From Solirubrobacterales bacterium (GTDB lineage: Bacteria > Actinomycetota > Thermoleophilia > Solirubrobacterales > JACPNS01): a stretch of 64,000 nucleotides of DNA. This document shows, one piece after another, positions 1 through 64,000 of this stretch; position 1 is the stretch's first letter, and every line of letters begins with the position of its first letter. A program made the position numbers and the translations under genes. The notes beneath the pieces were generated by a model that was not told the DNA's origin, searched no databases, and worked only from the letters and a program-made list of their open reading frames with translations. The stretch covers positions 186,001 through 250,000 of the forward strand of contig JACPNS010000003.1 in NCBI GenBank assembly GCA_016185345.1. Reading direction: 5' to 3'.

Positions 1-188
1 TGCACGAGCTGGCGCTGCGCTCAGGCTGGGACCGCGTGCACAAGGGACTGCGGATCAGCAAGCTCTTCTACGACCGCTTCACCCCGGCGATCAGCGAGAA
101 CGATTTCGTGCTCCGTCGCGGGGAGTCCGACGGATCGCTCGCCAAGGCGCTCGACTTCGTCGCGGTCTGCTCCGGGCCGCGGGCCTGA
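1..188 (+). CDS. C-terminal part of a probable SAM-dependent methyltransferase (5' end outside window)
   Basis: An open frame starting before the window and read from base 3 ends at a TGA at 186-188, giving about 61 residues that end in DFVAVCSGPRA. No catalytic motif lies in this fragment. The guess of a methyltransferase rests on context: it ends 6 bases before a GH57 branching enzyme followed by a GT4 enzyme, and in mycobacteria (Rv3030-Rv3031-Rv3032) the gene in this place is a SAM-dependent methyltransferase of methylglucose polysaccharide synthesis. That is inference; the fragment itself only shows a coding C-terminus. Confidence 0.5.
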   Translation, partial: HELALRSGWDRVHKGLRISKLFYDRFTPAISENDFVLRRGESDGSLAKALDFVAVCSGPRA

Positions 189-194
189 CAGGCG

Positions 195-1580
195 ATGCCT
201 GAGCGCGAGCCGATCGGCCGTTTGGCGATCGTTTTGCACAGCCATATGCCGTACGTGGAAGGCCACGGCGTGTGGCCATTTGGCGAGCAGTGGCTTTGGG
301 AGGTCGTTTCCTCCAGTTACATGCGTGTCGCAGATGTTGTTCGTGGCGCGCCCGTCACGGTCGGCGTCACGCCGGTGCTCGCAGATCAGTTCGAGTCAAT
401 GCGCGGACCAGCTGGCGACCGCTTCGTCGCCTGGGTCAACGATTCACGCGAGTACGTATACGGCGAGGACATGACGGCGTTCATCAAGGTCGAGCGCCCC
501 GAGCTGCACGCCGCGCTCGAGCCACAGCTGACCGACTATCGAGTTGCGATCAATCGCTTCGAGAATGAGTTCAACCGCGACTTGAACGGGATGTTCGACG
601 ACCTCGGCGCAAGCGGGGTGGAGCTGCTCGGTGGACCGGCCACGCACCCGATCCTGCCGTTGCTCGCGAGCGATTTCGGTCTCGACCTCCAACTCTCGGT
701 CGGGATGGCAAGCCACGCGGAGCGATTCGGGGCGGCGCGTGGAGCATGGCTGCCCGAGTGCGCGTGGGATCGCGGAGTGGACGCCGCCCTGGCGCGCAAT
801 GGCATCGAGTACTTCTGCGTCGATCAGTCAGTGCACCTGGGTGAGCAGTCGCTCGACAATCTCGAGCCGGTAGCCACGCCAGCCGGACCGTTGGCAATCA
901 CGATCGACTGGCACACGATCGCTCAGGTGTGGCGCGAGGATGGTTATCCATCGATTCCGGTCTACCGCTCCACGTTCGCGCGCACGATCCACGATCTCCT
1001 GCCGTACAACAACGCCGGCGAAGGCTGGGCGCCAGAGGCCGCGCGTATGCAGGCCCAGGCACATGCCGAGGCGTTTCTGCGCTCGCTCGCGGCGCGGCTG
1101 GAGGTCTACTCGACCGAGCGCGGCAGGCAGGGCACGAGCGTCTTCGCCGCCGACACCGAGCTGTTTGGCCACTGGTGGTACGAGGGGCCGTGGTGGCTCG
1201 AGCACGTGCTGAAGATGGCCCCCGAGTACGGAATCGAGCTGGTCACGCTCGGGCAGGCGGCGAGCGGCGCGGCGCCAGCCGATCGCGAGATCGCGCGATC
1301 TTCCTGGGGCGCGAACAAGACGCTCGAGACCTGGGATTCGCCGCGCACCGCTGGGATGGTCTGGAACCAGCGTCGAGCGGAACTCGAGCTGGAACAAGCA
1401 ATTGCTCGCGGCTCAGTCGATCAGGACGCGGCCGAAGCGGCGCGCACGGAACTGCTCGCCCTGCAGACCAGTGACTGGGCCTACATGGAGAGCATCGGCC
1501 GCACGGGCGACTACGGCGCGACTCGGTTCGCCGAGCACCTTGCTGCCTTCGAACGGGCCCTGAGCAAACTGCGGGGATAG
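195..1580 (+). CDS. GH57 family 1,4-alpha-glucan branching enzyme
   Basis: A 461-residue glycoside hydrolase family 57 protein, expected to form alpha-1,6 branches in an alpha-1,4-glucan in the cytoplasm. The conserved GH57 blocks are visible in order: HSHMPY (15-20), ELLGGPATHPILP (143-155), WLPECAW (185-191) with nucleophile Glu188, and ADTELFGHWW (319-328) with general acid Asp320. It is shorter than many archaeal and mycobacterial members (about 520-560 residues), so a C-terminal helical part may be reduced. The ATG at 195 follows ACAGG and starts 6 bases after the preceding stop. The next gene is a GT4 glucosyltransferase, so the pair probably makes one branched glucan or methylated polysaccharide. 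Family is sure; the exact product is inferred. Confidence 0.9.
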   Translation: MPEREPIGRLAIVLHSHMPYVEGHGVWPFGEQWLWEVVSSSYMRVADVVRGAPVTVGVTPVLADQFESMRGPAGDRFVAWVNDSREYVYGEDMTAFIKVERPELHAALEPQLTDYRVAINRFENEFNRDLNGMFDDLGASGVELLGGPATHPILPLLASDFGLDLQLSVGMASHAERFGAARGAWLPECAWDRGVDAALARNGIEYFCVDQSVHLGEQSLDNLEPVATPAGPLAITIDWHTIAQVWREDGYPSIPVYRSTFARTIHDLLPYNNAGEGWAPEAARMQAQAHAEAFLRSLAARLEVYSTERGRQGTSVFAADTELFGHWWYEGPWWLEHVLKMAPEYGIELVTLGQAASGAAPADREIARSSWGANKTLETWDSPRTAGMVWNQRRAELELEQAIARGSVDQDAAEAARTELLALQTSDWAYMESIGRTGDYGATRFAEHLAAFERALSKLRG

Positions 1581-1631
1581 CTCCTCTGCGACAATCGCAA
1601 GGTCTCACCCCCTCCGTCTCACCCCCAAAAT

Positions 1632-2834
1632 TTGCGCACACTGATTCTTTCCTGGGAGTACCCGCCGCTGATCGAAGGCGGTCTCGCACGCCACGTCCGC
1701 AAGCTTTCCGAGAATCTCGTCGAGCTTGGCGTCGAAGTGCACGTGCTCACGCGCGGTGACGGCTCTGCCGCCGATGAGCAACTGCTGAACGGAGTCCACG
1801 TGCACCGAGTGCGCGAGCCCGACCGCCCGCGCGACCTCGGCGAGTTCGTCACCTGGATCGAGCACATGAACACCGACATGCTCAGCGCGGGCGTTGCGCT
1901 TGGTGACGACCTGGACTTTGATGTCGTGCACGGCCATGACTGGCTCGTCGCCTCGGCCTGCGACCACCTTGCGCGCCGCTTCGATCGGCCGCTCGTGATG
2001 ACGATCCATGCCACCGAGTATGGACGCCACCAGGGCTGGGTGGACAAGCACCCGCAGAGTCACATTCACGGCGTCGAGAAGTGGGTCACAAACCGCGCCG
2101 ACAAGGTGATCGCATGCTCTGCCTACATGCGCGAGCACATCGCAGACATCTACGCCCTCGAAGAGAACGACGTCAACGTCATCCCCAACGGGATCGACCC
2201 CGACGACCTGCGCCCGATGGACAACCTTGACGAGCTGCGCTCTGCCTTTGCCGCGCCCGACGAGAAGCTCGTGCTGCTGGTCGGCCGGCTGGTCTACGAG
2301 AAGGGGTTCCAGGTTGCCCTCGAGGCGCTGCCCACGCTGATCAAGAACGTCGGCAAAGTCCGCTTCCTGATCGCTGGTTCTGGCACACACGAAGAAGAGC
2401 TCAAGGCTCAGGCCGAGAGCCTCGGCCTGATGGAGCACGGCACCTTCGTCGGCTGGATCGGCGACGACGTGTTGCACTCGCTATACAAGATCGCCGACCT
2501 CACGGTCGTGCCCTCGATCTACGAACCATTTGGGCTGGTCGCGCTCGAGGCGATGGCCAGCGGCTGCCCGTGCATCGTCGCCGACACGGGCGGTCTGCGG
2601 GAAGTCGTACCGACAGAAAAGGTTGGCCTGCGCTTCCAGTCACGTGATCCAGAGTCGCTTGCGCGAATGGCAGAGCGCGTCCTCACCGACCCCGAGCTGC
2701 GCGACCGTCTGGTCACAGAAGCATCAGACCACGTTCTGACCTTCGACTGGCTGGACGTCGCGCGTACGACTGTTGAACTCTACGAGGATGCCGTAACAGT
2801 CGGGCCCGGCGCGCCAGCGGCCAGCCGTTCCTGA
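1632..2834 (+). CDS. GT4 family alpha-glucan glycosyltransferase
   Basis: A 400-residue GT-B glycosyltransferase. The N-terminus reads LILSWEYPP followed by GGLARHV, the glycogen-synthase-like acceptor loop. The C-terminal donor domain has GRLVYEKGF and the EX7E motif in EPFGLVALEAMASG. It should transfer glucose from a nucleotide sugar to an alpha-glucan. The start is a TTG at 1632, chosen because it sits exactly at the family N-terminus (MRxLxLSWEYPP). No Shine-Dalgarno sequence is visible in the 51-base gap, which instead carries TCTCACCCCC twice. Its place after the GH57 gene matches Rv3031-Rv3032. Glycogen synthase of GT4 type is the alternative name. Confidence 0.88.
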   Translation: MRTLILSWEYPPLIEGGLARHVRKLSENLVELGVEVHVLTRGDGSAADEQLLNGVHVHRVREPDRPRDLGEFVTWIEHMNTDMLSAGVALGDDLDFDVVHGHDWLVASACDHLARRFDRPLVMTIHATEYGRHQGWVDKHPQSHIHGVEKWVTNRADKVIACSAYMREHIADIYALEENDVNVIPNGIDPDDLRPMDNLDELRSAFAAPDEKLVLLVGRLVYEKGFQVALEALPTLIKNVGKVRFLIAGSGTHEEELKAQAESLGLMEHGTFVGWIGDDVLHSLYKIADLTVVPSIYEPFGLVALEAMASGCPCIVADTGGLREVVPTEKVGLRFQSRDPESLARMAERVLTDPELRDRLVTEASDHVLTFDWLDVARTTVELYEDAVTVGPGAPAASRS

Positions 2835-3132
2835 GGCTGCCGCTCAGGCTCAGGCTGTAACCACCCTTCGATATCAACGCGGCGCAAAGCGATCTGCCGA
2901 AAACCCGCAGACTGGCAAAGAACATCGCTGAAGAGGGTCAGACGACCCGACAGACCGCGCGCATAGACGCGCGGTCGTCTCGGGCCGTAGCCGAGCTCGA
3001 CGACCCATTCGTCCGTCGGGGGGATTCAGGACGGAGGCGTCGTTGCGGAAGAGCGTCCATGCTCTGGGAAAATTGATGTGTTCCGCGACCATCGTTCGAT
3101 TCTACAGAATATTGCGTAGCGGCGAGGCGCGG
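2835..3132. other. Intergenic stretch with a strong GC hairpin
   Basis: About 300 bases between the convergent GT4 and acyltransferase genes. No convincing reading frame is present. It holds a perfect 9-bp stem GACCGCGCG/CGCGCGGTC with a 6-base loop at 2953-2976. There is no T-run after it, so it could stop transcription on either strand only by a factor-assisted route, or it may be part of a structured transcript end. Confidence 0.5.
2953..2976. terminator. GC-rich stem-loop between convergent genes
   Basis: Perfect inverted repeat GACCGCGCG cataga CGCGCGGTC. It sits between two convergent genes (GT4 from the left, acyltransferase from the right), where a bidirectional transcription end is expected. 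No U-tract follows on either strand, so the terminator reading is tentative. Confidence 0.4.
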
Positions 3133-3810
3133 TCAGTTTTCCCAAGTCAGGCGCTCGGGTTCGTCGCGCATGCGCAGGACCCGCGCCGGAATTCCGCCGA
3201 CGATCGCGTTGGCGGGGACGTCCTTGGTGACCACCGCATACGTGCCGATCACGGCGCCGTCGCCAATCGTCACGCCGCGCAGAATCGATGCGCCGTACCC
3301 GATCCAGACGTTGTTGCCGACCCGCACCGGCTTGCTGTAGAGCCCTTGCTTACGAATCGCCTGCTCGGGATCCTCGACGATGTGATCAAAGTCGATGAAC
3401 ATCGTGCGGTCGGCGATGATGCACTCGCGTCCGATCGAGATCTCCTCGTAACAACTGAAGGTGATCTCCTCGCCGAGCACGGTCTTGCTGCCGATGCGGA
3501 TGAACCCTCCGTGCGAGCGCAGCTTCGTGCGGTTGCCGACCCAGCACCAACGGTCTAGGTACACGTGCGCCAGTGGCCCAATCTCGATCTTTACTTTGTT
3601 GCCGACGAAGCACAGCCCATCGGTGTGAATCTTGCGGCCGTAAGAGCGACGGTGGATGACCTTGTGGTTGAACATCCGCAGATAAGCCGCGAGGTAGCGC
3701 TTGCGGAACAGCCGGTTCTTGATCATGAAGCGCAGCTTGACCAGCACGCCTCCGTGGAGCGGCGCGGGCGGTTTCATGACAATCGGCTCAAGATCTTCGG
3801 TTCCGGGCAT
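3133..3810 (-). CDS. Hexapeptide-repeat (left-handed beta-helix) acyltransferase
   Basis: About 225 residues on the minus strand. The second half is a run of hexapeptide repeats and ends in the signature GNNVWIGYGASILRG, VIGTYAVVTKDVP and AIVGGIPARVLR, typical of maltose/xenobiotic O-acetyltransferases that use an acyl-CoA on a sugar. The start is uncertain: ATG at 3810 (MPGTEDLEP) is used here, but 3849 is also in frame and only 10 bases from the divergent meaB start, and 3777 (MKPPAPL) is possible; none has a good Shine-Dalgarno sequence. Beside GH57 and GT4 genes it may acylate the polysaccharide, as proposed for Rv3034c near Rv3030-Rv3032. The substrate is not shown by the sequence. Confidence 0.8.
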   Translation of the reverse strand: MPGTEDLEPIVMKPPAPLHGGVLVKLRFMIKNRLFRKRYLAAYLRMFNHKVIHRRSYGRKIHTDGLCFVGNKVKIEIGPLAHVYLDRWCWVGNRTKLRSHGGFIRIGSKTVLGEEITFSCYEEISIGRECIIADRTMFIDFDHIVEDPEQAIRKQGLYSKPVRVGNNVWIGYGASILRGVTIGDGAVIGTYAVVTKDVPANAIVGGIPARVLRMRDEPERLTWEN

Positions 3811-3858
3811 CGGCGTCGGGAACTCTAGGACCGCCGGGGCGCATACCATCCTCCGGCA

Positions 3859-4821
3859 ATGAAGACTGCCTCCGCCCCAGAGCTCGCCGCAAAACTGATC
3901 ACCGGTGACAAACGCGCGCTCGCGCGCGCGATCAGCCTGGTCGAGAACAACGATCCGATCGGCTGGGAGCTGGTCAAAGAGGTCTACCCGCACACCGGCA
4001 AGGCGAAGATGGTCGGGCTCACAGGACCGCCGGGCGTTGGCAAGTCAACGCTGATCGGCGGCCTTGTCAAGCAGCTGCGCGAGCGCGACGAAACGATCGC
4101 CGTGCTCTCGATCGATCCGTCGAGTCCGTTCACGCATGGCGCTCTGCTCGGCGATCGCATCCGACTGACCGAGCATTTCCTTGACCCGGGCGTGTTCATC
4201 CGATCGATGGCGAACCGTGGCGCGCTGGGCGGACTCTCCGAGGCGACGCTCCAGGCCGCGCTGCTCATGGATGCCGCCGGTCGCGACAACGTCCTGATCG
4301 AAACGGTCGGAGTCGGACAGGCCGAAGTCGATGTGATTGACCACGCAGACACGATCGTGCTTGCGCTGATGCCCGGAAGCGGCGACAGCGTTCAGGCACT
4401 GAAGGCCGGCGTGATGGAGATCCCCGACGTGATCGTCGTCAACAAGGCCGACCATCCGATGACTCAGACGCTCGTGCGTGAGATCCGCGGCGTACTCGCG
4501 CTCGGACACGCCGAAGACGGCTGGACCCCGCCGATCGTCGAGACTCAGGCGGCGCACGGAATCGGAATCGAGGAGTTGCTTGTGGCGATCGAATCGCACC
4601 GCGCGCACATCATCGAGCAGGGCACGCTCGCCGAGCGCCGGCGTCGCAACCTGCGCAATGAAGTGATGGAACTTGCAACGATCACTCTTCGGCGCGAGCT
4701 CGAAGCATCGATCACTCAGGACGCACAGGTCCAGGAGCTGCTCGATCAGGTCGTCGAAAGAAAGCTCGACCCCGGAAGTGCTGCGCGTGAAATCCTTCGC
4801 CGCAGGGAAGAAGAGAACTAA
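3859..4821 (+). CDS. meaB: MeaB/ArgK-type GTPase, chaperone of a B12-dependent acyl-CoA mutase
   Basis: A 320-residue G3E-family GTPase. The P-loop GPPGVGKST is at residues 56-64, the switch region follows in SIDPSSPFTHGALLGDRIRL, the ETVGVGQAEVDV motif is present, and NKAD gives guanine specificity. MeaB proteins load and protect the adenosylcobalamin cofactor of methylmalonyl- or isobutyryl-CoA mutase. Both mutase subunits are encoded about 11-15 kb downstream in this window, so this is the likely partner, though it is not in the same operon. The ATG at 3859 is clear. It faces away from the acyltransferase gene with almost no spacer. Confidence 0.93.
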   Translation: MKTASAPELAAKLITGDKRALARAISLVENNDPIGWELVKEVYPHTGKAKMVGLTGPPGVGKSTLIGGLVKQLRERDETIAVLSIDPSSPFTHGALLGDRIRLTEHFLDPGVFIRSMANRGALGGLSEATLQAALLMDAAGRDNVLIETVGVGQAEVDVIDHADTIVLALMPGSGDSVQALKAGVMEIPDVIVVNKADHPMTQTLVREIRGVLALGHAEDGWTPPIVETQAAHGIGIEELLVAIESHRAHIIEQGTLAERRRRNLRNEVMELATITLRRELEASITQDAQVQELLDQVVERKLDPGSAAREILRRREEEN

Positions 4822-4824
4822 CTC

Positions 4825-5028
4825 ATGCCCGCAGTCATCTACAGACTCCTCCGTCTCGCCTGGCGCTACCGCCGCCTGGTCGCCCTCGCGCTCACGATCC
4901 TCGCCGGCCTCGTCGAGCGCCATCGCTCAAAGCTGCCCGGTCCGCTACAGAAGCTGGATCTGACCAAGCTGCCCGGCGTGAACACCAAGTCTCAGCCAGC
5001 GCCCGACACGAAGCCCGCAAAGAAGTAG
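4825..5028 (+). CDS. Small basic membrane-anchored protein
   Basis: A 67-residue protein starting with an ATG 3 bases after the meaB stop, so probably co-translated. Residues 5-30 form an Arg-rich amphipathic start followed by a hydrophobic stretch (LVALALTILAGLV), and the tail is Pro/Lys-rich and probably disordered. I do not recognise a family. The close spacing to meaB suggests the same transcript, with a hairpin at 5039-5069 just beyond. Confidence 0.65.
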   Translation: MPAVIYRLLRLAWRYRRLVALALTILAGLVERHRSKLPGPLQKLDLTKLPGVNTKSQPAPDTKPAKK

Positions 5029-5038
5029 CTCCGCCGAA

Positions 5039-5069
5039 GTCAGGCCACCAGGGGGGAAAGTGGCCTGAC
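5039..5069 (+). terminator. Stem-loop after the meaB transcript
   Basis: A perfect 10-bp inverted repeat, GTCAGGCCAC and GTGGCCTGAC, with an 11-base loop, 11 bases after the last stop of the meaB operon. No T-run follows, so it is terminator-like rather than a classical intrinsic terminator. Confidence 0.5.
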
Positions 5070-5174
5070 CGCGACGCAGCTATGCCCTGTCGCCGAAGCT
5101 GCGCGAATGCGGACAAACAGAGGGCCGAGCCCTTGCCGCGACAGCCCGCACCTGCGCGTCGCTCCGGCGCACAC

Positions 5175-5202
5175 GTAAGAACCCGTGCACACAGGTAAGA
5201 AC
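5175..5202 (+). promoter_or_regulatory. Direct repeat GTAAGAAC x2, 20-bp period, upstream of the first sigma gene
   Basis: GTAAGAAC occurs at 5175-5182 and again at 5195-5202, exactly 20 bases apart, with the wider context CACACgGTAAGAAC-like in both copies. Two helical turns of spacing suits a dimeric activator or tandem operator. The sigma gene starts at 5284. Function is inferred from spacing only. Confidence 0.4.
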
Positions 5203-5283
5203 GAAGCTGCGGGGTAAAGATCACGCTTGAGTACGAAATATTTGTTTGCGCGGCGCCTTGCCCGGGCATCGATTCCATGAACC

Positions 5284-6540
5284 TTGGAACCGCGAGTCAT
5301 ACCGATCTCGAACCGCTCGAGCACAGCGCGCGCCCGCGTCTGGAGCCTGCAGCCCGATGCAGTGCTCTGCAGCGCCGCGTCTCATGGCAACGAGTTGGCG
5401 TTCAGCGAGCTGCACCGGCGGCACTATCCGGCGCTTCGTGCGTTCGTATTTCACCTGCTTGGCTCGCGCCACCGGCACGAGGACGCCGAGGACGTGGTTC
5501 AGGATGCATTCGCCCGAGCGTTCGACGCGCTCAGCGAGCGGCGCTTCAGCGGCGACTTCCGGCGTTGGATTTTCACGATTGCACGCAATCGATCGATCGA
5601 CCTGCTGCGCGGAGAGCGCGTTCGACTTGTCTCGCTCGATGCCGAGGGCACCGAAGCAGCAGTGCCGGTGGCCGCGGAGGCAACGACGCCGGTTGCGGTG
5701 GCCGAGGCTCACGAAGAGGTTGCATGGCTTGTCGCGGCGATCGAGAAGCTGCCCGAGCGTCAACGCAGCGCGCTGTTGTTGCGAGAGCTCGGCGGGTTGT
5801 CGCATTTGGAGATCGCACAGACGCTTGAGACGACGGCCGGCTCTGCCCGCCAGTTGATCACCCGCGCCCGCGATGGCATTCGCGATGCCGCGCAGCGCGA
5901 CGGCCGTGAGCACGAGACAAGCAAGCGCGGGGGCCTGCAGCGCGAGCTGCTCAACGCGGCACCGGTCTTGCCGCTCGCGGCCACCGGCGTGGTTGCCTCG
6001 GCCGGAGTGACTGCGGGTGGAGGACTTGCGATCGGCAAGCTTGCCGCGACGGCATTCGCGGCGATCGTCCTGGCGGGCACGGCGGGAGAAGTTGCGCGCG
6101 AAGTGGCTGGCGCTGGCGATTCGCCGAGTGCGCCGGTTTCGGCCCAGTCCGGTGAGTCGAACAGCGCCAGGCCCGTCTTCCCGCGCGACGAGCGACGCCG
6201 TGAGTCGGGTGCGCGATCAGATCTGAAGCTGCAGGCCAAGGACGCACCGATCCGGGAGAACTTGAAGGCAACGCCGAGCGCGACAAGCCCGGATGCAGCC
6301 CCTTCGGTTTCCGCGGACCAGGCCAAGCGGGCCGACGTGGATGTGCCAGATGACGTTGCGCCGAAAGTCGTTCAGCCGGTCGAGGAGGTCGTCGAGCTTC
6401 CGGGCAAAGTCGTCGAACACGTCGTCGGCGGACTCGACGGATCGACGCCGCTGGACCAGACGGTCGGAAACGTTGTCGGCGAGGTCACCGGGACGCTCGG
6501 CGAAGTGACTTCGGGCCTGCCCGCCCCGAACTCGCGTTAG
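5284..6540 (+). CDS. ECF sigma factor with C-terminal hydrophobic hairpin and disordered tail (paralogue 1)
   Basis: A 418-residue protein. Residues about 40-105 are sigma region 2 (AFVFHLLG, DAEDVVQDAFARAF, WIFTIARNRSIDLLR) and 145-198 are region 4 (LPERQRSALLLRELGGLSHLEIAQTL). Beyond a normal ECF length, residues about 224-272 hold two hydrophobic segments with GKLAAT between them, and 273-418 are a low-complexity, charged tail rich in Val/Glu. The start is a TTG at 5284: the motif QPDAVLC then falls at residues 23-29, as in paralogue 2. No separate anti-sigma gene is adjacent, so the fused C-terminus may hold the factor at the membrane. That role is inference. Confidence 0.85.
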   Translation: MEPRVIPISNRSSTARARVWSLQPDAVLCSAASHGNELAFSELHRRHYPALRAFVFHLLGSRHRHEDAEDVVQDAFARAFDALSERRFSGDFRRWIFTIARNRSIDLLRGERVRLVSLDAEGTEAAVPVAAEATTPVAVAEAHEEVAWLVAAIEKLPERQRSALLLRELGGLSHLEIAQTLETTAGSARQLITRARDGIRDAAQRDGREHETSKRGGLQRELLNAAPVLPLAATGVVASAGVTAGGGLAIGKLAATAFAAIVLAGTAGEVAREVAGAGDSPSAPVSAQSGESNSARPVFPRDERRRESGARSDLKLQAKDAPIRENLKATPSATSPDAAPSVSADQAKRADVDVPDDVAPKVVQPVEEVVELPGKVVEHVVGGLDGSTPLDQTVGNVVGEVTGTLGEVTSGLPAPNSR

Positions 6541-7812
6541 TTCTCGTCGGCCCTTGCGGCCCGCTCGGCGTTTGTCAGCGAGCCATCGAGTCGGCGCGGA
6601 TGGCCGATTGATCCAACCTCTGAGACGTCGCGGCTGAAGGGCAGGCTGACCGTCCAGCCGATCACCGCACGGAGCTTGCGCGAGAAGCCCGCGATCTGAC
6701 TCACGTGGTAGGTCCTGGCCATCCACTATGCGAGCGGCCCGCGAACGCGTAGCTTGCCGGTCATGGCAACCGCTTTGTAGCGACCGAGGTTCACGAAAGA
6801 CCCGCGGTCCTTGTAGGAGCAGGGCCTCGCGAGACCCTCGCCGAGCGACGCCGCAACGTTGAGGCCGACGGCGATGCCTTGCCTGCGGGCGTGTTGGGCA
6901 GTTGGGGGTGAAGCTCGATCGGGATGGATCGGATTCGGCACGGCCGCCGCGTCGCCGATCGCCCAGATCTCCTCGTGGCCCTCACCGCGCATTTCAGCGT
7001 CAACGACGATCCGGCCCGTTTCGTCGAGCCGCAGTCCAAGGTCTGCGACGAGCGGACTGGGCTTTACGCCAGCAGTCCAGACGAGCGTGCGCGTGTTGAT
7101 CCGCTCACCGGTCGATATCAACACGTCATTTGCCGTCACCTCGCGCAGTTGGGTGCCCAATCGCACGTCGATGCAGCGCTTGCGCATTTCGCGCACGGTG
7201 TAGTCGGCGAGCTTTGGGTCGAGTTCGCGCAGCACGCGGTCGGCCGCCTCGACGAGCATCCAGCGCAGGCCGTGTTCGCGCGCGGCCGGATACATCTCCA
7301 TGGCGTCCGTGGCGAAGTCCTGTAGCTCGGCGAGTGCCTCCAGGCCCGCGTATCCGCCGCCGACGAAGACGAAGGTCAAGAGCTCATCCAGCCGACGCGG
7401 ATCGCGCACGGTCTCGGCCAGCTCCAACGAGCGGATCACGTGATTGCGCAGCCAGATCGCGTCTGCGAGGCTCTTGAACTGCGCGCCGTGTTCGGCGAGG
7501 CCGGGGATCGGAAGCGTGCGTGAGACCGATCCGGGCGAAAGCACGAGACGGTCGTAACGCAGCTCGACGGGGTCGCCCTCAGCGTTACGGACCTGAACGA
7601 CCTTGCGCTCGGCGTCAAGGCCGGTCATCGAGCCGAGTGCCACGCGCGACTTGTGCAACAGGTCGCGCGGAGGCGTGACAACGTGGCGAGGCTCGAGCGT
7701 CCCGGCGGCTGCCTCCGGCAGAAAGGGGGTGTAGAGCAAGCAGTTCTGCTCGGAGACAAGCGTGACCTTGACGGAATCCTCGGAGAACTTCTTCTCGATC
7801 ATTCCAAGCCAT
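6537..7812 (-). pseudogene. Type II NADH dehydrogenase-like FAD oxidoreductase, broken at both ends
   Basis: The main frame (stop at 6726-6728; first in-frame ATG at 7802) encodes an NDH-2-like flavoprotein: LLYTPFLPEAAAGTLEPRHVV, the NADH-binding FVGGGYAGLEALAEL, and IWAIGDAAAVP. Two defects are visible. First, the N-terminal FAD-binding GxGxxG strand-turn-helix is missing; a good Shine-Dalgarno (GAGGTG, 7817-7822) and ATG (7812) lie just upstream but in another frame, as if a short deletion followed the start. Second, GPLA is followed by an in-frame TAG and then by W-MARTYHVSQIAGFSRKL and so on to 6537, which is the normal NDH-2 C-terminal membrane-binding part. A functional enzyme is unlikely unless these are sequencing errors or readthrough occurs. 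Confidence 0.75.
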
Positions 7813-7832
7813 GGGTCACCTCTGTGCTTGAG

Positions 7833-7853
7833 CTTGTAACAAACTGTTACAAG
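7833..7853 (-). promoter_or_regulatory. Palindromic operator CTTGTAAC-n5-GTTACAAG
   Basis: A perfect 8-bp inverted repeat with a 5-base spacer lies about 20 bases upstream of the ATG at 7812. A second weaker half-palindrome (GTAACAcgaTGTCAC) overlaps 7859-7873. The shape and TGTAAC half-sites suit a TetR-type repressor of the oxidoreductase gene. The regulator is not in the window. Confidence 0.5.
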
Positions 7854-7888
7854 AGATAGTAACACGATGTCACAAAGTATGCGCGGCC

Positions 7889-7916
7889 GAAAAAGCCCCC
7901 GGCGGCGCGAGGGCTT
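7889..7916 (-). terminator. Intrinsic terminator of the Asp-rich secreted protein gene
   Basis: Read on the minus strand, AAGCCCTC and GGGGGCTT form a stem closed by an 8-base GC loop and followed by a short T-run. It lies 30 bases past the stop of the gene at 7946-8692 and also separates it from the NDH-2 remnant. Confidence 0.65.
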
Positions 7917-7945
7917 GATCGGTCTTGCGTGACTTGCTGGCTGGC

Positions 7946-8692
7946 TTAGAAGTTGCCCTCGTCGGCAGCTGCCAGGCGGATCTTCGTGAAGACGCCGTTC
8001 GTGATCTTGGCGCTCTTGACGTCAGTACCGTCGACCAGTGCTGCCGTCGTGCAGGCAACGGTGTCGTCCTCGCTGTGACGATGGCCGTTGTCGTCGTCAG
8101 AACGGTCGCTGTCGTCGGAGCTGCTGTCGTCCGAACGACGGTCGTCAGAGCCGCGGTCATCGTCTTCGCCGCGTCGATCGCTGTCGTCACTGCGGTCGTC
8201 GCCGCTCTCGTCTTCGCCCTCGCCGTGGCGCGAGACCGATGCCGAGTTGTCATCAGATGAGTCATCGCTGACATCGTCCTGTTCGCAGACAACGCTGCTT
8301 GAGACTGCAGCCGTGACCAGGCCGCGCTTACCGATCGCGAGCGTCAGCCCGTCCTCGGTGCTGTAGCTCTTGACGGTCGACTTCTTCAGCTTGAAACGAG
8401 TGTTCTTGACCGCGCAGTTGGTGCGCAGGCGGGATTCGGCGGCGTTATTGGCACCATCGGCGTCGCTGTCTTCAAGGCCGTCGATCGTGCCGTTGCCGTC
8501 CGTGTCGGTCTTGGTGGAGTCCAGGCCTGCCTGGGTCTCGCAGCGGTTCGACGCGCTATCGCGGTCGCTGTCGATCCGTGCCTGTCGGTCGCCGTGGCCT
8601 CGGTGGGCGCTGGCAGAGCCGACGACAATTGCCATGCCGGCAAGCGCGAGGGCCAGAACGGCGATCAGTTGAAACTTCTTGGTGGAATTCAT
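7946..8692 (-). CDS. Secreted Asp/Ser-rich protein with a calcium-binding-type DxDxDG repeat
   Basis: A 248-residue exported protein. Residues 1-29 are a signal peptide (KK then a hydrophobic core, ending near SASA). Next comes DTDGNGTIDGLEDSDADG, a thrombospondin type 3/dockerin-like calcium loop pattern. A central stretch of about 75 residues is almost only Asp, Ser, Arg and Glu and is surely disordered. The ATG at 8692 has AAGGAG about 10 bases upstream. The promoter region holds a GGGAC-N16-CGTCT element on this strand, matching one in front of the divergent sigma gene. It is therefore a likely target of that sigma factor. No enzymatic role is visible. Confidence 0.82.
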   Translation of the reverse strand: MNSTKKFQLIAVLALALAGMAIVVGSASAHRGHGDRQARIDSDRDSASNRCETQAGLDSTKTDTDGNGTIDGLEDSDADGANNAAESRLRTNCAVKNTRFKLKKSTVKSYSTEDGLTLAIGKRGLVTAAVSSSVVCEQDDVSDDSSDDNSASVSRHGEGEDESGDDRSDDSDRRGEDDDRGSDDRRSDDSSSDDSDRSDDDNGHRHSEDDTVACTTAALVDGTDVKSAKITNGVFTKIRLAAADEGNF

Positions 8693-8756
8693 TAGGCCTT
8701 ACGTCTCCTTCGGTGAGTTGGGGCTTGCGCTTCCTGTCGCACTCGCCGATCACTAA

Positions 8757-8782
8757 AGACGACGGACCCGAGCAAAAGTCCC
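8757..8782 (-). promoter_or_regulatory. ECF-type promoter for the Asp-rich secreted protein
   Basis: On the minus strand GGGAC (8782-8778, continuing as TTTT) and CGTCT (8761-8757) are separated by exactly 16 bases. This fits the general ECF promoter form, a GGAAC-like -35 and a CGTC-like -10. It would give a leader of roughly 55 bases before the ATG at 8692. Its twin lies on the other strand at 8821-8846. Confidence 0.7.
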
Positions 8783-8820
8783 GCCCGGATCTCAAACTCA
8801 GCAAACTCTCAGTTTCAACC

Positions 8821-8846
8821 GGGACTTTTCTGACCCTGCCCCGTCT
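8821..8846 (+). promoter_or_regulatory. ECF-type promoter of the second sigma gene (autoregulation)
   Basis: GGGAC (8821-8825, continuing as TTTT) and CGTCT (8842-8846) are again 16 bases apart, the same hexamers and spacing as on the opposite strand. Transcription would start close to 8853, leaving only about 10 bases before the TTG at 8863. Identical elements in front of the sigma gene and its divergent neighbour point to recognition by one ECF sigma factor, probably its own product. Confidence 0.7.
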
Positions 8847-8862
8847 ATAACCAGTAAGGCTC

Positions 8863-10206
8863 TTGGAAGCATCCCCCACATACGAACCGCTGTCGCAGCA
8901 CCCAGCTGCCACGCGGCTGATGAACGCCCAGCCCGACGCTGTGCTCTGCCGCCTGGCTGCGCGCGGAAATGTCGGCGCTTACGACGCGATCTACCAGCGC
9001 TATCGCCAGCCTGTCTACGCCTTTGTCTTTCATCTGCTTGGTCGCGCAAACGGAGCCGACGACGCTGAGGACATCACGCAGGATGTCTTCACACGGGCGT
9101 TCGCCGGGATCCGTGAACAACGCGTGAACGGCGGCTTCCGCAGCTGGCTCTTCACGATTGCCCGCAATCGCACCTTCGACGAGATCCGCAGCGGCCGGCA
9201 GAAGGTCGTTTCGCTCGACGCCGAACACGCAGATCCACCTGAGGCGCCCGAGGCGCAGCAGCCGGCCGAACAGGCCGAGCAGCGCGCCGAGTTTGCCTGG
9301 CTGATGTCCGCCGTCGCCGACCTGCCCGAGCGCCAGCGCGAGGCACTGCTGCTGCGCGAGATGGGCGGCTTCTCGCACGAGCGCATCGCCGAAGAGCTCG
9401 GCACAAGCGTCTCTGCGACCAAGAAATTGATCAGCCGCGGACGCGATGGCGTCGGCGCTGCGGCCGCAAACGTCGGCTACAACCGATTCTCGAAGCGGCG
9501 CCTCGGCCACGACCTCGCGATGGCTGCGCCGATCGTGCCCATCTCGATCACGTTGGCGTCGCTGGGCATCACCGGCGGGGTTGCGGCGGGCGGCGCGGCT
9601 GCCGGTGGCGCGCTCGCAGGTGGAGGAGCAGTCATAGGCGGTAAGACCGCGGCGACTGCGCTGACCTTCCTTGCGATCGGCGGCGGAGCGGTTGCGGTCG
9701 AGCACGACACGTCAAAAGGCCGCAAGGCGCAATCAACTGCCGCCCAGGAACAGGCGATCGCCGGGCCGGTAAAGACTGAGCGCGTCGCAAACGGAGTGAC
9801 CAACGGGCGACCGGCACTGCCGTTCGGCGTGGTCGATGGCAGGCGCGGCCGCGGTCGTGACGAGGGCGCAGACGATCGCCGCGATGCACGCGATGACGAT
9901 TCAGGGCGTGGCCCGGGGCCAGATGATCGCGGCGGGCGCGAGGACTCTCGTCGCCGTGGATCCTCCGAGGGCCGTCCGAGCCAGGACGACCTTGAGTCTG
10001 GCGAGCGCGAAGAAGACCGAAGCGGCCGTGGCCGCGGTGGCGACTCAGGACCTTCCGGCTCTGGTTCCGACGACGCAATCGAGAGCGAGGATCCGCCGCG
10101 ACCGCCAGAGATAGAGGATGGCGGTTCGGACCAGAGCGGCAAAGGTTCTGGTTCCCGCGAGGATCCAGAGATCGACAACATCTCGGACGACTCCCTGGAC
10201 GACTGA
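8863..10206 (+). CDS. ECF sigma factor with C-terminal hydrophobic hairpin and acidic disordered tail (paralogue 2)
   Basis: A 447-residue paralogue of the proteins at 5284 and 10293. Region 2 is at about 40-105 (AFVFHLLG, DDAEDITQDVFTRAF, WLFTIARNRTFDEIR) and region 4 at about 145-205 (LPERQREALLLREMGGFSHERIAEEL). QPDAVLC is at residues 23-29. After DLAMAAPIVPI comes a Gly/Ala-rich hydrophobic hairpin with GGKTAAT, then about 150 residues rich in Arg, Asp, Gly and Ser. The TTG start is supported by the N-terminal MEASP, shared with paralogue 3, which uses ATG. An ECF-type promoter at 8821-8846 suggests self-activation. Confidence 0.87.
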   Translation: MEASPTYEPLSQHPAATRLMNAQPDAVLCRLAARGNVGAYDAIYQRYRQPVYAFVFHLLGRANGADDAEDITQDVFTRAFAGIREQRVNGGFRSWLFTIARNRTFDEIRSGRQKVVSLDAEHADPPEAPEAQQPAEQAEQRAEFAWLMSAVADLPERQREALLLREMGGFSHERIAEELGTSVSATKKLISRGRDGVGAAAANVGYNRFSKRRLGHDLAMAAPIVPISITLASLGITGGVAAGGAAAGGALAGGGAVIGGKTAATALTFLAIGGGAVAVEHDTSKGRKAQSTAAQEQAIAGPVKTERVANGVTNGRPALPFGVVDGRRGRGRDEGADDRRDARDDDSGRGPGPDDRGGREDSRRRGSSEGRPSQDDLESGEREEDRSGRGRGGDSGPSGSGSDDAIESEDPPRPPEIEDGGSDQSGKGSGSREDPEIDNISDDSLDD

Positions 10207-10292
10207 CGAGCCAGCGACTCACGCAAACGTCGGGCAAGTGGACGAACATTGCAGCGACACCCTTGTACGGGCGATACGTCAGTTAGAGAAGG

Positions 10293-11642
10293 ATGGAAGC
10301 TTCACCCAAAGATGGACACGGTCTGGTTCCGCCAGGCGCGGTCAGCGGCCGACTGCTCTCAATGCAGCCGGATGCGGTCCTATGCAGGCTCTGCACGCGC
10401 GGAAGCGATGATGCATTCGCCGTGCTGCACGCGCGCTATAGCCAGCAGGTCTTTGCGTTTGTCTTCCACCTCCTCAATCGCCCCGGCTCCGTGGACGACG
10501 CTGAGGACCTGACCCAGGAGATTCTTGGAAAGGCATTCTCAAGTATGAGTACTCGCCGCGATGAAGGGTCCTTCAAAGCTTGGCTCTTCCGAATCGCCCG
10601 CAACCACACCTTCGACCACATCCGGGCTCGTCGCCCGAGCCCAGCCTCGTTCGACGATCCCGACTTCCACGAGGAACCCTCGAACGTCATAAGCCTCCAG
10701 CAGGAGGTCGAGAAGCGTTCCGAGATGGACTGGCTGCTCGCCGCGATGGGCCGGCTTCCCGATCGTCAGCGCGAAGCACTCGTCCTGCGCGAGCTGGGCG
10801 GCATGTCCTATGACGAAATTGGTGAGACGCTCGACACGTCGCCTGAAGGCGTCAAGCAGCTGATCAAGCGCGGGCGTTCAAATGTCTCGCAAGCCGCTGA
10901 GGCCATTGGCTACCGCAGCAAGAGTCTCAGCCGGGATCTCGCAATGGCAGCTCCGATCGTCACGATCGCCTGGATGGGTGCCAGTGCGGGCAACGCAAGC
11001 GCCGCCGCCGCCGTCGGAACCGTCGCGGCAACCACCGGAGGCATCGCAGCCTCAGGCGGTGCAGTGGCGGGCGGAACGGGCCTTGCGATCGCAGGAGGAA
11101 AGGTTGCGGCGACCGTACTCGCAGTAGTCGCCGTCGGAACGGGCGGGGTTGTTGTTGGTGAACAGGTCGTCTCGGAGCGATCTGCCAGCGACCTGCCAGC
11201 CCAATCCGAGTCCACGAAGAGCTCAGGGTCGTCAGGCGCGCCCGCGCAGTCCTTGACCCTTGGCGAGAAGGCCGCTGCTGTCGCCAAGGCAAACAAGGTC
11301 GCCGCGAACAAGCGCCGCGCGGCCGCACAGGAGCGCCGGGCACTGGCAAAGGCCAAGGCCAAGCGCGTCGCAGCAGCCAAGCGCTCAGCGGCCGCGAAGT
11401 CAAAGGCCAGGTCAAACAGCGCCGCCGGCCGATCAAACGGCTCCTCGAAATCGACCGGTGGCGGCAACTCGTCGTTCGGCGGTGGATCCTCCAACAGCAG
11501 TTCCGGTGGATCCAAGTCGGCCACCCAGAACAACACCGGCGGCAACGGGCCGGGCTCTCAGGGCGGCTCGGGCCAGCCGACTACGCAGGGTTCGGGCAAC
11601 GGCTCCGCCAACTCAAACGCTGGCGGAAAAACCAAGGAGTAA
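10293..11642 (+). CDS. ECF sigma factor with C-terminal hydrophobic hairpin and Ser/Gly/Asn-rich tail (paralogue 3)
   Basis: A 449-residue member of the local sigma family. Region 2 (AFVFHLLNRPGSVDDAEDLTQEILGKAF, written here in full only to position the domain, about 55-82) and region 4 (LPDRQREALVLRELGGMSYDEIGETL) are intact. QPDAVLC is at residues 25-31. DLAMAAPIV is followed by a long Ala/Gly hydrophobic part ending in GGKVAAT, then a Lys/Ala-rich stretch and a Ser/Gly/Asn-rich end. The ATG at 10293 has AGAAGG directly against it. The gap to paralogue 2 is only 86 bases and lacks the GGGAC-N16-CGTCT element, so it may be read through from upstream. Confidence 0.85.
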   Translation: MEASPKDGHGLVPPGAVSGRLLSMQPDAVLCRLCTRGSDDAFAVLHARYSQQVFAFVFHLLNRPGSVDDAEDLTQEILGKAFSSMSTRRDEGSFKAWLFRIARNHTFDHIRARRPSPASFDDPDFHEEPSNVISLQQEVEKRSEMDWLLAAMGRLPDRQREALVLRELGGMSYDEIGETLDTSPEGVKQLIKRGRSNVSQAAEAIGYRSKSLSRDLAMAAPIVTIAWMGASAGNASAAAAVGTVAATTGGIAASGGAVAGGTGLAIAGGKVAATVLAVVAVGTGGVVVGEQVVSERSASDLPAQSESTKSSGSSGAPAQSLTLGEKAAAVAKANKVAANKRRAAAQERRALAKAKAKRVAAAKRSAAAKSKARSNSAAGRSNGSSKSTGGGNSSFGGGSSNSSSGGSKSATQNNTGGNGPGSQGGSGQPTTQGSGNGSANSNAGGKTKE

Positions 11643-11652
11643 GCGGCTCGGC

Positions 11653-13113
11653 CTAGCTCTCGCCGTGCTCGCGCGCCAGCTCTACCAGCAGGCGCGTCCC
11701 AAATCCACTCGCGCCGCTACCGACGTAGTTGCGCCCCAGATCCCAGGCAGTACCGGCGATGTCGAGGTGGGTCCACGGCGTGTCGCCGACGAAGTTCTTC
11801 AGGAACTCGGCCGCAGTGATCGATGAACCCTTGCGCGATCCCGGCGCGTTGGAGATGTCTGCGTACTTGCCCTTGATCAGGTCCGCGAACTCCGGGTGGA
11901 GGGGGAGGCGGTGACCAAGCTCGCCGGTCGCGTCTCCAGCCGCTTCAACTGCGGCGGCCCACTCGTCGTCGTTGCTGAAGATTCCGGCGTAGGTGCTGCC
12001 CAGCGCGACGATGATCGCGCCGGTCAGCGTGGCGAGGTTCACGACGCGCTCGGCGCCGAGCTCGATCGCGTAGGTCAAGGCATCGGCGAGGATCAGGCGG
12101 CCCTCGGCGTCGGTGTTGTCGATCTCGATCGTCTTGCCGTTGTACGCCGTGACGATGTCGCCTGGTTTTGTGGCGTTGGCGTCGGGCATGTTCTCGGTGG
12201 ACGGGACGACGGAAATCAAGTTGATCGGAAGACCGAGCTCAGCGATCGCGGCGGTCGCTTCGAGGACCGCGGCTCCACCGGACATGTCGAACTTCATCTC
12301 TTCCATCTTGCCCGAGGGCTTCAGCGAGATTCCGCCGGTGTCAAAGGTCACTGCCTTGCCGACGAAGCCGAGCGTCGGGCCAGAAGCTCCGGCACCGTTG
12401 TACTTGAGCACGATTAGGCGCGGCTCTTCCACAGCGCCCTTGGCAACGGCGGCGAATGCGCCCATGCCCTTGTCAACGATCCAATCGCGGTCATGGAGCT
12501 CAAGCTCAAGACCGTGCTCTGCGGCGATCGCGGAAGCGCGCTCGCCGAGGTAGGTCGGGGTGGCGACGTTTGACGGCTGGTTCTGCAGATCGCGCGCGCG
12601 GTTAGCGGCGTTCGCGGAAGCCACGCCGATCTTCACTGCGTCAGCGATGTCTGCGTCGGTGACGATCTCGAGCGACGTGATGAAGCCGTCGTCCCCGTCC
12701 CCGTCGTCGTCATCGCTCTTGCTCTTGTAAGCATCGAAGACGTAGTTCTTGAGGATCACGCCTTCGGCGAAGGCTGCGGCGGTGCCGCTGAGGTCTTCGG
12801 TGTCTGGCCCCGAGGCCGAAAGTGTTTTGGCGCCGAGCCCTTTGGCGGCGGTCACGGCGGCGGCGCCGACAACGCGAGCGCGCTCGTTGGTGAACTCGTC
12901 GCGCTTTCCCATTCCGACGGTCACAAACCGCTGGCTGTGCGAGCGCACGACGCCCGTTGACTTGTAAGAAGCCTTGACTTCGCCGGACTCCACGAGCTTG
13001 TCGATCGACTCGATGCCACTGGACTCGTCAACGAAGAGGCCCACTACGCGAGTGTCTGATGAGGTTTCGGCGGGGTCGCCCTTGCGCGTGGTGACTTCGA
13101 TGATCTGAGGCAT
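11653..13113 (-). CDS. pepA: Leucyl aminopeptidase (M17 family)
   Basis: A 486-residue cytosolic di-metal aminopeptidase that removes N-terminal residues from peptides. The M17 signature NTDAEGRL is intact, and KAVTFDTGGISLKP supplies the metal-binding Lys and Asp. An N-terminal macro-like domain precedes the catalytic half, and total length is normal for the family. The ATG at 13113 (MPQIIEVTT) is chosen over an upstream in-frame codon because it follows the family N-terminus. The gene converges with the third sigma gene and diverges from the thiolase, with a palindrome in between. Confidence 0.93.
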   Translation of the reverse strand: MPQIIEVTTRKGDPAETSSDTRVVGLFVDESSGIESIDKLVESGEVKASYKSTGVVRSHSQRFVTVGMGKRDEFTNERARVVGAAAVTAAKGLGAKTLSASGPDTEDLSGTAAAFAEGVILKNYVFDAYKSKSDDDDGDGDDGFITSLEIVTDADIADAVKIGVASANAANRARDLQNQPSNVATPTYLGERASAIAAEHGLELELHDRDWIVDKGMGAFAAVAKGAVEEPRLIVLKYNGAGASGPTLGFVGKAVTFDTGGISLKPSGKMEEMKFDMSGGAAVLEATAAIAELGLPINLISVVPSTENMPDANATKPGDIVTAYNGKTIEIDNTDAEGRLILADALTYAIELGAERVVNLATLTGAIIVALGSTYAGIFSNDDEWAAAVEAAGDATGELGHRLPLHPEFADLIKGKYADISNAPGSRKGSSITAAEFLKNFVGDTPWTHLDIAGTAWDLGRNYVGSGASGFGTRLLVELAREHGES

Positions 13114-13153
13114 GAGCGGCAGATTATCCCTACTGGCGCTAAGATTTCCACCA

Positions 13154-13171
13154 CGCACGAACGGTCGTGCG
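13154..13171. promoter_or_regulatory. Palindrome CGCACGA-acgg-TCGTGCG between divergent pepA and thiolase genes
   Basis: A perfect 7-bp inverted repeat with a 4-base spacer in the 127-base divergent intergenic region. Its form suits a TetR-type operator, and thiolase genes are often controlled by such repressors of fatty-acid breakdown. No regulator is encoded nearby. Confidence 0.45.
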
Positions 13172-13240
13172 CCTGTTCGCAACTACGCTTTCCGGCACCA
13201 CCACCTTCACCTTCACTTTCTAAAGGAAGTCGCAAATCTC

Positions 13241-14425
13241 ATGGCCAAGACAGTCATCCTCGGATCAGCACGCACGCCCGTCGGCAAGCTCGGCGGAGGT
13301 CTCTCGTCATTGAAGGCAGTTGAGCTCGGCGGCATCGCTATCGAGGCCGCGCTCGAGCGCGCCAACGTGACCGGCGATCAGGTGGACCACGTTGTGATGG
13401 GCAACGTGCTGCAGGCAGGCGTCGGTCAGATCCCGTCGCGCCAGGCACAGATCAATGGCGGCATCCCGAAGGAAGTCTCCAGCGAGACGATCAACAAAGT
13501 CTGCGCTTCAGGCATGCGCGCAGTCGGAATGCTCGACACGGCGATCCGCGCGGGTGACATCGAGGTCGGCGTCGGCGGCGGCATGGAGAGCATGAGCAAC
13601 GCGCCGTACGTGCTACCGAACGCACGCTTCGGCTATCGCATGGGCGATGGCAAAATGATCGACTCAATGATTCACGACGGCCTCACCAACGCGTTCTCTG
13701 GCAAACATATGGCCCACGAGGCCAGCGAGGTTGCAGCCGAAATCGAAATGACCCGCGCCGACATGGACCGCTGGTCGGTCCGGTCGCACGAGCTGACAGC
13801 GAAGGCCAACGATGAGGGCAAGTTGCCCGAGGAGATCGTCGCTGTAACGATAAAGGGCCGTAAGGGCGACACCGTCGTAGAGATCGACGAGTCGGTTCGC
13901 CCGGACACCACGATCGAGGCACTCTCCAAGCTGAAGCCGATCTTCATGGAAGACGGAACGCACACCGCCGGCAACGCCCCGGGCGTCAACGACGGCGGCG
14001 GCGCGATTGTTGTCTCCTCGGACGAGTGGGCAGAAGCCAACGGCAAGACCCCGCTGGCAACGATCGTCGCCCAAGCTTCGATCGCAGACGACTTTCCGTA
14101 CCTTGCCCGCACCCCTGCCAAGGCTTCAATCGCCGCGCTCGACAAGATCGGCAAGACGCCGGCAGATGTTGATCTCTGGGAGATCAACGAGGCATTCGCT
14201 TCGGTCACCCTGAACTCCATCCGCATGCTTGAGATAGACGAGGAAAAGGTCAACGTCAACGGCGGCGCCGTCGCGATCGGTCACCCGATCGGCGCCTCGG
14301 GAGCACGCATCATCGGCACTCTCGTGCACGAACTACGTCGTCGCGGCGGCGGTCTGGGTGTTGCTGCGATCTGCTCAGGCGGTGGCCAGGGCGACGCGGT
14401 CGTTGTTGAGGTGGCGAGCACCTAG
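13241..14425 (+). CDS. Acetyl-CoA C-acetyltransferase (thiolase)
   Basis: A 394-residue degradative or biosynthetic thiolase, joining or cleaving acetoacetyl-CoA or longer 3-ketoacyl-CoA. The nucleophile is Cys88 in NKVCASGMRA; the GHPIGASGAR histidine block and the final CSGGGQGDA cysteine block are intact. AAAGGAAG at about 13222-13229 supports the ATG at 13241 (MAKTVILGSARTPVGKLGG). It lies in the same part of the genome as an acyl-CoA mutase and ETF genes, so a role in fatty- or branched-chain acid catabolism is likely. Confidence 0.93.
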   Translation: MAKTVILGSARTPVGKLGGGLSSLKAVELGGIAIEAALERANVTGDQVDHVVMGNVLQAGVGQIPSRQAQINGGIPKEVSSETINKVCASGMRAVGMLDTAIRAGDIEVGVGGGMESMSNAPYVLPNARFGYRMGDGKMIDSMIHDGLTNAFSGKHMAHEASEVAAEIEMTRADMDRWSVRSHELTAKANDEGKLPEEIVAVTIKGRKGDTVVEIDESVRPDTTIEALSKLKPIFMEDGTHTAGNAPGVNDGGGAIVVSSDEWAEANGKTPLATIVAQASIADDFPYLARTPAKASIAALDKIGKTPADVDLWEINEAFASVTLNSIRMLEIDEEKVNVNGGAVAIGHPIGASGARIIGTLVHELRRRGGGLGVAAICSGGGQGDAVVVEVAST

Positions 14426-14465
14426 CGCTGGCAGCCATCGGCGCTGATTTCGTATGCTCGGACCC

Positions 14466-14573
14466 ATGGACGACTTCTTCACGCCCAAGAATATTGTGTT
14501 GACACTCGCCGGCTTCCTGGTCGTGTTGTTCGTCTTCGCGACGTTGCCGTTCGCGTTGGACATGATTTTCTGA
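14466..14573 (+). CDS. Very small single-pass membrane protein
   Basis: A 35-residue reading frame, MDDFFTPKNIVLTLAG then a hydrophobic helix ending FALDMIF. It begins about 40 bases after the thiolase stop on the same strand. It looks like a genuine membrane microprotein by composition, but there is no clear Shine-Dalgarno sequence and I do not recognise it. Confidence 0.45.
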   Translation: MDDFFTPKNIVLTLAGFLVVLFVFATLPFALDMIF

Positions 14574-14591
14574 AGTTTGACTCCCGGCAGG

Positions 14592-14771
14592 TCAGGAGTC
14601 GGCGCCTTCGTCCTCTCCGGTGTCGGGATCGTGAGGATCGGCAGGTTCGGGCCGTTCTGGCGTCGGGTCGTCCGAGATCGGCGATTCCGGCGTGGTCGGT
14701 TGAGTTGGCGGTTCGGCCGGCTCGGGAACTTCTGCGAGCGGCGGGAGCGGAGATGTTGTCGTTGCGTTCAT
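14592..14771 (-). CDS. Possible small Pro/Glu/Asp-rich disordered protein
   Basis: A 59-codon frame on the minus strand starting with ATG at 14771 and ending with TGA. It is almost wholly Pro, Glu, Asp, Thr and Ser (PEPAEPPTQPTTPESPIS), with mostly G/C third positions as in real genes here. No Shine-Dalgarno sequence stands out. It could equally be chance composition in a 250-base gap. Confidence 0.3.
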   Translation of the reverse strand: MNATTTSPLPPLAEVPEPAEPPTQPTTPESPISDDPTPERPEPADPHDPDTGEDEGADS

Positions 14772-14822
14772 ACAAGCCCACTACCCAGACTGCGCATGAA
14801 CTCAATCGGTAGTCTCCGCGCG

Positions 14823-15179
14823 ATGAATTCCGCCGAACTCATAATCTACGAGAAGCCGACTTGTACGACGAGCAAAAAGGCCGTCGCTCTTCTGGTCGAG
14901 CGCGGGATCGAGTTTGAGGGCGTCAACTACTTTGTCGACCGGTTTAGCGCGGCGAAGATCGCCGAGTTGCTCGACAAAGCGGGGATCACGCCGCGTGAGC
15001 TTTTGCGCACGCGAGCGACTGCGTTCAAAGAGCTCGGCCTCGCCGACTCCGATCACAGCGACCTCGACCTGATCCAGCTGATGGCCGACGATCCAGAGTT
15101 GATCGAACGTCCGATCGCGGAGAAGGGCGGCAGGGCCGTGCTTTGTCGGCCCTACGAACGGGTTCTGGAAATCCTTTAG
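14823..15179 (+). CDS. ArsC/Spx-family thioredoxin-fold protein
   Basis: A 118-residue arsenate-reductase-like protein. The active-site loop reads KPTCTTSKKA, so one Cys is followed by Ser rather than a second Cys, as in YffB-like members. The C-terminal RPIAEKGGRAVLCRPYERVLEIL matches the family end. The ATG at 14823 starts at the normal N-terminus (MNSAELIIYEKPTC). Arsenate reduction is not certain; members of this family also act on other thiols. Confidence 0.8.
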   Translation: MNSAELIIYEKPTCTTSKKAVALLVERGIEFEGVNYFVDRFSAAKIAELLDKAGITPRELLRTRATAFKELGLADSDHSDLDLIQLMADDPELIERPIAEKGGRAVLCRPYERVLEIL

Positions 15180-15289
15180 CCCCGGCGAACGAACTAGACT
15201 CCTTCTCCAACTCGCTGAACGCGTAACAAGCGAGTTTTTCACCGTTGGTGACCACGTGTCGACCGCCGGACGCGCATAATCGGAGTCAG

Positions 15290-16948
15290 ATGAAGCCCCC
15301 ACCAGTGACGCTCACCGGCAAAAAGACCGCGCCGCCCAAGGACGACGGCCAGGAGCGCACGCCCGACGGCGAGCTGCTCACAACGATTTCCGGAGAGCCG
15401 TCGAGGCCGCTCTACAGGCCCGACGACGCCGACATCGACTACGAGCGCGACCTTGGAGATCCGGGCGAGTTCCCCTACACCCGCGGGCCCTACGAGACGA
15501 TGCACCGCGGTCGCATGTTCACGATGCGCCAGTTCGCGGGCTTTGGCACGGCCGAGGAGACCAACGAGCGCTTTCGCTACCTGCTTGATCACGGTCAGAC
15601 CGGACTGTCGACCGCATTCGACATGCCGTCTCTGATGGGACACGACAGCGACGACAACCGCTCGCTCGGCGAGGTCGGCCGCGAAGGCGTGGCGATCGAC
15701 ACGCTCGACGACATGGAGACGCTCTTCCAGGGCATCCAGCTGGACAAAGTCAGCACGTCGATGACGATCAACGCGCCTGCCGCGATCATGCTCGCCTTCT
15801 ACGTCGCCGCCGCAGAGCGCAAGGGTGTTCCGCCCGAGAAGCTCGCCGGCACCTTCCAGACCGACATCCTCAAGGAATACATCGCTCAGAAGGAGTGGTG
15901 CTTCCCAATCGACGAGGCCATGCGCCTCGTGACGGACCTGATCGAGTACTGCACCCGCGAAATGCCACTCATGCACCCAGTCTCGATCAGCGGATACCAC
16001 ATCCGCGAGGCTGGATCGACTGCCCAGCAGGAGCTTGCCTTCACCTTGGCCGATGGCTTTGCATACGTGCGGGCCGGCATTGAGCGCGGCCTTGATGTCG
16101 ATGATTTTGCGCCTCGTCTGAGCTTCTTCTTCAACGCCCAGATCGAGTTCTTCGAGGAGATCGCCAAGTACCGCGCTGCCCGTCGCATCTGGGCGCGCGA
16201 GCTGCGCGACACCTACGGGGCAAAAAACCCGAAGTCGATGCTTATGCGCTTCCACACGCAGACCGCAGGCGTTTCACTGACCGCTCAGCAGCCCGAGGTC
16301 AATCACATCCGCACCGCGATCGAGGCGCTTGCCGGCGTGCTCGGCGGGACGCAGTCGCTGCACACCAACTCGTTCGACGAGGCGCTTGCTCTGCCGACCG
16401 AGGACGCAGTCCGAATCGCTCTGCGCACCCAGCAGGTAATCGCCCACGAGACCGGGGTGACGCGCACGGCCGATCCGCTGGGCGGCAGCTACTACGTCGA
16501 GACGCTGACCAACGAGATGGAGGCGGCGGCTTACGATTACTTCAGGCGTATCGACGAACTCGGCGGAATCGTGGACTCGATCAAGCAGGGCTTCCCGCAG
16601 CGCGAGATTGCCGACGCTGCTTTCCGCTACCAGCAAGAGGTCGACGCCGGCGAGCGCATCGTCGTGGGCGTGAACAAATACAAGCTCGAGACCGACGACT
16701 CACCCGAGATTCTGCGCATCTCCGCGGAGCTCGAGCGCAAGCAGGTCAATCGCGTCAAGGCAGTTCGCACCTCACGCGACGCCACCGCCGTCGAAGCGTC
16801 GTTGAAGGCGCTGCGCGAGGCGGCAGCAACCGATCAGAATCTGATGTACCCGATCCTTGACTGCGCCCGGTTGATGGCGACGGAGGGCGAAATGGTCCAC
16901 GCGTTGCAGGACGTCTTCGGCACATATCGTGAGGTACCGGTCTTCTGA
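15290..16948 (+). CDS. icmA: B12-dependent acyl-CoA mutase large subunit, predicted isobutyryl-CoA mutase type
   Basis: A 552-residue catalytic subunit without its own B12 domain. It has the mutase TIM-barrel hallmarks [31 protein letters not shown] and [16 protein letters not shown]. Two substrate-defining positions are Phe82 (RQFAGFG) and Gln200 (IAQKEW). Methylmalonyl-CoA mutase has Tyr and Arg there (Tyr89, Arg207 in Propionibacterium), whereas isobutyryl-CoA mutase has Phe and Gln. The enzyme should therefore interconvert isobutyryl-CoA and butyryl-CoA. The cobalamin-binding partner is at 18699-19109. The ATG at 15290 has CGGAG 4 bases upstream. Automatic annotation would probably say methylmalonyl-CoA mutase. 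Confidence 0.85.
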
Positions 16949-16989
16949 TCGGACGAAATCCCGGCGCGGTTACATAACCTCCGCTCCCA

Positions 16990-18087
16990 ATGCTCCTCGG
17001 CAAATTCACACAGGTCGCTGCTGCTTCGGGTTCGTCCGCGCCGACCTGGCTGTGGATCGGCTTCGCCGTGTCGGTCGTCTTCTTCCTCTTTCTCGACCTT
17101 TTCGTTTTTCATAAGGGCGCGCACAAGGTGGACATCAAGGAGGCGCTCTGGGCAAACATTATCTGGGTCGCGATCGGCCTTGGCTTCGGCCTGATCGTCC
17201 TCTGGGAACTCGGAAGCACCAGCGCCAGCGAGTACTACGCCGGGTACCTGCTTGAGCGAGCTCTGTCCGTTGACAACGTCTTCGTCTTCGCCGTCATCTT
17301 CGCTTATTTCAAGGTCCCCGCAAAGCTGCAGAACGGTGTCTTGTTCTGGGGATTGATCATGGCGCTGTTCATGCGCGCCGGTTTCATCCTTGCGGGCTCC
17401 GAGCTGATCGAGCGCTATGACTGGGTCATCTACTTCTTCGGCATCCTGTTGATCGCCACCGGTATCCGCATGGCGACCCACGATGTTGGCGAGACCGATC
17501 CGTCCAAGAACCTCGCGCTGCGCTTTCTGCGCAAGTTGATGCCGGTCAGTCACAGGTACCACGGCGAGAAGTACTTCATACGTCCTGACGATGTCCATCC
17601 GGGCGAAGAGTTCGACTCAGGTCGCCAGCCAGGGCAAAAGGGCCTGCTCGGCAAGCTTGTCGCGACCCCGCTTGCTGCGGCGATTCTCGTAGTCGCAGCT
17701 ACCGACCTCGTCTTCGCGATCGACTCGATCCCAGCGATCTTCGCAATCACCAACGACAAGTTCATCATCTACACATCAAACGCCTTCGCGCTGCTCGGTA
17801 TGCGCGCTCTCTACTTCCTGCTCGCCGACGCGATGGACCGTTTCATCTACTTGCAGATGGGACTGGCCGTGGTGCTGGTGTTCGTCGGGATCAAGTTCAT
17901 GATCAGCGACGTCTACCACGTGCCGATCGGCGCGTCGCTCGGTTTCATCGTGCTGGCCGCGGGCGGCTCGATCGTCTGGTCCCTGCTTGCCACTCGCGGT
18001 CAGAAGCCATTGCTGCCGGGTGAGCCAGACGAAAACCTTCAGCGCGAGCCAAAGACGTCAGATCTGCCCAAGCCGCCCGACGAGTAA
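16990..18087 (+). CDS. TerC/Alx family integral membrane protein
   Basis: A 365-residue multi-pass protein with the TerC signatures YLLERALSVDNVFVFAVIF and ATDLVFAIDSIPAIFAIT. These carry the conserved acidic residues in membrane helices that probably bind a metal ion. Members export manganese or act in tellurite and pH stress. The C-terminal 25 residues are a charged cytoplasmic tail. It sits between the two mutase subunit genes without an obvious functional link. The upstream gap is only 41 bases, so no manganese riboswitch is present. Confidence 0.88.
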   Translation: MLLGKFTQVAAASGSSAPTWLWIGFAVSVVFFLFLDLFVFHKGAHKVDIKEALWANIIWVAIGLGFGLIVLWELGSTSASEYYAGYLLERALSVDNVFVFAVIFAYFKVPAKLQNGVLFWGLIMALFMRAGFILAGSELIERYDWVIYFFGILLIATGIRMATHDVGETDPSKNLALRFLRKLMPVSHRYHGEKYFIRPDDVHPGEEFDSGRQPGQKGLLGKLVATPLAAAILVVAATDLVFAIDSIPAIFAITNDKFIIYTSNAFALLGMRALYFLLADAMDRFIYLQMGLAVVLVFVGIKFMISDVYHVPIGASLGFIVLAAGGSIVWSLLATRGQKPLLPGEPDENLQREPKTSDLPKPPDE

Positions 18088-18172
18088 GACTCTCAGCGTC
18101 TCTGAGGCGCAGCTCAGCTGATTCCCAGCTAAAGCGTGGAGCATCACTGCATCCTCAACCAGGAAGATGCAG

Positions 18173-18658
18173 ATGAATCTCGACAAAGAGCAAAAGACCT
18201 GGCTCGTGATCGCGCTGGGCGCCGTCGTGGTGCTTGTGCTGGGTTTCTCCCTACTGAACACATCTGATTCCGACACAAGCGCCAACGCAAACGCGCAGAT
18301 GCCCGGGCCCGACCCGAGCGGCGCTGGAGGCGACGGGATGGGGCAGGGCGGTCCTCCCGGCGGCGGTCCAGGGGGTCCCGGCCAGATGGAAGAGGTCACC
18401 GGTTCTGCCGCGACCAAGGCCAAGGAGGCCGCCGAGGCTGAGGTGGATGGCACCGCCCAGCGCGTGATGAAGAACCCGCAGGGTTCTGGCTACATCGTCA
18501 TCGTCCAGACCGAAGAAGGCACGCCGACGATCGTGACGGTCAGCGCCAAATTCAAGGTGACCGAGTCGCGGGCGATGCAGGGCCCGCCGGGCGGAGGCCA
18601 GGGCGGACCGCCGCAGGGCAGTCAACCCCCGTCAGTTGAAGGCACCAACACTCAGTAG
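18173..18658 (+). CDS. Membrane-anchored Gly/Pro-rich protein
   Basis: A 161-residue protein: short cytoplasmic start, one membrane helix at about 10-28 ([19 protein letters not shown]), a Gly/Pro/Met-rich linker, a small folded part (about 70-125, ending in [16 protein letters not shown]), and a Gly/Pro/Gln-rich end. Start 18173 is preferred to the ATG at 18167 because AGGAAG at 18161-18166 is then 6 bases upstream. The family is not recognised. It separates terC from icmB. Confidence 0.65.
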
Positions 18659-18665
18659 CGATCAG

Positions 18666-18703
18666 CTCATGCGCGGCGCAGCTAGTCTTTCGCCGCGCAT
18701 GAG
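18666..18703 (+). promoter_or_regulatory. Hairpin enclosing the start codon of the mutase small subunit
   Basis: A perfect 13-bp inverted repeat, CTCATGCGCGGCG (18666-18678) and CGCCGCGCATGAG (18691-18703), with a 12-base loop. The ATG at 18699-18701 is inside the right arm, and no Shine-Dalgarno sequence is available. In RNA the start would be locked in a very stable stem. It could regulate translation or end the upstream transcript. Confidence 0.65.
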
Positions 18704-19109
18704 CGATTCAGCCACAAGCAAAAAGATCCGCGTCGTCGTAGCCAAGCCCGGCCTCGACGGACACGACCGTGGAGCGAAGATCATCGCCCGCGCACTTCGT
18801 GATGCCGGCATGGAGGTCATCTACACCGGCCTCCACCAGACGCCCGAGCAGATCGTCGAAACAGCGCTGCAGGAAGACGCCGACGCGATCGGCCTTTCAA
18901 TCCTTTCCGGCGCCCACATGACGCTCGTGCCGAAGATCATGAAGCTTCTGGGCGAGCAGGACGCCGCCGACATCCTGGTCTGCGTAGGAGGGACGATCCC
19001 GGCCGACGACATTGAGCCGCTGAAGGAGCTCGGCGTGGCTGGCATCTTCACGCCTGGTTCGCCGACGACTGACATTGTTGACTTCATTACTGGGGCTGTT
19101 GCGGCTTAG
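18699..19109 (+). CDS. icmB: Cobalamin-binding small subunit of the acyl-CoA mutase
   Basis: A 136-residue B12-binding protein with the base-off motif DGHDRGA (His ligand), SILSGAH and [13 protein letters not shown]. It follows the same pattern and length as Streptomyces IcmB. It pairs with the large subunit at 15290-16948 and carries adenosylcobalamin in the lower axial His form. Start ATG 18699 ([18 protein letters not shown]) lies inside a 13-bp hairpin. The two subunit genes are split by terC and a membrane protein rather than adjacent. Confidence 0.9.
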
Positions 19110-19128
19110 TTGATTGCTGTTGCCTTTC

Positions 19129-19412
19129 GCTTGCCATGTTGATGGCGGCGATGGGGTGGAGTCGTTGGGATCGGTTCGGAGTCCGCACGGAGGGGACCGA
19201 TCCATGGGATGGGCGGCGCGATTGGCGACCTCGCATACCTAAGCGGAGAAACTTCCACAGTCCACCCCGGCGGGACAGACTGTGGATTAAATCCCGCATA
19301 CCTAAGCCGCCCAGCATTTCGCACCCCCGGCGACCGGCGCCGATCCCCCGCGCGAAACGCCACGCACCGCCAACCCCGACTTCACCCCATCGCCGCCATC
19401 GACACGGCAAGC
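19129..19412. repeat. 284-bp element bounded by 36-base imperfect inverted repeats
   Basis: Arms 19129-19164 and 19377-19412 match at 33 of 36 positions, including an uninterrupted 18-base block (19141-19158 and 19383-19400). Inside are CGCATACCTAAGC twice and a hairpin at 19254-19286. There is no coding sequence inside. It could be a miniature inverted-repeat element or a large cruciform/RNA structure. Confidence 0.6.
19254..19286. repeat. Hairpin TCCACAGTC/GACTGTGGA
   Basis: A perfect 9-bp inverted repeat with a 15-base GC-rich loop containing CCGGCG. A related hairpin, with the same TCCACAGT and ACTGTGGA arms and CCGGCG in the loop, occurs after atpC at 41797-41829. Confidence 0.5.
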
Positions 19413-19465
19413 CCAGCACGGTCAACGCCTCCTCACCCCACGAGGCGCACTACAATTCCACCCAC

Positions 19466-19489
19466 CTAAGTAACTATTGAGTCACTTAG
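19466..19489 (+). promoter_or_regulatory. Palindromic operator in front of the etf operon
   Basis: CTAAGTAACT and AGTCACTTAG form a near-perfect inverted repeat (9 of 10) with a 4-base spacer. A TACAAT -10-like hexamer is at 19451-19456, so the palindrome would cover the first transcribed bases. That is a typical repressor position. The -35 is not clear, and the regulator is unknown. Confidence 0.45.
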
Positions 19490-19717
19490 CCAAAGCAGTT
19501 ACCCAAAAACGTCCGGCCAACATCCGCATGAACGTTCGTAAACCCGCTAACTTTCACCCGCGCGTATCTGACCGTCTGGAACGCGACGACACAAGCTTTC
19601 CGCACTTCCCAGAGAGCTCTCTTTTGTCCCGGATCCCAATCCCAGGACGCAATTGCCAGTCATGACCACCAATCCGTCCGTGCCCAGTTACGGCCGAACC
19701 CCTAACAGGAGGACATC

Positions 19718-20512
19718 TTGAAGATCGCCGTCCTTGTCAAGGAGGTTCCGGACGCCGCAGTCGAAAAGCGCCTCGATCCAGCATCGAAGCGCATCGACCG
19801 TTCCGGCGAGAAGAACCTCAACCCATTCGATACGCACGCCCTCGAGGCCGCGGTGCAGCTCAAAGAAGGCGGCGCCCCGGTTGAGGAAATCGTTGCGGTC
19901 ACCATGGGACCAGACTCATCAGTCCGTACGCTGCACAAGGCAGTGTCACTGGGCGCAAACCGCTCAATCCAGCTGACCGACGACGCACTCGCCGGCTCAG
20001 ACGTGAACGCCACTGGCTACGCACTCGCAAAGGTGCTCGAGTCAGAGGCACCCGACCTCGTCCTCTTGGGGCAGCAGTCGGACGACGGCGAGAATTACAC
20101 GATCGGCGCAGTTGTCGCCGACCACCTGCAGTTCCCGTCACTGACCCAGGTCGTTGACCTCAAGCTTGAGGGCAACACCCTCACCATGAAGCGCCAGGCC
20201 GAGTACGGCTACGACACGGTCGAAGTTGACCTGCCGGCCGTGATCTCAGTCGGTGACGCGCTCAACGAGCCGCGCTACCCGTCGCTCAAGGACATCATGG
20301 GCGCCAAGAAGAAGCCGCTTGACACCAAGTCGGCTGCCGACGTCGGAATCGACGCCGGACAGGTCGGAGAGGCCGGTTCAAAGACCGAAGTCCTCGCGAT
20401 CAACCCGCCCCCGGCGAAGGAAGCCGGCGAGCTCATCGAGGACGCAGACGCCGACGTCGACGCAACCGTCGCACGCATCGTGTCCTTCCTCGAAGAAAGG
20501 AAGCTGATCTAA
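19718..20512 (+). CDS. etfB: Electron transfer flavoprotein beta subunit
   Basis: A 264-residue ETF beta/FixA protein that with EtfA carries FAD and AMP and passes electrons from acyl-CoA dehydrogenases. The N-terminus KIAVLVKEVPDAAVEKR and the signature around VADHLQFPSLTQVVDLKLEGNTL fit the family. The TTG start has a perfect AGGAGG 5 bases upstream. The gene heads an operon with etfA directly behind it and an ETF dehydrogenase third. Confidence 0.93.
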   Translation: MKIAVLVKEVPDAAVEKRLDPASKRIDRSGEKNLNPFDTHALEAAVQLKEGGAPVEEIVAVTMGPDSSVRTLHKAVSLGANRSIQLTDDALAGSDVNATGYALAKVLESEAPDLVLLGQQSDDGENYTIGAVVADHLQFPSLTQVVDLKLEGNTLTMKRQAEYGYDTVEVDLPAVISVGDALNEPRYPSLKDIMGAKKKPLDTKSAADVGIDAGQVGEAGSKTEVLAINPPPAKEAGELIEDADADVDATVARIVSFLEERKLI

Positions 20513-21487
20513 ATGGCAGGCATCATCGTTTACGTCCTCGGTAAGGACGGCGAATTCAACAAGAACTCGCTCGGCGCAATTTCCAAGGCAGCGCAGCTGG
20601 CCGGCGAGATCGGCGGCGAGGCGAGCGCAGTAGTCGTTGGCGAGAGCTTCGACGACGCAAAGCTTGCCGAGCTCGGCAAGTACGGCGCCGCGAAGGTCTA
20701 CAAGGTCACCGGCCCGGAGGGCGTTGCCCAGCCGGTAGTCGACGCGATCGAGAAGATCGCGACCGAGAACGACATCAAGTACGCGCTGTTCGGCGGAGGC
20801 CTCCTCGGCTTCGAGATCGGTGCTGGACTGACCGCTCGCCTGAACTGGGGCGTCACCGCTGAAGCCACCGGCATCCGTGCCGAGGGTGGAAAGCTGATCG
20901 TCGAGCGTCCGGTCCTTCAGGACTCGGCCATCGTTGACGTTGCCTACAAGGGCGACGGCGGAGTGATCGTCTCGCGTCTGAACGCGTTCGAGCCCAACGA
21001 CTCGATCGGCGCAGCCGGTGAAGTCGTGGACACCCCGGTTGAGTTCAAGGAGCACTCACTGCGCGCCAAGCTGGTCGCACGTGGTGTCCAGGAAGGTGCC
21101 GACGTCAACATCGAGGACGCCGACGTCATCATCGCCGGAGGCCGTGGCCTCGGCGAGGCAGCGAACTTCTCGCTGGCCGATGACCTCGCAGCATCGCTCG
21201 GTGGAACCGTTGCCGCTACCCGCGCCGTGGTTGACGCCGGTTGGTTCCCGTACGCGGGCCAGATCGGTCAGACCGGCAAGACCGTCGCACCGAAGCTGTA
21301 CCTCGCGCTGGGAATCTCCGGCGCGATCCAGCACAAGGTCGGTATGCAGGCATCAGAGAACATCGTCGCGATCAACAAGGACCCGAACGCGCCGATCTTC
21401 GAATTCAGTGACCTCGGTGTCGTGGGTGACCTTCACTCCATCGCGCCGAAGCTGACCGAGGCCATCAAGGCCAAGAAGGGCGCATAG
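20513..21487 (+). CDS. etfA: Electron transfer flavoprotein alpha subunit
   Basis: A 324-residue ETF alpha/FixB protein. The C-terminal FAD-binding region is complete: AGGRGLGEAANF, then GQTGKTVAPKLYLALGISGAIQH and VAINKDPNAPIF. Its ATG directly follows the etfB stop and uses GAAAGGAAG inside the end of etfB, so the two are co-translated for a 1:1 dimer. It should receive electrons from acyl-CoA dehydrogenases and deliver them to the dehydrogenase encoded next. Confidence 0.94.
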   Translation: MAGIIVYVLGKDGEFNKNSLGAISKAAQLAGEIGGEASAVVVGESFDDAKLAELGKYGAAKVYKVTGPEGVAQPVVDAIEKIATENDIKYALFGGGLLGFEIGAGLTARLNWGVTAEATGIRAEGGKLIVERPVLQDSAIVDVAYKGDGGVIVSRLNAFEPNDSIGAAGEVVDTPVEFKEHSLRAKLVARGVQEGADVNIEDADVIIAGGRGLGEAANFSLADDLAASLGGTVAATRAVVDAGWFPYAGQIGQTGKTVAPKLYLALGISGAIQHKVGMQASENIVAINKDPNAPIFEFSDLGVVGDLHSIAPKLTEAIKAKKGA

Positions 21488-21490
21488 CCG

Positions 21491-23191
21491 ATGTCCGGTC
21501 ACGGCGTCAAGCCCAGCGATTACCCGCCACCTGTGGATCAGGTGGCGGAGTACGTTGGTGCTCCCACCGATCCAGAGGATGAGCGGATCGAAGTTGGCAT
21601 CTGCGTAGTCGGCGGTGGACCCGCCGGCCTCGCAGCCGCCATCAAGATCATGCAGATCCTCGAGAAAGACCCTGAGCTGCTCGAGTCGCTCGGCGAGGTC
21701 CCTGTCGCCGTGATCGAAAAGGGCAAGGCCTGCGGAGCGCACACGCTCTCGGGCGCGAACATGCGTCCGAGCGCGATGCGCGAGCTGTTCCCGGACCTTC
21801 CGGAATCCGAGTGGCCCGTCTACGGGGAGGTCCACAAGGACTCCACCTACCTGCTCACCAAGAAGCGCAAGATCAAGCTCATGCCGCCCCCGCCGAACTT
21901 CAAGAACCACGGGAACTTCGTCACCTCGGTGGCCGAGCTCTCCCGTTGGCTCGCGGAGAAGGCAGAGGAGATGGGCGTCTACGTGCTGACCGAGACCGCA
22001 GCGATGAAGCTGTTGGTCGAAGAGGGCAAGGTCGTCGGTGTTCGCACCGGAGACCGTGGACAGGACCGTGAAGGCAACCCGATGGGCAACTTCGAGCCCG
22101 GTGTTGACGTTGTCGCCAAGGCAACGATCATCGCCGAAGGCACGATCGGCCACCTCACGATGGCCGCCCAGGAGTTCTTCGACATCCAGCCCGAGCAGCC
22201 GCAGCGCTATGAGCTCGGCGTCAAGGAGGTCTGGGAAGTCAAGGAGCCGCTCGACCAGGTCATCCACACGATGGGCTGGCCGCTGCGCAAGGGCGCTCGC
22301 TACAACGAGTTCGGTGGATCGTTCATCTACCCGATGGGCGAGGACAAGGTCTGCATCGGCATGGTGATCGGCCTCGACTACACCGACGCCACGCTCTCAT
22401 GCCACGACCTGCTCCAGCAGTTCAAGACCCACCCGCTGCCGAAGAAGATCCTCGAGGGCGGCAAGCGCGTCGCCTGGGGCGCCAAGACGATCCCGTCTGG
22501 CGGATGGTTCTCGATGCCGAAGTCACTTTCGGTTCCGGGCGCCGTGATCACCGGTGACGCTGGTGGAATGGTCAACGTCCCGTACCTGAAGGGCATCCAC
22601 TACGCGATGCACTCGGGCATGTACGCGGCCGAGGTCATCACCGACCAGCTCAAGGCTGGCTCGACCGACTTCGCCGAGTACGACAAGAAGGTCCAGGGCG
22701 GAATCATCGGCGACGAGCTCTACCGCGAGCGCAACATGCGTCAGGTGTTCAGCAAGGGATTCTTCGTCGGTGGCGCACTTGCCTCGATGGGAACGATCTC
22801 GCTGGGTCGCCTGCCGTTCGGCAAGTGGATCTCAGAGCCCGACGCAGATGAGCCGATGTTCCTCGGCGACCGCTACGACAAGTACCCGCAGCCCGACAAC
22901 GTGCTGACGTTCAGCAAGCTTGATTCGGTCTTCGGTTCCGGTAACGCAACGCGTGACTCGGCTCCGAACCACATCAAGATCCAGACGAACGTCCCGCGTG
23001 AAGTCGCGCAGACCTGGGTGTCACTCTGCCCCGCGCAGGTGTATGAGATCCCCGAGGGCGAGCCCTCAAGGGGCAACGTAAACGTCCACGTCACGCCGTC
23101 GAACTGCGTTCAATGCGGCGCGATCACGGCAAAGGGCGGCCGCTTCACACCGCCCGAAGGCGGCGACGGTCCGTTGTACCAGATCGTTTAG
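21491..23191 (+). CDS. Electron transfer flavoprotein:quinone oxidoreductase lacking one cluster cysteine
   Basis: A 566-residue ETF dehydrogenase homologue. It has the N-terminal FAD motif VGGGPAGLAAAIK, the middle quinone-binding part, and the C-terminal ferredoxin-like end. It should pass electrons from reduced ETF to menaquinone at the membrane. The usual four [4Fe-4S] cysteines align with Cys513, Cys539 and Cys542, but the fourth position (NCVQCGAI) is Ile545. Either a non-cysteine ligand or a different cluster is used, or this is a lineage habit. The ATG lies 3 bases after the etfA stop. Confidence 0.9.
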   Translation: MSGHGVKPSDYPPPVDQVAEYVGAPTDPEDERIEVGICVVGGGPAGLAAAIKIMQILEKDPELLESLGEVPVAVIEKGKACGAHTLSGANMRPSAMRELFPDLPESEWPVYGEVHKDSTYLLTKKRKIKLMPPPPNFKNHGNFVTSVAELSRWLAEKAEEMGVYVLTETAAMKLLVEEGKVVGVRTGDRGQDREGNPMGNFEPGVDVVAKATIIAEGTIGHLTMAAQEFFDIQPEQPQRYELGVKEVWEVKEPLDQVIHTMGWPLRKGARYNEFGGSFIYPMGEDKVCIGMVIGLDYTDATLSCHDLLQQFKTHPLPKKILEGGKRVAWGAKTIPSGGWFSMPKSLSVPGAVITGDAGGMVNVPYLKGIHYAMHSGMYAAEVITDQLKAGSTDFAEYDKKVQGGIIGDELYRERNMRQVFSKGFFVGGALASMGTISLGRLPFGKWISEPDADEPMFLGDRYDKYPQPDNVLTFSKLDSVFGSGNATRDSAPNHIKIQTNVPREVAQTWVSLCPAQVYEIPEGEPSRGNVNVHVTPSNCVQCGAITAKGGRFTPPEGGDGPLYQIV

Positions 23192-23220
23192 CACTCGCTC
23201 GTCAACACAGAAACTGAGAG

Positions 23221-23255
23221 ACGCCCTGCTTTCTTACCGAGAGCAGGGCGTTTTT
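23221..23255 (+). terminator. Intrinsic terminator of the etf operon
   Basis: A perfect 10-bp stem, ACGCCCTGCT and AGCAGGGCGT, with an 11-base loop, followed directly by TTTTT. It lies 30 bases after the ETF dehydrogenase stop and is the clearest rho-independent terminator in the window. Confidence 0.92.
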
Positions 23256-23302
23256 CGTTAAAGGTGCAAAACTTCCGCGTATCTGAGCGGTTAGTAGTTC
23301 AG

Positions 23303-24124
23303 ATGCACGGTATGCCCCGCCAGATCAAACAATCGCTCACGTTCGCTCTGCTGCTCACGCTCGTCTGGGCCACGCATGCTTCGGCCGCCTCAGTTTCGGT
23401 CAAGCCATCGCCCACCGCGAAGGTTGCAACCTTTGGCGACGGGTCGAAGCCGCCGGCTTCGGTCAAGCTGCGAGTCTGCCGCGGCGGCGCCTACTACGAC
23501 AACCGTCTGGTCTCTTTCCGAGTGCGCATGGGCCGCTTCAATCAGACGAGCGATCCGCAGAGCCTGCAAATGCGTTTCGAGGTGCTCCAGCGCCTCAACG
23601 AGAACAAGCGTTACAAGAAGCTCAAGGCCGACGGCCTTGGTACCTGGTTCAAGTCGAGCGATTCTGCGACGCTGTATCAGCGTGATCTCACCCTCACAAA
23701 TGTCGAGACCGCTGCCACTTACAAGGCCAGCGTCACCTTCCGCTGGACTGCGCCCGACGGTTCCGTCTCCTGGAAGCGAAAGATCGTCTCCACTGCCTGC
23801 ATGCAGAAGGTCCCACTCCCGAAGCTCAAGCTGACCAAAGTCATTGCGGTGCCGATCGTCGGATCAACGGCGCTTCAACACACGGTGACGGTCGTCAACG
23901 ATGGCCGATCCGAGGTCGTGAACCTGCCTGTGGGCATCTTCGTGGACTCGCTGTCACCGTCGATCGCAGTGATCGATTCGATCGGACCCAACCAGAGCGT
24001 TGACGTGCAGATCGAGGCGGCTTCGTGCCAAACCGGCGCGAACGCCGTGATCGATCCGCTGCGATCGATTGTGCGAATTCCGATGCACAACCGCACGCCG
24101 TTTCCGATCGCTCGCTGTAGCTGA
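23303..24124 (+). CDS. Secreted protein with a C-terminal CARDB-like domain
   Basis: A protein of about 273 residues with a signal peptide (RQIKQSL, hydrophobic core, cleavage near ASA-A). The C-terminal 90 residues (from LKLTKVIAVPIVG through HTVTVVNDGRSEVVNLPVGIFVDS) look like a CARDB/Ig-like beta-sandwich used in cell-surface proteins. Three or four Cys may form disulfides. The start is uncertain between ATG 23303, ATG 23312 and GTG 23264. No enzyme motif is present. Confidence 0.7.
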   Translation: MHGMPRQIKQSLTFALLLTLVWATHASAASVSVKPSPTAKVATFGDGSKPPASVKLRVCRGGAYYDNRLVSFRVRMGRFNQTSDPQSLQMRFEVLQRLNENKRYKKLKADGLGTWFKSSDSATLYQRDLTLTNVETAATYKASVTFRWTAPDGSVSWKRKIVSTACMQKVPLPKLKLTKVIAVPIVGSTALQHTVTVVNDGRSEVVNLPVGIFVDSLSPSIAVIDSIGPNQSVDVQIEAASCQTGANAVIDPLRSIVRIPMHNRTPFPIARCS

Positions 24125-24162
24125 CAGCGATTGATTGGCGACCGTCTAAACTTCGCTGAACT

Positions 24163-24372
24163 ATGAAGACTGAGATCCACCCCGAATACGTCGAGGCGAA
24201 AGTCACCTGCAGTTGCGGAAACTCCTTCGTCACGCGCTCGACCAAGTCAGAGCTCCACGTCGAACTCTGCTCGGAGTGCCACCCGTTCTACACCGGTAAG
24301 CAGAAGCTCGTTGACACCGGTGGCCGTGTCGAACGCTTCCAGCGTCGCGCTGCCAAGTCGTCGAAGCGCTAA
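24163..24372 (+). CDS. rpmE: 50S ribosomal protein L31 (zinc-binding form)
   Basis: A 69-residue L31 starting MKTEIHPEY. The zinc ligands are present as CSCG and, 20 residues later, CSEC, so this is the C+ form. It stands in front of DUF1385, prfA and prmC, a gene order conserved in Gram-positive bacteria. Confidence 0.96.
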
Positions 24373-24396
24373 CGCGCTTCTTGCCTGAGGCCGTGG

Positions 24397-25425
24397 ATGG
24401 CGTCCGACAGCGTCACCGCACCTGAGTCAGCATCGCCCAACGGCGTCGCTGCAATCGGCTCTGGAGTAGAAGAAGCGGGAGTTCATCGCGGCAGCGGCGA
24501 CCTGATCGCAACGCGCGACGCGCCAGTCGGCGGCCAGGCCGTGATTGAAGGCGTGATGATGCGCGGCATCCATCACTGGGCCGTCGCAGTTCGCCTGGAA
24601 GACGGCACGATCGAGAAAGAAGTTCATGACTTCGAGAGCGCCGTCAAGAAGAACCGTTTTTACAAGCTGCCGGTCGTGCGCGGAGTTGTCGCGCTCGTCG
24701 AATCGATGGGCATCGGCATCAAGGCACTCGGAATCGCCGCCAACAAGCAGCTCGGCGATGAAGAAGAAGAGATTGGCGGCACAACTTGGGCGTTGACCGT
24801 CGCGGCCTCGCTGATCTTCTCGGTCGCGTTCTTCTTCCTTCTGCCGCTGGGCCTGATCAGCCTCATCCAGGGCGACAGCGGCAGCTCACTGCAGTTCGTG
24901 CTGTTTGAGAAGCTCCTGCGCATTGCGATCTTCATCGCCTATCTGTATGTGATCTCGCTGCTTCCAGACCTACGACGAGTATTCGAATACCACGGCGCCG
25001 AACACAAGGTGATTTTCAACTACGAGTCTGGCCGGCCATTGACCCCGGAGAACGCCCAGCGCTTCTCACGTTTTCACCCGCGCTGCGGTACGAGCTTCCT
25101 GCTGCTGGTCTTCATCGTCTCGATCTTCGTGCTTCTGCCCCTGGGCCGCCCGGAGTGGTACATCCTCTTCCCGTCGCGCGTTCTGGCCGTGCCGATCGTG
25201 GCCGGTCTCGCCTTCGAGCTGATCAAGCTGATCGGCAAGCACCGCACCAAGGGCTGGGCCCGAGCGATCATGTGGCCGGGGCTACAGCTGCAGCGACTGA
25301 CCACACGCGAGCCTGACCTTGAGCAGCTTGAGGTTGCGATTGCGTCGCTTGAGGCCGTGCTTGAAAAGGAAGATCCTCGTGAGGCTGTGAAGGACGACGA
25401 AATCGGCATGGAGATTGTCGCCTGA
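24397..25425 (+). CDS. DUF1385 family membrane protein
   Basis: A 342-residue protein with a disordered N-terminus, the family start GGQAVIEGVMMRG, about four membrane segments between residues 125 and 275, and the conserved EYHGAEHKVIFNYESG and FHPRCGTSFLLLV motifs. The conserved His and Cys residues suggest a catalytic or metal site, but no biochemical role is established. It regularly sits beside prfA and rpmE, as here. Confidence 0.88.
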   Translation: MASDSVTAPESASPNGVAAIGSGVEEAGVHRGSGDLIATRDAPVGGQAVIEGVMMRGIHHWAVAVRLEDGTIEKEVHDFESAVKKNRFYKLPVVRGVVALVESMGIGIKALGIAANKQLGDEEEEIGGTTWALTVAASLIFSVAFFFLLPLGLISLIQGDSGSSLQFVLFEKLLRIAIFIAYLYVISLLPDLRRVFEYHGAEHKVIFNYESGRPLTPENAQRFSRFHPRCGTSFLLLVFIVSIFVLLPLGRPEWYILFPSRVLAVPIVAGLAFELIKLIGKHRTKGWARAIMWPGLQLQRLTTREPDLEQLEVAIASLEAVLEKEDPREAVKDDEIGMEIVA

Positions 25426-25482
25426 GGCGCTGATTCGTACGATTCACCGCCCCAGGCCTGCTCGACCTAGACTGAGCGCCGC

Positions 25483-26532
25483 ATGATCACCGAACTCCTG
25501 AACCAGATCGAACAGCGCTTCGCCGATGTCCAGGCGCAGATGAGTGATCCCGAAGTGATCAACGATCGCGAGCGCTACGCCGCGGTCGGGCGCGAGTACA
25601 GCCAGCTCGAGCCGGCGCACGATCTGGTCGTTGAGTACCGCCGTGCCGAATCCGACATGGAGGGCGCGAAGGACCTTGTCGACGAGGACGAAGAGTTCGC
25701 CGAACTCTACGACAGCTCAAAGGCTCGCATCACAGAGCTCGAAGACGAGATCCGCATGGCGATGATCGACCGCGACCCCAACGACGACAAGGACGTGATC
25801 ATCGAACTTCGTCCGGGCACCGGTGGGGAAGAGGCAGGAAACTTCGCAGCCGATCTGTACCGCATGATCACGCGCTACGCCGAGCGCTTGAAGTTCAAAC
25901 CCGAGTTGATCGAGGCCGACGACGGCGGGCACTACACGCTCGCCATCAAGGGCGACGCTGCCTTCAGCATATTCAAGTACGAAGGTGGTACCCACCGCGT
26001 TCAACGCGTTCCCGAGACCGAGTCCCAGGGCCGCATCCACACCTCCACCGCGACCGTCGCCGTGATGCCCGAGGCAGACGATGTTGATGTGCAGATAGAT
26101 CAGAACGACTTGCAGATCGACGTCTACCGCAGCTCTGGCCCGGGCGGCCAGTCGGTGAACACGACCGACTCCGCCGTCCGCATCACGCACAAACCAACAG
26201 GCGTCGTCGTCTCGATGCAGGATGAGAAGTCGCAGCTTCAGAATCGTGAGAAGGCGATGCGTGTTCTGCGTGCCCGCCTGTTCGAGCGCGCGCTTGAAGA
26301 GCAGCACGCCGCTGCGGCCGCCGAGCGCAAGGCGCAGGTTGGCACCGGCGAGCGCTCGGGGAAGATCCGCACCTACAACTTCCCGCAGGGCCGAGTGACC
26401 GACCACCGGATAAAGCTCACCGCGCACAACCTCGATGCGGTGCTTGACGGCGAGCTCGATGAGTTCACAAGCGCCCTTCAGGCGGACGAAAAGCGCCAGA
26501 TGCTCGAGGCGCAGACGGGCACCACCGGCTGA
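25483..26532 (+). CDS. prfA: Peptide chain release factor 1
   Basis: A 349-residue class I release factor reading UAA and UAG. The GGQ peptidyl-hydrolysis motif is at residues 221-223 ([11 protein letters not shown]). The ATG at 25483 matches the family start. The stop overlaps the ATG of prmC, whose product methylates the GGQ glutamine, so the pair is translationally coupled. RF1 is the factor that would act at the in-frame TAG in the NDH-2 remnant. Confidence 0.96.
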
Positions 26533-27380
26533 TGCTGGCGATGGCCGCGCCGTCAACGGCTCGCGAGCTGATCGATCACGGCGAGGCGCGCCTGCGCGCC
26601 GCCGGCATCGACACCCCGAGGCTCGACGCCGAACTCCTGCTCGCCGAGGCAGCGGGAGTCACGCGATCACAGATCGTCGCCGGACTGATTGATCCGACTG
26701 GCTCAATCAGAACTTACGAAGCATGGCTCAAGCGCCGTGTCGGTCGCGAGCCGCTGGCGTACATCACCGGCCGTCAAGGCTTTCGCCGGATCGTCCTGCG
26801 CGTCGACGACCGGGTATTGATCCCGCGACCAGAGACCGAGCTCCTCGTGGCAGTGGTGAAGGTCGGTCGTCCGTGCGGGATTCTTGATCTTGGAACGGGA
26901 AGCGGGGCCGTTGCCCTCGCCCTCGCGGATGAACTCCCCGACGCCACGATCACCGCCGCCGACATTTCGCCCGCCGCACTTGCGGTCGCTCGAATAAACG
27001 CGTGTGAAACGGGCGCGAGTGATCGCGTGAGTTTCGTCGAATCCGATCTGCTCAATTCGGTGGACGGCATCTTTGACGCGATCTCGGCGAACCTGCCGTA
27101 CGTCGCAGCCGGAGATATCGCCGGCCTTCAGCCGGAGGTGTCAGCCTTCGAGCCACGTCTCGCTCTCGATGGCGGCGCGGACGGTCTCGACCTGGTGCGA
27201 AAGCTCGCAGCGACCGCGCCGGCACAGTTGAAGCCCAGCGGCCTGCTCGCACTTGAGATCGGCGAGGGGCACGCGGCCGAGACCGAGCGGATTCTTCAGA
27301 CTGCGGGCTTCGCCGAGATCGAGCGCCACCAGGACCTCTCCGGGACCGAGCGCGTGGTGAGCGGCCGAGCCGCGCGATGA
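26532..27380 (+). CDS. prmC: Release factor glutamine methyltransferase
   Basis: A 282-residue SAM-dependent N5-glutamine methyltransferase for RF1 and RF2. The SAM-binding ILDLGTGSGAVALALA is clear. The catalytic (N)PPY loop reads NLPY here, an unusual but tolerated change. The start overlaps the prfA stop (TGATG). A second Met lies three codons later. The gene overlaps the next one by 4 bases. Confidence 0.92.
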   Translation: MLAMAAPSTARELIDHGEARLRAAGIDTPRLDAELLLAEAAGVTRSQIVAGLIDPTGSIRTYEAWLKRRVGREPLAYITGRQGFRRIVLRVDDRVLIPRPETELLVAVVKVGRPCGILDLGTGSGAVALALADELPDATITAADISPAALAVARINACETGASDRVSFVESDLLNSVDGIFDAISANLPYVAAGDIAGLQPEVSAFEPRLALDGGADGLDLVRKLAATAPAQLKPSGLLALEIGEGHAAETERILQTAGFAEIERHQDLSGTERVVSGRAAR

Positions 27381-28018
27381 CCGCGATCTCTCCAGACTCA
27401 GGCGCTGATTTCCAGGACGCGATCAGCAACGGAGAAATCGTGATCTTCCCGACCGACACGCTCTATGGAATTGCCTGCGATCCCGACGACGCCGCAGCGG
27501 CCGAGCGCATCCACGAATTGAAGGGTCGGCCGCCCAAGAAACCATCCGCAGTGATGTACTTCTCACTCGATCGTCTGCTCGCCGATGTCGGAGGTGACCT
27601 CGGCGCGAGGACCCTGAACCTTGTGGAGCAGCTCCTTCCGGGCCCGTTCACCCTCGTTGTCGCCAACCGCGGCAATCGCTTCGTCCCGGCCTGCGCTGGA
27701 TCGCCGGAGAAGCTCGGCCTGCGCGTACCGAAGCTCGGTCCCGCGATCGAGCCGCTCGGCGGCGTGGAGATCCCGGTGATGCAGACGAGCGCCAACCTCA
27801 GCGGCGGTCCCGACGCGACGGCAGTCGAAGACATCGACCCCGCGATCATCGCCGGGGTGGACCTTGTGCTCGACGGTGGCCCCTTGCTCGGCTACGGCTC
27901 GACCGTTGCGGACATATCTGAGCTCGAAGACGGCCGTTGGCGGCTGCTCCGATCGCAGTTGCCGCGCACAAGTGGCCGCATCGCTGAACTGATCGGCTTT
28001 CCGCCCGAATCTGACTGA
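27377..28018 (+). CDS. Sua5/YciO/YrdC family L-threonylcarbamoyladenylate synthase
   Basis: A 213-residue YrdC-fold protein. It has the family start (GEIVIFPTDTLYGIACD), the KxR/KPSAVMYF loop and PVMQTSANLSGG. It makes threonylcarbamoyl-AMP for the t6A37 modification of tRNAs. It overlaps prmC by ATGA and belongs to the prfA-prmC-sua5 string common in actinobacteria. Confidence 0.92.
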   Translation: MTAISPDSGADFQDAISNGEIVIFPTDTLYGIACDPDDAAAAERIHELKGRPPKKPSAVMYFSLDRLLADVGGDLGARTLNLVEQLLPGPFTLVVANRGNRFVPACAGSPEKLGLRVPKLGPAIEPLGGVEIPVMQTSANLSGGPDATAVEDIDPAIIAGVDLVLDGGPLLGYGSTVADISELEDGRWRLLRSQLPRTSGRIAELIGFPPESD

Positions 28019-28114
28019 AATGACGGATCTCGCCCGGAGGGGTTGAGGTTTGCTCGCAGCGACCGATAACCGGAAGACGTATGCGTACGTAATCCCGCGT
28101 ACCCGTATGCAGAT

Positions 28115-28939
28115 ATGCAAGATTCGATCGCCCATTACGTAGCTCTAGGTTTCGCACTCTCAGCCGCGCTCGTCGGAATTTCCGGCGCGCGGAAGGCCAG
28201 GGGTGGCTTCCGCTCGCGCTCCGCGCAGACCTACGCGCGGGCCGCTCTGCTCACGGCAGTGGGCTTCGCGATCGGTATTGCGGTCGAGAGCGAGATCGTC
28301 TTCCTCGCGGGTGCGTCCATCGGGATGGCGCTGGTTGCTTTTGGACTGATGATTCAGGCCAAGGAGGGCGAGGTATTCGTGAAGATCGCGTCCGAACAGC
28401 GCGTCGACTTCAACAGCGGCCTGCCGAATGAGCGTCTCTTCTATGAGCGGCTGAACGCCGAGCACTCGCGCACCAAGCGCACCAACCAGCGCTACTCGAT
28501 CGCAACATTCGAGATCGACAACTACGACCTGCTCAGCGACGCCGACAAGTCGAACGGGATGAAGCTGCTCGCCGAATCTCTGAACGAATCGATTCGCAAC
28601 ACCGACACGCTCGGCCGCGTCGCGGACAACCAAGTTGCCGTACTGCTAGTCGACACGCTCGCCGAGGGTGCGATCATCGGCTGCGACCGAGCCTGCGAGC
28701 GATTCTTCTTTCAGAGCTGCGGTCACAACGACACCGCGCACGTGACCAGGCCACTGACCGTTTCGGCCGGAATTGCCGCTTTCGACGACGACACTGTCGA
28801 TCCTCATCACGTCGTCGACAACGCCAAGCTTGCGCTCAAGCGCCTTCACGACGAGATGGACTCGGGCATCAAGGTTTACGACCGCAATGAGTTCGTGCGC
28901 CAGGCCGACAGCGACTTAGAGGCGCAGCTCAGCGCCTGA
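28115..28939 (+). CDS. Membrane protein with a degenerate GGDEF domain
   Basis: A 274-residue protein with about three N-terminal membrane helices (residues 5-80) and a diguanylate-cyclase-like domain. The domain keeps the fold markers (SGLPNERLFYERL, FEIDNYDLLSD, VSAGIA), but the active loop reads GRVADNQVAVLL at 167-178, so GGDEF is replaced by ADNQV. It cannot be a normal cyclase; it may bind GTP or c-di-GMP or act as a scaffold. It sits between sua5 and rpiB, in a place usually filled by housekeeping genes. Confidence 0.82.
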   Translation: MQDSIAHYVALGFALSAALVGISGARKARGGFRSRSAQTYARAALLTAVGFAIGIAVESEIVFLAGASIGMALVAFGLMIQAKEGEVFVKIASEQRVDFNSGLPNERLFYERLNAEHSRTKRTNQRYSIATFEIDNYDLLSDADKSNGMKLLAESLNESIRNTDTLGRVADNQVAVLLVDTLAEGAIIGCDRACERFFFQSCGHNDTAHVTRPLTVSAGIAAFDDDTVDPHHVVDNAKLALKRLHDEMDSGIKVYDRNEFVRQADSDLEAQLSA

Positions 28940-28983
28940 AAAGGTCGTGGTCGCGCGACCCTTGCCGTTGCTACGGTGACGGT

Positions 28984-29460
28984 GTGAAAATCGCGATCGC
29001 ATCCGACCATGCCGGCTTCGAATTGAAGCAGCATATTGCCGCTGCCTTGCGGGCCGAAGGACACGACGTGAAGGACTTCGGCACTGAGTCCGAGGAGTCC
29101 GTCGACTACCCCGACTTCGCAGAACCAGCCGCGCGTGAAGTTGCCGCTGGCGACGCCGAACGCGGCGTGCTCGTTTGCGGAAGCGGCGTTGGCGTGTCGA
29201 TCGTCGCCAACAAGGTCGACGGCATTCGGGCGGTGCACGCGCATGACAGCGACGAGGCATCAATGAGCCGCCAGCACAACGACGCGAACGTCGTCACGGT
29301 GGGCGAGCGCACCACCGCTCCGGAGGACGCAATCAAGATCGTCAATGCTTTTCTCTCAACTGAATTTGAAGGCGGCCGCCATCAGAAGCGCGTCGACAAA
29401 ATCGCGCTGGTCGAGGGACACACCACCACCAGGGCATCGGCCAAGGAGACCTACTTGTGA
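28984..29460 (+). CDS. rpiB: Ribose-5-phosphate isomerase B
   Basis: A 158-residue RpiB/LacAB sugar isomerase interconverting ribose-5-phosphate and ribulose-5-phosphate. The N-terminal [14 protein letters not shown] and the active-site [14 protein letters not shown] are intact. The start is GTG at 28984. It overlaps glyA by 4 bases, an order kept in many actinobacteria. Confidence 0.94.
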
Positions 29461-30746
29461 GCGAGCTACCGGAAGACTTATTCAATGCCCCCCTCGAAGA
29501 GGTGGATCCCGAGATCGCGCAGGTCCTGAAAGACGAGCTCGGCCGCCAGCAGAACACGCTTGAGATGATCGCCAGCGAGAACTTCGTCCCGCGCGCGATT
29601 CTCGAAGCGCAGGGCTCCGTGCTCACCAACAAATACGCCGAGGGCTATCCGGGCAAGCGCTACTACGGCGGCTGCGAATACGTCGACGTTGCCGAGACAC
29701 TCGCGATCGATCGCGCCAAGGCGCTGTTCGGCGCGGAGTTCGCGAACGTCCAACCGCACTCAGGGGCGCAGGCAAACACTGCCGTCTACCACGCGCTTCT
29801 GCAGCCCAGCGAGACCTTGCTGGGCCTCGAGCTCTCACACGGCGGGCACCTCTCACACGGCATGAAGATCAACGTCTCCGGTCGCCTCTACGACATCGCC
29901 GCATACGGCGTGCGCAAGGACGACTACCGGATCCACATGGAAGACGTCGCAAAGATCGCCGAAGAGCGCAAACCCAAGCTGATCGTCGCCGGCTGGAGCG
30001 CGTACCCGCGTCAGCTCGACTTTGCGGCATTCCGCGAGATCGCAGATTCCGTTGGCGCGCTGTTGATGGTCGACATGGCCCACTTCGCCGGCCTCGTGGC
30101 CGCAGGTGAGCATCCTTCACCGGTGCCGTACGCAGACGTCGTGACCACCACTATCCACAAAACGATCGGCGGCGGACGCAGCGGAATGATCCTCGCCAAG
30201 GAAGAGCACGGCAAGGCAATCAACTCCGCCGTCTTCCCCGGACAGCAGGGCGGACCGCTGATGCACATCATCGCCGGCAAGGCCGTTGCGTTCAAGATCG
30301 CGGCGAGCGACTCATTCAAGGAGCGCCAACAGCGCACGCGCCGCGGCGCCTCGATCCTCGCCGAGAAGATGCTCGGGAAGGGCGTGAATGTCCTGACCGG
30401 CGGCACCGACGTGCACCTCGTGCTCGCCGACCTGCAGGGCAGCCCGCTCAACGGCCAGGAGGCCGAAGACCGCCTGCACGAGATCGACATCACCGTCAAC
30501 CGCAACTCGATTCCTTTCGACCCGCTCCCGCCGTCAGTTTCCAGTGGCCTGCGGATTGGTACGCCAGCGCTGGCAACGCGCGGATTCCAGGACGACGACT
30601 TCGCCGAGGTCGGCGAAGTGATCGCCACGGCGCTCGCCGCCGAGGAGTGGAACGATGCAATCCGCACCGAGCTGCGTGGGCGGGCAACTGCGCTCGCGAA
30701 CAAGTTTCCGCTGTACGAGCATCTGAGTTCACCAGCGATAGCGTGA
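29457..30746 (+). CDS. glyA: Serine hydroxymethyltransferase
   Basis: A 429-residue PLP enzyme converting serine and tetrahydrofolate to glycine and methylene-THF. The N-terminal [14 protein letters not shown], the GANQ-like [23 protein letters not shown] and the PLP-lysine site [15 protein letters not shown] are all present. The GTG start overlaps the rpiB stop. Its stop is only 2 bases before the first AbiE operator, which marks the insertion boundary of a toxin-antitoxin module. Confidence 0.96.
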
Positions 30747-30748
30747 TG

Positions 30749-30781
30749 GCATAAAATACCGGAAAAAACGGTACTTTATGC
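30749..30781 (+). promoter_or_regulatory. AbiE operator, copy 1 (33-bp imperfect palindrome)
   Basis: The sequence runs from GCATAAA to TTTATGC with TACCG and CGGTA around an A-rich centre. It is repeated, with few changes, 52 bases downstream. It begins 2 bases after the glyA stop. AbiEi antitoxins are known to bind two inverted repeats in their own promoter, which fits this pair. Confidence 0.75.
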
Positions 30782-30800
30782 AGTTTACGTTTCGTGACAT

Positions 30801-30833
30801 GCATAAACTACCGGAAAAACCGGTATATTGTGC
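30801..30833 (+). promoter_or_regulatory. AbiE operator, copy 2, overlapping the promoter -10
   Basis: Second copy of the 33-bp palindrome (ACCGG-aaaaa-CCGGT core). TATATT at 30824-30829 inside its right end is a good -10 hexamer and would start transcription at or next to the ATG at 30837, giving a nearly leaderless message. Binding here would block RNA polymerase. Confidence 0.7.
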
Positions 30834-30836
30834 GAA

Positions 30837-31400
30837 ATGCCGGGAATCGCACAACGAACTCTCCTCGATATTGCGTGGGATCAGCACGGTTACGTCACCA
30901 GCAGCGATGCGCGTCGCGCTGGTATAGACCCGCGGCGTCTGGTTGACCTGAAGGCAAATGGGCAGGCGACTCGTGAAGCGCACGGCATATACCGCCTGTC
31001 GCAGATTCCCTACGACGAGTACGACCAGTACATGTTCGCCACGCTGTGGCCACGCGGAGCTGGGGTGATTTCGCACGAGTCGGCAGCCGTGCTCCACCAG
31101 CTCGGGAACGTAAATCCTGCGCAAATCGACGTAACCGTGCCACGCGCCATGCGGTTCGGGAAGCGACCACCGGCGTTCCTTGAACTTCACCGCGAGAACC
31201 TTGAGGAAGGATCAATCGTGCGAGTCGAAGGCGTGCCGGTCGTATCCCCATTTCGTGCCGCCTTCGAAATGATCACGGGACAGTCGCGACGCGACCTGAC
31301 CAGGCAAGTAGTCGAGGAAGCCCGTGCCGCGGCGCTGATCACGCGTGACCAGCGCGACTTTCTGATGGGGCTGATCGTTGCGGGCGCGTCAAATGACTAG
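30837..31400 (+). CDS. abiEi: Type IV toxin-antitoxin system AbiEi antitoxin/repressor
   Basis: A 187-residue AbiEi-family protein. The N-terminal winged helix (LLDIAWDQHGYVTSSDARRAGIDPRRLVDL) binds DNA, and the C-terminal domain (ISHESAAVLHQLGNVNPAQIDVTVP) belongs to the antitoxin fold. ATG 30837 is preferred to an upstream TTG inside the operator. It overlaps the toxin gene by 8 bases. Third-codon bases are less GC-rich than in neighbouring housekeeping genes by eye, suggesting horizontal acquisition. Confidence 0.88.
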   Translation: MPGIAQRTLLDIAWDQHGYVTSSDARRAGIDPRRLVDLKANGQATREAHGIYRLSQIPYDEYDQYMFATLWPRGAGVISHESAAVLHQLGNVNPAQIDVTVPRAMRFGKRPPAFLELHRENLEEGSIVRVEGVPVVSPFRAAFEMITGQSRRDLTRQVVEEARAAALITRDQRDFLMGLIVAGASND

Positions 31401-32280
31401 GACATACGAAGATGCGCCGGTGAACGTGAAGACGCTTGAACAGCGGATGAGAAACCGCGTCGAGAATGCGACATTCAACCGAACGCGCCGAGAACTCTCG
31501 AACTTGGCCGTGCTAAAGGCGTTGAGCGGGCTGCTGGATACGAACGGTGATCCGATATTCGCTGTCAAGGGGGGCGTGGCGATGGAAATCGAGTTCGGGT
31601 TTTCGGCGCGCACCACAACCGATCTCGACGTCGGATTTCGCGCTCAGGTGAGCGAGTTGGCAGACCTCTTGGCGGACGCGCTTGCTCCCGGATGGGGTGG
31701 GTTTGAATTTCGAATATCGAGACCATTGGAGCCGATTTGGGAAACCGGCGAATTCGGGGCAGATATCAAAGTGAGTTACCTCTCTCGCGAATGGGGAGCC
31801 GTGAAGCTTGAGGTGGGACCGGCGGAGGGCGTATCCGGAATGGGAGTCAGAACCGTAGAGAACGCGGCATTTAACCCGGAAGAGGTCGGCATTGAATCGA
31901 TACTGAGTGTGTCCGCTGTCGAGAAGCAATACATGATCGCCCAGAAGCTGCACGCGTGTACGGACCACTCGCGATTGGGGCGACCGAATGAGCGAGCTCG
32001 TGACGTTCCGGATGTAATCGTCCTCTGGGAGTCCTTGGCCGACGGGTTACGTCGGGACGTTCGTGGAGCCTGTGTAGAGATCTTCGAGTTGCGTGGCAAG
32101 CAGGCTTGGCCGCCGACAGTCGAAGTTGTTGACGGATGGGAGTCGGATTACGCGCGAGCGATCGAAGGGACCGCATTCGCAATCCAAGACGTGAAAGCTG
32201 CCGTGGCACGGACAAACACGATCATCGATGAAATCGAAACCGAGGCAGGAAAGTCGTCGGACGTGAGCGGCGAATCGTGA
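31393..32280 (+). CDS. abiEii: AbiEii/AbiGii family nucleotidyltransferase toxin
   Basis: A 295-residue toxin of the nucleotidyltransferase fold. The motif KGG at 59-61 is followed by the metal-binding D77-L-D79 in TTTDLDV, and the conserved AQKLHA and ARDVPDVIVL segments follow. AbiEii-type toxins block growth by nucleotidylating a cellular target (tRNA in studied homologues), and AbiEi counters them without direct contact. It starts inside abiEi (ATG 31393) and its stop overlaps the GTG of wecA, so an essential-pathway gene is coupled to a toxin. Confidence 0.9.
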   Translation: MTRTYEDAPVNVKTLEQRMRNRVENATFNRTRRELSNLAVLKALSGLLDTNGDPIFAVKGGVAMEIEFGFSARTTTDLDVGFRAQVSELADLLADALAPGWGGFEFRISRPLEPIWETGEFGADIKVSYLSREWGAVKLEVGPAEGVSGMGVRTVENAAFNPEEVGIESILSVSAVEKQYMIAQKLHACTDHSRLGRPNERARDVPDVIVLWESLADGLRRDVRGACVEIFELRGKQAWPPTVEVVDGWESDYARAIEGTAFAIQDVKAAVARTNTIIDEIETEAGKSSDVSGES

Positions 32281-33440
32281 GCTTGGAACTGCAAGCACTC
32301 TCAGCTTTCGCGGTCGCGACGATCGTCTCATTCGCGTTGACGCCGCTCGTCGCGAAGCTCGCCTTCCGCGTCGGTGCCGTCGCGCACGTCAGCGACCGAT
32401 CGCTGCACGACCACGATATGCCGAGCCTCGGCGGGCTGGCGATCTTGTCCGGGCTGCTGGTCGCTTCGCTCGCGTTCCTGCCTGAAAGCACCGAGAGCAA
32501 AGGCATCATCGCCGGCGCGCTCGTGATCGCTCTGGTCGGAACGCTCGACGACATCTTTGATCTCCCGCCGCTGGTCAAGCTGATCGGCCAGTTCTGCGGC
32601 GCGGCAATTCCAGTTTTCTCCGGTGTGGTGGTGACCAACTTCACGCTGCCGTTCATCGACCCTGTGGCCCTGGGCGACTGGGCCGTGCCGCTGACGATGC
32701 TCGGCATCGTCGCGGTGATCAACGTCGTCAACCTCACCGACGGCGCCGACGGCCTGGCGGCGGGCGTGTGTTTCATCGGGGCGGCGACCTTTGCGATCAT
32801 CACCCTTTCCCTCAACCGCGACGCCGCGGGCATCCTCGCTGCCGCGACTGCAGGCGCATCGCTCGGGTTCCTCTTTCATAACTTCTACCCGGCGACGATC
32901 TTCATGGGAGACGCAGGCTCAAACCTGCTCGGCTACCTGCTCGCCTGCATCGCGATCCAGGGCGTTTTGAAGACCGCAGCAGCCGTCGCGCTGTTCTTCC
33001 CGCTGGTGATTCTCGCTGTCCCGATCCTTGACACCGGGTTCGTGGTGGCCAAGCGCCTGAAGTACGGCAAACCGATCTACGCGGCAGACCGATGGCACTT
33101 CCATCACCGCTTCGTCAACATCGGGTTCTCCCAACGTCGCACGGTCCTCTACCTCTACGCCTGGACTCTGAGTCTTGCCGGCATGGCGCTGGCGCTGCGC
33201 TTCATTCCGTACACCGACGGTCACGGCAACCTCGACACCGGCTGGACGCTCGTGCTCGCCGGGATCGGCGTCCTTGTGATCATCGCCAGCTTCTACCTTG
33301 TCGTGGTGCTTGAGATCCTCAAGCTAAGGCGTTTCCGCGGGCGCTCATGGCGTCGCGGGCAGGCGACATCCGAAGAGGTAGACGCAGAGGTTGCGGAAGA
33401 ACTCGCCACGGGGGACTTTCCGGCCGTTCGCCCCGACTGA
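32277..33440 (+). CDS. wecA: MraY/WecA-type undecaprenyl-phosphate sugar-1-phosphate transferase
   Basis: A 387-residue membrane enzyme with about 10 helices. It keeps GTLDDIFDLPP, NVVNLTDGADGLAAG, NFYPATIFMGDAGS and the cytoplasmic DRWHFHHRF loop of the WecA branch. It should load GlcNAc-1-phosphate onto undecaprenyl phosphate, the first step of wall polysaccharide synthesis. GTG 32277 overlaps the AbiEii stop by 4 bases. In related actinobacteria this gene follows the prfA/glyA string and precedes atpI; here AbiE has been inserted before it. Confidence 0.92.
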   Translation: MSLELQALSAFAVATIVSFALTPLVAKLAFRVGAVAHVSDRSLHDHDMPSLGGLAILSGLLVASLAFLPESTESKGIIAGALVIALVGTLDDIFDLPPLVKLIGQFCGAAIPVFSGVVVTNFTLPFIDPVALGDWAVPLTMLGIVAVINVVNLTDGADGLAAGVCFIGAATFAIITLSLNRDAAGILAAATAGASLGFLFHNFYPATIFMGDAGSNLLGYLLACIAIQGVLKTAAAVALFFPLVILAVPILDTGFVVAKRLKYGKPIYAADRWHFHHRFVNIGFSQRRTVLYLYAWTLSLAGMALALRFIPYTDGHGNLDTGWTLVLAGIGVLVIIASFYLVVVLEILKLRRFRGRSWRRGQATSEEVDAEVAEELATGDFPAVRPD

Positions 33441-33441
33441 T

Positions 33442-33477
33442 TGCCGGTAGGGCTCCACTCGGAGCCTACATTCGGCA
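33442..33477 (+). terminator. Interrupted stem-loop after wecA
   Basis: GGCTCC and GGAGCC form a stem with a 4-base loop, extended outward by GTAG/CTAC-like pairs with a bulge and by TGCCG/CGGCA. It starts just after the wecA stop. There is no T-run. The next 200 bases up to the holin-like gene show no reading frame. Confidence 0.45.
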
Positions 33478-33679
33478 GCCGCGACGTGGCGGGACCCGCC
33501 TTATCCAGCTGAGTGATTTGAGTGTCTGTCCAGCCCCTACAAGGCGAGTCAGTCTCGTGCTGTGGGTTTTCGAACGACGGTGAAGGTCGCCGCGGCAGCG
33601 GACTATCCCGGACGAATCGTGAGGTCCTCGATGAAGACACGAAAAAAGACCTGGACGCGACGGGCGCGCTGACGTCGAC

Positions 33680-34105
33680 CTAATCGATCACGTACGTCTC
33701 GCGCTTGGGCTTCTCGATGAAGTCCCGCATGAAACCGCCAACGAGCAGGTTCGCGATCCAGAGAATGAATGCCGCGCCGATCGTCTTCCAGAAACCATCG
33801 AGCTCGAATGGCGGCACCAAAACGCTCGTGACCCACAGCATCAACGCGTTTATCAGCCAGATGAACAGGCCGAGTGTGATGATGATGAAGGGGAGAGAGA
33901 GCAGATAGAAGATCGGACGCATGATCAGGTTGGCAGCCGCCAGTACGAGCGCCGCAATCACCAGGTAGAGATAGTTGTCGTCGTAGGAGACGAGGTCCAG
34001 CAGCGAAGCAACCCACAGCCCGAGAAGGCAGACAACGCCGGTTGCAAGGATGCGGACGATGAACCCGGGGTTCCTGCGTGTTTCGTATGTCACTGCTTCA
34101 GGCAT
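33680..34105 (-). CDS. Phage holin family 4 (PF04020-like) membrane protein
   Basis: A 141-residue protein with four membrane helices (ILATGVVCLLGLWVASLL; YLVIAALVLAAANLI; FIIITLGLFIWLINALMLWV; AAFILWIANLLVGGFM). The NLIMRPIFYLLSLPFIIITLG core is typical of chromosomal members of this family, which are found widely outside phages and have no proven lytic role. ATG 34105 has GAGGG upstream. No other phage genes are near. Confidence 0.85.
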   Translation of the reverse strand: MPEAVTYETRRNPGFIVRILATGVVCLLGLWVASLLDLVSYDDNYLYLVIAALVLAAANLIMRPIFYLLSLPFIIITLGLFIWLINALMLWVTSVLVPPFELDGFWKTIGAAFILWIANLLVGGFMRDFIEKPKRETYVID

Positions 34106-34483
34106 GTCCCTCAATTTACCCACCGTGACGGCCATCCAACCTGCAAACGGCGCAAACCCGCATCGCGCCTGCGGTTTCAAGTGACTTAAGGCACTAGAAG
34201 ACTTTGTGCGATGTTGTATCTTTCTCCTTAGAGCTTGATCGGCATGTGGACTCACCGCCCTGCCAGCCAGTTTGATCCGAGCTCAGAACGTCCCCATGAA
34301 CTTCTCTTCCCACAACGATGGCTCCTCGTCGCGCAGTTTCGCGGATTGTTTCGCGCTCGCCCAGCGCCGCGACCGCGCGAACCGCGTGGAGCGCCCGCGA
34401 TGTGGCGAAACCCGCCTGAGCGAACTCCGTGACGCAAACCCGGCACGTGGACGCAGCGAACACGGCCGACGCGGTACAGACAC
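34106..34483. other. 378-bp divergent intergenic region before the ATP synthase operon
   Basis: It separates the holin-like gene from atpI and must hold the promoter of the nine-gene atp operon. An A/T-richer patch lies around 34190-34225 (ACTTAAGGCACTAGAAGAC to TTGTATCTTTCTCC), the likely promoter area, but I cannot fix -35 and -10 boxes. A Ser/Arg-rich frame starting at 34298 has no family look and overlaps atpI, so it is not called. Confidence 0.5.
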
Positions 34484-34906
34484 ATGTCCTCCGCAGTCGT
34501 AGCCGAAGGTCACCATCCTGGCCCCGCCGGGCCGAACGCCATGCGCACTGTGCTCAGGTTCCCCGACCTCATCGCCCTCGGCGTCGCACTTCCCATCTTC
34601 ATCCTCGCCGACCTGCCGATCGTCGGCTGGATCGTTGCGGCAGTCACATGGTTTGGCAGCTCCACGTTGGTCATCTTCATGCAACGCCGCGCAGCCCGGG
34701 CCACTGAGGCGCGCCACCAGGTCGGTCTTGTAGTCGGCGGTTCGATCGCCCGCGCGTGGATCGCCGCAGCAGGAATCCTGATCGCGTACCTGATCGGCGG
34801 GAACGACGCCGGTCTTGCGAGCGCCCTGCTGATGATCGCGCTCTTCACGATCTATTTCTTCAACAAGATGATCACCCACTTGATTCAGCCCGCCCCGAAG
34901 GCCTGA
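34484..34906 (+). CDS. atpI: ATP synthase protein I-like membrane protein
   Basis: A 140-residue protein with four predicted membrane helices (residues about 30-130), first gene of the atp operon. AtpI proteins help assemble the c-ring. Sequence conservation is low in this family, so the name rests on size, topology and position 11 bases before atpB. An internal ATG (MRTVLRFPD) is a possible alternative start. Confidence 0.7.
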   Translation: MSSAVVAEGHHPGPAGPNAMRTVLRFPDLIALGVALPIFILADLPIVGWIVAAVTWFGSSTLVIFMQRRAARATEARHQVGLVVGGSIARAWIAAAGILIAYLIGGNDAGLASALLMIALFTIYFFNKMITHLIQPAPKA

Positions 34907-34917
34907 AGGAGTCCAAC

Positions 34918-35832
34918 TTGACCCGTATCCGCCGACAGTTCTCCGCCATCGCATTCGCGCTCATGGCAGCTCTAACCGGCCCGGCAGCCGCGCTCGCGCA
35001 GGTCACCGAGGAATTCAAGCCTCAGAATGAGTTCAAGCTCCTACCGTGGATCAAAATCGAAGTTTTTGGCATCGATATGTCGATCAACAAGGCAGTTTTC
35101 CTGGTCTGGATTGCGTGCGGTCTGACGCTCTTCACGATCTGGTTTGTATCCCGCAAGATGACTGATCCCGAGACGCGCGACAAGCCCGGCAAGATCCAGG
35201 CCGCCGTGGAGATCTTCTACGACGTCGCCGCAAACACCGTCACCAAGCGCAACATCCACAACGAGAAGGTCGCCAAGCGGTGGTTCCCCTTCCTCGCAAC
35301 AATGTTTCTTTTCATCTGGTTCAGCAATGCCATTGGATTTATCCCGCTGCCGCTCAACACCGAGAACGGGGTGGATATCTTCGGCATCAACTTCCCGACT
35401 TTCGCGCTCTACTCGGCAACTGCCAACGTCACGATTCCGCTGACGTTGGCGCTGATCGTCTGGATCGGTGTTCAGACCGAAGGCATCCTCGCCAAGGGTC
35501 CGATCGGATATGTCAAGGGCTGGGTGCCGGCCGGTACGCCGAAGGCAATCCTGCCGATCATCTTCCCCGTCGAAGCCCTCTCCAAGTTCCTGCAGCTCGT
35601 CTCGCTGACGGCCCGACTCTTCGCCAACCTGCTTGCCGGACACATGATCATCCTGATCATGGGCGGAGGAATGGTCGTGTTGCTCGGGATTCCCTACATC
35701 TTCCCACTGACCGTACCGCTCGCGATTTTCATCTACTTCCTCGACGTGATGCTCGTCACCACGCTGCAGGCATTCATTTTCGCAACTCTCTCAGCCATCT
35801 ACATCGGGGACGCTGTCTCCGACAGCCACTAA
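34918..35832 (+). CDS. atpB: F1Fo ATP synthase subunit a
   Basis: A 304-residue proton-channel subunit. The essential Arg is Arg233 in SLTARLFANLLAGH, facing the c-ring glutamate. The N-terminal 28 residues (MTRIRRQ, hydrophobic, AAALAQ) look like a cleavable signal sequence, which is unusual but seen in some actinobacterial AtpB. The TTG start is fixed by AAGGAG 6 bases upstream (34906-34911). It lies between atpI and atpE. Confidence 0.94.
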   Translation: MTRIRRQFSAIAFALMAALTGPAAALAQVTEEFKPQNEFKLLPWIKIEVFGIDMSINKAVFLVWIACGLTLFTIWFVSRKMTDPETRDKPGKIQAAVEIFYDVAANTVTKRNIHNEKVAKRWFPFLATMFLFIWFSNAIGFIPLPLNTENGVDIFGINFPTFALYSATANVTIPLTLALIVWIGVQTEGILAKGPIGYVKGWVPAGTPKAILPIIFPVEALSKFLQLVSLTARLFANLLAGHMIILIMGGGMVVLLGIPYIFPLTVPLAIFIYFLDVMLVTTLQAFIFATLSAIYIGDAVSDSH

Positions 35833-36111
<279 letters not shown>

Positions 36112-36139
36112 GGGTAACCCCGGAAACGAAGGTCACACC

Positions 36140-36736
36140 GTGATTTACGCAATTGCCACAACCGTAGTTCCATTCGCTGTAGAGGATGAGAGCGGCACAT
36201 TCCTCGTCTCGCCGGGCATCGGCCTGATGATCTGGGTGCTGCTCACGTTCGGGATCACATTCCTGATCCTTCGGCGAGCCAAGGGCTTCGGCTTCGGCCG
36301 GATCACTGAAGCGCTCGAGCGCCGGCAGAACATGATCTCCGAGTCAATCTCATACGCCGAGACGACGCGTAAGGAAGCCGACGACCTGCTCGCCGACTAC
36401 CGCCTGCGTCTGACCGAGGCGCGCGCCCAGGCCGACGAAATCGTCGCCCGTGCCCGCACCGCTGCCGACCAGCGCGAGGCTGACGCGCAGGCAAAGGCAG
36501 CCGTTGAACGTGAAGAACTGCTCAAGCAGACTCGCAACGAGATCCAGCTCGAGACCCAGAAGGCGCTGCAGGACCTGCGTCGCGAGGTCGCGAGCATGAC
36601 GGTCGCGGCAACGGAAAAGGTCACTCGCAAGACTCTGACCAGCGACGACCAGCAGCGACTCGTCGAAGAGGCGCTCAGTGAGGTTGATTTCTCGGCCCTG
36701 AGCGGGAACGCGTCGAAGAACGCGAAACTCAGTTAA
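36140..36736 (+). CDS. atpF: F1Fo ATP synthase subunit b
   Basis: A 198-residue peripheral stalk subunit: one N-terminal membrane helix (residues about 25-45, IGLMIWVLLTFGITFLIL), then a long charged coiled coil with regular Ala/Glu/Arg spacing. The GTG at 36140 gives the normal length. It should dimerise and bind delta at its C-terminus. Confidence 0.93.
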   Translation: MIYAIATTVVPFAVEDESGTFLVSPGIGLMIWVLLTFGITFLILRRAKGFGFGRITEALERRQNMISESISYAETTRKEADDLLADYRLRLTEARAQADEIVARARTAADQREADAQAKAAVEREELLKQTRNEIQLETQKALQDLRREVASMTVAATEKVTRKTLTSDDQQRLVEEALSEVDFSALSGNASKNAKLS

Positions 36737-36755
36737 GGCTGTCCAGGAGCGCACG

Positions 36756-37292
36756 ATGGAAGAAATCGCACGCATCTACGCGACCTCGCTGTTCGAGGCT
36801 GCAGAAGGCCGCGGCAAGCTCGATTCGATCAAGCTGCAGCTCGAGCAGTTCACCGACGCGTTGGAAAGCAACGACGAACTGCAGCTGTTCCTCTTCTCGC
36901 CATATTTCTCTGGCGAAGAGAAGGCCGCCGGGATCGACCGCATCGTCACCGACGCAGAACCCGAGTTCATAAACTTCCTCAAGCTGCTCGCCGAGCGTCA
37001 TCGCCTGCCGGCCCTGCCGCGCATGCGCAACCAGTATGAGGCCCTCTGGGCCGAGCACAACCAGCTCCTGCCGGTCACGGTCACAAGCGCCGTAAACCTG
37101 CCGCCAGAGACGATCGCCAAGATCGGATCCAGCGTGGAGCAACAGACCGGCCGCAAGGTCGTACTGACGGACACGGTCGACGACTCGATCATCGGTGGCC
37201 TCGTCCTTCAGGTAGGAAACATGGTTCTCGATGCGTCCATCAAGGGACGTCTTGAGCGCCTGTCCAAGCAAGTCACGGCTGCGGCCGCCTAA
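36756..37292 (+). CDS. atpH: F1Fo ATP synthase subunit delta
   Basis: A 178-residue OSCP/delta protein linking the b stalk to the F1 head. The start MEEIARIYATSLFEAA and the end DDSIIGGLVLQVGNMVLDASIKGRLERL match the family. It sits in canonical order between atpF and atpA. Confidence 0.93.
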   Translation: MEEIARIYATSLFEAAEGRGKLDSIKLQLEQFTDALESNDELQLFLFSPYFSGEEKAAGIDRIVTDAEPEFINFLKLLAERHRLPALPRMRNQYEALWAEHNQLLPVTVTSAVNLPPETIAKIGSSVEQQTGRKVVLTDTVDDSIIGGLVLQVGNMVLDASIKGRLERLSKQVTAAAA

Positions 37293-37322
37293 CCCAACGA
37301 AACGTTTTTCAGGAGTCTTCAA

Positions 37323-38941
<1,619 letters not shown>

Positions 38942-38942
<1 letters not shown>

Positions 38943-39868
38943 TGGCGTCCACTCGCGACATCTCGACCCGGATCGGGTCGGTCAAGAACATCCAGAAGAT
39001 CACTTCTGCGATGCAGATGGTCGCGGCAGCACGACTGCGCCGCGCAGAGCAGCGCATTCATGCTCTGCGTCCTTACGCGGACGTCCTCACCAAGATGGCA
39101 CGTCAGGCAGCAGAGGCCGCGGGCAACGTGCCGCAGCTTCCGATTCTGGAAGAACGCGAGGTACAGAAGAACATCGGCCTCGTGCTGATCGCTGGCGACC
39201 GTGGACTATCGGGATCATTCAACTCGCAGATCATCCGCCAGGGACTGCGTCGCTTCGACGAGCTGAAGGAAGAGGGCAAGGAAGTAACGCTCTACGCCGT
39301 CGGTCGACGCATCGATGGTTCGCTGAACTTCCGCAACCTCACGGTCCAGGCCGCCTTTACAGGCTTCACGGACCGCCCGGCATACGCTGACGCGCGCCAT
39401 ATCGCCGAAGAGTTGATGGCCGATTACGTCGACCTCAAGATCGACTCCGTCGAGATCGTCTACAACAGCTATATCTCGCCGTTGCAGCAGATCGTCACCA
39501 GTCAGCGCGTCCTCCCGCTGCAGCATGCAGAGATCCTCGACGGAGGACTCGGCGAGCCCAACACCGACGACGAAGCTGGCGGCGAGGACGCCGAGGACGC
39601 GAACAAGCTGCCACCGCTCTGGCTCTACGAGCCCGAACCGGAAGAGCTGCTCAAGCGCCTGATCCCGGACTTCGTCGAGATCACGATCTTCCGCGCGTTG
39701 CTCGAAAGCGCCGCCAGTGAGATGGGCGCAAAGATGACCGCGATGCAGTCGGCATCCGACAACGCGTCGGACATGATCAAAAACTTGACCTTGGAAATGA
39801 ACCGGCAGCGTCAGGCTGCCATTACGCAAGAGATTTTGGAAGTCGTCGGCGGCGCCGAAGGCGTCTAG
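38942..39868 (+). CDS. atpG: F1Fo ATP synthase subunit gamma
   Basis: A 308-residue rotor shaft subunit. N-terminal TRDISTRIGSVKNIQKITSAM and C-terminal ASDNASDMIKNLTLEMNRQRQAAITQEILEVVGGA are the two coiled-coil ends. An acidic insertion (about residues 200-220, PNTDDEAGGEDAEDAN) resembles the gamma loops of actinobacteria that affect ATP hydrolysis. The start overlaps atpA. Confidence 0.95.
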
Positions 39869-39911
39869 CCCGTAAATCGAAGCCGCCCCCTCAACCAGGA
39901 GCACTACCTAA

Positions 39912-41329
<1,418 letters not shown>

Positions 41330-41330
<1 letters not shown>

Positions 41331-41737
41331 TGGCATCCACATTTCCAGTACAGATCATGACGCCGGAAGGACCGGCCTACGAGGGCACGGCCGAGATGGT
41401 GTCAACGCGCACCCTCGTCGGTTCGATCGGTATTCGCGCAAACCACGAGCCGCTCATGGCGATGCTCGACCCGACCGAACTGCGCATCTACGAGTCCGAA
41501 ACCGAGATCAAGCGTTTCGCTCAGGGTGATGGCTTTCTGCAGATGGCAGAGAATTCGCTGCTGATGCTCGTCGAAGAAGCGATTCCGGTCGAAGAACTCG
41601 ACGTTGCTGACCTGACCGCCAAGCAGGAAGAGGCGCAGGCGCGCCTCGATGCCGCGGAAGACGGCTCGGCCCAGCAGGAGCGCGCCGAGCGCGACGTGCA
41701 CCGCTGGAGCCGCTACCTCGAGATCGCCAACTCCTAA
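41330..41737 (+). CDS. atpC: F1Fo ATP synthase subunit epsilon
   Basis: A 135-residue subunit with the N-terminal beta-sandwich (QIMTPEGPAYEGTAEMVSTRT, GSIGIRANHEPLMAML) and a C-terminal helical hairpin that can inhibit ATP hydrolysis. It is the last gene of the atp operon and is followed by a hairpin at 41797-41829. Confidence 0.94.
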
Positions 41738-41796
41738 TTCTGCCACGGCGCCGCCGCGTCGGTTTGGCCGGCACCCCGATTCCAAGCCTGATTCGC

Positions 41797-41829
41797 TCCA
41801 CAGTCTGCGCTCCCGGCGCAAACTGTGGA
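41797..41829 (+). terminator. Stem-loop after the atp operon, related to the hairpin at 19254
   Basis: TCCACAGT and ACTGTGGA with inner TGCGC/GCGCA make a 13-bp stem with one mismatch and a 5-base loop. It lies 60 bases after atpC. No T-run follows. The same outer arms appear at 19254-19286, so it may be a dispersed element used as a transcript end. Confidence 0.5.
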
Positions 41830-41882
41830 ACACTTCCCGCTTGATTGCGGGTAGTTGTGCGCTCCGCAACTAGGATCGCGCC

Positions 41883-42806
41883 GTGCGCAAGATCACGCAA
41901 TTCGCCGTCGGCCCGCCAGGAGTTTTGGAGCTGGTGACCGACGCGCCACGCCCGAAGCCCGGCCCCGACGAAGTGCTCGTCGAGGTTCGCGCTGCGGGCG
42001 TGAATCCGGTGGACGCGAAGGTTCGGAGTGGCAGCGGCCTGCTCGGCGAGCCGCCGTTCACCGTGGGCTGGGACGTCAGTGGCGTCGTGGTCGAGGGGAA
42101 TGGTTTCGAGCCCGGCGACGAGGTCTTCGGGCTGATCCGCTTTCCGCAGGAGGCGGCGGCGTATGCCGAGTACGTCACGGCGCCAGCTCATCAGCTTTTG
42201 CTCAAGCCGCCGACGATCACGCACGCCGAAGCCGCCGCGATTCCGCTGGTTGCTGAGACTGCCTGGCAGGCGCTTGTTCACGCAGTTGACGTTCAGCCCG
42301 GCGAGCGCGTGCTGATTCATGCCGGCGCCGGCGGAGTTGGCCACGTCGCGATTCAGATTGCGAAGGCGCGCGGCGCGCACGTGGTCACGACCGCAAGTGC
42401 AATCAAGCACGATTTTCTGACCAGGCTCGGCGCCAACGAGGTCATCGACTACCGCGAAATCGATGTCGCCGAGGTCCTCGCGGGCAGCATCGATGTCGTC
42501 TTTGACACGGTCGGCGCCGGCACCGCCGCACAGTCGCTTCCGACCTTGAAGCCGGGCGGTCGCCTCGTGACGATCGTCGAGTATCGCGACGAAGCGTTGC
42601 CCGAACTTGCGGCCGACAGCGAAGTCGAATACCACGGGGTGCTTGTCAAGCCAAGCGCCGAGGATCTCTACGAGATCGTCAAGCTGATCTCCGAACACCG
42701 CTTCAGGATTGAACTCGCGGCAGTCCTCTCGATTGAACAGGCCGACAAGGCCCACGAGTTGATCGAGACACACCGCGCAACTGGCAAGATCGTCCTCATC
42801 CCGTAA
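41883..42806 (+). CDS. Zinc-independent NADP-dependent quinone oxidoreductase (MDR superfamily)
   Basis: A 307-residue medium-chain dehydrogenase/reductase of the quinone-oxidoreductase type. It has the N-terminal AAGVNPVDAKVRSG, the domain joint GWDVSGVVVEGN, and the cofactor motif HAGAGGVGHVAIQIAK. The structural-zinc cysteines of alcohol dehydrogenases are absent. Substrate unknown; NADPH-linked reduction of quinones or enones is usual. The start is GTG at 41883. Confidence 0.88.
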   Translation: MRKITQFAVGPPGVLELVTDAPRPKPGPDEVLVEVRAAGVNPVDAKVRSGSGLLGEPPFTVGWDVSGVVVEGNGFEPGDEVFGLIRFPQEAAAYAEYVTAPAHQLLLKPPTITHAEAAAIPLVAETAWQALVHAVDVQPGERVLIHAGAGGVGHVAIQIAKARGAHVVTTASAIKHDFLTRLGANEVIDYREIDVAEVLAGSIDVVFDTVGAGTAAQSLPTLKPGGRLVTIVEYRDEALPELAADSEVEYHGVLVKPSAEDLYEIVKLISEHRFRIELAAVLSIEQADKAHELIETHRATGKIVLIP

Positions 42807-42815
42807 CCTCAGGGA

Positions 42816-43919
42816 ATGGACGAAGCAGACCTCGCCAAGCGCCTGATGGCGTACGACACCTCCACACCGGAAGGGATCACCACCGGCGTGAGCTTCATCA
42901 AAGGCTGGCTCGAGTCCAACGGTTTTGAGATCGAGGAGATGGAGGTTGCCGGACTGCCGGTGCTGATCACCAGCACCAAGGGCACCGGCCCGGTCCTCGT
43001 GTTCCACGGCCACATCGATGTCGTCCCCGGCAAGCCCGGCCAGTTCAAGCCGCGCGTCGAGGGCGATGAACTGATCGGTCGCGGCGCGTACGACATGAAG
43101 GCCGCGCTCGCCGCGATGATGTGCGCGATGCGCGACCTGCGCGATCAGGAAGGTGTGGAGGTTCGCTTTCTCTGCGTCGCTGATGAGGAGTCCGAGACGA
43201 TGGGCATCCGCGGTACTGACGTTCTTGTCGAGCGGGGTTACGGCGGCGACTTCGCGATCACCGGTGAGCCGACAAACCTTCACGTGGGCGTGCAAGCAAA
43301 GGGCGTACTCGCGCTCTGCCTGACGGTCAGCGGCACCGCCGCGCACGGCTCAACGCCATGGCTCGGCGACAACGCAGTACTCAAAGCCAACGACGTCTTC
43401 CGCCGCATCGAGGGCATGCCATTCGCGCGCCAGAGCAGCGACTTCTTCGATCGCCCAAGCATCAACCTCGGCAAGATCGAGGGCGGCGATGCCATCAACA
43501 AGGTGCCGGACACGTGCATCATGCACGTCGACATCCGTTACGTTCCAGGGCAGGATCCAGACGCGATCCTCGAGGACATCAAGGCGATCGACGACGTCGC
43601 CGTAGAGGTCGTCTTCGAGCGCGAGCCGGCGTACGTTGCCAACGACAATGAGTACGTCGTGGCGCTACACCAGTCGCTCGCAGACGCGAACGTCGAAGAG
43701 GCCGAGCTCGTCGGCCGCGACGGCAGCTCCGAGGCGACCGCATTCCTCGCCCAGGGCATCCCAGCCGTCGAATTTGGCCCGGTAGGCAACGGCCATCACG
43801 GCCCATGCGAATACGTTTCATTGCGTTCTCTGGCGGACTATCGTCACGCTCTGGTCGGTTTCGCACAGCGCGTCGCCGCCCAGCAGACCGATTCGCGAAG
43901 TCACATCCGCGCGGTCTGA
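42816..43919 (+). CDS. M20 family metallopeptidase (ArgE/DapE/ACY1-like)
   Basis: A 367-residue di-zinc hydrolase. Metal ligands are visible in FHGHIDVVPG, GRGAYDMKAALAA, VADEESETMG and ITGEPTNLHVG, with a dimerisation domain inserted in the middle (ALCLTVSGTAAHGSTPWLG). It cleaves an acyl or peptide bond of an amino-acid derivative; the exact substrate (acetylornithine, succinyl-DAP, other) cannot be told. It starts 9 bases after the upstream oxidoreductase stop. Confidence 0.88.
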   Translation: MDEADLAKRLMAYDTSTPEGITTGVSFIKGWLESNGFEIEEMEVAGLPVLITSTKGTGPVLVFHGHIDVVPGKPGQFKPRVEGDELIGRGAYDMKAALAAMMCAMRDLRDQEGVEVRFLCVADEESETMGIRGTDVLVERGYGGDFAITGEPTNLHVGVQAKGVLALCLTVSGTAAHGSTPWLGDNAVLKANDVFRRIEGMPFARQSSDFFDRPSINLGKIEGGDAINKVPDTCIMHVDIRYVPGQDPDAILEDIKAIDDVAVEVVFEREPAYVANDNEYVVALHQSLADANVEEAELVGRDGSSEATAFLAQGIPAVEFGPVGNGHHGPCEYVSLRSLADYRHALVGFAQRVAAQQTDSRSHIRAV

Positions 43920-44014
43920 ACCGGTGCCTTCAGCCGCCGAGCGTGTTTCACTATTGATTGCGCGCGGCACCTCCGTGCAATCCGCCGCGCCGCAGACCAG
44001 GCTCATTCACTCAC

Positions 44015-45487
44015 TTGTTTGAAGACAAAGATCATTCCGCGCCCAAACGGCGCTTCATCATCGGCTCGGTGACCCTCGTGGTCATGGCGGCGCTGGTGAG
44101 TTCCGTGGTGGCATTCGCCGCGCGTGACACCGTGCTGCCGCAGGCGATCGCAGGACTCGCGCCCACGCCGACCTACGAGGGCGGACCGCAAACCGTCCTG
44201 CTGATTGGCGCCGACAGTCGCAAGGACGACAAGAAGTTCGGCCTCAAGGCCCGGTCGGACACGATGATGCTCGTTCGACTGGACCCCGAGAGCAACGTCA
44301 CCACGGTTCTCTCGATACCACGCGACCTCCGGGTGAAGATCCCGGGGCGCGGGACGGACAAGTTCAACGCCGCGTACGCGGTCGGTGGAGCGAAGTTGGT
44401 GATGGAAACGGTCAAGGAATCTTTCGGGATCGAGGTGCAACGAGTCGCGGAGGTCGACTTCGGCGGGTTCGCGCAGGCCGTCGACGCCGTCGACTGTGTC
44501 TACGTTGACGTCGATCGCAAGTACTTCAACAACAACGTCGGAAGGGTCTACGGCCAGCAGTTTGCCGCGATCAACATCAAGGCCGGCTACCAGAAGTTGT
44601 GCGGTTACCGCGCTCTGGATTACGTCCGCTTCCGCTATTACGACGATGACATCTACCGCGAGGCTCGTCAGCAGGGCTTTCTCAGGCAGGCGAAGCAGCA
44701 GGTCGGCGTGGCCAGCCTGCTGACCAACGTCTCCAAGCTCACAAGGGTCGTCAACAGGAACATCAAGACTGATCGCTGGCTGACCAGCGGAAAAAACTTT
44801 CAAAAGTTTCTCAGGCTCGCCGCCGAGTCCTCCAACAAACCCGTTTTCCAGGTGACGATTCCGAACACCTCCACCCCAACTATACGCGCGGTCTCGTACG
44901 TGGTCGCGAGCACGTCTTCGATGAGGAAGGCGGCCGAAGTCTTCACCGACGGCCCGCGCCAGAAGGGCAGCAATTACAGCGCGGACCAGTCTGGATCTGG
45001 GGAAGGGTCCGTGCCCAAGCGCGCGCGGCGTCTGCGCAGCCTCCCTTCGTCGATGAGCTACGCCAAGGATGCCGGCAGGAAGCAGGCCTTCTTCGCTTCG
45101 GTGGGTATCAATCTGCCGGTCTTCTACCCGACCGCGCTGGTCAAAGGCGCCAGCTATCAGGACTCGAGCACCCGCGGCTACCGAATGACCAAGCCCGACG
45201 GCAAGCGCGTCTCGGCGTATCGGATCGTGGCCAAGATCGACAACTTGAATGGTGATTATTACGGAGTTCAAGGGGTCAACTGGTCCGATCCACCGATCCT
45301 GAAGAACCCATCGGAATCGCGCAGGATCGGCGGGCGCACCTATGACCTGTACTACGAGGGCAACAAGCTCGCGCTTGTCGCTTTCCAGAGCGGCGGCGCG
45401 TCTTACTGGGTCGCAAACACCCTCCTTCGCAAGCTCAAGGAAAAGCAAATGCTTGCGCTGGCCCAGTCCCTGCGTGCCAGCGGTTGA
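44015..45487 (+). CDS. LytR-CpsA-Psr (LCP) family wall polymer ligase, copy 1
   Basis: A 490-residue membrane-anchored enzyme: short cytoplasmic start, one helix (FIIGSVTLVVMAALVSSVVAF), then the LCP domain with LLIGADSRK, RSDTMMLVRLDPE, SIPRDLRVKIPG and DYVRFRYYDDDIYREARQQ, holding the conserved Asp and Arg residues that bind the lipid pyrophosphate. A further 150-residue C-terminal domain follows. It should transfer polyprenyl-linked polysaccharide to peptidoglycan. The TTG at 44015 (MFEDKDHSAPKRRF) is chosen because the neighbouring paralogue starts MFDEPERFAPWKRF. Confidence 0.88.
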   Translation: MFEDKDHSAPKRRFIIGSVTLVVMAALVSSVVAFAARDTVLPQAIAGLAPTPTYEGGPQTVLLIGADSRKDDKKFGLKARSDTMMLVRLDPESNVTTVLSIPRDLRVKIPGRGTDKFNAAYAVGGAKLVMETVKESFGIEVQRVAEVDFGGFAQAVDAVDCVYVDVDRKYFNNNVGRVYGQQFAAINIKAGYQKLCGYRALDYVRFRYYDDDIYREARQQGFLRQAKQQVGVASLLTNVSKLTRVVNRNIKTDRWLTSGKNFQKFLRLAAESSNKPVFQVTIPNTSTPTIRAVSYVVASTSSMRKAAEVFTDGPRQKGSNYSADQSGSGEGSVPKRARRLRSLPSSMSYAKDAGRKQAFFASVGINLPVFYPTALVKGASYQDSSTRGYRMTKPDGKRVSAYRIVAKIDNLNGDYYGVQGVNWSDPPILKNPSESRRIGGRTYDLYYEGNKLALVAFQSGGASYWVANTLLRKLKEKQMLALAQSLRASG

Positions 45488-45528
45488 TTCGAGCCTCGCC
45501 GCACCCCGGACCTCTAACGTAACCGACA

Positions 45529-47016
45529 ATGTTTGATGAACCAGAACGCTTTGCGCCCTGGAAGCGCTTTCTTCTCGGCTCGACGCTGATGATCATCGTC
45601 GCGGCGCTGGCCGCGTCGCTGACAGCTTTCAGCCAGCGCGAGGACGTTGCCAGGAAGATCAAGCAGAACGCGATCAAAGGGAACATCAGCAAATTCCTCG
45701 ACGGCAGTACGGGCGGCCCGCAGACATTGCTGCTGATCGGCTCTGACCGGCGCAAAGGCGACAAGACTTCGTACGGTGCGCGTTCGGACACGATGATGCT
45801 GGTGCGACTGGATCCCAGCAAGAAGACCACGACTGTGCTCTCGATCCCGCGGGATCTGCAGGTGACGATCCCCGGGCGGGGCGTCGCGAAGTTCAACGAA
45901 ACCTATTCGGACGGCGGACCAAAGTTGGTCGTGCAGACGATCAAACAGTCGCTCGGGTTGAAGGTCAATCATGTCGCGGAGGTCGACTTTGGCGGATTCG
46001 CTCAGGCCGTCGACGCGATCGATTGCGTCTATGTGGATGTAGATCGTAAGTATTTCAACAACAATGTGGGCGCTGTCTACGGCAACCAGTTCGCCGCGAT
46101 CAACATCAAGGCCGGCTACCAGAAGCTCTGCGGCTACCGCGCGCTGGACTACGTGCGTTTTCGCCATTTCGACAACGACATCTACCGCGGTGCGCGCCAG
46201 CAGAGTTTCCTGCGTCAGGCCAAGCAACAGGTCGGCGTCACGGAACTCTTCGGGAGCGCGAAGAAGCTGAAGAAGATCATCGCCAACAACATCCGCACCG
46301 ACGACCGGCTCGCCAGCGGCAAGAACCTCCAGCGACTCCTGACGCTCGCCGTCAAGTCTTCCCGCAAGCCGGTCTACCAGGTGCAGTTCGATGACCTTGA
46401 GACGCCGACGATCGGTGGTGCGTCGGTTGTGACCGTGTCCAACCCCGCCCTCAAGAAGGCGGCGCGAACCTTCCTCAAGGGTCCACGCCAGAAGGGCGAC
46501 GTTGCGCCCGAGGCCGGTTCAACTGCAGCTACCAGCGCCCCAAAGAGGAGAAAGGCTGGCGTGCCCGGCCTGCCGGGTTCGATGCGCTACTCCAAGGACG
46601 AGGGCAGGAAGCAGGCTGGACTTGCAACGATCGGCATAAAGCTGCCGGTGTTTTATCCGACGGCGATGGTCAACGGCGCGTCCTACCAGGATCAGGGCAC
46701 CCGGGGATACCGCATGACGACGGCCCGGGGTCAGCGCGTCTCGGCCTACCGCATCGTCGCGAAACTCGCAGGCTCGTTCGGTGACTACTACGGCATCCAG
46801 GGGGTCAACTGGAAGGATCCACCAATCCTCAACAACCCATCCGAGATCCGCCGCATCAAGGGTCGCGACTATGAGCTCTTCTACGAGGGCGGAAAGCTGG
46901 CGATGGTCGCCTTCGAGCGGGAGAGCGCCTCATACTGGGTGTCAAACACTCTGCTGCGCAAGCTGACCGAGAAGCAGATGCTGGCCCTGGCCACCTCGCT
47001 GCGCGTGGGTCGCTAG
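45529..47016 (+). CDS. LytR-CpsA-Psr (LCP) family wall polymer ligase, copy 2
   Basis: A 495-residue tandem paralogue of the preceding gene. The same layout is seen: a helix at about 14-34, LLIGSDRRK, RSDTMMLVRLDPS, SIPRDLQVTIPG, DYVRFRHFDNDIYRGARQQ, and the shared C-terminal part ending in SYWVSNTLLRKLTEKQMLALA. Identity is high across the whole length, so the duplication is fairly recent or maintained by conversion. It starts 41 bases after copy 1 and leads into sugar-nucleotide genes. Confidence 0.92.
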   Translation: MFDEPERFAPWKRFLLGSTLMIIVAALAASLTAFSQREDVARKIKQNAIKGNISKFLDGSTGGPQTLLLIGSDRRKGDKTSYGARSDTMMLVRLDPSKKTTTVLSIPRDLQVTIPGRGVAKFNETYSDGGPKLVVQTIKQSLGLKVNHVAEVDFGGFAQAVDAIDCVYVDVDRKYFNNNVGAVYGNQFAAINIKAGYQKLCGYRALDYVRFRHFDNDIYRGARQQSFLRQAKQQVGVTELFGSAKKLKKIIANNIRTDDRLASGKNLQRLLTLAVKSSRKPVYQVQFDDLETPTIGGASVVTVSNPALKKAARTFLKGPRQKGDVAPEAGSTAATSAPKRRKAGVPGLPGSMRYSKDEGRKQAGLATIGIKLPVFYPTAMVNGASYQDQGTRGYRMTTARGQRVSAYRIVAKLAGSFGDYYGIQGVNWKDPPILNNPSEIRRIKGRDYELFYEGGKLAMVAFERESASYWVSNTLLRKLTEKQMLALATSLRVGR

Positions 47017-47043
47017 CCAAACGGCAGCTACTACCCTTGCGGC

Positions 47044-48396
47044 ATGTCAAATGTGCCTGAAAACAGTGAAAAACCGCCAATCGGCGTAATCGGCGCGGGC
47101 TGGGTCGGTCTTGTAACCGCCTGCTGCTTCGCCGAACTTGGCCACGAAGTCGTGGTCCGCGAAATCGTTCAGGAAAAGGTCGACGTGCTCAGCCGCGGAG
47201 AGCTGATCATGCACGAGCCCGGGCTGCCCGAGTTGCTCAAGAAGAACATCGACCACATGACTTTCACGACCGACATGGGCGAGGTGCTGGGCCGCACCCG
47301 CCTGATGTTCGTCTGCGTCGACACGCCGCCCACGTACTCGGGCGACGCCGATCTCACGCGCGTTCAGCAGGTCGTCCGCGAAGTCGGCGACAGCAGCGAG
47401 CACGCGCTGATCATGAAGAGCACTGTGCCGGTCGGCACGGGCTCGGCGATTCGCCGCGACAAGCACGATCTTGCCTACGTTTCCTGTCCCGAGTTCCTCA
47501 AAGAGGGCACGGCAGTCGACGACTTCATGCGGCCCGACCGCGTCGTGGTCGGCGCGGATGCGGGTGACTGGGCCGGCGATGCCGTCGAAAAGCTTTACCG
47601 GCCGCTCGGCGGGGAGATGGTCCGCACGGACATCGCGTCGGCTGAGATGATCAAGCTCGCCAGCAACGCATTTCTCGCCACGAAGATCAGCTTCATCAAC
47701 GAGATCGCCAACGTCTCCGAAGAGGTCGGCGCTGATGTCACTGAAGTCGCGCGCGGCATGGGTCTCGATACCCGCATCGGACCGAAGTTCCTCCAGGCGG
47801 GTATCGGCTACGGCGGAAGCTGCTTCCCGAAGGACGTCACTGCGCTCAAACAGCTGGCCGGCAACAGCGGATACCACTTCCAACTGCTCAACGCAGTGAT
47901 CGAGGTCAACGAACTGCAGAAGCGCCGCGTGATCGGCAAGCTCAAGAAACATCTCGGCGACTCGCTCGTCGGCAAGAAGATCGCGCTGCTCGGTCTTGCC
48001 TTCAAGCCCAACACCGACGACATGCGCGAGGCCTCCTCGCTCGTGCTCAGCGCTCGGTTGCGCGGAGAGGGCGCGTTGGTCTCGGCGTTCGACCCAGTCG
48101 CCTCCGAGCGCGCGGCAGAGCTGCTGCCGGGCGTTGAGATCGAGGATTCGCCCATGGCCGCGCTTGAAGGCGCTGATGCGGCCGTGATCGTCACAGAATG
48201 GCCACAGTTTGCAGAGCTTGACCTCGCCACAATGCACGACGCGATGAGCACCCCACTGATCATCGACGGCCGCAATCTGCTCGACAGCGACGCCGTGGCC
48301 GCCGCAGGATTCGCATACGAAGGTGTCGGACGCCCGTCTGTCGGCACACTCAAAGATGCGCAGGCGCCCGCCGTCGCCAGCGCGGCCGCGGAATAG
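47044..48396 (+). CDS. UDP-glucose/GDP-mannose 6-dehydrogenase family protein
   Basis: A 450-residue NAD-dependent sugar-nucleotide dehydrogenase. The N-terminal GVIGAGWVGLVTACCFAELGH binds NAD, the catalytic cysteine is Cys260 in YGGSCFPKD, and GLAFKPNTDDMREASS binds the UDP-sugar. It probably makes UDP-glucuronic acid for wall or capsular polymer. It is part of an operon with LCP ligases and nucleotidyltransferases. Confidence 0.92.
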   Translation: MSNVPENSEKPPIGVIGAGWVGLVTACCFAELGHEVVVREIVQEKVDVLSRGELIMHEPGLPELLKKNIDHMTFTTDMGEVLGRTRLMFVCVDTPPTYSGDADLTRVQQVVREVGDSSEHALIMKSTVPVGTGSAIRRDKHDLAYVSCPEFLKEGTAVDDFMRPDRVVVGADAGDWAGDAVEKLYRPLGGEMVRTDIASAEMIKLASNAFLATKISFINEIANVSEEVGADVTEVARGMGLDTRIGPKFLQAGIGYGGSCFPKDVTALKQLAGNSGYHFQLLNAVIEVNELQKRRVIGKLKKHLGDSLVGKKIALLGLAFKPNTDDMREASSLVLSARLRGEGALVSAFDPVASERAAELLPGVEIEDSPMAALEGADAAVIVTEWPQFAELDLATMHDAMSTPLIIDGRNLLDSDAVAAAGFAYEGVGRPSVGTLKDAQAPAVASAAAE

Positions 48397-48405
48397 GTAG
48401 AGCCC

Positions 48406-49497
48406 TTGCAGGCGGTAATCCTGTCTGGTGGCCAGGGCACGCGCCTGCGTCCGTTGACCACCACGATGCCCAAGCCGGCCGTCCCGATGGTCAACCGGCC
48501 GATGCTCTGGTACATGATCGACTGGCTGCGTCTGCATGGCGTCGAAGAAGTCGTGATGTCGATGGGTTATAAGGGCGATGGCCTGCGCGCTGCGCTCGAT
48601 GCTGCCGGGCACAAGGGTGTGTCGATCACATACGTCGAGGAGCCCGAGCCGCTCGGCACTGCCGGCGCAATCAAGTTTGCCGAGCAGCACCTCGACGAAC
48701 GTTTTCTCGTCCTGAATGGCGACACGCTCGCCGACTACGACCTCTCTGCCGAGATCGCCCAGCATGAGCAAACCGGCGCGCGCGCCACGCTTGCGCTCGT
48801 TCCGGTCGAGGACCCTACTGCCTACGGCGTGGTCTTGACCGACGAGCAAATGCGAGTAAAAGCATTTCTTGAGAAGCCCGACGCAGAGGACGCCCCGCCC
48901 GATCCGCGTATCAACGCCGGCGCCTATGTGCTCGAGCGAGACGTGCTGGAGATGATCCCCGCCGGTGAGAACCGCTCCTTCGAGCACGACGTCTTCCCGC
49001 AGCTTGTGGGCGACGGCATCTATGCCTATAACGCAGACGGTTACTGGCTCGACCTCGGCACGCCCGAGCGTTACGTCGAAGCCACGCGAGACTTGCTCAG
49101 CGGCAAAGTGCACTCGTATCTCGATGCGCTGCGCGACCCCGATGGCAACGTGATCCCCGAGGGCACTGAGCTGACGAACGTGTCGCTGCACGCCCCGGTC
49201 GTGATCGGCGAAGACGTCACCGTCGGACCGGGCTCAAGGCTTGGCCCCGACACCGTGATCGGCAACGGCGCGGGTATCGCAGCCGACTGCCGCGTCGAGC
49301 GCTCGGTCGTGATGGAGAGCTCGCGCATCGCCGCAGGCGCAAGCATTGAAGATTCGATCATCGGCCCGTCGGTTGTTGTTGGATACGGCGCGAGCGTCCT
49401 TGCCGAGAGTGTGATCGGCGAAGGCGCATACATCGATCCCGGCGCGACGGTAGGAAACGGTGCCCGCGTCGAGGCAGGCGAAGGGATCGCGGCATGA
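48406..49497 (+). CDS. NDP-sugar pyrophosphorylase with beta-helix domain, copy 1
   Basis: A 363-residue nucleotidyltransferase. QAVILSGGQGTRLRPLTTTMPKPAVPMVNRP is the nucleotide-binding start (residues 2-32), EKP is at the sugar site, and the C-terminal 110 residues are hexapeptide repeats (VVIGEDVTVGPGSRLGPDTVI). It activates glucose-1-P or mannose-1-P with an NTP. The start is TTG at 48406. It overlaps the isomerase gene by 4 bases. Since the next gene can supply mannose-6-P, GDP-mannose synthesis is possible. Confidence 0.88.
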   Translation: MQAVILSGGQGTRLRPLTTTMPKPAVPMVNRPMLWYMIDWLRLHGVEEVVMSMGYKGDGLRAALDAAGHKGVSITYVEEPEPLGTAGAIKFAEQHLDERFLVLNGDTLADYDLSAEIAQHEQTGARATLALVPVEDPTAYGVVLTDEQMRVKAFLEKPDAEDAPPDPRINAGAYVLERDVLEMIPAGENRSFEHDVFPQLVGDGIYAYNADGYWLDLGTPERYVEATRDLLSGKVHSYLDALRDPDGNVIPEGTELTNVSLHAPVVIGEDVTVGPGSRLGPDTVIGNGAGIAADCRVERSVVMESSRIAAGASIEDSIIGPSVVVGYGASVLAESVIGEGAYIDPGATVGNGARVEAGEGIAA

Positions 49498-50558
49498 GCG
49501 AGAACGCGCTCGATCCATCTGGCATCGCCGCCGTCGACAAGTCCGGTTTGCTCGACGACATCATCGCGATCCCCGACCACATCTCCGACGCCATGTGGCG
49601 TGCCGAGAGCGCGATGCTCGAACCCGGCAGCGCGAACTCGCTCGTCGTCTGCGGCATGGGCGGATCGGCGATCGGCGCGGACCTCGCCGCTGCAGTGATC
49701 GGCGATTCAGCCACCAAGCCGATCTTCTCCAACCGCAGCTACGACCTGCCCTCCTGGGTTGGCGAAGGCGATGCGGTCGTCCTCTCTACCTACTCGGGTT
49801 CAACCGAAGAAACACTTTCCTGCTTTGAGCAGGCCCGCAGCTCCGGAGCAAAGCTCTACGTGATCAGCTCTGGCGGCCCGATCTCAGAGACCGCGCACGC
49901 CGAGGGCATCCCGCTGATCGGCTTGCCCGGAATTTTCCAGCCGCGAGCGGCCGTCGCATACGGCGTCGTCGCCGTGATCGAGATCGCGATCGCCAACGGC
50001 ATCGCTCCGGTCGGCATCCGTAAGGACCTCGAGGCCGCCGCCGAGCTGATGCGCGGACTGACCAGCGAGTGGGGCGCAGACTCGGAGGAGTCTCGGCCCA
50101 AGCAGCTCGCCCGCGAAGCCTTCGGGCGCCTGCCGATCGTCTACGGCGCGGGCCTCACCGACCCGGTCGCGTATCGCTGGAAGTGCCAGATCAACGAGAA
50201 CGCAAAGCGTCCCGCCTGGAACGCCGCGCTCTCGGAGGCAAATCACAACGAGATCTGTGGCTGGGAAGGCGCTGGCGAGTCCGGCCAGAACGCCGCCTGG
50301 CTGCTTGCCGATTCTGATCAGAACGAGCGCATCGCCGAGCGCATCCGCATCACCTCTGAAATCGCCAGCAGCCATGGTGCCCGCGCCGAGATCATCCAGA
50401 GCTCAGGCGAGTCCCGCGCCGAGCGGCTCTTCTCGCTCGTGCTGCTCGGTGATCTGATGTCCTTCTACCTCGCCGTACTGCACGGCGTCGATCCGACGCC
50501 CGTGCCGCTGATCGAGAACCTCAAAGACCAGCTCGGCCGCCCGACGACCGCGGGCTGA
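49494..50558 (+). CDS. Bifunctional phosphoglucose/phosphomannose isomerase
   Basis: A 354-residue SIS-domain isomerase. VVCGMGGSAIGADL and VVLSTYSGSTEETLS form the phosphosugar site, and NHNEICGW carries the active-site Glu/His seen in archaeal and actinobacterial bifunctional PGI/PMI. It links fructose-6-P with glucose-6-P and mannose-6-P to feed the neighbouring pyrophosphorylases. ATGA overlap with the upstream gene. Confidence 0.9.
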   Translation: MSENALDPSGIAAVDKSGLLDDIIAIPDHISDAMWRAESAMLEPGSANSLVVCGMGGSAIGADLAAAVIGDSATKPIFSNRSYDLPSWVGEGDAVVLSTYSGSTEETLSCFEQARSSGAKLYVISSGGPISETAHAEGIPLIGLPGIFQPRAAVAYGVVAVIEIAIANGIAPVGIRKDLEAAAELMRGLTSEWGADSEESRPKQLAREAFGRLPIVYGAGLTDPVAYRWKCQINENAKRPAWNAALSEANHNEICGWEGAGESGQNAAWLLADSDQNERIAERIRITSEIASSHGARAEIIQSSGESRAERLFSLVLLGDLMSFYLAVLHGVDPTPVPLIENLKDQLGRPTTAG

Positions 50559-50570
50559 GCAGCCGCTCTG

Positions 50571-51845
50571 ATGGCCGCGGCAATCGAAATCGCCGATCCC
50601 GCACTGGCCGACGCAGGAGTTCTGCGCGTCGAATGGGCGGGCAACGAGATGGCCGTCCTGGCGCGCATCACCGAGCGTTTTGAGCGCGAGAAGCCGTTGG
50701 CCGGAACTCGCGTGGCAGCATGCCTCCACATCACCGCCGAGACCGCCAATCTCGTCCGCGCGCTGATCGCGGGTGGGGCAGAGGTCGCACTCTGCGCAAG
50801 CAATCCGCTCTCGACGCAGGACGAAGTCGCCGCCGCGCTGGCCGAGCGCTACGACGCGAAGGTCTTCGCGGTGCACGGCGAGGACGCCGCCGCCTATCTG
50901 CGCCACATCGATGCTGTCTGCGACATCGCGCCGCAGATCACGCTCGACGATGGCGCCGACGTGATCGGCGCGCTGCATGGCCCGCGCAAGGAACTTCTCG
51001 GCGACGTCATCGGCGGAACCGAAGAGACGACGACCGGCGTGATCCGCCTGAAAGCGCTGGAGCGCGAAGGCAGCCTCGCGTACCCAGTGATCGCAGTCAA
51101 TGAAGCCGAGACCCAGCACCTGTTTGACACTCGCTACGGCACCGGCCAGTCCACGCTCGACGGAATCATGCGCGCAACCAACCTGCTGATCGCCGGGCGC
51201 GTGGTCGTGGTGATCGGCTACGGCTCCTGCGGGCGCGGCGTGGCCGAACGCGCGAAGGGCCTCGGGGCCAACGTGATCGTCTGCGAGGTCGATCCGCTGC
51301 GCGCGCTCGAGGCCGTGATGGACGGCTTCACAGTGCTCCAGGGGATCGAAGCCGCAGCGCGAGCCGACGTGATCGTCACCGTGACGGGAAACCGCGACGC
51401 CGTCGCGGGCGAGCTGTTCGACGTGATGGGCGACGGCACGATCGTCTGTAACGCCGGCCACTTCGACATCGAGGTGAACAAAGGCGACCTCGGATCGCGC
51501 GCCGTCGCTCGCGCCGAAGTCCGACCGTTGGTTGAACGATTCACGATGGCGGACGGCCGCAGGATCTATCTGCTTGCCGAGGGCCGCCTCGTGAATCTTT
51601 CGGCCGCTGAAGGTCACCCGGCGGCGGTGATGGACATGAGCTTTGCCAACCAGGCGCTTTCGGTCGAGCATCTCGTGAAGAACGGCGCGGGGCTCGCGCC
51701 GCGCATCTATCCCGTTCCACCGGCGATCGACAAGACGATCGCCCGCCTCAAACTCGAGTCACTGCGCGTGACGATCGACGAGCTGACCGAAGCGCAGAAG
51801 AACTACCTCACATCTTGGGACCAACTGAAAGGATCTGACCTATGA
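50571..51845 (+). CDS. ahcY: Adenosylhomocysteinase
   Basis: A 424-residue NAD-dependent SAH hydrolase of the shorter archaeal/thermophile type. CLHITAETANLVRALIAGGAEVALCASNPLSTQD, TTTGVIRLKAL and the NAD loop VIGYGSCGRGVAERAKGLGA are clear. It removes S-adenosylhomocysteine after methyl transfer. It lies 12 bases after the isomerase gene and overlaps the next pyrophosphorylase by 4, an odd place for a SAM-cycle enzyme unless sugar methylation goes with this pathway. Confidence 0.93.
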   Translation: MAAAIEIADPALADAGVLRVEWAGNEMAVLARITERFEREKPLAGTRVAACLHITAETANLVRALIAGGAEVALCASNPLSTQDEVAAALAERYDAKVFAVHGEDAAAYLRHIDAVCDIAPQITLDDGADVIGALHGPRKELLGDVIGGTEETTTGVIRLKALEREGSLAYPVIAVNEAETQHLFDTRYGTGQSTLDGIMRATNLLIAGRVVVVIGYGSCGRGVAERAKGLGANVIVCEVDPLRALEAVMDGFTVLQGIEAAARADVIVTVTGNRDAVAGELFDVMGDGTIVCNAGHFDIEVNKGDLGSRAVARAEVRPLVERFTMADGRRIYLLAEGRLVNLSAAEGHPAAVMDMSFANQALSVEHLVKNGAGLAPRIYPVPPAIDKTIARLKLESLRVTIDELTEAQKNYLTSWDQLKGSDL

Positions 51846-52855
51846 AAGCAATGGTTCTCGCGGCCGGACTCGGCACGCGACTGAAGCCGATCACCTTCGG
51901 AATTCCGAAACCGATGGTCCCGGTCATCGATCGCCCCTGCATGGCCCACCTGCTGGCGCTCGTTCAAAGGCACGGCTTCACCGATGCCGTCGCAAACCTC
52001 CACTACTTCCCCGACACGATCCGCGACTACTTCGGCGACGGCTCGGCGTTCGGCGTGAACCTCGAATACAACTTTGAGCAAGAGTTGCTCGGAACTGCCG
52101 GTGGCGTCCGCGCAGTCGCCGACTCTCTTACCAAGGGTGGCGAGCCGTTCCTGATTATCAGCGGCGACGCCCTGACCGATGCTGACCTGACAAAGCTCGT
52201 CGAGCGCCACAAAAGCTCCGGTGGCGTCGCGACGCTGACCGTCAAGCGCGTGGCCGACACACGTGAGTACGGGGTCGTGCTGCACGACGAGGCAGGCCGA
52301 GTCACCGGCTTTCAGGAGAAGCCCGAGCCAAAAGACGCATTGAGCGACCTCGGCAACTGCGGCATTTACGTCTTCAGCCCCGAGATTTTCGACTACTTCC
52401 CCGAGTCGGCGTTTGTCGACTGGGCACAGGACGTCTTCCCGGTGCTCCTCGAGAAAAACGTGCCGTTCCACATCCATGAGATCGACGAGTACTGGAACGA
52501 CGTCGGTTCGCTGCGCGAGCTGCGCGAGGGTACCTTCGACGCGTTGACGGGCGCCCTGGACCTCGGTATCGAAGGCACTGGCGGCAGCGAGGGAATTCAC
52601 AGCTCCACAGCGGGCGCGCTCGACAACGCCGAGCTGGTCGAGGGGCCGGTCTGGATTGGACGGAACGTCTCGATTGGTGACGGCGTCAAGCTTCAGGGTC
52701 CGCTCGTAATTGGCGATAGTTCAACTATTGGTTCTGGCGCCGCAGTGCGTGACACGATTGTTTTTCCGGGCGGCGAGATTCCGGCGCAGACAATCGCGAT
52801 CGGTGCGATTCTGGGGCAGGGTGACGTTGCTGCCAATCTGCGTCAACTCGGCTGA
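51842..52855 (+). CDS. NDP-sugar pyrophosphorylase with beta-helix end, copy 2
   Basis: A 337-residue nucleotidyltransferase, MKAMVLAAGLGTRLKPITFGIPKPMVPV at the start, LLGTAGGVRAV and ISGDALTDADL at the active site, FQEKPEP at the sugar site, and a short hexapeptide end (GPVWIGRNVSIGDGVKLQG). It is only distantly like copy 1, so the two probably make different activated sugars. It closes the seven-gene polysaccharide operon. Confidence 0.88.
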   Translation: MKAMVLAAGLGTRLKPITFGIPKPMVPVIDRPCMAHLLALVQRHGFTDAVANLHYFPDTIRDYFGDGSAFGVNLEYNFEQELLGTAGGVRAVADSLTKGGEPFLIISGDALTDADLTKLVERHKSSGGVATLTVKRVADTREYGVVLHDEAGRVTGFQEKPEPKDALSDLGNCGIYVFSPEIFDYFPESAFVDWAQDVFPVLLEKNVPFHIHEIDEYWNDVGSLRELREGTFDALTGALDLGIEGTGGSEGIHSSTAGALDNAELVEGPVWIGRNVSIGDGVKLQGPLVIGDSSTIGSGAAVRDTIVFPGGEIPAQTIAIGAILGQGDVAANLRQLG

Positions 52856-52866
52856 CTGGCCAGTAC

Positions 52867-52885
52867 TCGCCTGCTCGACAGGCGA
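52867..52885 (+). terminator. Small stem-loop after the polysaccharide operon
   Basis: TCGCCTG and CAGGCGA with a 5-base loop, 12 bases after the last stop of the operon. No T-run, so weak evidence. Confidence 0.35.
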
Positions 52886-52921
52886 TGGCGAATGCATACG
52901 TTTATCTAGAAAGGTTTCCCC

Positions 52922-53254
52922 TTGCGCAAGAAAATCGCTCTTTTAGCTCTCGTCTCATCGTTTGCAGTCGCGTTGGTCGCGGTTCCAGCAGCAAGCGCTG
53001 CATACATCTACGTGACCGTCAGCTATCAAGCCACAAACCTCTGCCGCACGGCGCCGGATGTCGTCACCTACAAGCTCAAGTTCAAGGCGAAGATCAAGCG
53101 AAGCGGTGGTGAGAAGCCTGAGAAGGTTCGCGTCGGCTATCGGGAGCACACGGTTGAAGTCAAGTCTTCCAAGCCAAAGATTTCCAGCCCCGACACGATT
53201 CCGATCGTCGCGCAGATGAATGCGAATCCGACGATCTTCCCATACTGCCAGTAG
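52922..53254 (+). CDS. Small secreted protein
   Basis: A 110-residue protein with a signal peptide (MRKKIALLALVSSFAVALVAVPAASA, cleaved near residue 26) and an 84-residue mature part containing two Cys and a basic stretch. The TTG at 52922 has AAAGG 9 bases upstream. I do not recognise a family. It is followed 8 bases later by a secreted peptidase-like gene. Confidence 0.72.
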   Translation: MRKKIALLALVSSFAVALVAVPAASAAYIYVTVSYQATNLCRTAPDVVTYKLKFKAKIKRSGGEKPEKVRVGYREHTVEVKSSKPKISSPDTIPIVAQMNANPTIFPYCQ

Positions 53255-53262
53255 ATCCACCT

Positions 53263-54321
53263 GTGTTGATTCTCAAGACTGCCCTCCTCAGTGTCGCCGC
53301 GCTGTGCGCGGCCGCACTGATGGCCGGGCCGGCGTTGGCGATTGAGCCAGCTGGCACGGTTGATCTCACAAAGGTCAGGGCCAAGGGCCCGGTCAAGGAC
53401 GCAATCCTCGACAAGGCTCCGAAGGTCGCTGGCATCGCCAAGGTGACTGCACGAGCCTCCTATGTCGATTCGGCCGGGAGAAACATCACGATCGATTCAA
53501 CGGTCCCGAGCGCGGACCTCGACGCCGTCGCCGCGGTCCTGAACTCGACCTACCACGGCGCGGAGGTCACAGAACTGATCGTGCATGTGGTCCGGCTCTC
53601 GGAGATTCCCACGATCTGCGGCAGCCCACAGGCGCTCGCGTGTTATCTGCCCGCCGACCCGACGCGCAACGGTAAGGGCCAGCTCTGGTTCGCGGCCGAC
53701 GACCCCGATTGGAAGCACTCGCTGGTCCACGAGTACGGACATCACATGGACAACCAGCTGCTCAACATTGCTCATCTGAGTGACTTCAAGCTCGATGCCG
53801 GATGCGGAATCGACTCCGACGGTTCGCGCGGCTGGTTCTTCGTGCGCGTGATCAACAGCAGTCTCTCGCAAAAATTCGGCTGCAGGACCGACAGATGGGA
53901 GAACCTGCTCCCTGAGCTCTTCGCCGAGGATTTCGTCGTTCTGAACGGAATTATCAGCTGGCAGCTGACCTCGGCGTCCCCGCCAAGCAGCGGCGCTCTG
54001 AAGGCGATGAAGTTCGACATTGATCGCGGCCTCAAGCTCGCACAGATCAAGTTGATGAAGACGATCAAGCGCAATCGCACCTACACGAAAACCGTCACCA
54101 CGCCCAACATCAGCTTCCTATATGTCTATGTCAGCGGAGCCAAGGGCCGCGACTTCGACATCTGGGTCTATCCGCGCGGAACGAGCAAGCTCTGGTCAAA
54201 GGCCGCGACAAGGGGCCGCACCGAGAGTTACTTCGACTTCATCGACGTCGGCAAGTGGGACATCAGGGTCTCGGCGCGCGGCAAGACCGGCAAGGCCAAG
54301 ATCCGCATCGAACTCCTCTAG
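53263..54321 (+). CDS. Secreted putative zinc metallopeptidase
   Basis: A 352-residue exported protein. A signal peptide covers residues 1-26 (cleavage near ALA). HEYGH at 156-160 gives an HExxH zinc site with Glu157 as base, and LLPELFAEDF (about 214-223) offers Glu218 or Glu222 as third ligand, as in gluzincins. The C-terminal 80 residues (LYVYVSGAKGRDFDIWVYPRG, WDIRVSARGKTGKAKI) resemble a PPC/jelly-roll beta-domain. The start is GTG at 53263. No named peptidase family is obvious. It overlaps the stop of the opposite gene through a shared CTAG. Confidence 0.7.
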   Translation: MLILKTALLSVAALCAAALMAGPALAIEPAGTVDLTKVRAKGPVKDAILDKAPKVAGIAKVTARASYVDSAGRNITIDSTVPSADLDAVAAVLNSTYHGAEVTELIVHVVRLSEIPTICGSPQALACYLPADPTRNGKGQLWFAADDPDWKHSLVHEYGHHMDNQLLNIAHLSDFKLDAGCGIDSDGSRGWFFVRVINSSLSQKFGCRTDRWENLLPELFAEDFVVLNGIISWQLTSASPPSSGALKAMKFDIDRGLKLAQIKLMKTIKRNRTYTKTVTTPNISFLYVYVSGAKGRDFDIWVYPRGTSKLWSKAATRGRTESYFDFIDVGKWDIRVSARGKTGKAKIRIELL

Positions 54322-54611
54322 TCGTTGGCGAGAAAGCGAACGGCGAGAATCTTCGCTCTCGAGTGGTCGATCGTTGTCGCGCCATCGGGGTCAACGAGCT
54401 CCTGATGCTCAACGAGATAGTCGACCTCGATCCGCAGGCCTTCATCGATCTCGCTGATTGCTGAATCACGAAGCTCGCCGGTCAGCTCGTACGCATTGGG
54501 CTTGTGGTGATCGTCGGGCTCGATGTTGACGAGCAGATGCTTCTCTTCATCGCCCGAGTCCCAGTAGAACATCACCACGCCAGTGGCTGTAACGGTTTCG
54601 CCGATGTCCAT
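54318..54611 (-). CDS. Hypothetical protein
   Basis: A 97-residue acidic protein (MDIGETVTATGVVMFYWDSG) with alternating beta-type and charged segments and a fairly regular composition, so coding is plausible. No family recognised. Its stop shares CTAG with the stop of the convergent peptidase gene, and its start diverges from comF. Confidence 0.6.
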   Translation of the reverse strand: MDIGETVTATGVVMFYWDSGDEEKHLLVNIEPDDHHKPNAYELTGELRDSAISEIDEGLRIEVDYLVEHQELVDPDGATTIDHSRAKILAVRFLAND

Positions 54612-54670
54612 TGGTCGAATTCTTACATTTCGGTCTTGTAGCGTGACTCGCTCGCGGTCATGCTCTCCAG

Positions 54671-55342
54671 GTGTACCGCCAGGTCGTCGATCGCGCCGTA
54701 GCTCTCATCGTTCCTCCGCAGTGCGCGGGGTGCGCGAGGGCGACCGATCCGGGCCGGTGGATCTGTGCCAATTGCAGACGCGCGCTCGCCGAGATGCCGC
54801 TCGGCCGCGCAACGGATTCCGCCGCCTCTGCATTCCCGTACGACGCAGAGGTCCGACCCTTGGTCGCCGCGCTCAAATTTCGCGGCGCGGTGGCGATCGC
54901 CCGCGACCTGGCCGAGCTGATGCGGCCCAGACTTCCGTCGTGGTTTGAAGATGCCGAGTGGATAGTTCCAGTGCCTGCGCACCCGGTTCGTCGTCGCGCC
55001 CGTGGCTACAACCAATCGCTGCTGCTCGCAAAGGCTTTGGCGCGCAGCACGGAAGCGCGAGTGGTTGACTGCCTTCGACGTACGACGATCACGCCGCCAC
55101 AGTCGCAGCTCACCCGATCTCAGCGACTCGAGTTCCCGCAAAAAGCAATCTCGATCGACGGGCGAATGCTTCGACAGGGCGGGGCCAAGTCTTTAGCCGA
55201 GTTTCCGACGAACGTTGTTTTGTGCGACGACGTGACGACCACAGGCGTTACATTGGAGGTATGCGCCCAGGCGATCCGCGAAAGGCACCACCCGACAGGC
55301 TCAGCCCTGGTCAGGTCCGTGTCGTTTGCAAGCGCCGGGTGA
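54671..55342 (+). CDS. comF: ComF family phosphoribosyltransferase-like protein
   Basis: A 223-residue ComF protein: an N-terminal zinc ribbon (CAGC and CANC, residues about 18-36) and a C-terminal PRTase fold with the PRPP loop VVLCDDVTTTGVTL. In competent bacteria ComF supports DNA uptake; no other competence genes are here. The start is GTG at 54671. It precedes hpf, as in many Gram-positive genomes. Confidence 0.88.
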   Translation: MYRQVVDRAVALIVPPQCAGCARATDPGRWICANCRRALAEMPLGRATDSAASAFPYDAEVRPLVAALKFRGAVAIARDLAELMRPRLPSWFEDAEWIVPVPAHPVRRRARGYNQSLLLAKALARSTEARVVDCLRRTTITPPQSQLTRSQRLEFPQKAISIDGRMLRQGGAKSLAEFPTNVVLCDDVTTTGVTLEVCAQAIRERHHPTGSALVRSVSFASAG

Positions 55343-55455
55343 CTGACACGCACGAGTGACCGGATTGCACCGGCGCCACTCGCGTCGTGAGTGCGGGCAA
55401 CCACCCGGCTGCATGCAATCCGATCAACTTCCAATACACAAGGAGTTGGTGGAAC

Positions 55456-55821
55456 ATGCAGATTGAGATCAAGTCACGAAACGGGATCGCGATCACGGAC
55501 GACCTGCGGGCACACGCCGCAAAGCGCTTCGAGAAGATCGATCGAATGGTCTCGGACCTCGCACGACTCGAGCTGGAACTGATGGACGAGTCCAACCCGA
55601 AGATCGCCAACCACTTCTGCGTTGACGCCACGCTATATATGAAGGGCAAGACGCTGCGAGCGACTGACAGCTCATTTGATCTCAAGCACGCAATGCACGA
55701 AGTCTCCGACGAACTCGCCCGCCAGGTGGACAAGCTCTCGGCCAAGCGCCGGGCGCGCCGTACCGCCCACAAGCTCTCCGCAAAGCAGATGGGTATGCAG
55801 CAACCGGGGATGAGCGCCTGA
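55456..55821 (+). CDS. hpf: Ribosome hibernation promoting factor (short form)
   Basis: A 121-residue HPF/RaiA protein (MQIEIKSRNGIAITDDLRAHAAKRFEKIDRM) with the beta-alpha fold that binds the decoding centre in stationary phase. It ends in a basic tail after about residue 100 and lacks the C-terminal dimerisation domain of long HPF, which most actinobacteria have. AAGGAG at 55439-55444 supports the ATG at 55456. secA lies two genes downstream. Confidence 0.9.
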   Translation: MQIEIKSRNGIAITDDLRAHAAKRFEKIDRMVSDLARLELELMDESNPKIANHFCVDATLYMKGKTLRATDSSFDLKHAMHEVSDELARQVDKLSAKRRARRTAHKLSAKQMGMQQPGMSA

Positions 55822-55918
55822 TTCACCCGCGTTTCGGCGCACCGACCGGCAGGTCGCCCCAGTAATTGGTAGGTTGCAAAGCAATGGATGGGGGATTTTC
55901 GATTCTGGCGGCGCATTC

Positions 55919-57466
55919 GTGATCCGCCACGTCGCTTTTGTCTGCGCCTTCGCGATCTTCGTGAGCGTCGTCGCTGCCATGCCGGCAGGGGCGACGACGG
56001 CGGGCGATTTCGTCGTGACTCTCGACCGCCCGCCGTACGTCACTTCCAACGCGGGTAGCGCCGATTACAAATTCGCGGATATCACGACGAGCACGACGAT
56101 GCGAATCCGCCGCGGCTCGACGGAAATCGCCCGGGGGTCCTCTTCGGCCGGAAACACGCGGGTGTCCGTCGTGAGCGCGGCCATGGAACCGGGCGACATC
56201 GTCGAGATCTACAAGCCACAGCTACCCGCCGGCCCGCCCTCGGTCGGACCGGTCGACCAGTATGCGATCCCGGCGATCGGAGTTGCGGGAGTGGCAGGAG
56301 GAATGAGCGTGAACGGCGCGGCGCCCAGCGGCGCGCTCGCCCGAGTGCTCGTTGGAGTGGGTTGCGAGCGAGCAGGCGAGACCTCGCTTCCGGTGATCGC
56401 TGTCGGCGGCACCTTCAGCACTGCCACATCCCCACTCGCCGCGGGCGCTGATCTCCAGCTGAGGATCTTCAGCGGCGTGGGCGACTACACCGAGCTTCGT
56501 ACCGCCGTCCCAGGCGAAACTCCATGCTTCTCGGCCTACGCATATCCGTATCCCGAACAGCCAACGCTAGACCCCGAGGCGGCCACGCCATATGGCGTTC
56601 GCGTCGCAAACCTGCAGGAATCGGTGGCGCCGAATTCCAGGCTCGTCTGGCGGCGCGGAGCAGCGATCCTCGGCGACACGACCGGACTTGGCGGCAGCTC
56701 GATCTACCTGAAGTCAGCGACTCAGCCCGTGCCCGGCGACGTCCTTGAGGTCTACCGCCCGCAGACGGCCGCCACGCCGAGCCGCACGGTGACCATCCCC
56801 GCGGCTTCGGCCGTGATTGACACGGCGGCCTCGCTCGTCGCGATCGACGCCAACCTGCCGGCCTCGTACGTTGAGGTATTTGCGGGGGACACGAGTCCCA
56901 GCTCGCACACATCCAGGCGCGTACTCATGGCATTGGCTGCCGGGCGCACGCTCGTTGATTTCAACGTCCCCCAGGCCGATCAGCGCGCGTTCCCGATGCA
57001 CCCAGGAGGGCGCGCGGTGATCAGTTGGTACAGCGCTGACTCGGCAATCAACTACAGCTTCAACGCGGCACCCGGGGACCTGGTGCCGCCGCAAGTGCAG
57101 GCCAAGTTCAAAAGCAAGCTGCGACTTTCGAAGATCAAGAAGACGATTTCGGTGCGGCTGAACTCGACCGAGTCCGCGACTGGCGCCGCATCGCTGCTCG
57201 TCGCGAAGAACCTGCCGCGTAAGGGGGCCCCCAAGGCAAAGCCCGGCAAGCGCACTTTCAAGTTCGCTTCGGCCAAGCTCGCCTTGACGCCGGGCTCAAG
57301 GACCGTGAAACTGAAACTTTCGAAGGCCGGCCTCAAGGCGCTCAAGCGACTGCGCGGCGCTGGAAAGTCGATGCGCCCGGTCGCAGCGACGCTCACTCTC
57401 ACCCTGACCGACGCATCCGGCAACACCTCGACGACGACGCGCGCCATGAAACTGGTGGCCAAATGA
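55919..57466 (+). CDS. Secreted beta-rich surface protein, tandem copy 1
   Basis: A protein of about 515 residues with a signal peptide (IRHVAFVCAFAIFVSVVAAMPAGA). The body has two similar parts with LRIRRGSTEIARG- and LVWRRGAAILGD-type segments and the repeated phrase GDxxEIYxPQ/GDVLEVYRPQ. The C-terminal 130 residues are Lys/Ala/Leu-rich and end in TDASGNTSTTTRAMKLVAK, a common ending in Solirubrobacterales surface proteins. The GTG at 55919 is inferred; a TTG at 55874 is also in frame. Function unknown; it overlaps copy 2 by 4 bases. Confidence 0.72.
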   Translation: MIRHVAFVCAFAIFVSVVAAMPAGATTAGDFVVTLDRPPYVTSNAGSADYKFADITTSTTMRIRRGSTEIARGSSSAGNTRVSVVSAAMEPGDIVEIYKPQLPAGPPSVGPVDQYAIPAIGVAGVAGGMSVNGAAPSGALARVLVGVGCERAGETSLPVIAVGGTFSTATSPLAAGADLQLRIFSGVGDYTELRTAVPGETPCFSAYAYPYPEQPTLDPEAATPYGVRVANLQESVAPNSRLVWRRGAAILGDTTGLGGSSIYLKSATQPVPGDVLEVYRPQTAATPSRTVTIPAASAVIDTAASLVAIDANLPASYVEVFAGDTSPSSHTSRRVLMALAAGRTLVDFNVPQADQRAFPMHPGGRAVISWYSADSAINYSFNAAPGDLVPPQVQAKFKSKLRLSKIKKTISVRLNSTESATGAASLLVAKNLPRKGAPKAKPGKRTFKFASAKLALTPGSRTVKLKLSKAGLKALKRLRGAGKSMRPVAATLTLTLTDASGNTSTTTRAMKLVAK

Positions 57467-58974
57467 GTTCGCGCCAGATGATCACGCTTGCGTGGATGTC
57501 GGCCGCCGCGTTCGCCGCGACGCTCAGCGGGCCGTCGACCGCAGGCGCCGCGCTCCATTCGCTGCAGCTCTCGGTCTATCAACCCGGCTACTCGGGCGCC
57601 AGCAAGGTGGTGTACCTCAGTATTGAAGGCGTGGACCCGGCGCTGAGCACGCAGTTCACGGTGCGCCGCGCGGGCGTTGCGACTCCGATCGAGGACGAAT
57701 TCGAATTCTCTGGAGCCTCGAGCCTTTCGACTTACGATCTCGACCTGCTTGAGCCCGGCGACCTTCTTGAGATACGCCAGCCGAGCACCTCGCCGACACC
57801 AACGGTGAGTTTTCAGACGCCCGCCGCGTCACTCAGCTTCGCCGGGTCCAGCGTGACAGGCGTGCTTGGGGCGGGATCCATGAACACGTTGTCGGTGCAG
57901 GGCACGTGCCTCACCGAACAAACCGGAATCCAGCTGCCGGCATCTGGCGGCCCATTCAGTCAGTCGTTCGCGGCCGGCACGCTTCCGCCTGGTGCGCGTG
58001 TGCAGTTGGGCAGCGTGGACAACAGGGGGTTCAACTTCGAGTTCAGCGCGGTGGCCCCGGGCGAGCGGGCATGCGTGTACGCAGACGGCTCGTCTTCTCA
58101 ATCGCTCTCGCGCAATCCCGGGGCGAAGGATCCAACCCCGTATTACATCCAGCTTGACCAGCTCACGCAGTCGACCACGACCACGCGCCTCGTCCTGCGG
58201 CGCGGCGGCGGGATTCTGGAGGACAAATCGGGCCCCAGCTCCTCCTCATTCAGCGCCAACCTCGCCACCGCGCCGCGACCTGGAGATCTGATCGAGATCT
58301 ACCGACCCCAGGCCGCCGGTACGCCGACCCAGGTCGTCACCATTCCTCAAGTATCTGGAACGTTTGACCCGGCCGTGGATCTGGCGGCGATCGACGGTCC
58401 GGCCGCCCGGGAGTCACGCGTATTCGCTTGTACACCTCTGATCTGCACGGGAAGCGGCAGAACGCTGCTCGATACCCCGCCGGGCCGCGCGTTCTTCGAC
58501 TTCACGAAGTCGGACGGCGGTGAGCCTGTGACCGATCTGCTCCCGGACTCGCTGGTCGAGGGGACTTTCCAGTCGGCGAGTGAACCGGTCCAGTACCGAT
58601 TCGCGATGCCCGCAGGCGATCCGGTCGCTCCGAAGCTCTCGATGAAGTTGGCGGCCAAGTTGTCGCGCGTTCGGCTGGTGAAGGCTTTCAAGAGGGGCTT
58701 CAAGGTCAAGCTCAGGAGCGATGAAGTCGGCCAGGCGAAACTGACGCTCGCGTTCCCCAAGGCGAAGGCGGGGAGGGCAGTGACCCTCGCCAAGGCGAGC
58801 AAAGGCGCAAAGGTCGGCGCAACGACCATTGCTCTGAAGTTCACCAAGGCGGGCAAGAAGGCACTCAAGAAGATGCGAAAGCGCGGCTCGCGTGTGGCGA
58901 CGCTCACTTCCACCGTGACCGACGCATCCGGCAACACTTCGACGTTGGTCAAGCGTCTGAAAATAAAGGCTTAG
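57463..58974 (+). CDS. Secreted beta-rich surface protein, tandem copy 2
   Basis: A 503-residue paralogue of the preceding protein. It has a signal peptide (residues 1-29), the repeated LLEPGDLLEIRQPST and RPGDLIEIYRPQA phrases, and the basic C-terminus ending TDASGNTSTLVKRLKIKA. The ATGA overlap shows the pair is co-translated, so the two products may act together at the cell surface. No catalytic motif seen. Confidence 0.78.
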   Translation: MSSRQMITLAWMSAAAFAATLSGPSTAGAALHSLQLSVYQPGYSGASKVVYLSIEGVDPALSTQFTVRRAGVATPIEDEFEFSGASSLSTYDLDLLEPGDLLEIRQPSTSPTPTVSFQTPAASLSFAGSSVTGVLGAGSMNTLSVQGTCLTEQTGIQLPASGGPFSQSFAAGTLPPGARVQLGSVDNRGFNFEFSAVAPGERACVYADGSSSQSLSRNPGAKDPTPYYIQLDQLTQSTTTTRLVLRRGGGILEDKSGPSSSSFSANLATAPRPGDLIEIYRPQAAGTPTQVVTIPQVSGTFDPAVDLAAIDGPAARESRVFACTPLICTGSGRTLLDTPPGRAFFDFTKSDGGEPVTDLLPDSLVEGTFQSASEPVQYRFAMPAGDPVAPKLSMKLAAKLSRVRLVKAFKRGFKVKLRSDEVGQAKLTLAFPKAKAGRAVTLAKASKGAKVGATTIALKFTKAGKKALKKMRKRGSRVATLTSTVTDASGNTSTLVKRLKIKA

Positions 58975-59030
58975 TTACGCCGCCCGCCGATAGGCAGGAC
59001 CACTGCAAGCTAGGGGTAAAGTAAGCCCCT

Positions 59031-61895
<2,865 letters not shown>

Positions 61896-61903
61896 CCGCC
61901 GGG

Positions 61904-62296
61904 CTACTCGATCAACCGAAACTCGCAGCGTGGTCCTGATGCGCGCGTGAGGCGGCCGTCGGAGGTGACGAGCGGCGCGCGCAGGCGTTCCGCGAGGGCG
62001 ACGTACGCTGCATCTGCGACGCTCAAGTTCTCCCGTAGTTCCCAAGCGCGCTCAAGCAAAGGCTCGACCGGGAGCTCGCGGATGTCGAGCCGACGTAGCG
62101 TGGCAATGGCGTCCAATGCAGATGTTTCACTGAGGGTGTCCCGGCGCGTGTGCTTGCGCCATGCGGATACGGCCTCAAGCTTCATATGGGCGGGTGCCAC
62201 GAGCTCGGCGTCGCGCATTGCTCGCAGTGCGGCCTCGGCGCGAGTCCCAACACCGGAGAATGCGTCCACGACGACCGACGCATCGATCACCGTCAC
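61904..62296 (-). CDS. vapC: VapC-type PIN-domain ribonuclease toxin
   Basis: A 130-residue PIN nuclease. The metal-binding acids are Asp5 (VIDASVVVDAF), Glu41 (KLEAVSAW), Asp95 (SVADAAYVALA) and Asp113 (TSDGRL). VapC toxins cut tRNA or rRNA. The start is GTG at 62296, whose GTGA overlaps the antitoxin stop; an upstream GTG at 62302 is also in frame. It lies 8 bases past the secA stop, convergent to it. Confidence 0.88.
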   Translation of the reverse strand: MTVIDASVVVDAFSGVGTRAEAALRAMRDAELVAPAHMKLEAVSAWRKHTRRDTLSETSALDAIATLRRLDIRELPVEPLLERAWELRENLSVADAAYVALAERLRAPLVTSDGRLTRASGPRCEFRLIE

Positions 62297-62526
62297 TCCC
62301 ACGTCTCGTCGATTCCAGCGAGAGTGATGTCGAGTGGCAGATCCGGCTTGGAGCTGTCGTGTCGCGTTTCGATCTCGTTCAAGAGTTCTTCGACGGTCGG
62401 GCGCTCGGCCTCGGCCGTGAGGTACTCGCGCATGTACTCCTGGAGCGATTGACCACGTTTGGCGGCTCGCACCTTCCATGCGCGGACGGTGGCGTCGGGG
62501 AGATTGCGGACTTGAATGGTGGCCAT
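62293..62526 (-). CDS. vapB: FitA/VapB-type ribbon-helix-helix antitoxin
   Basis: A 77-residue antitoxin. ATIQVRNLPDATVRAWKVRAAKRGQSLQEYMREYL is a ribbon-helix-helix DNA-binding domain; the C-terminal PLDITLAGIDETWE is the toxin-binding tail. It overlaps vapC by 4 bases. AGCGCT repeats directly upstream are the likely autoregulatory operator. Confidence 0.88.
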   Translation of the reverse strand: MATIQVRNLPDATVRAWKVRAAKRGQSLQEYMREYLTAEAERPTVEELLNEIETRHDSSKPDLPLDITLAGIDETWE

Positions 62527-62547
62527 GCAAAAACCATACCGGAAATC

Positions 62548-62584
62548 AGCGCTAATTTAGCGCTACAAGCGCAATAAAAGCGCT
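62548..62584 (-). promoter_or_regulatory. VapBC operator: four AGCGC(T) half-sites
   Basis: AGCGCT occurs at 62548, 62559 and 62579, with AGCGCA at 62568: steps of 11, 9 and 11 bases, one helical turn each. TATGGT (minus strand, 62533-62538) about 6 bases from the vapB ATG would serve as -10. Helically phased short repeats are typical of ribbon-helix-helix repressors. Confidence 0.65.
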
Positions 62585-62602
62585 ACGAGTTCGCACGATC
62601 AC

Positions 62603-63298
62603 TCATGGGTACCGCTGATCGATGCGCGGGAAAGTCACCTGATGACGAGTCTTCCGCCTGTGCGGCTTGGGCTCTGGTCGAGCGGCGATAAGTTCGCGCC
62701 AGGCTGCGGCGCTTTCGAAAGCGGGCTGATCGCCGCGCAGCATTGCCAGCGAATCGTCGGACAGTGCGTGGGTGCGCCCGGCAATCACCGCGCGCTCGCG
62801 CTGAATCAGGTGCAGCCACATCTCTGCCGCCAGCTCGGCGTCGCCGAGCGCATCATCTGACGCACCAGGCACGTAGCCAAGATTCGTCTCGGCAAGGCGA
62901 TACGGATTGAGCACGCCGTAGTCGCCGCGCATCGGAAATCCAGAGACGCCCTCGGCATCCACAAGGTCCGCGACGCAGGGGTAAAGCGCGCTGTAAATAT
63001 CGATCGTGCGCGGAATCAGCGGCGACACATCAACCAGCGAACCAAGCGAGAGCCAGTCAAAGCGCAGCGCAGTGAAGGCGAGCAGTGGGGCATCGATCTT
63101 GAGCAGGCGCTCAGTTGCGCCGAGTAGTTCCTCTGATGCAAGTGTGTAGCGATCCGTGATTGACCCCGATTGGAGGATCGCCACGCCGATCTGCGTGACC
63201 GGCAGAAGCTCCGGCTGTGGATCGCGGTGCTTCTTGCCCCAGAGCACGCCCACGCTGATCGCCGCCACGCGGCTCGGCACACGAACACCAGTTCCCAT
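62603..63298 (-). CDS. Hypothetical protein with weak resemblance to DEDD 3'-5' exonucleases
   Basis: A 231-residue protein starting MGTGVRVPSRVAA. The middle has LAFTALRFDWLSL and TIDIYSAL, and near residue 160 DDALGDAELAAEMWLHLI, reminiscent of the exonuclease III block (HDALxDA) of DnaQ-like enzymes. The usual DxE of the first motif is not evident, so activity is doubtful. It lies between vapBC and prfB, diverging from prfB with a 50-base gap. Confidence 0.55.
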   Translation of the reverse strand: MGTGVRVPSRVAAISVGVLWGKKHRDPQPELLPVTQIGVAILQSGSITDRYTLASEELLGATERLLKIDAPLLAFTALRFDWLSLGSLVDVSPLIPRTIDIYSALYPCVADLVDAEGVSGFPMRGDYGVLNPYRLAETNLGYVPGASDDALGDAELAAEMWLHLIQRERAVIAGRTHALSDDSLAMLRGDQPAFESAAAWRELIAARPEPKPHRRKTRHQVTFPRIDQRYP

Positions 63299-63348
63299 GC
63301 GCGAAGACTACGAGGCCGGCAGGACGTCGCCGATAGCCTTCAATTGGC

Positions 63349-64000
63349 ATGGCCCTCGACGAACACGAACTCGGACAACGCATCGCAGCGATCAAGAAGC
63401 AGCTCAGCCTGCTCTCCGACGCGCTCGATCGCCCGACAGTTGCCGCTCGCGTTGAAGAGCTCGAAGGCCTGATGGGCGGCGAGGGCTTCTGGGACGACCA
63501 GGAGAATGCCGCCAAGGTCAACGCCGAATACGCCCGGGGCAATCGCAAGCTCGAAGAGTTCGACGCCGTCTCATCCGAAGTCGAAGACCTCAGCTCATTG
63601 GCGGAGATGGCGCTCGAAGACGAATCAATGGGCGATGAGCTTGAAGAGCAGCTCTCCGACCTCGAGAAGCGCATGTCGATCCTCGAAGAGGCCCGCCTCT
63701 TCACCGGCGAGTATGACTCCGGCGACGCCGTGGTCACGATCCAGGACGGCGCTGGCGGCACCGACGCCCAGGATTGGGCCGAGATGGTGCTGCGCATGCA
63801 GACCCGCTGGGCAGAGAACCGCGGCTTCAAGGTCGAGCTGAAGGAAGTCGCCGCCGGCCAGGAAGCCGGCATCACCCGCGCGACATTCCTCGTCCACGGC
63901 GAGAACGCCTACGGCCTCTTCGGCGCCGAGCGCGGTGTTCATCGGCTTGTGCGCCAGAGTCCCTTTGACAGCGCCCATCGCAGGCAGACATCGTTCGCCG
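63349..64000 (+). CDS. prfB: Peptide chain release factor 2 (3' end outside window)
   Basis: The first 217 residues of RF2, which reads UGA and UAA. MFSGEYDS-like ARLFTGEYDSGDAVVTIQDGAGGTDAQDWAEM and AERGVHRLVRQSPFDSAHRRQTSFA match the family; the GGQ motif would be just beyond the window. The frame is continuous through the region where many bacteria have a programmed +1 frameshift (near codon 25), so that autoregulation is absent. The ATG at 63349 is the natural start. Both RF1 and RF2 are thus in this window. Confidence 0.93.
   Translation, partial: MALDEHELGQRIAAIKKQLSLLSDALDRPTVAARVEELEGLMGGEGFWDDQENAAKVNAEYARGNRKLEEFDAVSSEVEDLSSLAEMALEDESMGDELEEQLSDLEKRMSILEEARLFTGEYDSGDAVVTIQDGAGGTDAQDWAEMVLRMQTRWAENRGFKVELKEVAAGQEAGITRATFLVHGENAYGLFGAERGVHRLVRQSPFDSAHRRQTSFA

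Follow-up and report, generated by a model that had tools for sequence, protein, structure and literature searches.

Mirrored candidate ECF promoters between a tailed sigma factor gene and a secreted Asp-rich protein gene in Solirubrobacterales

Positive autoregulation of ECF sigma factors has been described as common (PMC5826349). In the actinobacterial groups ECF48, ECF52 and ECF53, for example in SCO4117 of ECF52, the sigma factor carries a C-terminal transmembrane extension, and proteolytic release is expected (PMC8999054). The published motif of SCO4117 is CSGYN-17bp-SRHA (PMC5826349). In the mycobacterial MprAB-SigE pathway, the ECF sigma gene is induced by a two-component system (PMC11173970). 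The response regulator PhoP of M. tuberculosis binds strictly to 7-bp repeats separated by a spacer of 4 bp (PMC4832192).

Here we describe a locus in a 64,000-nucleotide stretch of DNA (hereafter the window) from a Solirubrobacterales assembly of 2.43 Mb in 22 contigs with a completeness of 96.7%. A secreted protein gene, sec, and a sigma factor gene, sig2, are divergent in this locus, and mirrored promoter-like elements lie between them. The features are as follows.
5284-6540, plus strand: sig1, a third tailed ECF paralogue
7946-8692, minus strand: sec, secreted Asp-rich protein of 248 aa with a signal peptide-like N-terminus
8757-8761, minus strand: predicted -10 CGTCT of the sec-facing promoter, CGTC conserved in orthologues
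8774-8783, minus strand: predicted -35 arm CGGGACTTTT of the sec-facing promoter (core GGGAC 8778-8782), 9/10 positions invariant in four genomes
8796-8813, plus strand: direct repeat ACTCAGC-N4-TCTCAGT with an 11-bp period, PhoP-box-like, candidate response-regulator site
8820-8829, plus strand: predicted -35 arm CGGGACTTTT of the sigma promoter (core GGGAC 8821-8825), conserved
8842-8846, plus strand: predicted -10 CGTCT of the sigma promoter, 5/5 positions invariant in four genomes
8863-10206, plus strand: sig2, tailed ECF sigma factor of 447 aa (sigma2 43-112, sigma4 146-194)
10256-10280, plus strand: predicted sig3 promoter GACAC-N16-CGTC (GACACCCTTGTACGGGCGATACGTC)
10293-11642, plus strand: sig3, paralogous tailed ECF sigma factor

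Like autoregulated ECF factors whose promoters have a -35 of AAC type and a -10 of GTC type, the locus combines a promoter of the sigma gene's own with a small local target and bipartite promoters of fixed spacing. It differs from them in a -35 of GGGAC or GACAC in place of the AAC core kept by relatives across the order, in having two identical promoters placed back to back, and in that no separate anti-sigma gene was noticed adjoining sig2. The mirror-pair promoter also differs from the SCO4117 motif. Autoregulation by ECF factors is already known; the mirrored layout is a new form of it.

Direct reading and a pattern search found GGGACTTTT-N12-CGTCT, equal to GGGAC-N16-CGTCT, on both strands between sec and sig2, which bears out base for base the paired arms and CGTCT boxes claimed by an earlier reading made from the sequence only. 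The plus-strand element is GGGACTTTTCTGACCCTGCCCCGTCT (8821-8846), and the minus-strand element is GGGACTTTTGCTCGGGTCCGTCGTCT (8782-8757). Written as plus-strand letters, the arms are exactly AAAAGTCCCG (8774-8783) and CGGGACTTTT (8820-8829). On the minus strand, CGTCGTCT can be read in more than one register, and the N16 register is favoured because the orthologues read ..CACCGTCT, ..CAGCGTCT and ..CACCGTCA. Transcription from the sigma promoter is predicted to start at ~8853. The distance from its CGTCT to the TTG start codon at 8863 is 16 nt, which corrects the 17 bases given by the sequence-only reading.

These elements are rare. Shuffling predicts 0.25 matches to GGGAC-N16-CGTCT for the window, which has 2. 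When the whole 2.43-Mb genome was scanned for GGGACTTT-N13/14-CGTC, the mirror pair gave the only exact matches and there was no third copy; the reversed-pattern control had 0 matches. Allowing one mismatch added four further matches, all inside open reading frames, so the search for a wider regulon returned no exact or one-mismatch match elsewhere between genes. Other GGRACTT-N14-CGTC matches in congeners likewise fall inside open reading frames. In each of four genomes, GGRAC-N16-CGTC occurs on both strands of the intergenic region in at most 5e-5 of 20,000 dinucleotide shuffles of that genome's own region. A search for Sigma-70 promoters and Rfam families gave nothing credible. Separately, two terminator-like matches at the sec promoter were rejected, as their number equals the shuffle expectation.

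The congeneric comparison covers five genomes, G000 (the window's own) to G004, two of which (G000 and G001) are close relatives, so independent comparisons are few. Besides G000, both promoters are kept at exactly N16 in G001, G004 and G003, where the sigma factor shares 89%, 64% and 50% identity with sig2, respectively, and is divergent from a secreted-protein gene in each case. Conservation upstream of orthologous gene pairs, on which the sequence-only reading had staked its proposal, thus holds in these genomes and, on the sec side, in G002, where the promoter reads CGGGACTTTCCCCGCGGCGAACCGTCA and the region stops at a contig edge. In the four-genome alignment, 25/30 promoter positions are invariant, compared with 14/122 in the rest of the intergenic region once the direct repeat is set aside as well. 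All congeners have CGTCT or CGTCA as their -10. Promoter specificity is not identical across the genus, because the sigma -35 core of G003 is GGAAC (element GGAACTTTT) and the sigma-side element of G001 is GGGACCTTT. In three genomes, 38 bp separate the GGGAC cores (8783-8820 in the window); in G003 the distance is 48 bp, longer by roughly one helical turn. With 89% identity, a sigma gene in the Thermoleophilaceae MAG SupBloom_Metag_045 (L033) is a near relative of that of the window.

The sigma factor of G002 on the same contig is preceded by GACAC-N16-CGTCT instead, with an opposing GGCAC-N16-CGTC. The latter element (L090, G002:C20, 1565-2020) faces an NADH dehydrogenase-like gene without an intervening secreted-protein gene. 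It may be the remnant of an arm whose partner was lost, or it may drive the NADH dehydrogenase-like gene. Farther along the same contig (3254-3990), a frameshift breaks the secreted-protein gene, either through an assembly error or as a pseudogene.

Sig2 contains sigma2 and sigma4 domains without sigma1 or sigma3, as is typical of the ECF class, with Pfam Sigma70_r2 and Sigma70_r4_2 above cut-off and TIGR02937 (sigma70-ECF) at 87.7 bits against a cut-off of 42.9. A bipartite autoregulatory promoter with fixed spacing is also expected of the class; congeners have it at N16, and relatives across the order have it with a different sequence. The C-terminal extension of 250 residues has one or more hydrophobic segments at ~218-280 (19-residue hydropathy peak of 1.94 at residue 218), followed by a charged low-complexity tail. 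With its hydrophobic, putatively transmembrane segment, this extension matches the tails of ECF48, ECF52 and ECF53. Relatives across the order resemble those groups in combining an ECF domain, HxxxCxxC, a hydrophobic segment and a long tail. The HxxxCxxC motif follows sigma4 in the paralogue p4 and in 24/24 full-length relatives from the order, whereas it is absent from sig1, sig2, sig3 and the orthologues in G002, G003 and G004, which sets them apart from the ECF48/52/53 type with its zinc-finger (ZAS) anti-sigma domain. The loss of the zinc anti-sigma motif from the window's sigma clade is new here.

Sec contains TSP3-like DxDxDGxxD repeats and a beta domain that is split by a low-complexity linker of acidic residues. 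Its predicted structure has a low overall confidence (mean pLDDT 53.5), with ~80 in the small split beta domain, and a PDB fold search with this model gave no match at E <0.4. At a cut-off of 25, Pfam TSP3_bac scores 28.2 in an orthologue (L089) and 36.5 in the paralogue secB (L088), while sec itself has no match. The matches in its relatives support the previous description of sec as a calcium-binding type, and sec is probably a calcium-binding protein. A segment resembling a signal peptide speaks for secretion; nothing like an anchor was seen that would make sec the surface protein of that description.

Relatives across the order also carry promoter-like elements of this geometry. Three other families of the order supplied 25 ECF-zinc-finger homologues for comparison. 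GNAAC-N16-TGT[CT] was found at most 330 nt upstream of the homologue at 17/25 loci, and 22/25 match when the -10 is relaxed to NGT[CT]. At these 25 loci, spacings other than N16 gave at most 1 match and the reverse strand at N16 gave 0. The genus motif, as GGRAC-N16-CGTC or NNNAC-N16-CGTC, was not found outside the genus in the oriented order-level scan. Since the order-wide relatives and p4 (GCGAC-N16-TGTC upstream in G002 and G003) share N16, the geometry is ancestral, and it is the sequence that has changed in the clade of the window. The sigma 4.2 helix of ECF factors contacts the -35. This helix reads TKKLI[S/G]RGR with GGGAC, KQLIK[R/H]GR with GACAC in two lineages, and VKSLLVRAR with GCAAC, so the recognition helix and the -35 class appear to change together. 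Among order-wide loci and in L092 (G000:C5, 1-354), the p4-type sigma gene often adjoins an apparent tRNA gene (antisense CCCGGGGTGGGACTTGAACCCACA).

We consider it likely that the mirror elements are divergent ECF promoters of one specificity, with -35 GGGACTTT, -10 CGTCT and 16 nt between GGGAC and CGTC, and that sig2 reads both and activates its own gene and sec. The claim that the sigma factor drives itself and sec was made from the sequence earlier, and it gains support from the near-uniqueness of the pair in the genome, from the conservation in congeners, from the recognition helix that varies with the -35 class, from a second mirror pair at sig3 and from the order-wide promoters, which strengthen the autoregulatory reading because they lie upstream of the homologues' own genes with the same N16 geometry. 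The hydrophobic segment and tail would keep the sig2 product at the membrane, and proteolysis would free it, as is proposed for other tail-fused ECF groups; release is suggested here because it is expected for ECF48, ECF52 and ECF53 (PMC8999054).

The second mirror pair is found in G001, where sig3 is divergent from secB, the gene of a second Asp-rich TSP3 protein. GACACCC-N14-CGTC (GACAC-N16-CGTC) is mirrored on both sides, with 9-bp arms GGGTGTCAC...GTGACACCC, and the reversed-pattern control had 0 matches in the five genomes. The window has no secB; sig3 retains its own promoter copy there, and the opposite arm has decayed from GGTGTCACGCAA (G001) to GCGACTCACGCAA (window), as it should if every arm has a single gene to serve. 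Because sig3/secB has a different and equally mirrored -35, this pair strengthens the reading of sig2 as autoregulated. Another sigma factor (sig1, sig3 or p4) could instead read the sig2 and sec promoters in a hierarchy, with sig2 as a target and not the driver. The genome has four tailed ECF paralogues, and no N16 promoter of the mirror-pair type was found upstream of sig1 in the same cluster, so that a sister sigma factor or another ECF factor could be the reader. However, sig3 and p4 have promoter classes of their own that differ from the mirror pair (GACACCC/CGTC for sig3; GCGAC or GAAAC with a TGTC-like -10 for p4), and the mirror pair is present in G003 and G004, where only a sig2-type sigma factor and p4 were detected. 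We regard such a hierarchy as unlikely. Upstream of sig1 (5023-5283), GCACACGTAAG and AAAGATCACGCT blocks are conserved with G001.

Activation by sig2 may not be the whole of the regulation. The direct repeat at 8796-8813, which 7 nt separate from the sigma -35 downstream of it, is a lead that is new here and absent from the sequence-only reading. It reads TCTCAGC-N4-TCTCAGG in G001 and TCTCAGG-N4-TCTCAGG in G004. Its 7-bp repeats and 4-bp spacer correspond to a PhoP-type box, with 14/14 matches in G001 and G004 and 12/14 in the window, a value reached by 1.4% of shuffles. It shares this architecture with the M. tuberculosis PhoP box TCACAGC-N4-TCACAGC and differs in its consensus, TCTCAG and not TCACAGC, and in the degeneracy of the window copy. 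With one mismatch allowed, there are 11 sites in the five genomes against 1 in the control. In G000 (C3:96685-97404) and G004, the repeat lies just upstream of a PhoP-like response-regulator gene, which is followed by a histidine kinase gene. The solved structure nearest to this regulator is M. tuberculosis PhoP (269 bits, compared with 170 for MtrA), and the regulator is below all NCBIfam equivalog cut-offs. The repeat stands before a conserved permease gene as well (MINFPYLKAEL...; G000:C5:83352, G001:C20:60193), which suggests a small PhoP-like regulon. As a regulatory site the repeat is only a lead, because it was found post hoc, the genomes behind it are few, and the window has its weakest copy.

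A PhoP-like regulator bound to the TCTCAG repeat might prime or repress the sig2 loop. The locus is best read as a small sigma-effector module with autoregulation, which a two-component system possibly gates. This layout is the same as in MprAB-SigE; it differs in the regulator, in that no RseA-type anti-sigma factor was seen, and in the membrane-tailed sigma factor. The two-component system could also be primary, with the regulator at 8796-8813 activating both genes and the sigma promoters secondary. In favour of this, the repeat is present in G000, G001 and G004, and it also lies upstream of the regulator gene in G000 and G004. Neither the repeat nor a close regulator was found in G002 and G003, while G001 has the repeat and no regulator was found in its 82%-complete assembly. 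Nevertheless, G003 keeps the mirror promoters without the repeat, the window copy is degenerate, and the repeat is not reliable at sig3/secB (best 11/14), which makes a primary role quite improbable.

It is highly improbable that the 10-bp arms are operator halves for a repressor or activator, or a hairpin, with incidental CGTCT matches: the arms are indeed an exact inverted repeat, with a core gap that grows by about one helical turn in G003, but CGTC is kept at exactly N16 on both sides in four genomes while the bases between change, order-wide relatives have a -35/-10 pair on one strand and no mirror, and a 36-nt loop is long for a hairpin, which upholds the earlier view of the arms as two -35 elements.

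The reading in which sig2 drives itself and sec gives a base-precise promoter prediction for an uncultured, unstudied group of tail-fused ECF factors, next to GNAAC-N16-TGT[CT] as an order-wide promoter rule for their zinc-finger relatives. It also predicts a single acidic, secreted protein as the output of sig2, and this would aid the search for the signal. We put forward more tentatively, as a possibility rather less likely than not, that these are private modules in which each zinc-less tailed ECF factor drives only itself and one divergent TSP3-type gene, and duplicates diverge and are insulated. After duplication, the -35 and the recognition helix would diverge jointly into insulated copies (GGGACTTT at sig2/sec; GACACCC at sig3/secB). 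In G002 and G003, no GGGAC- or GACACC-type site was found at the start of other TSP3-type secreted genes away from sigma genes. The paralogues form a natural series that is useful for the origin of new orthogonal sigma-promoter pairs.

Repeated TTGTAACA/TGTTACAA-like palindromes occur at 7830-7880 in the window, upstream of an NADH dehydrogenase-like gene (6726-7865, minus strand), and also in G002 (L090, ~1610-1650). These palindromes are a probable operator of another regulator.
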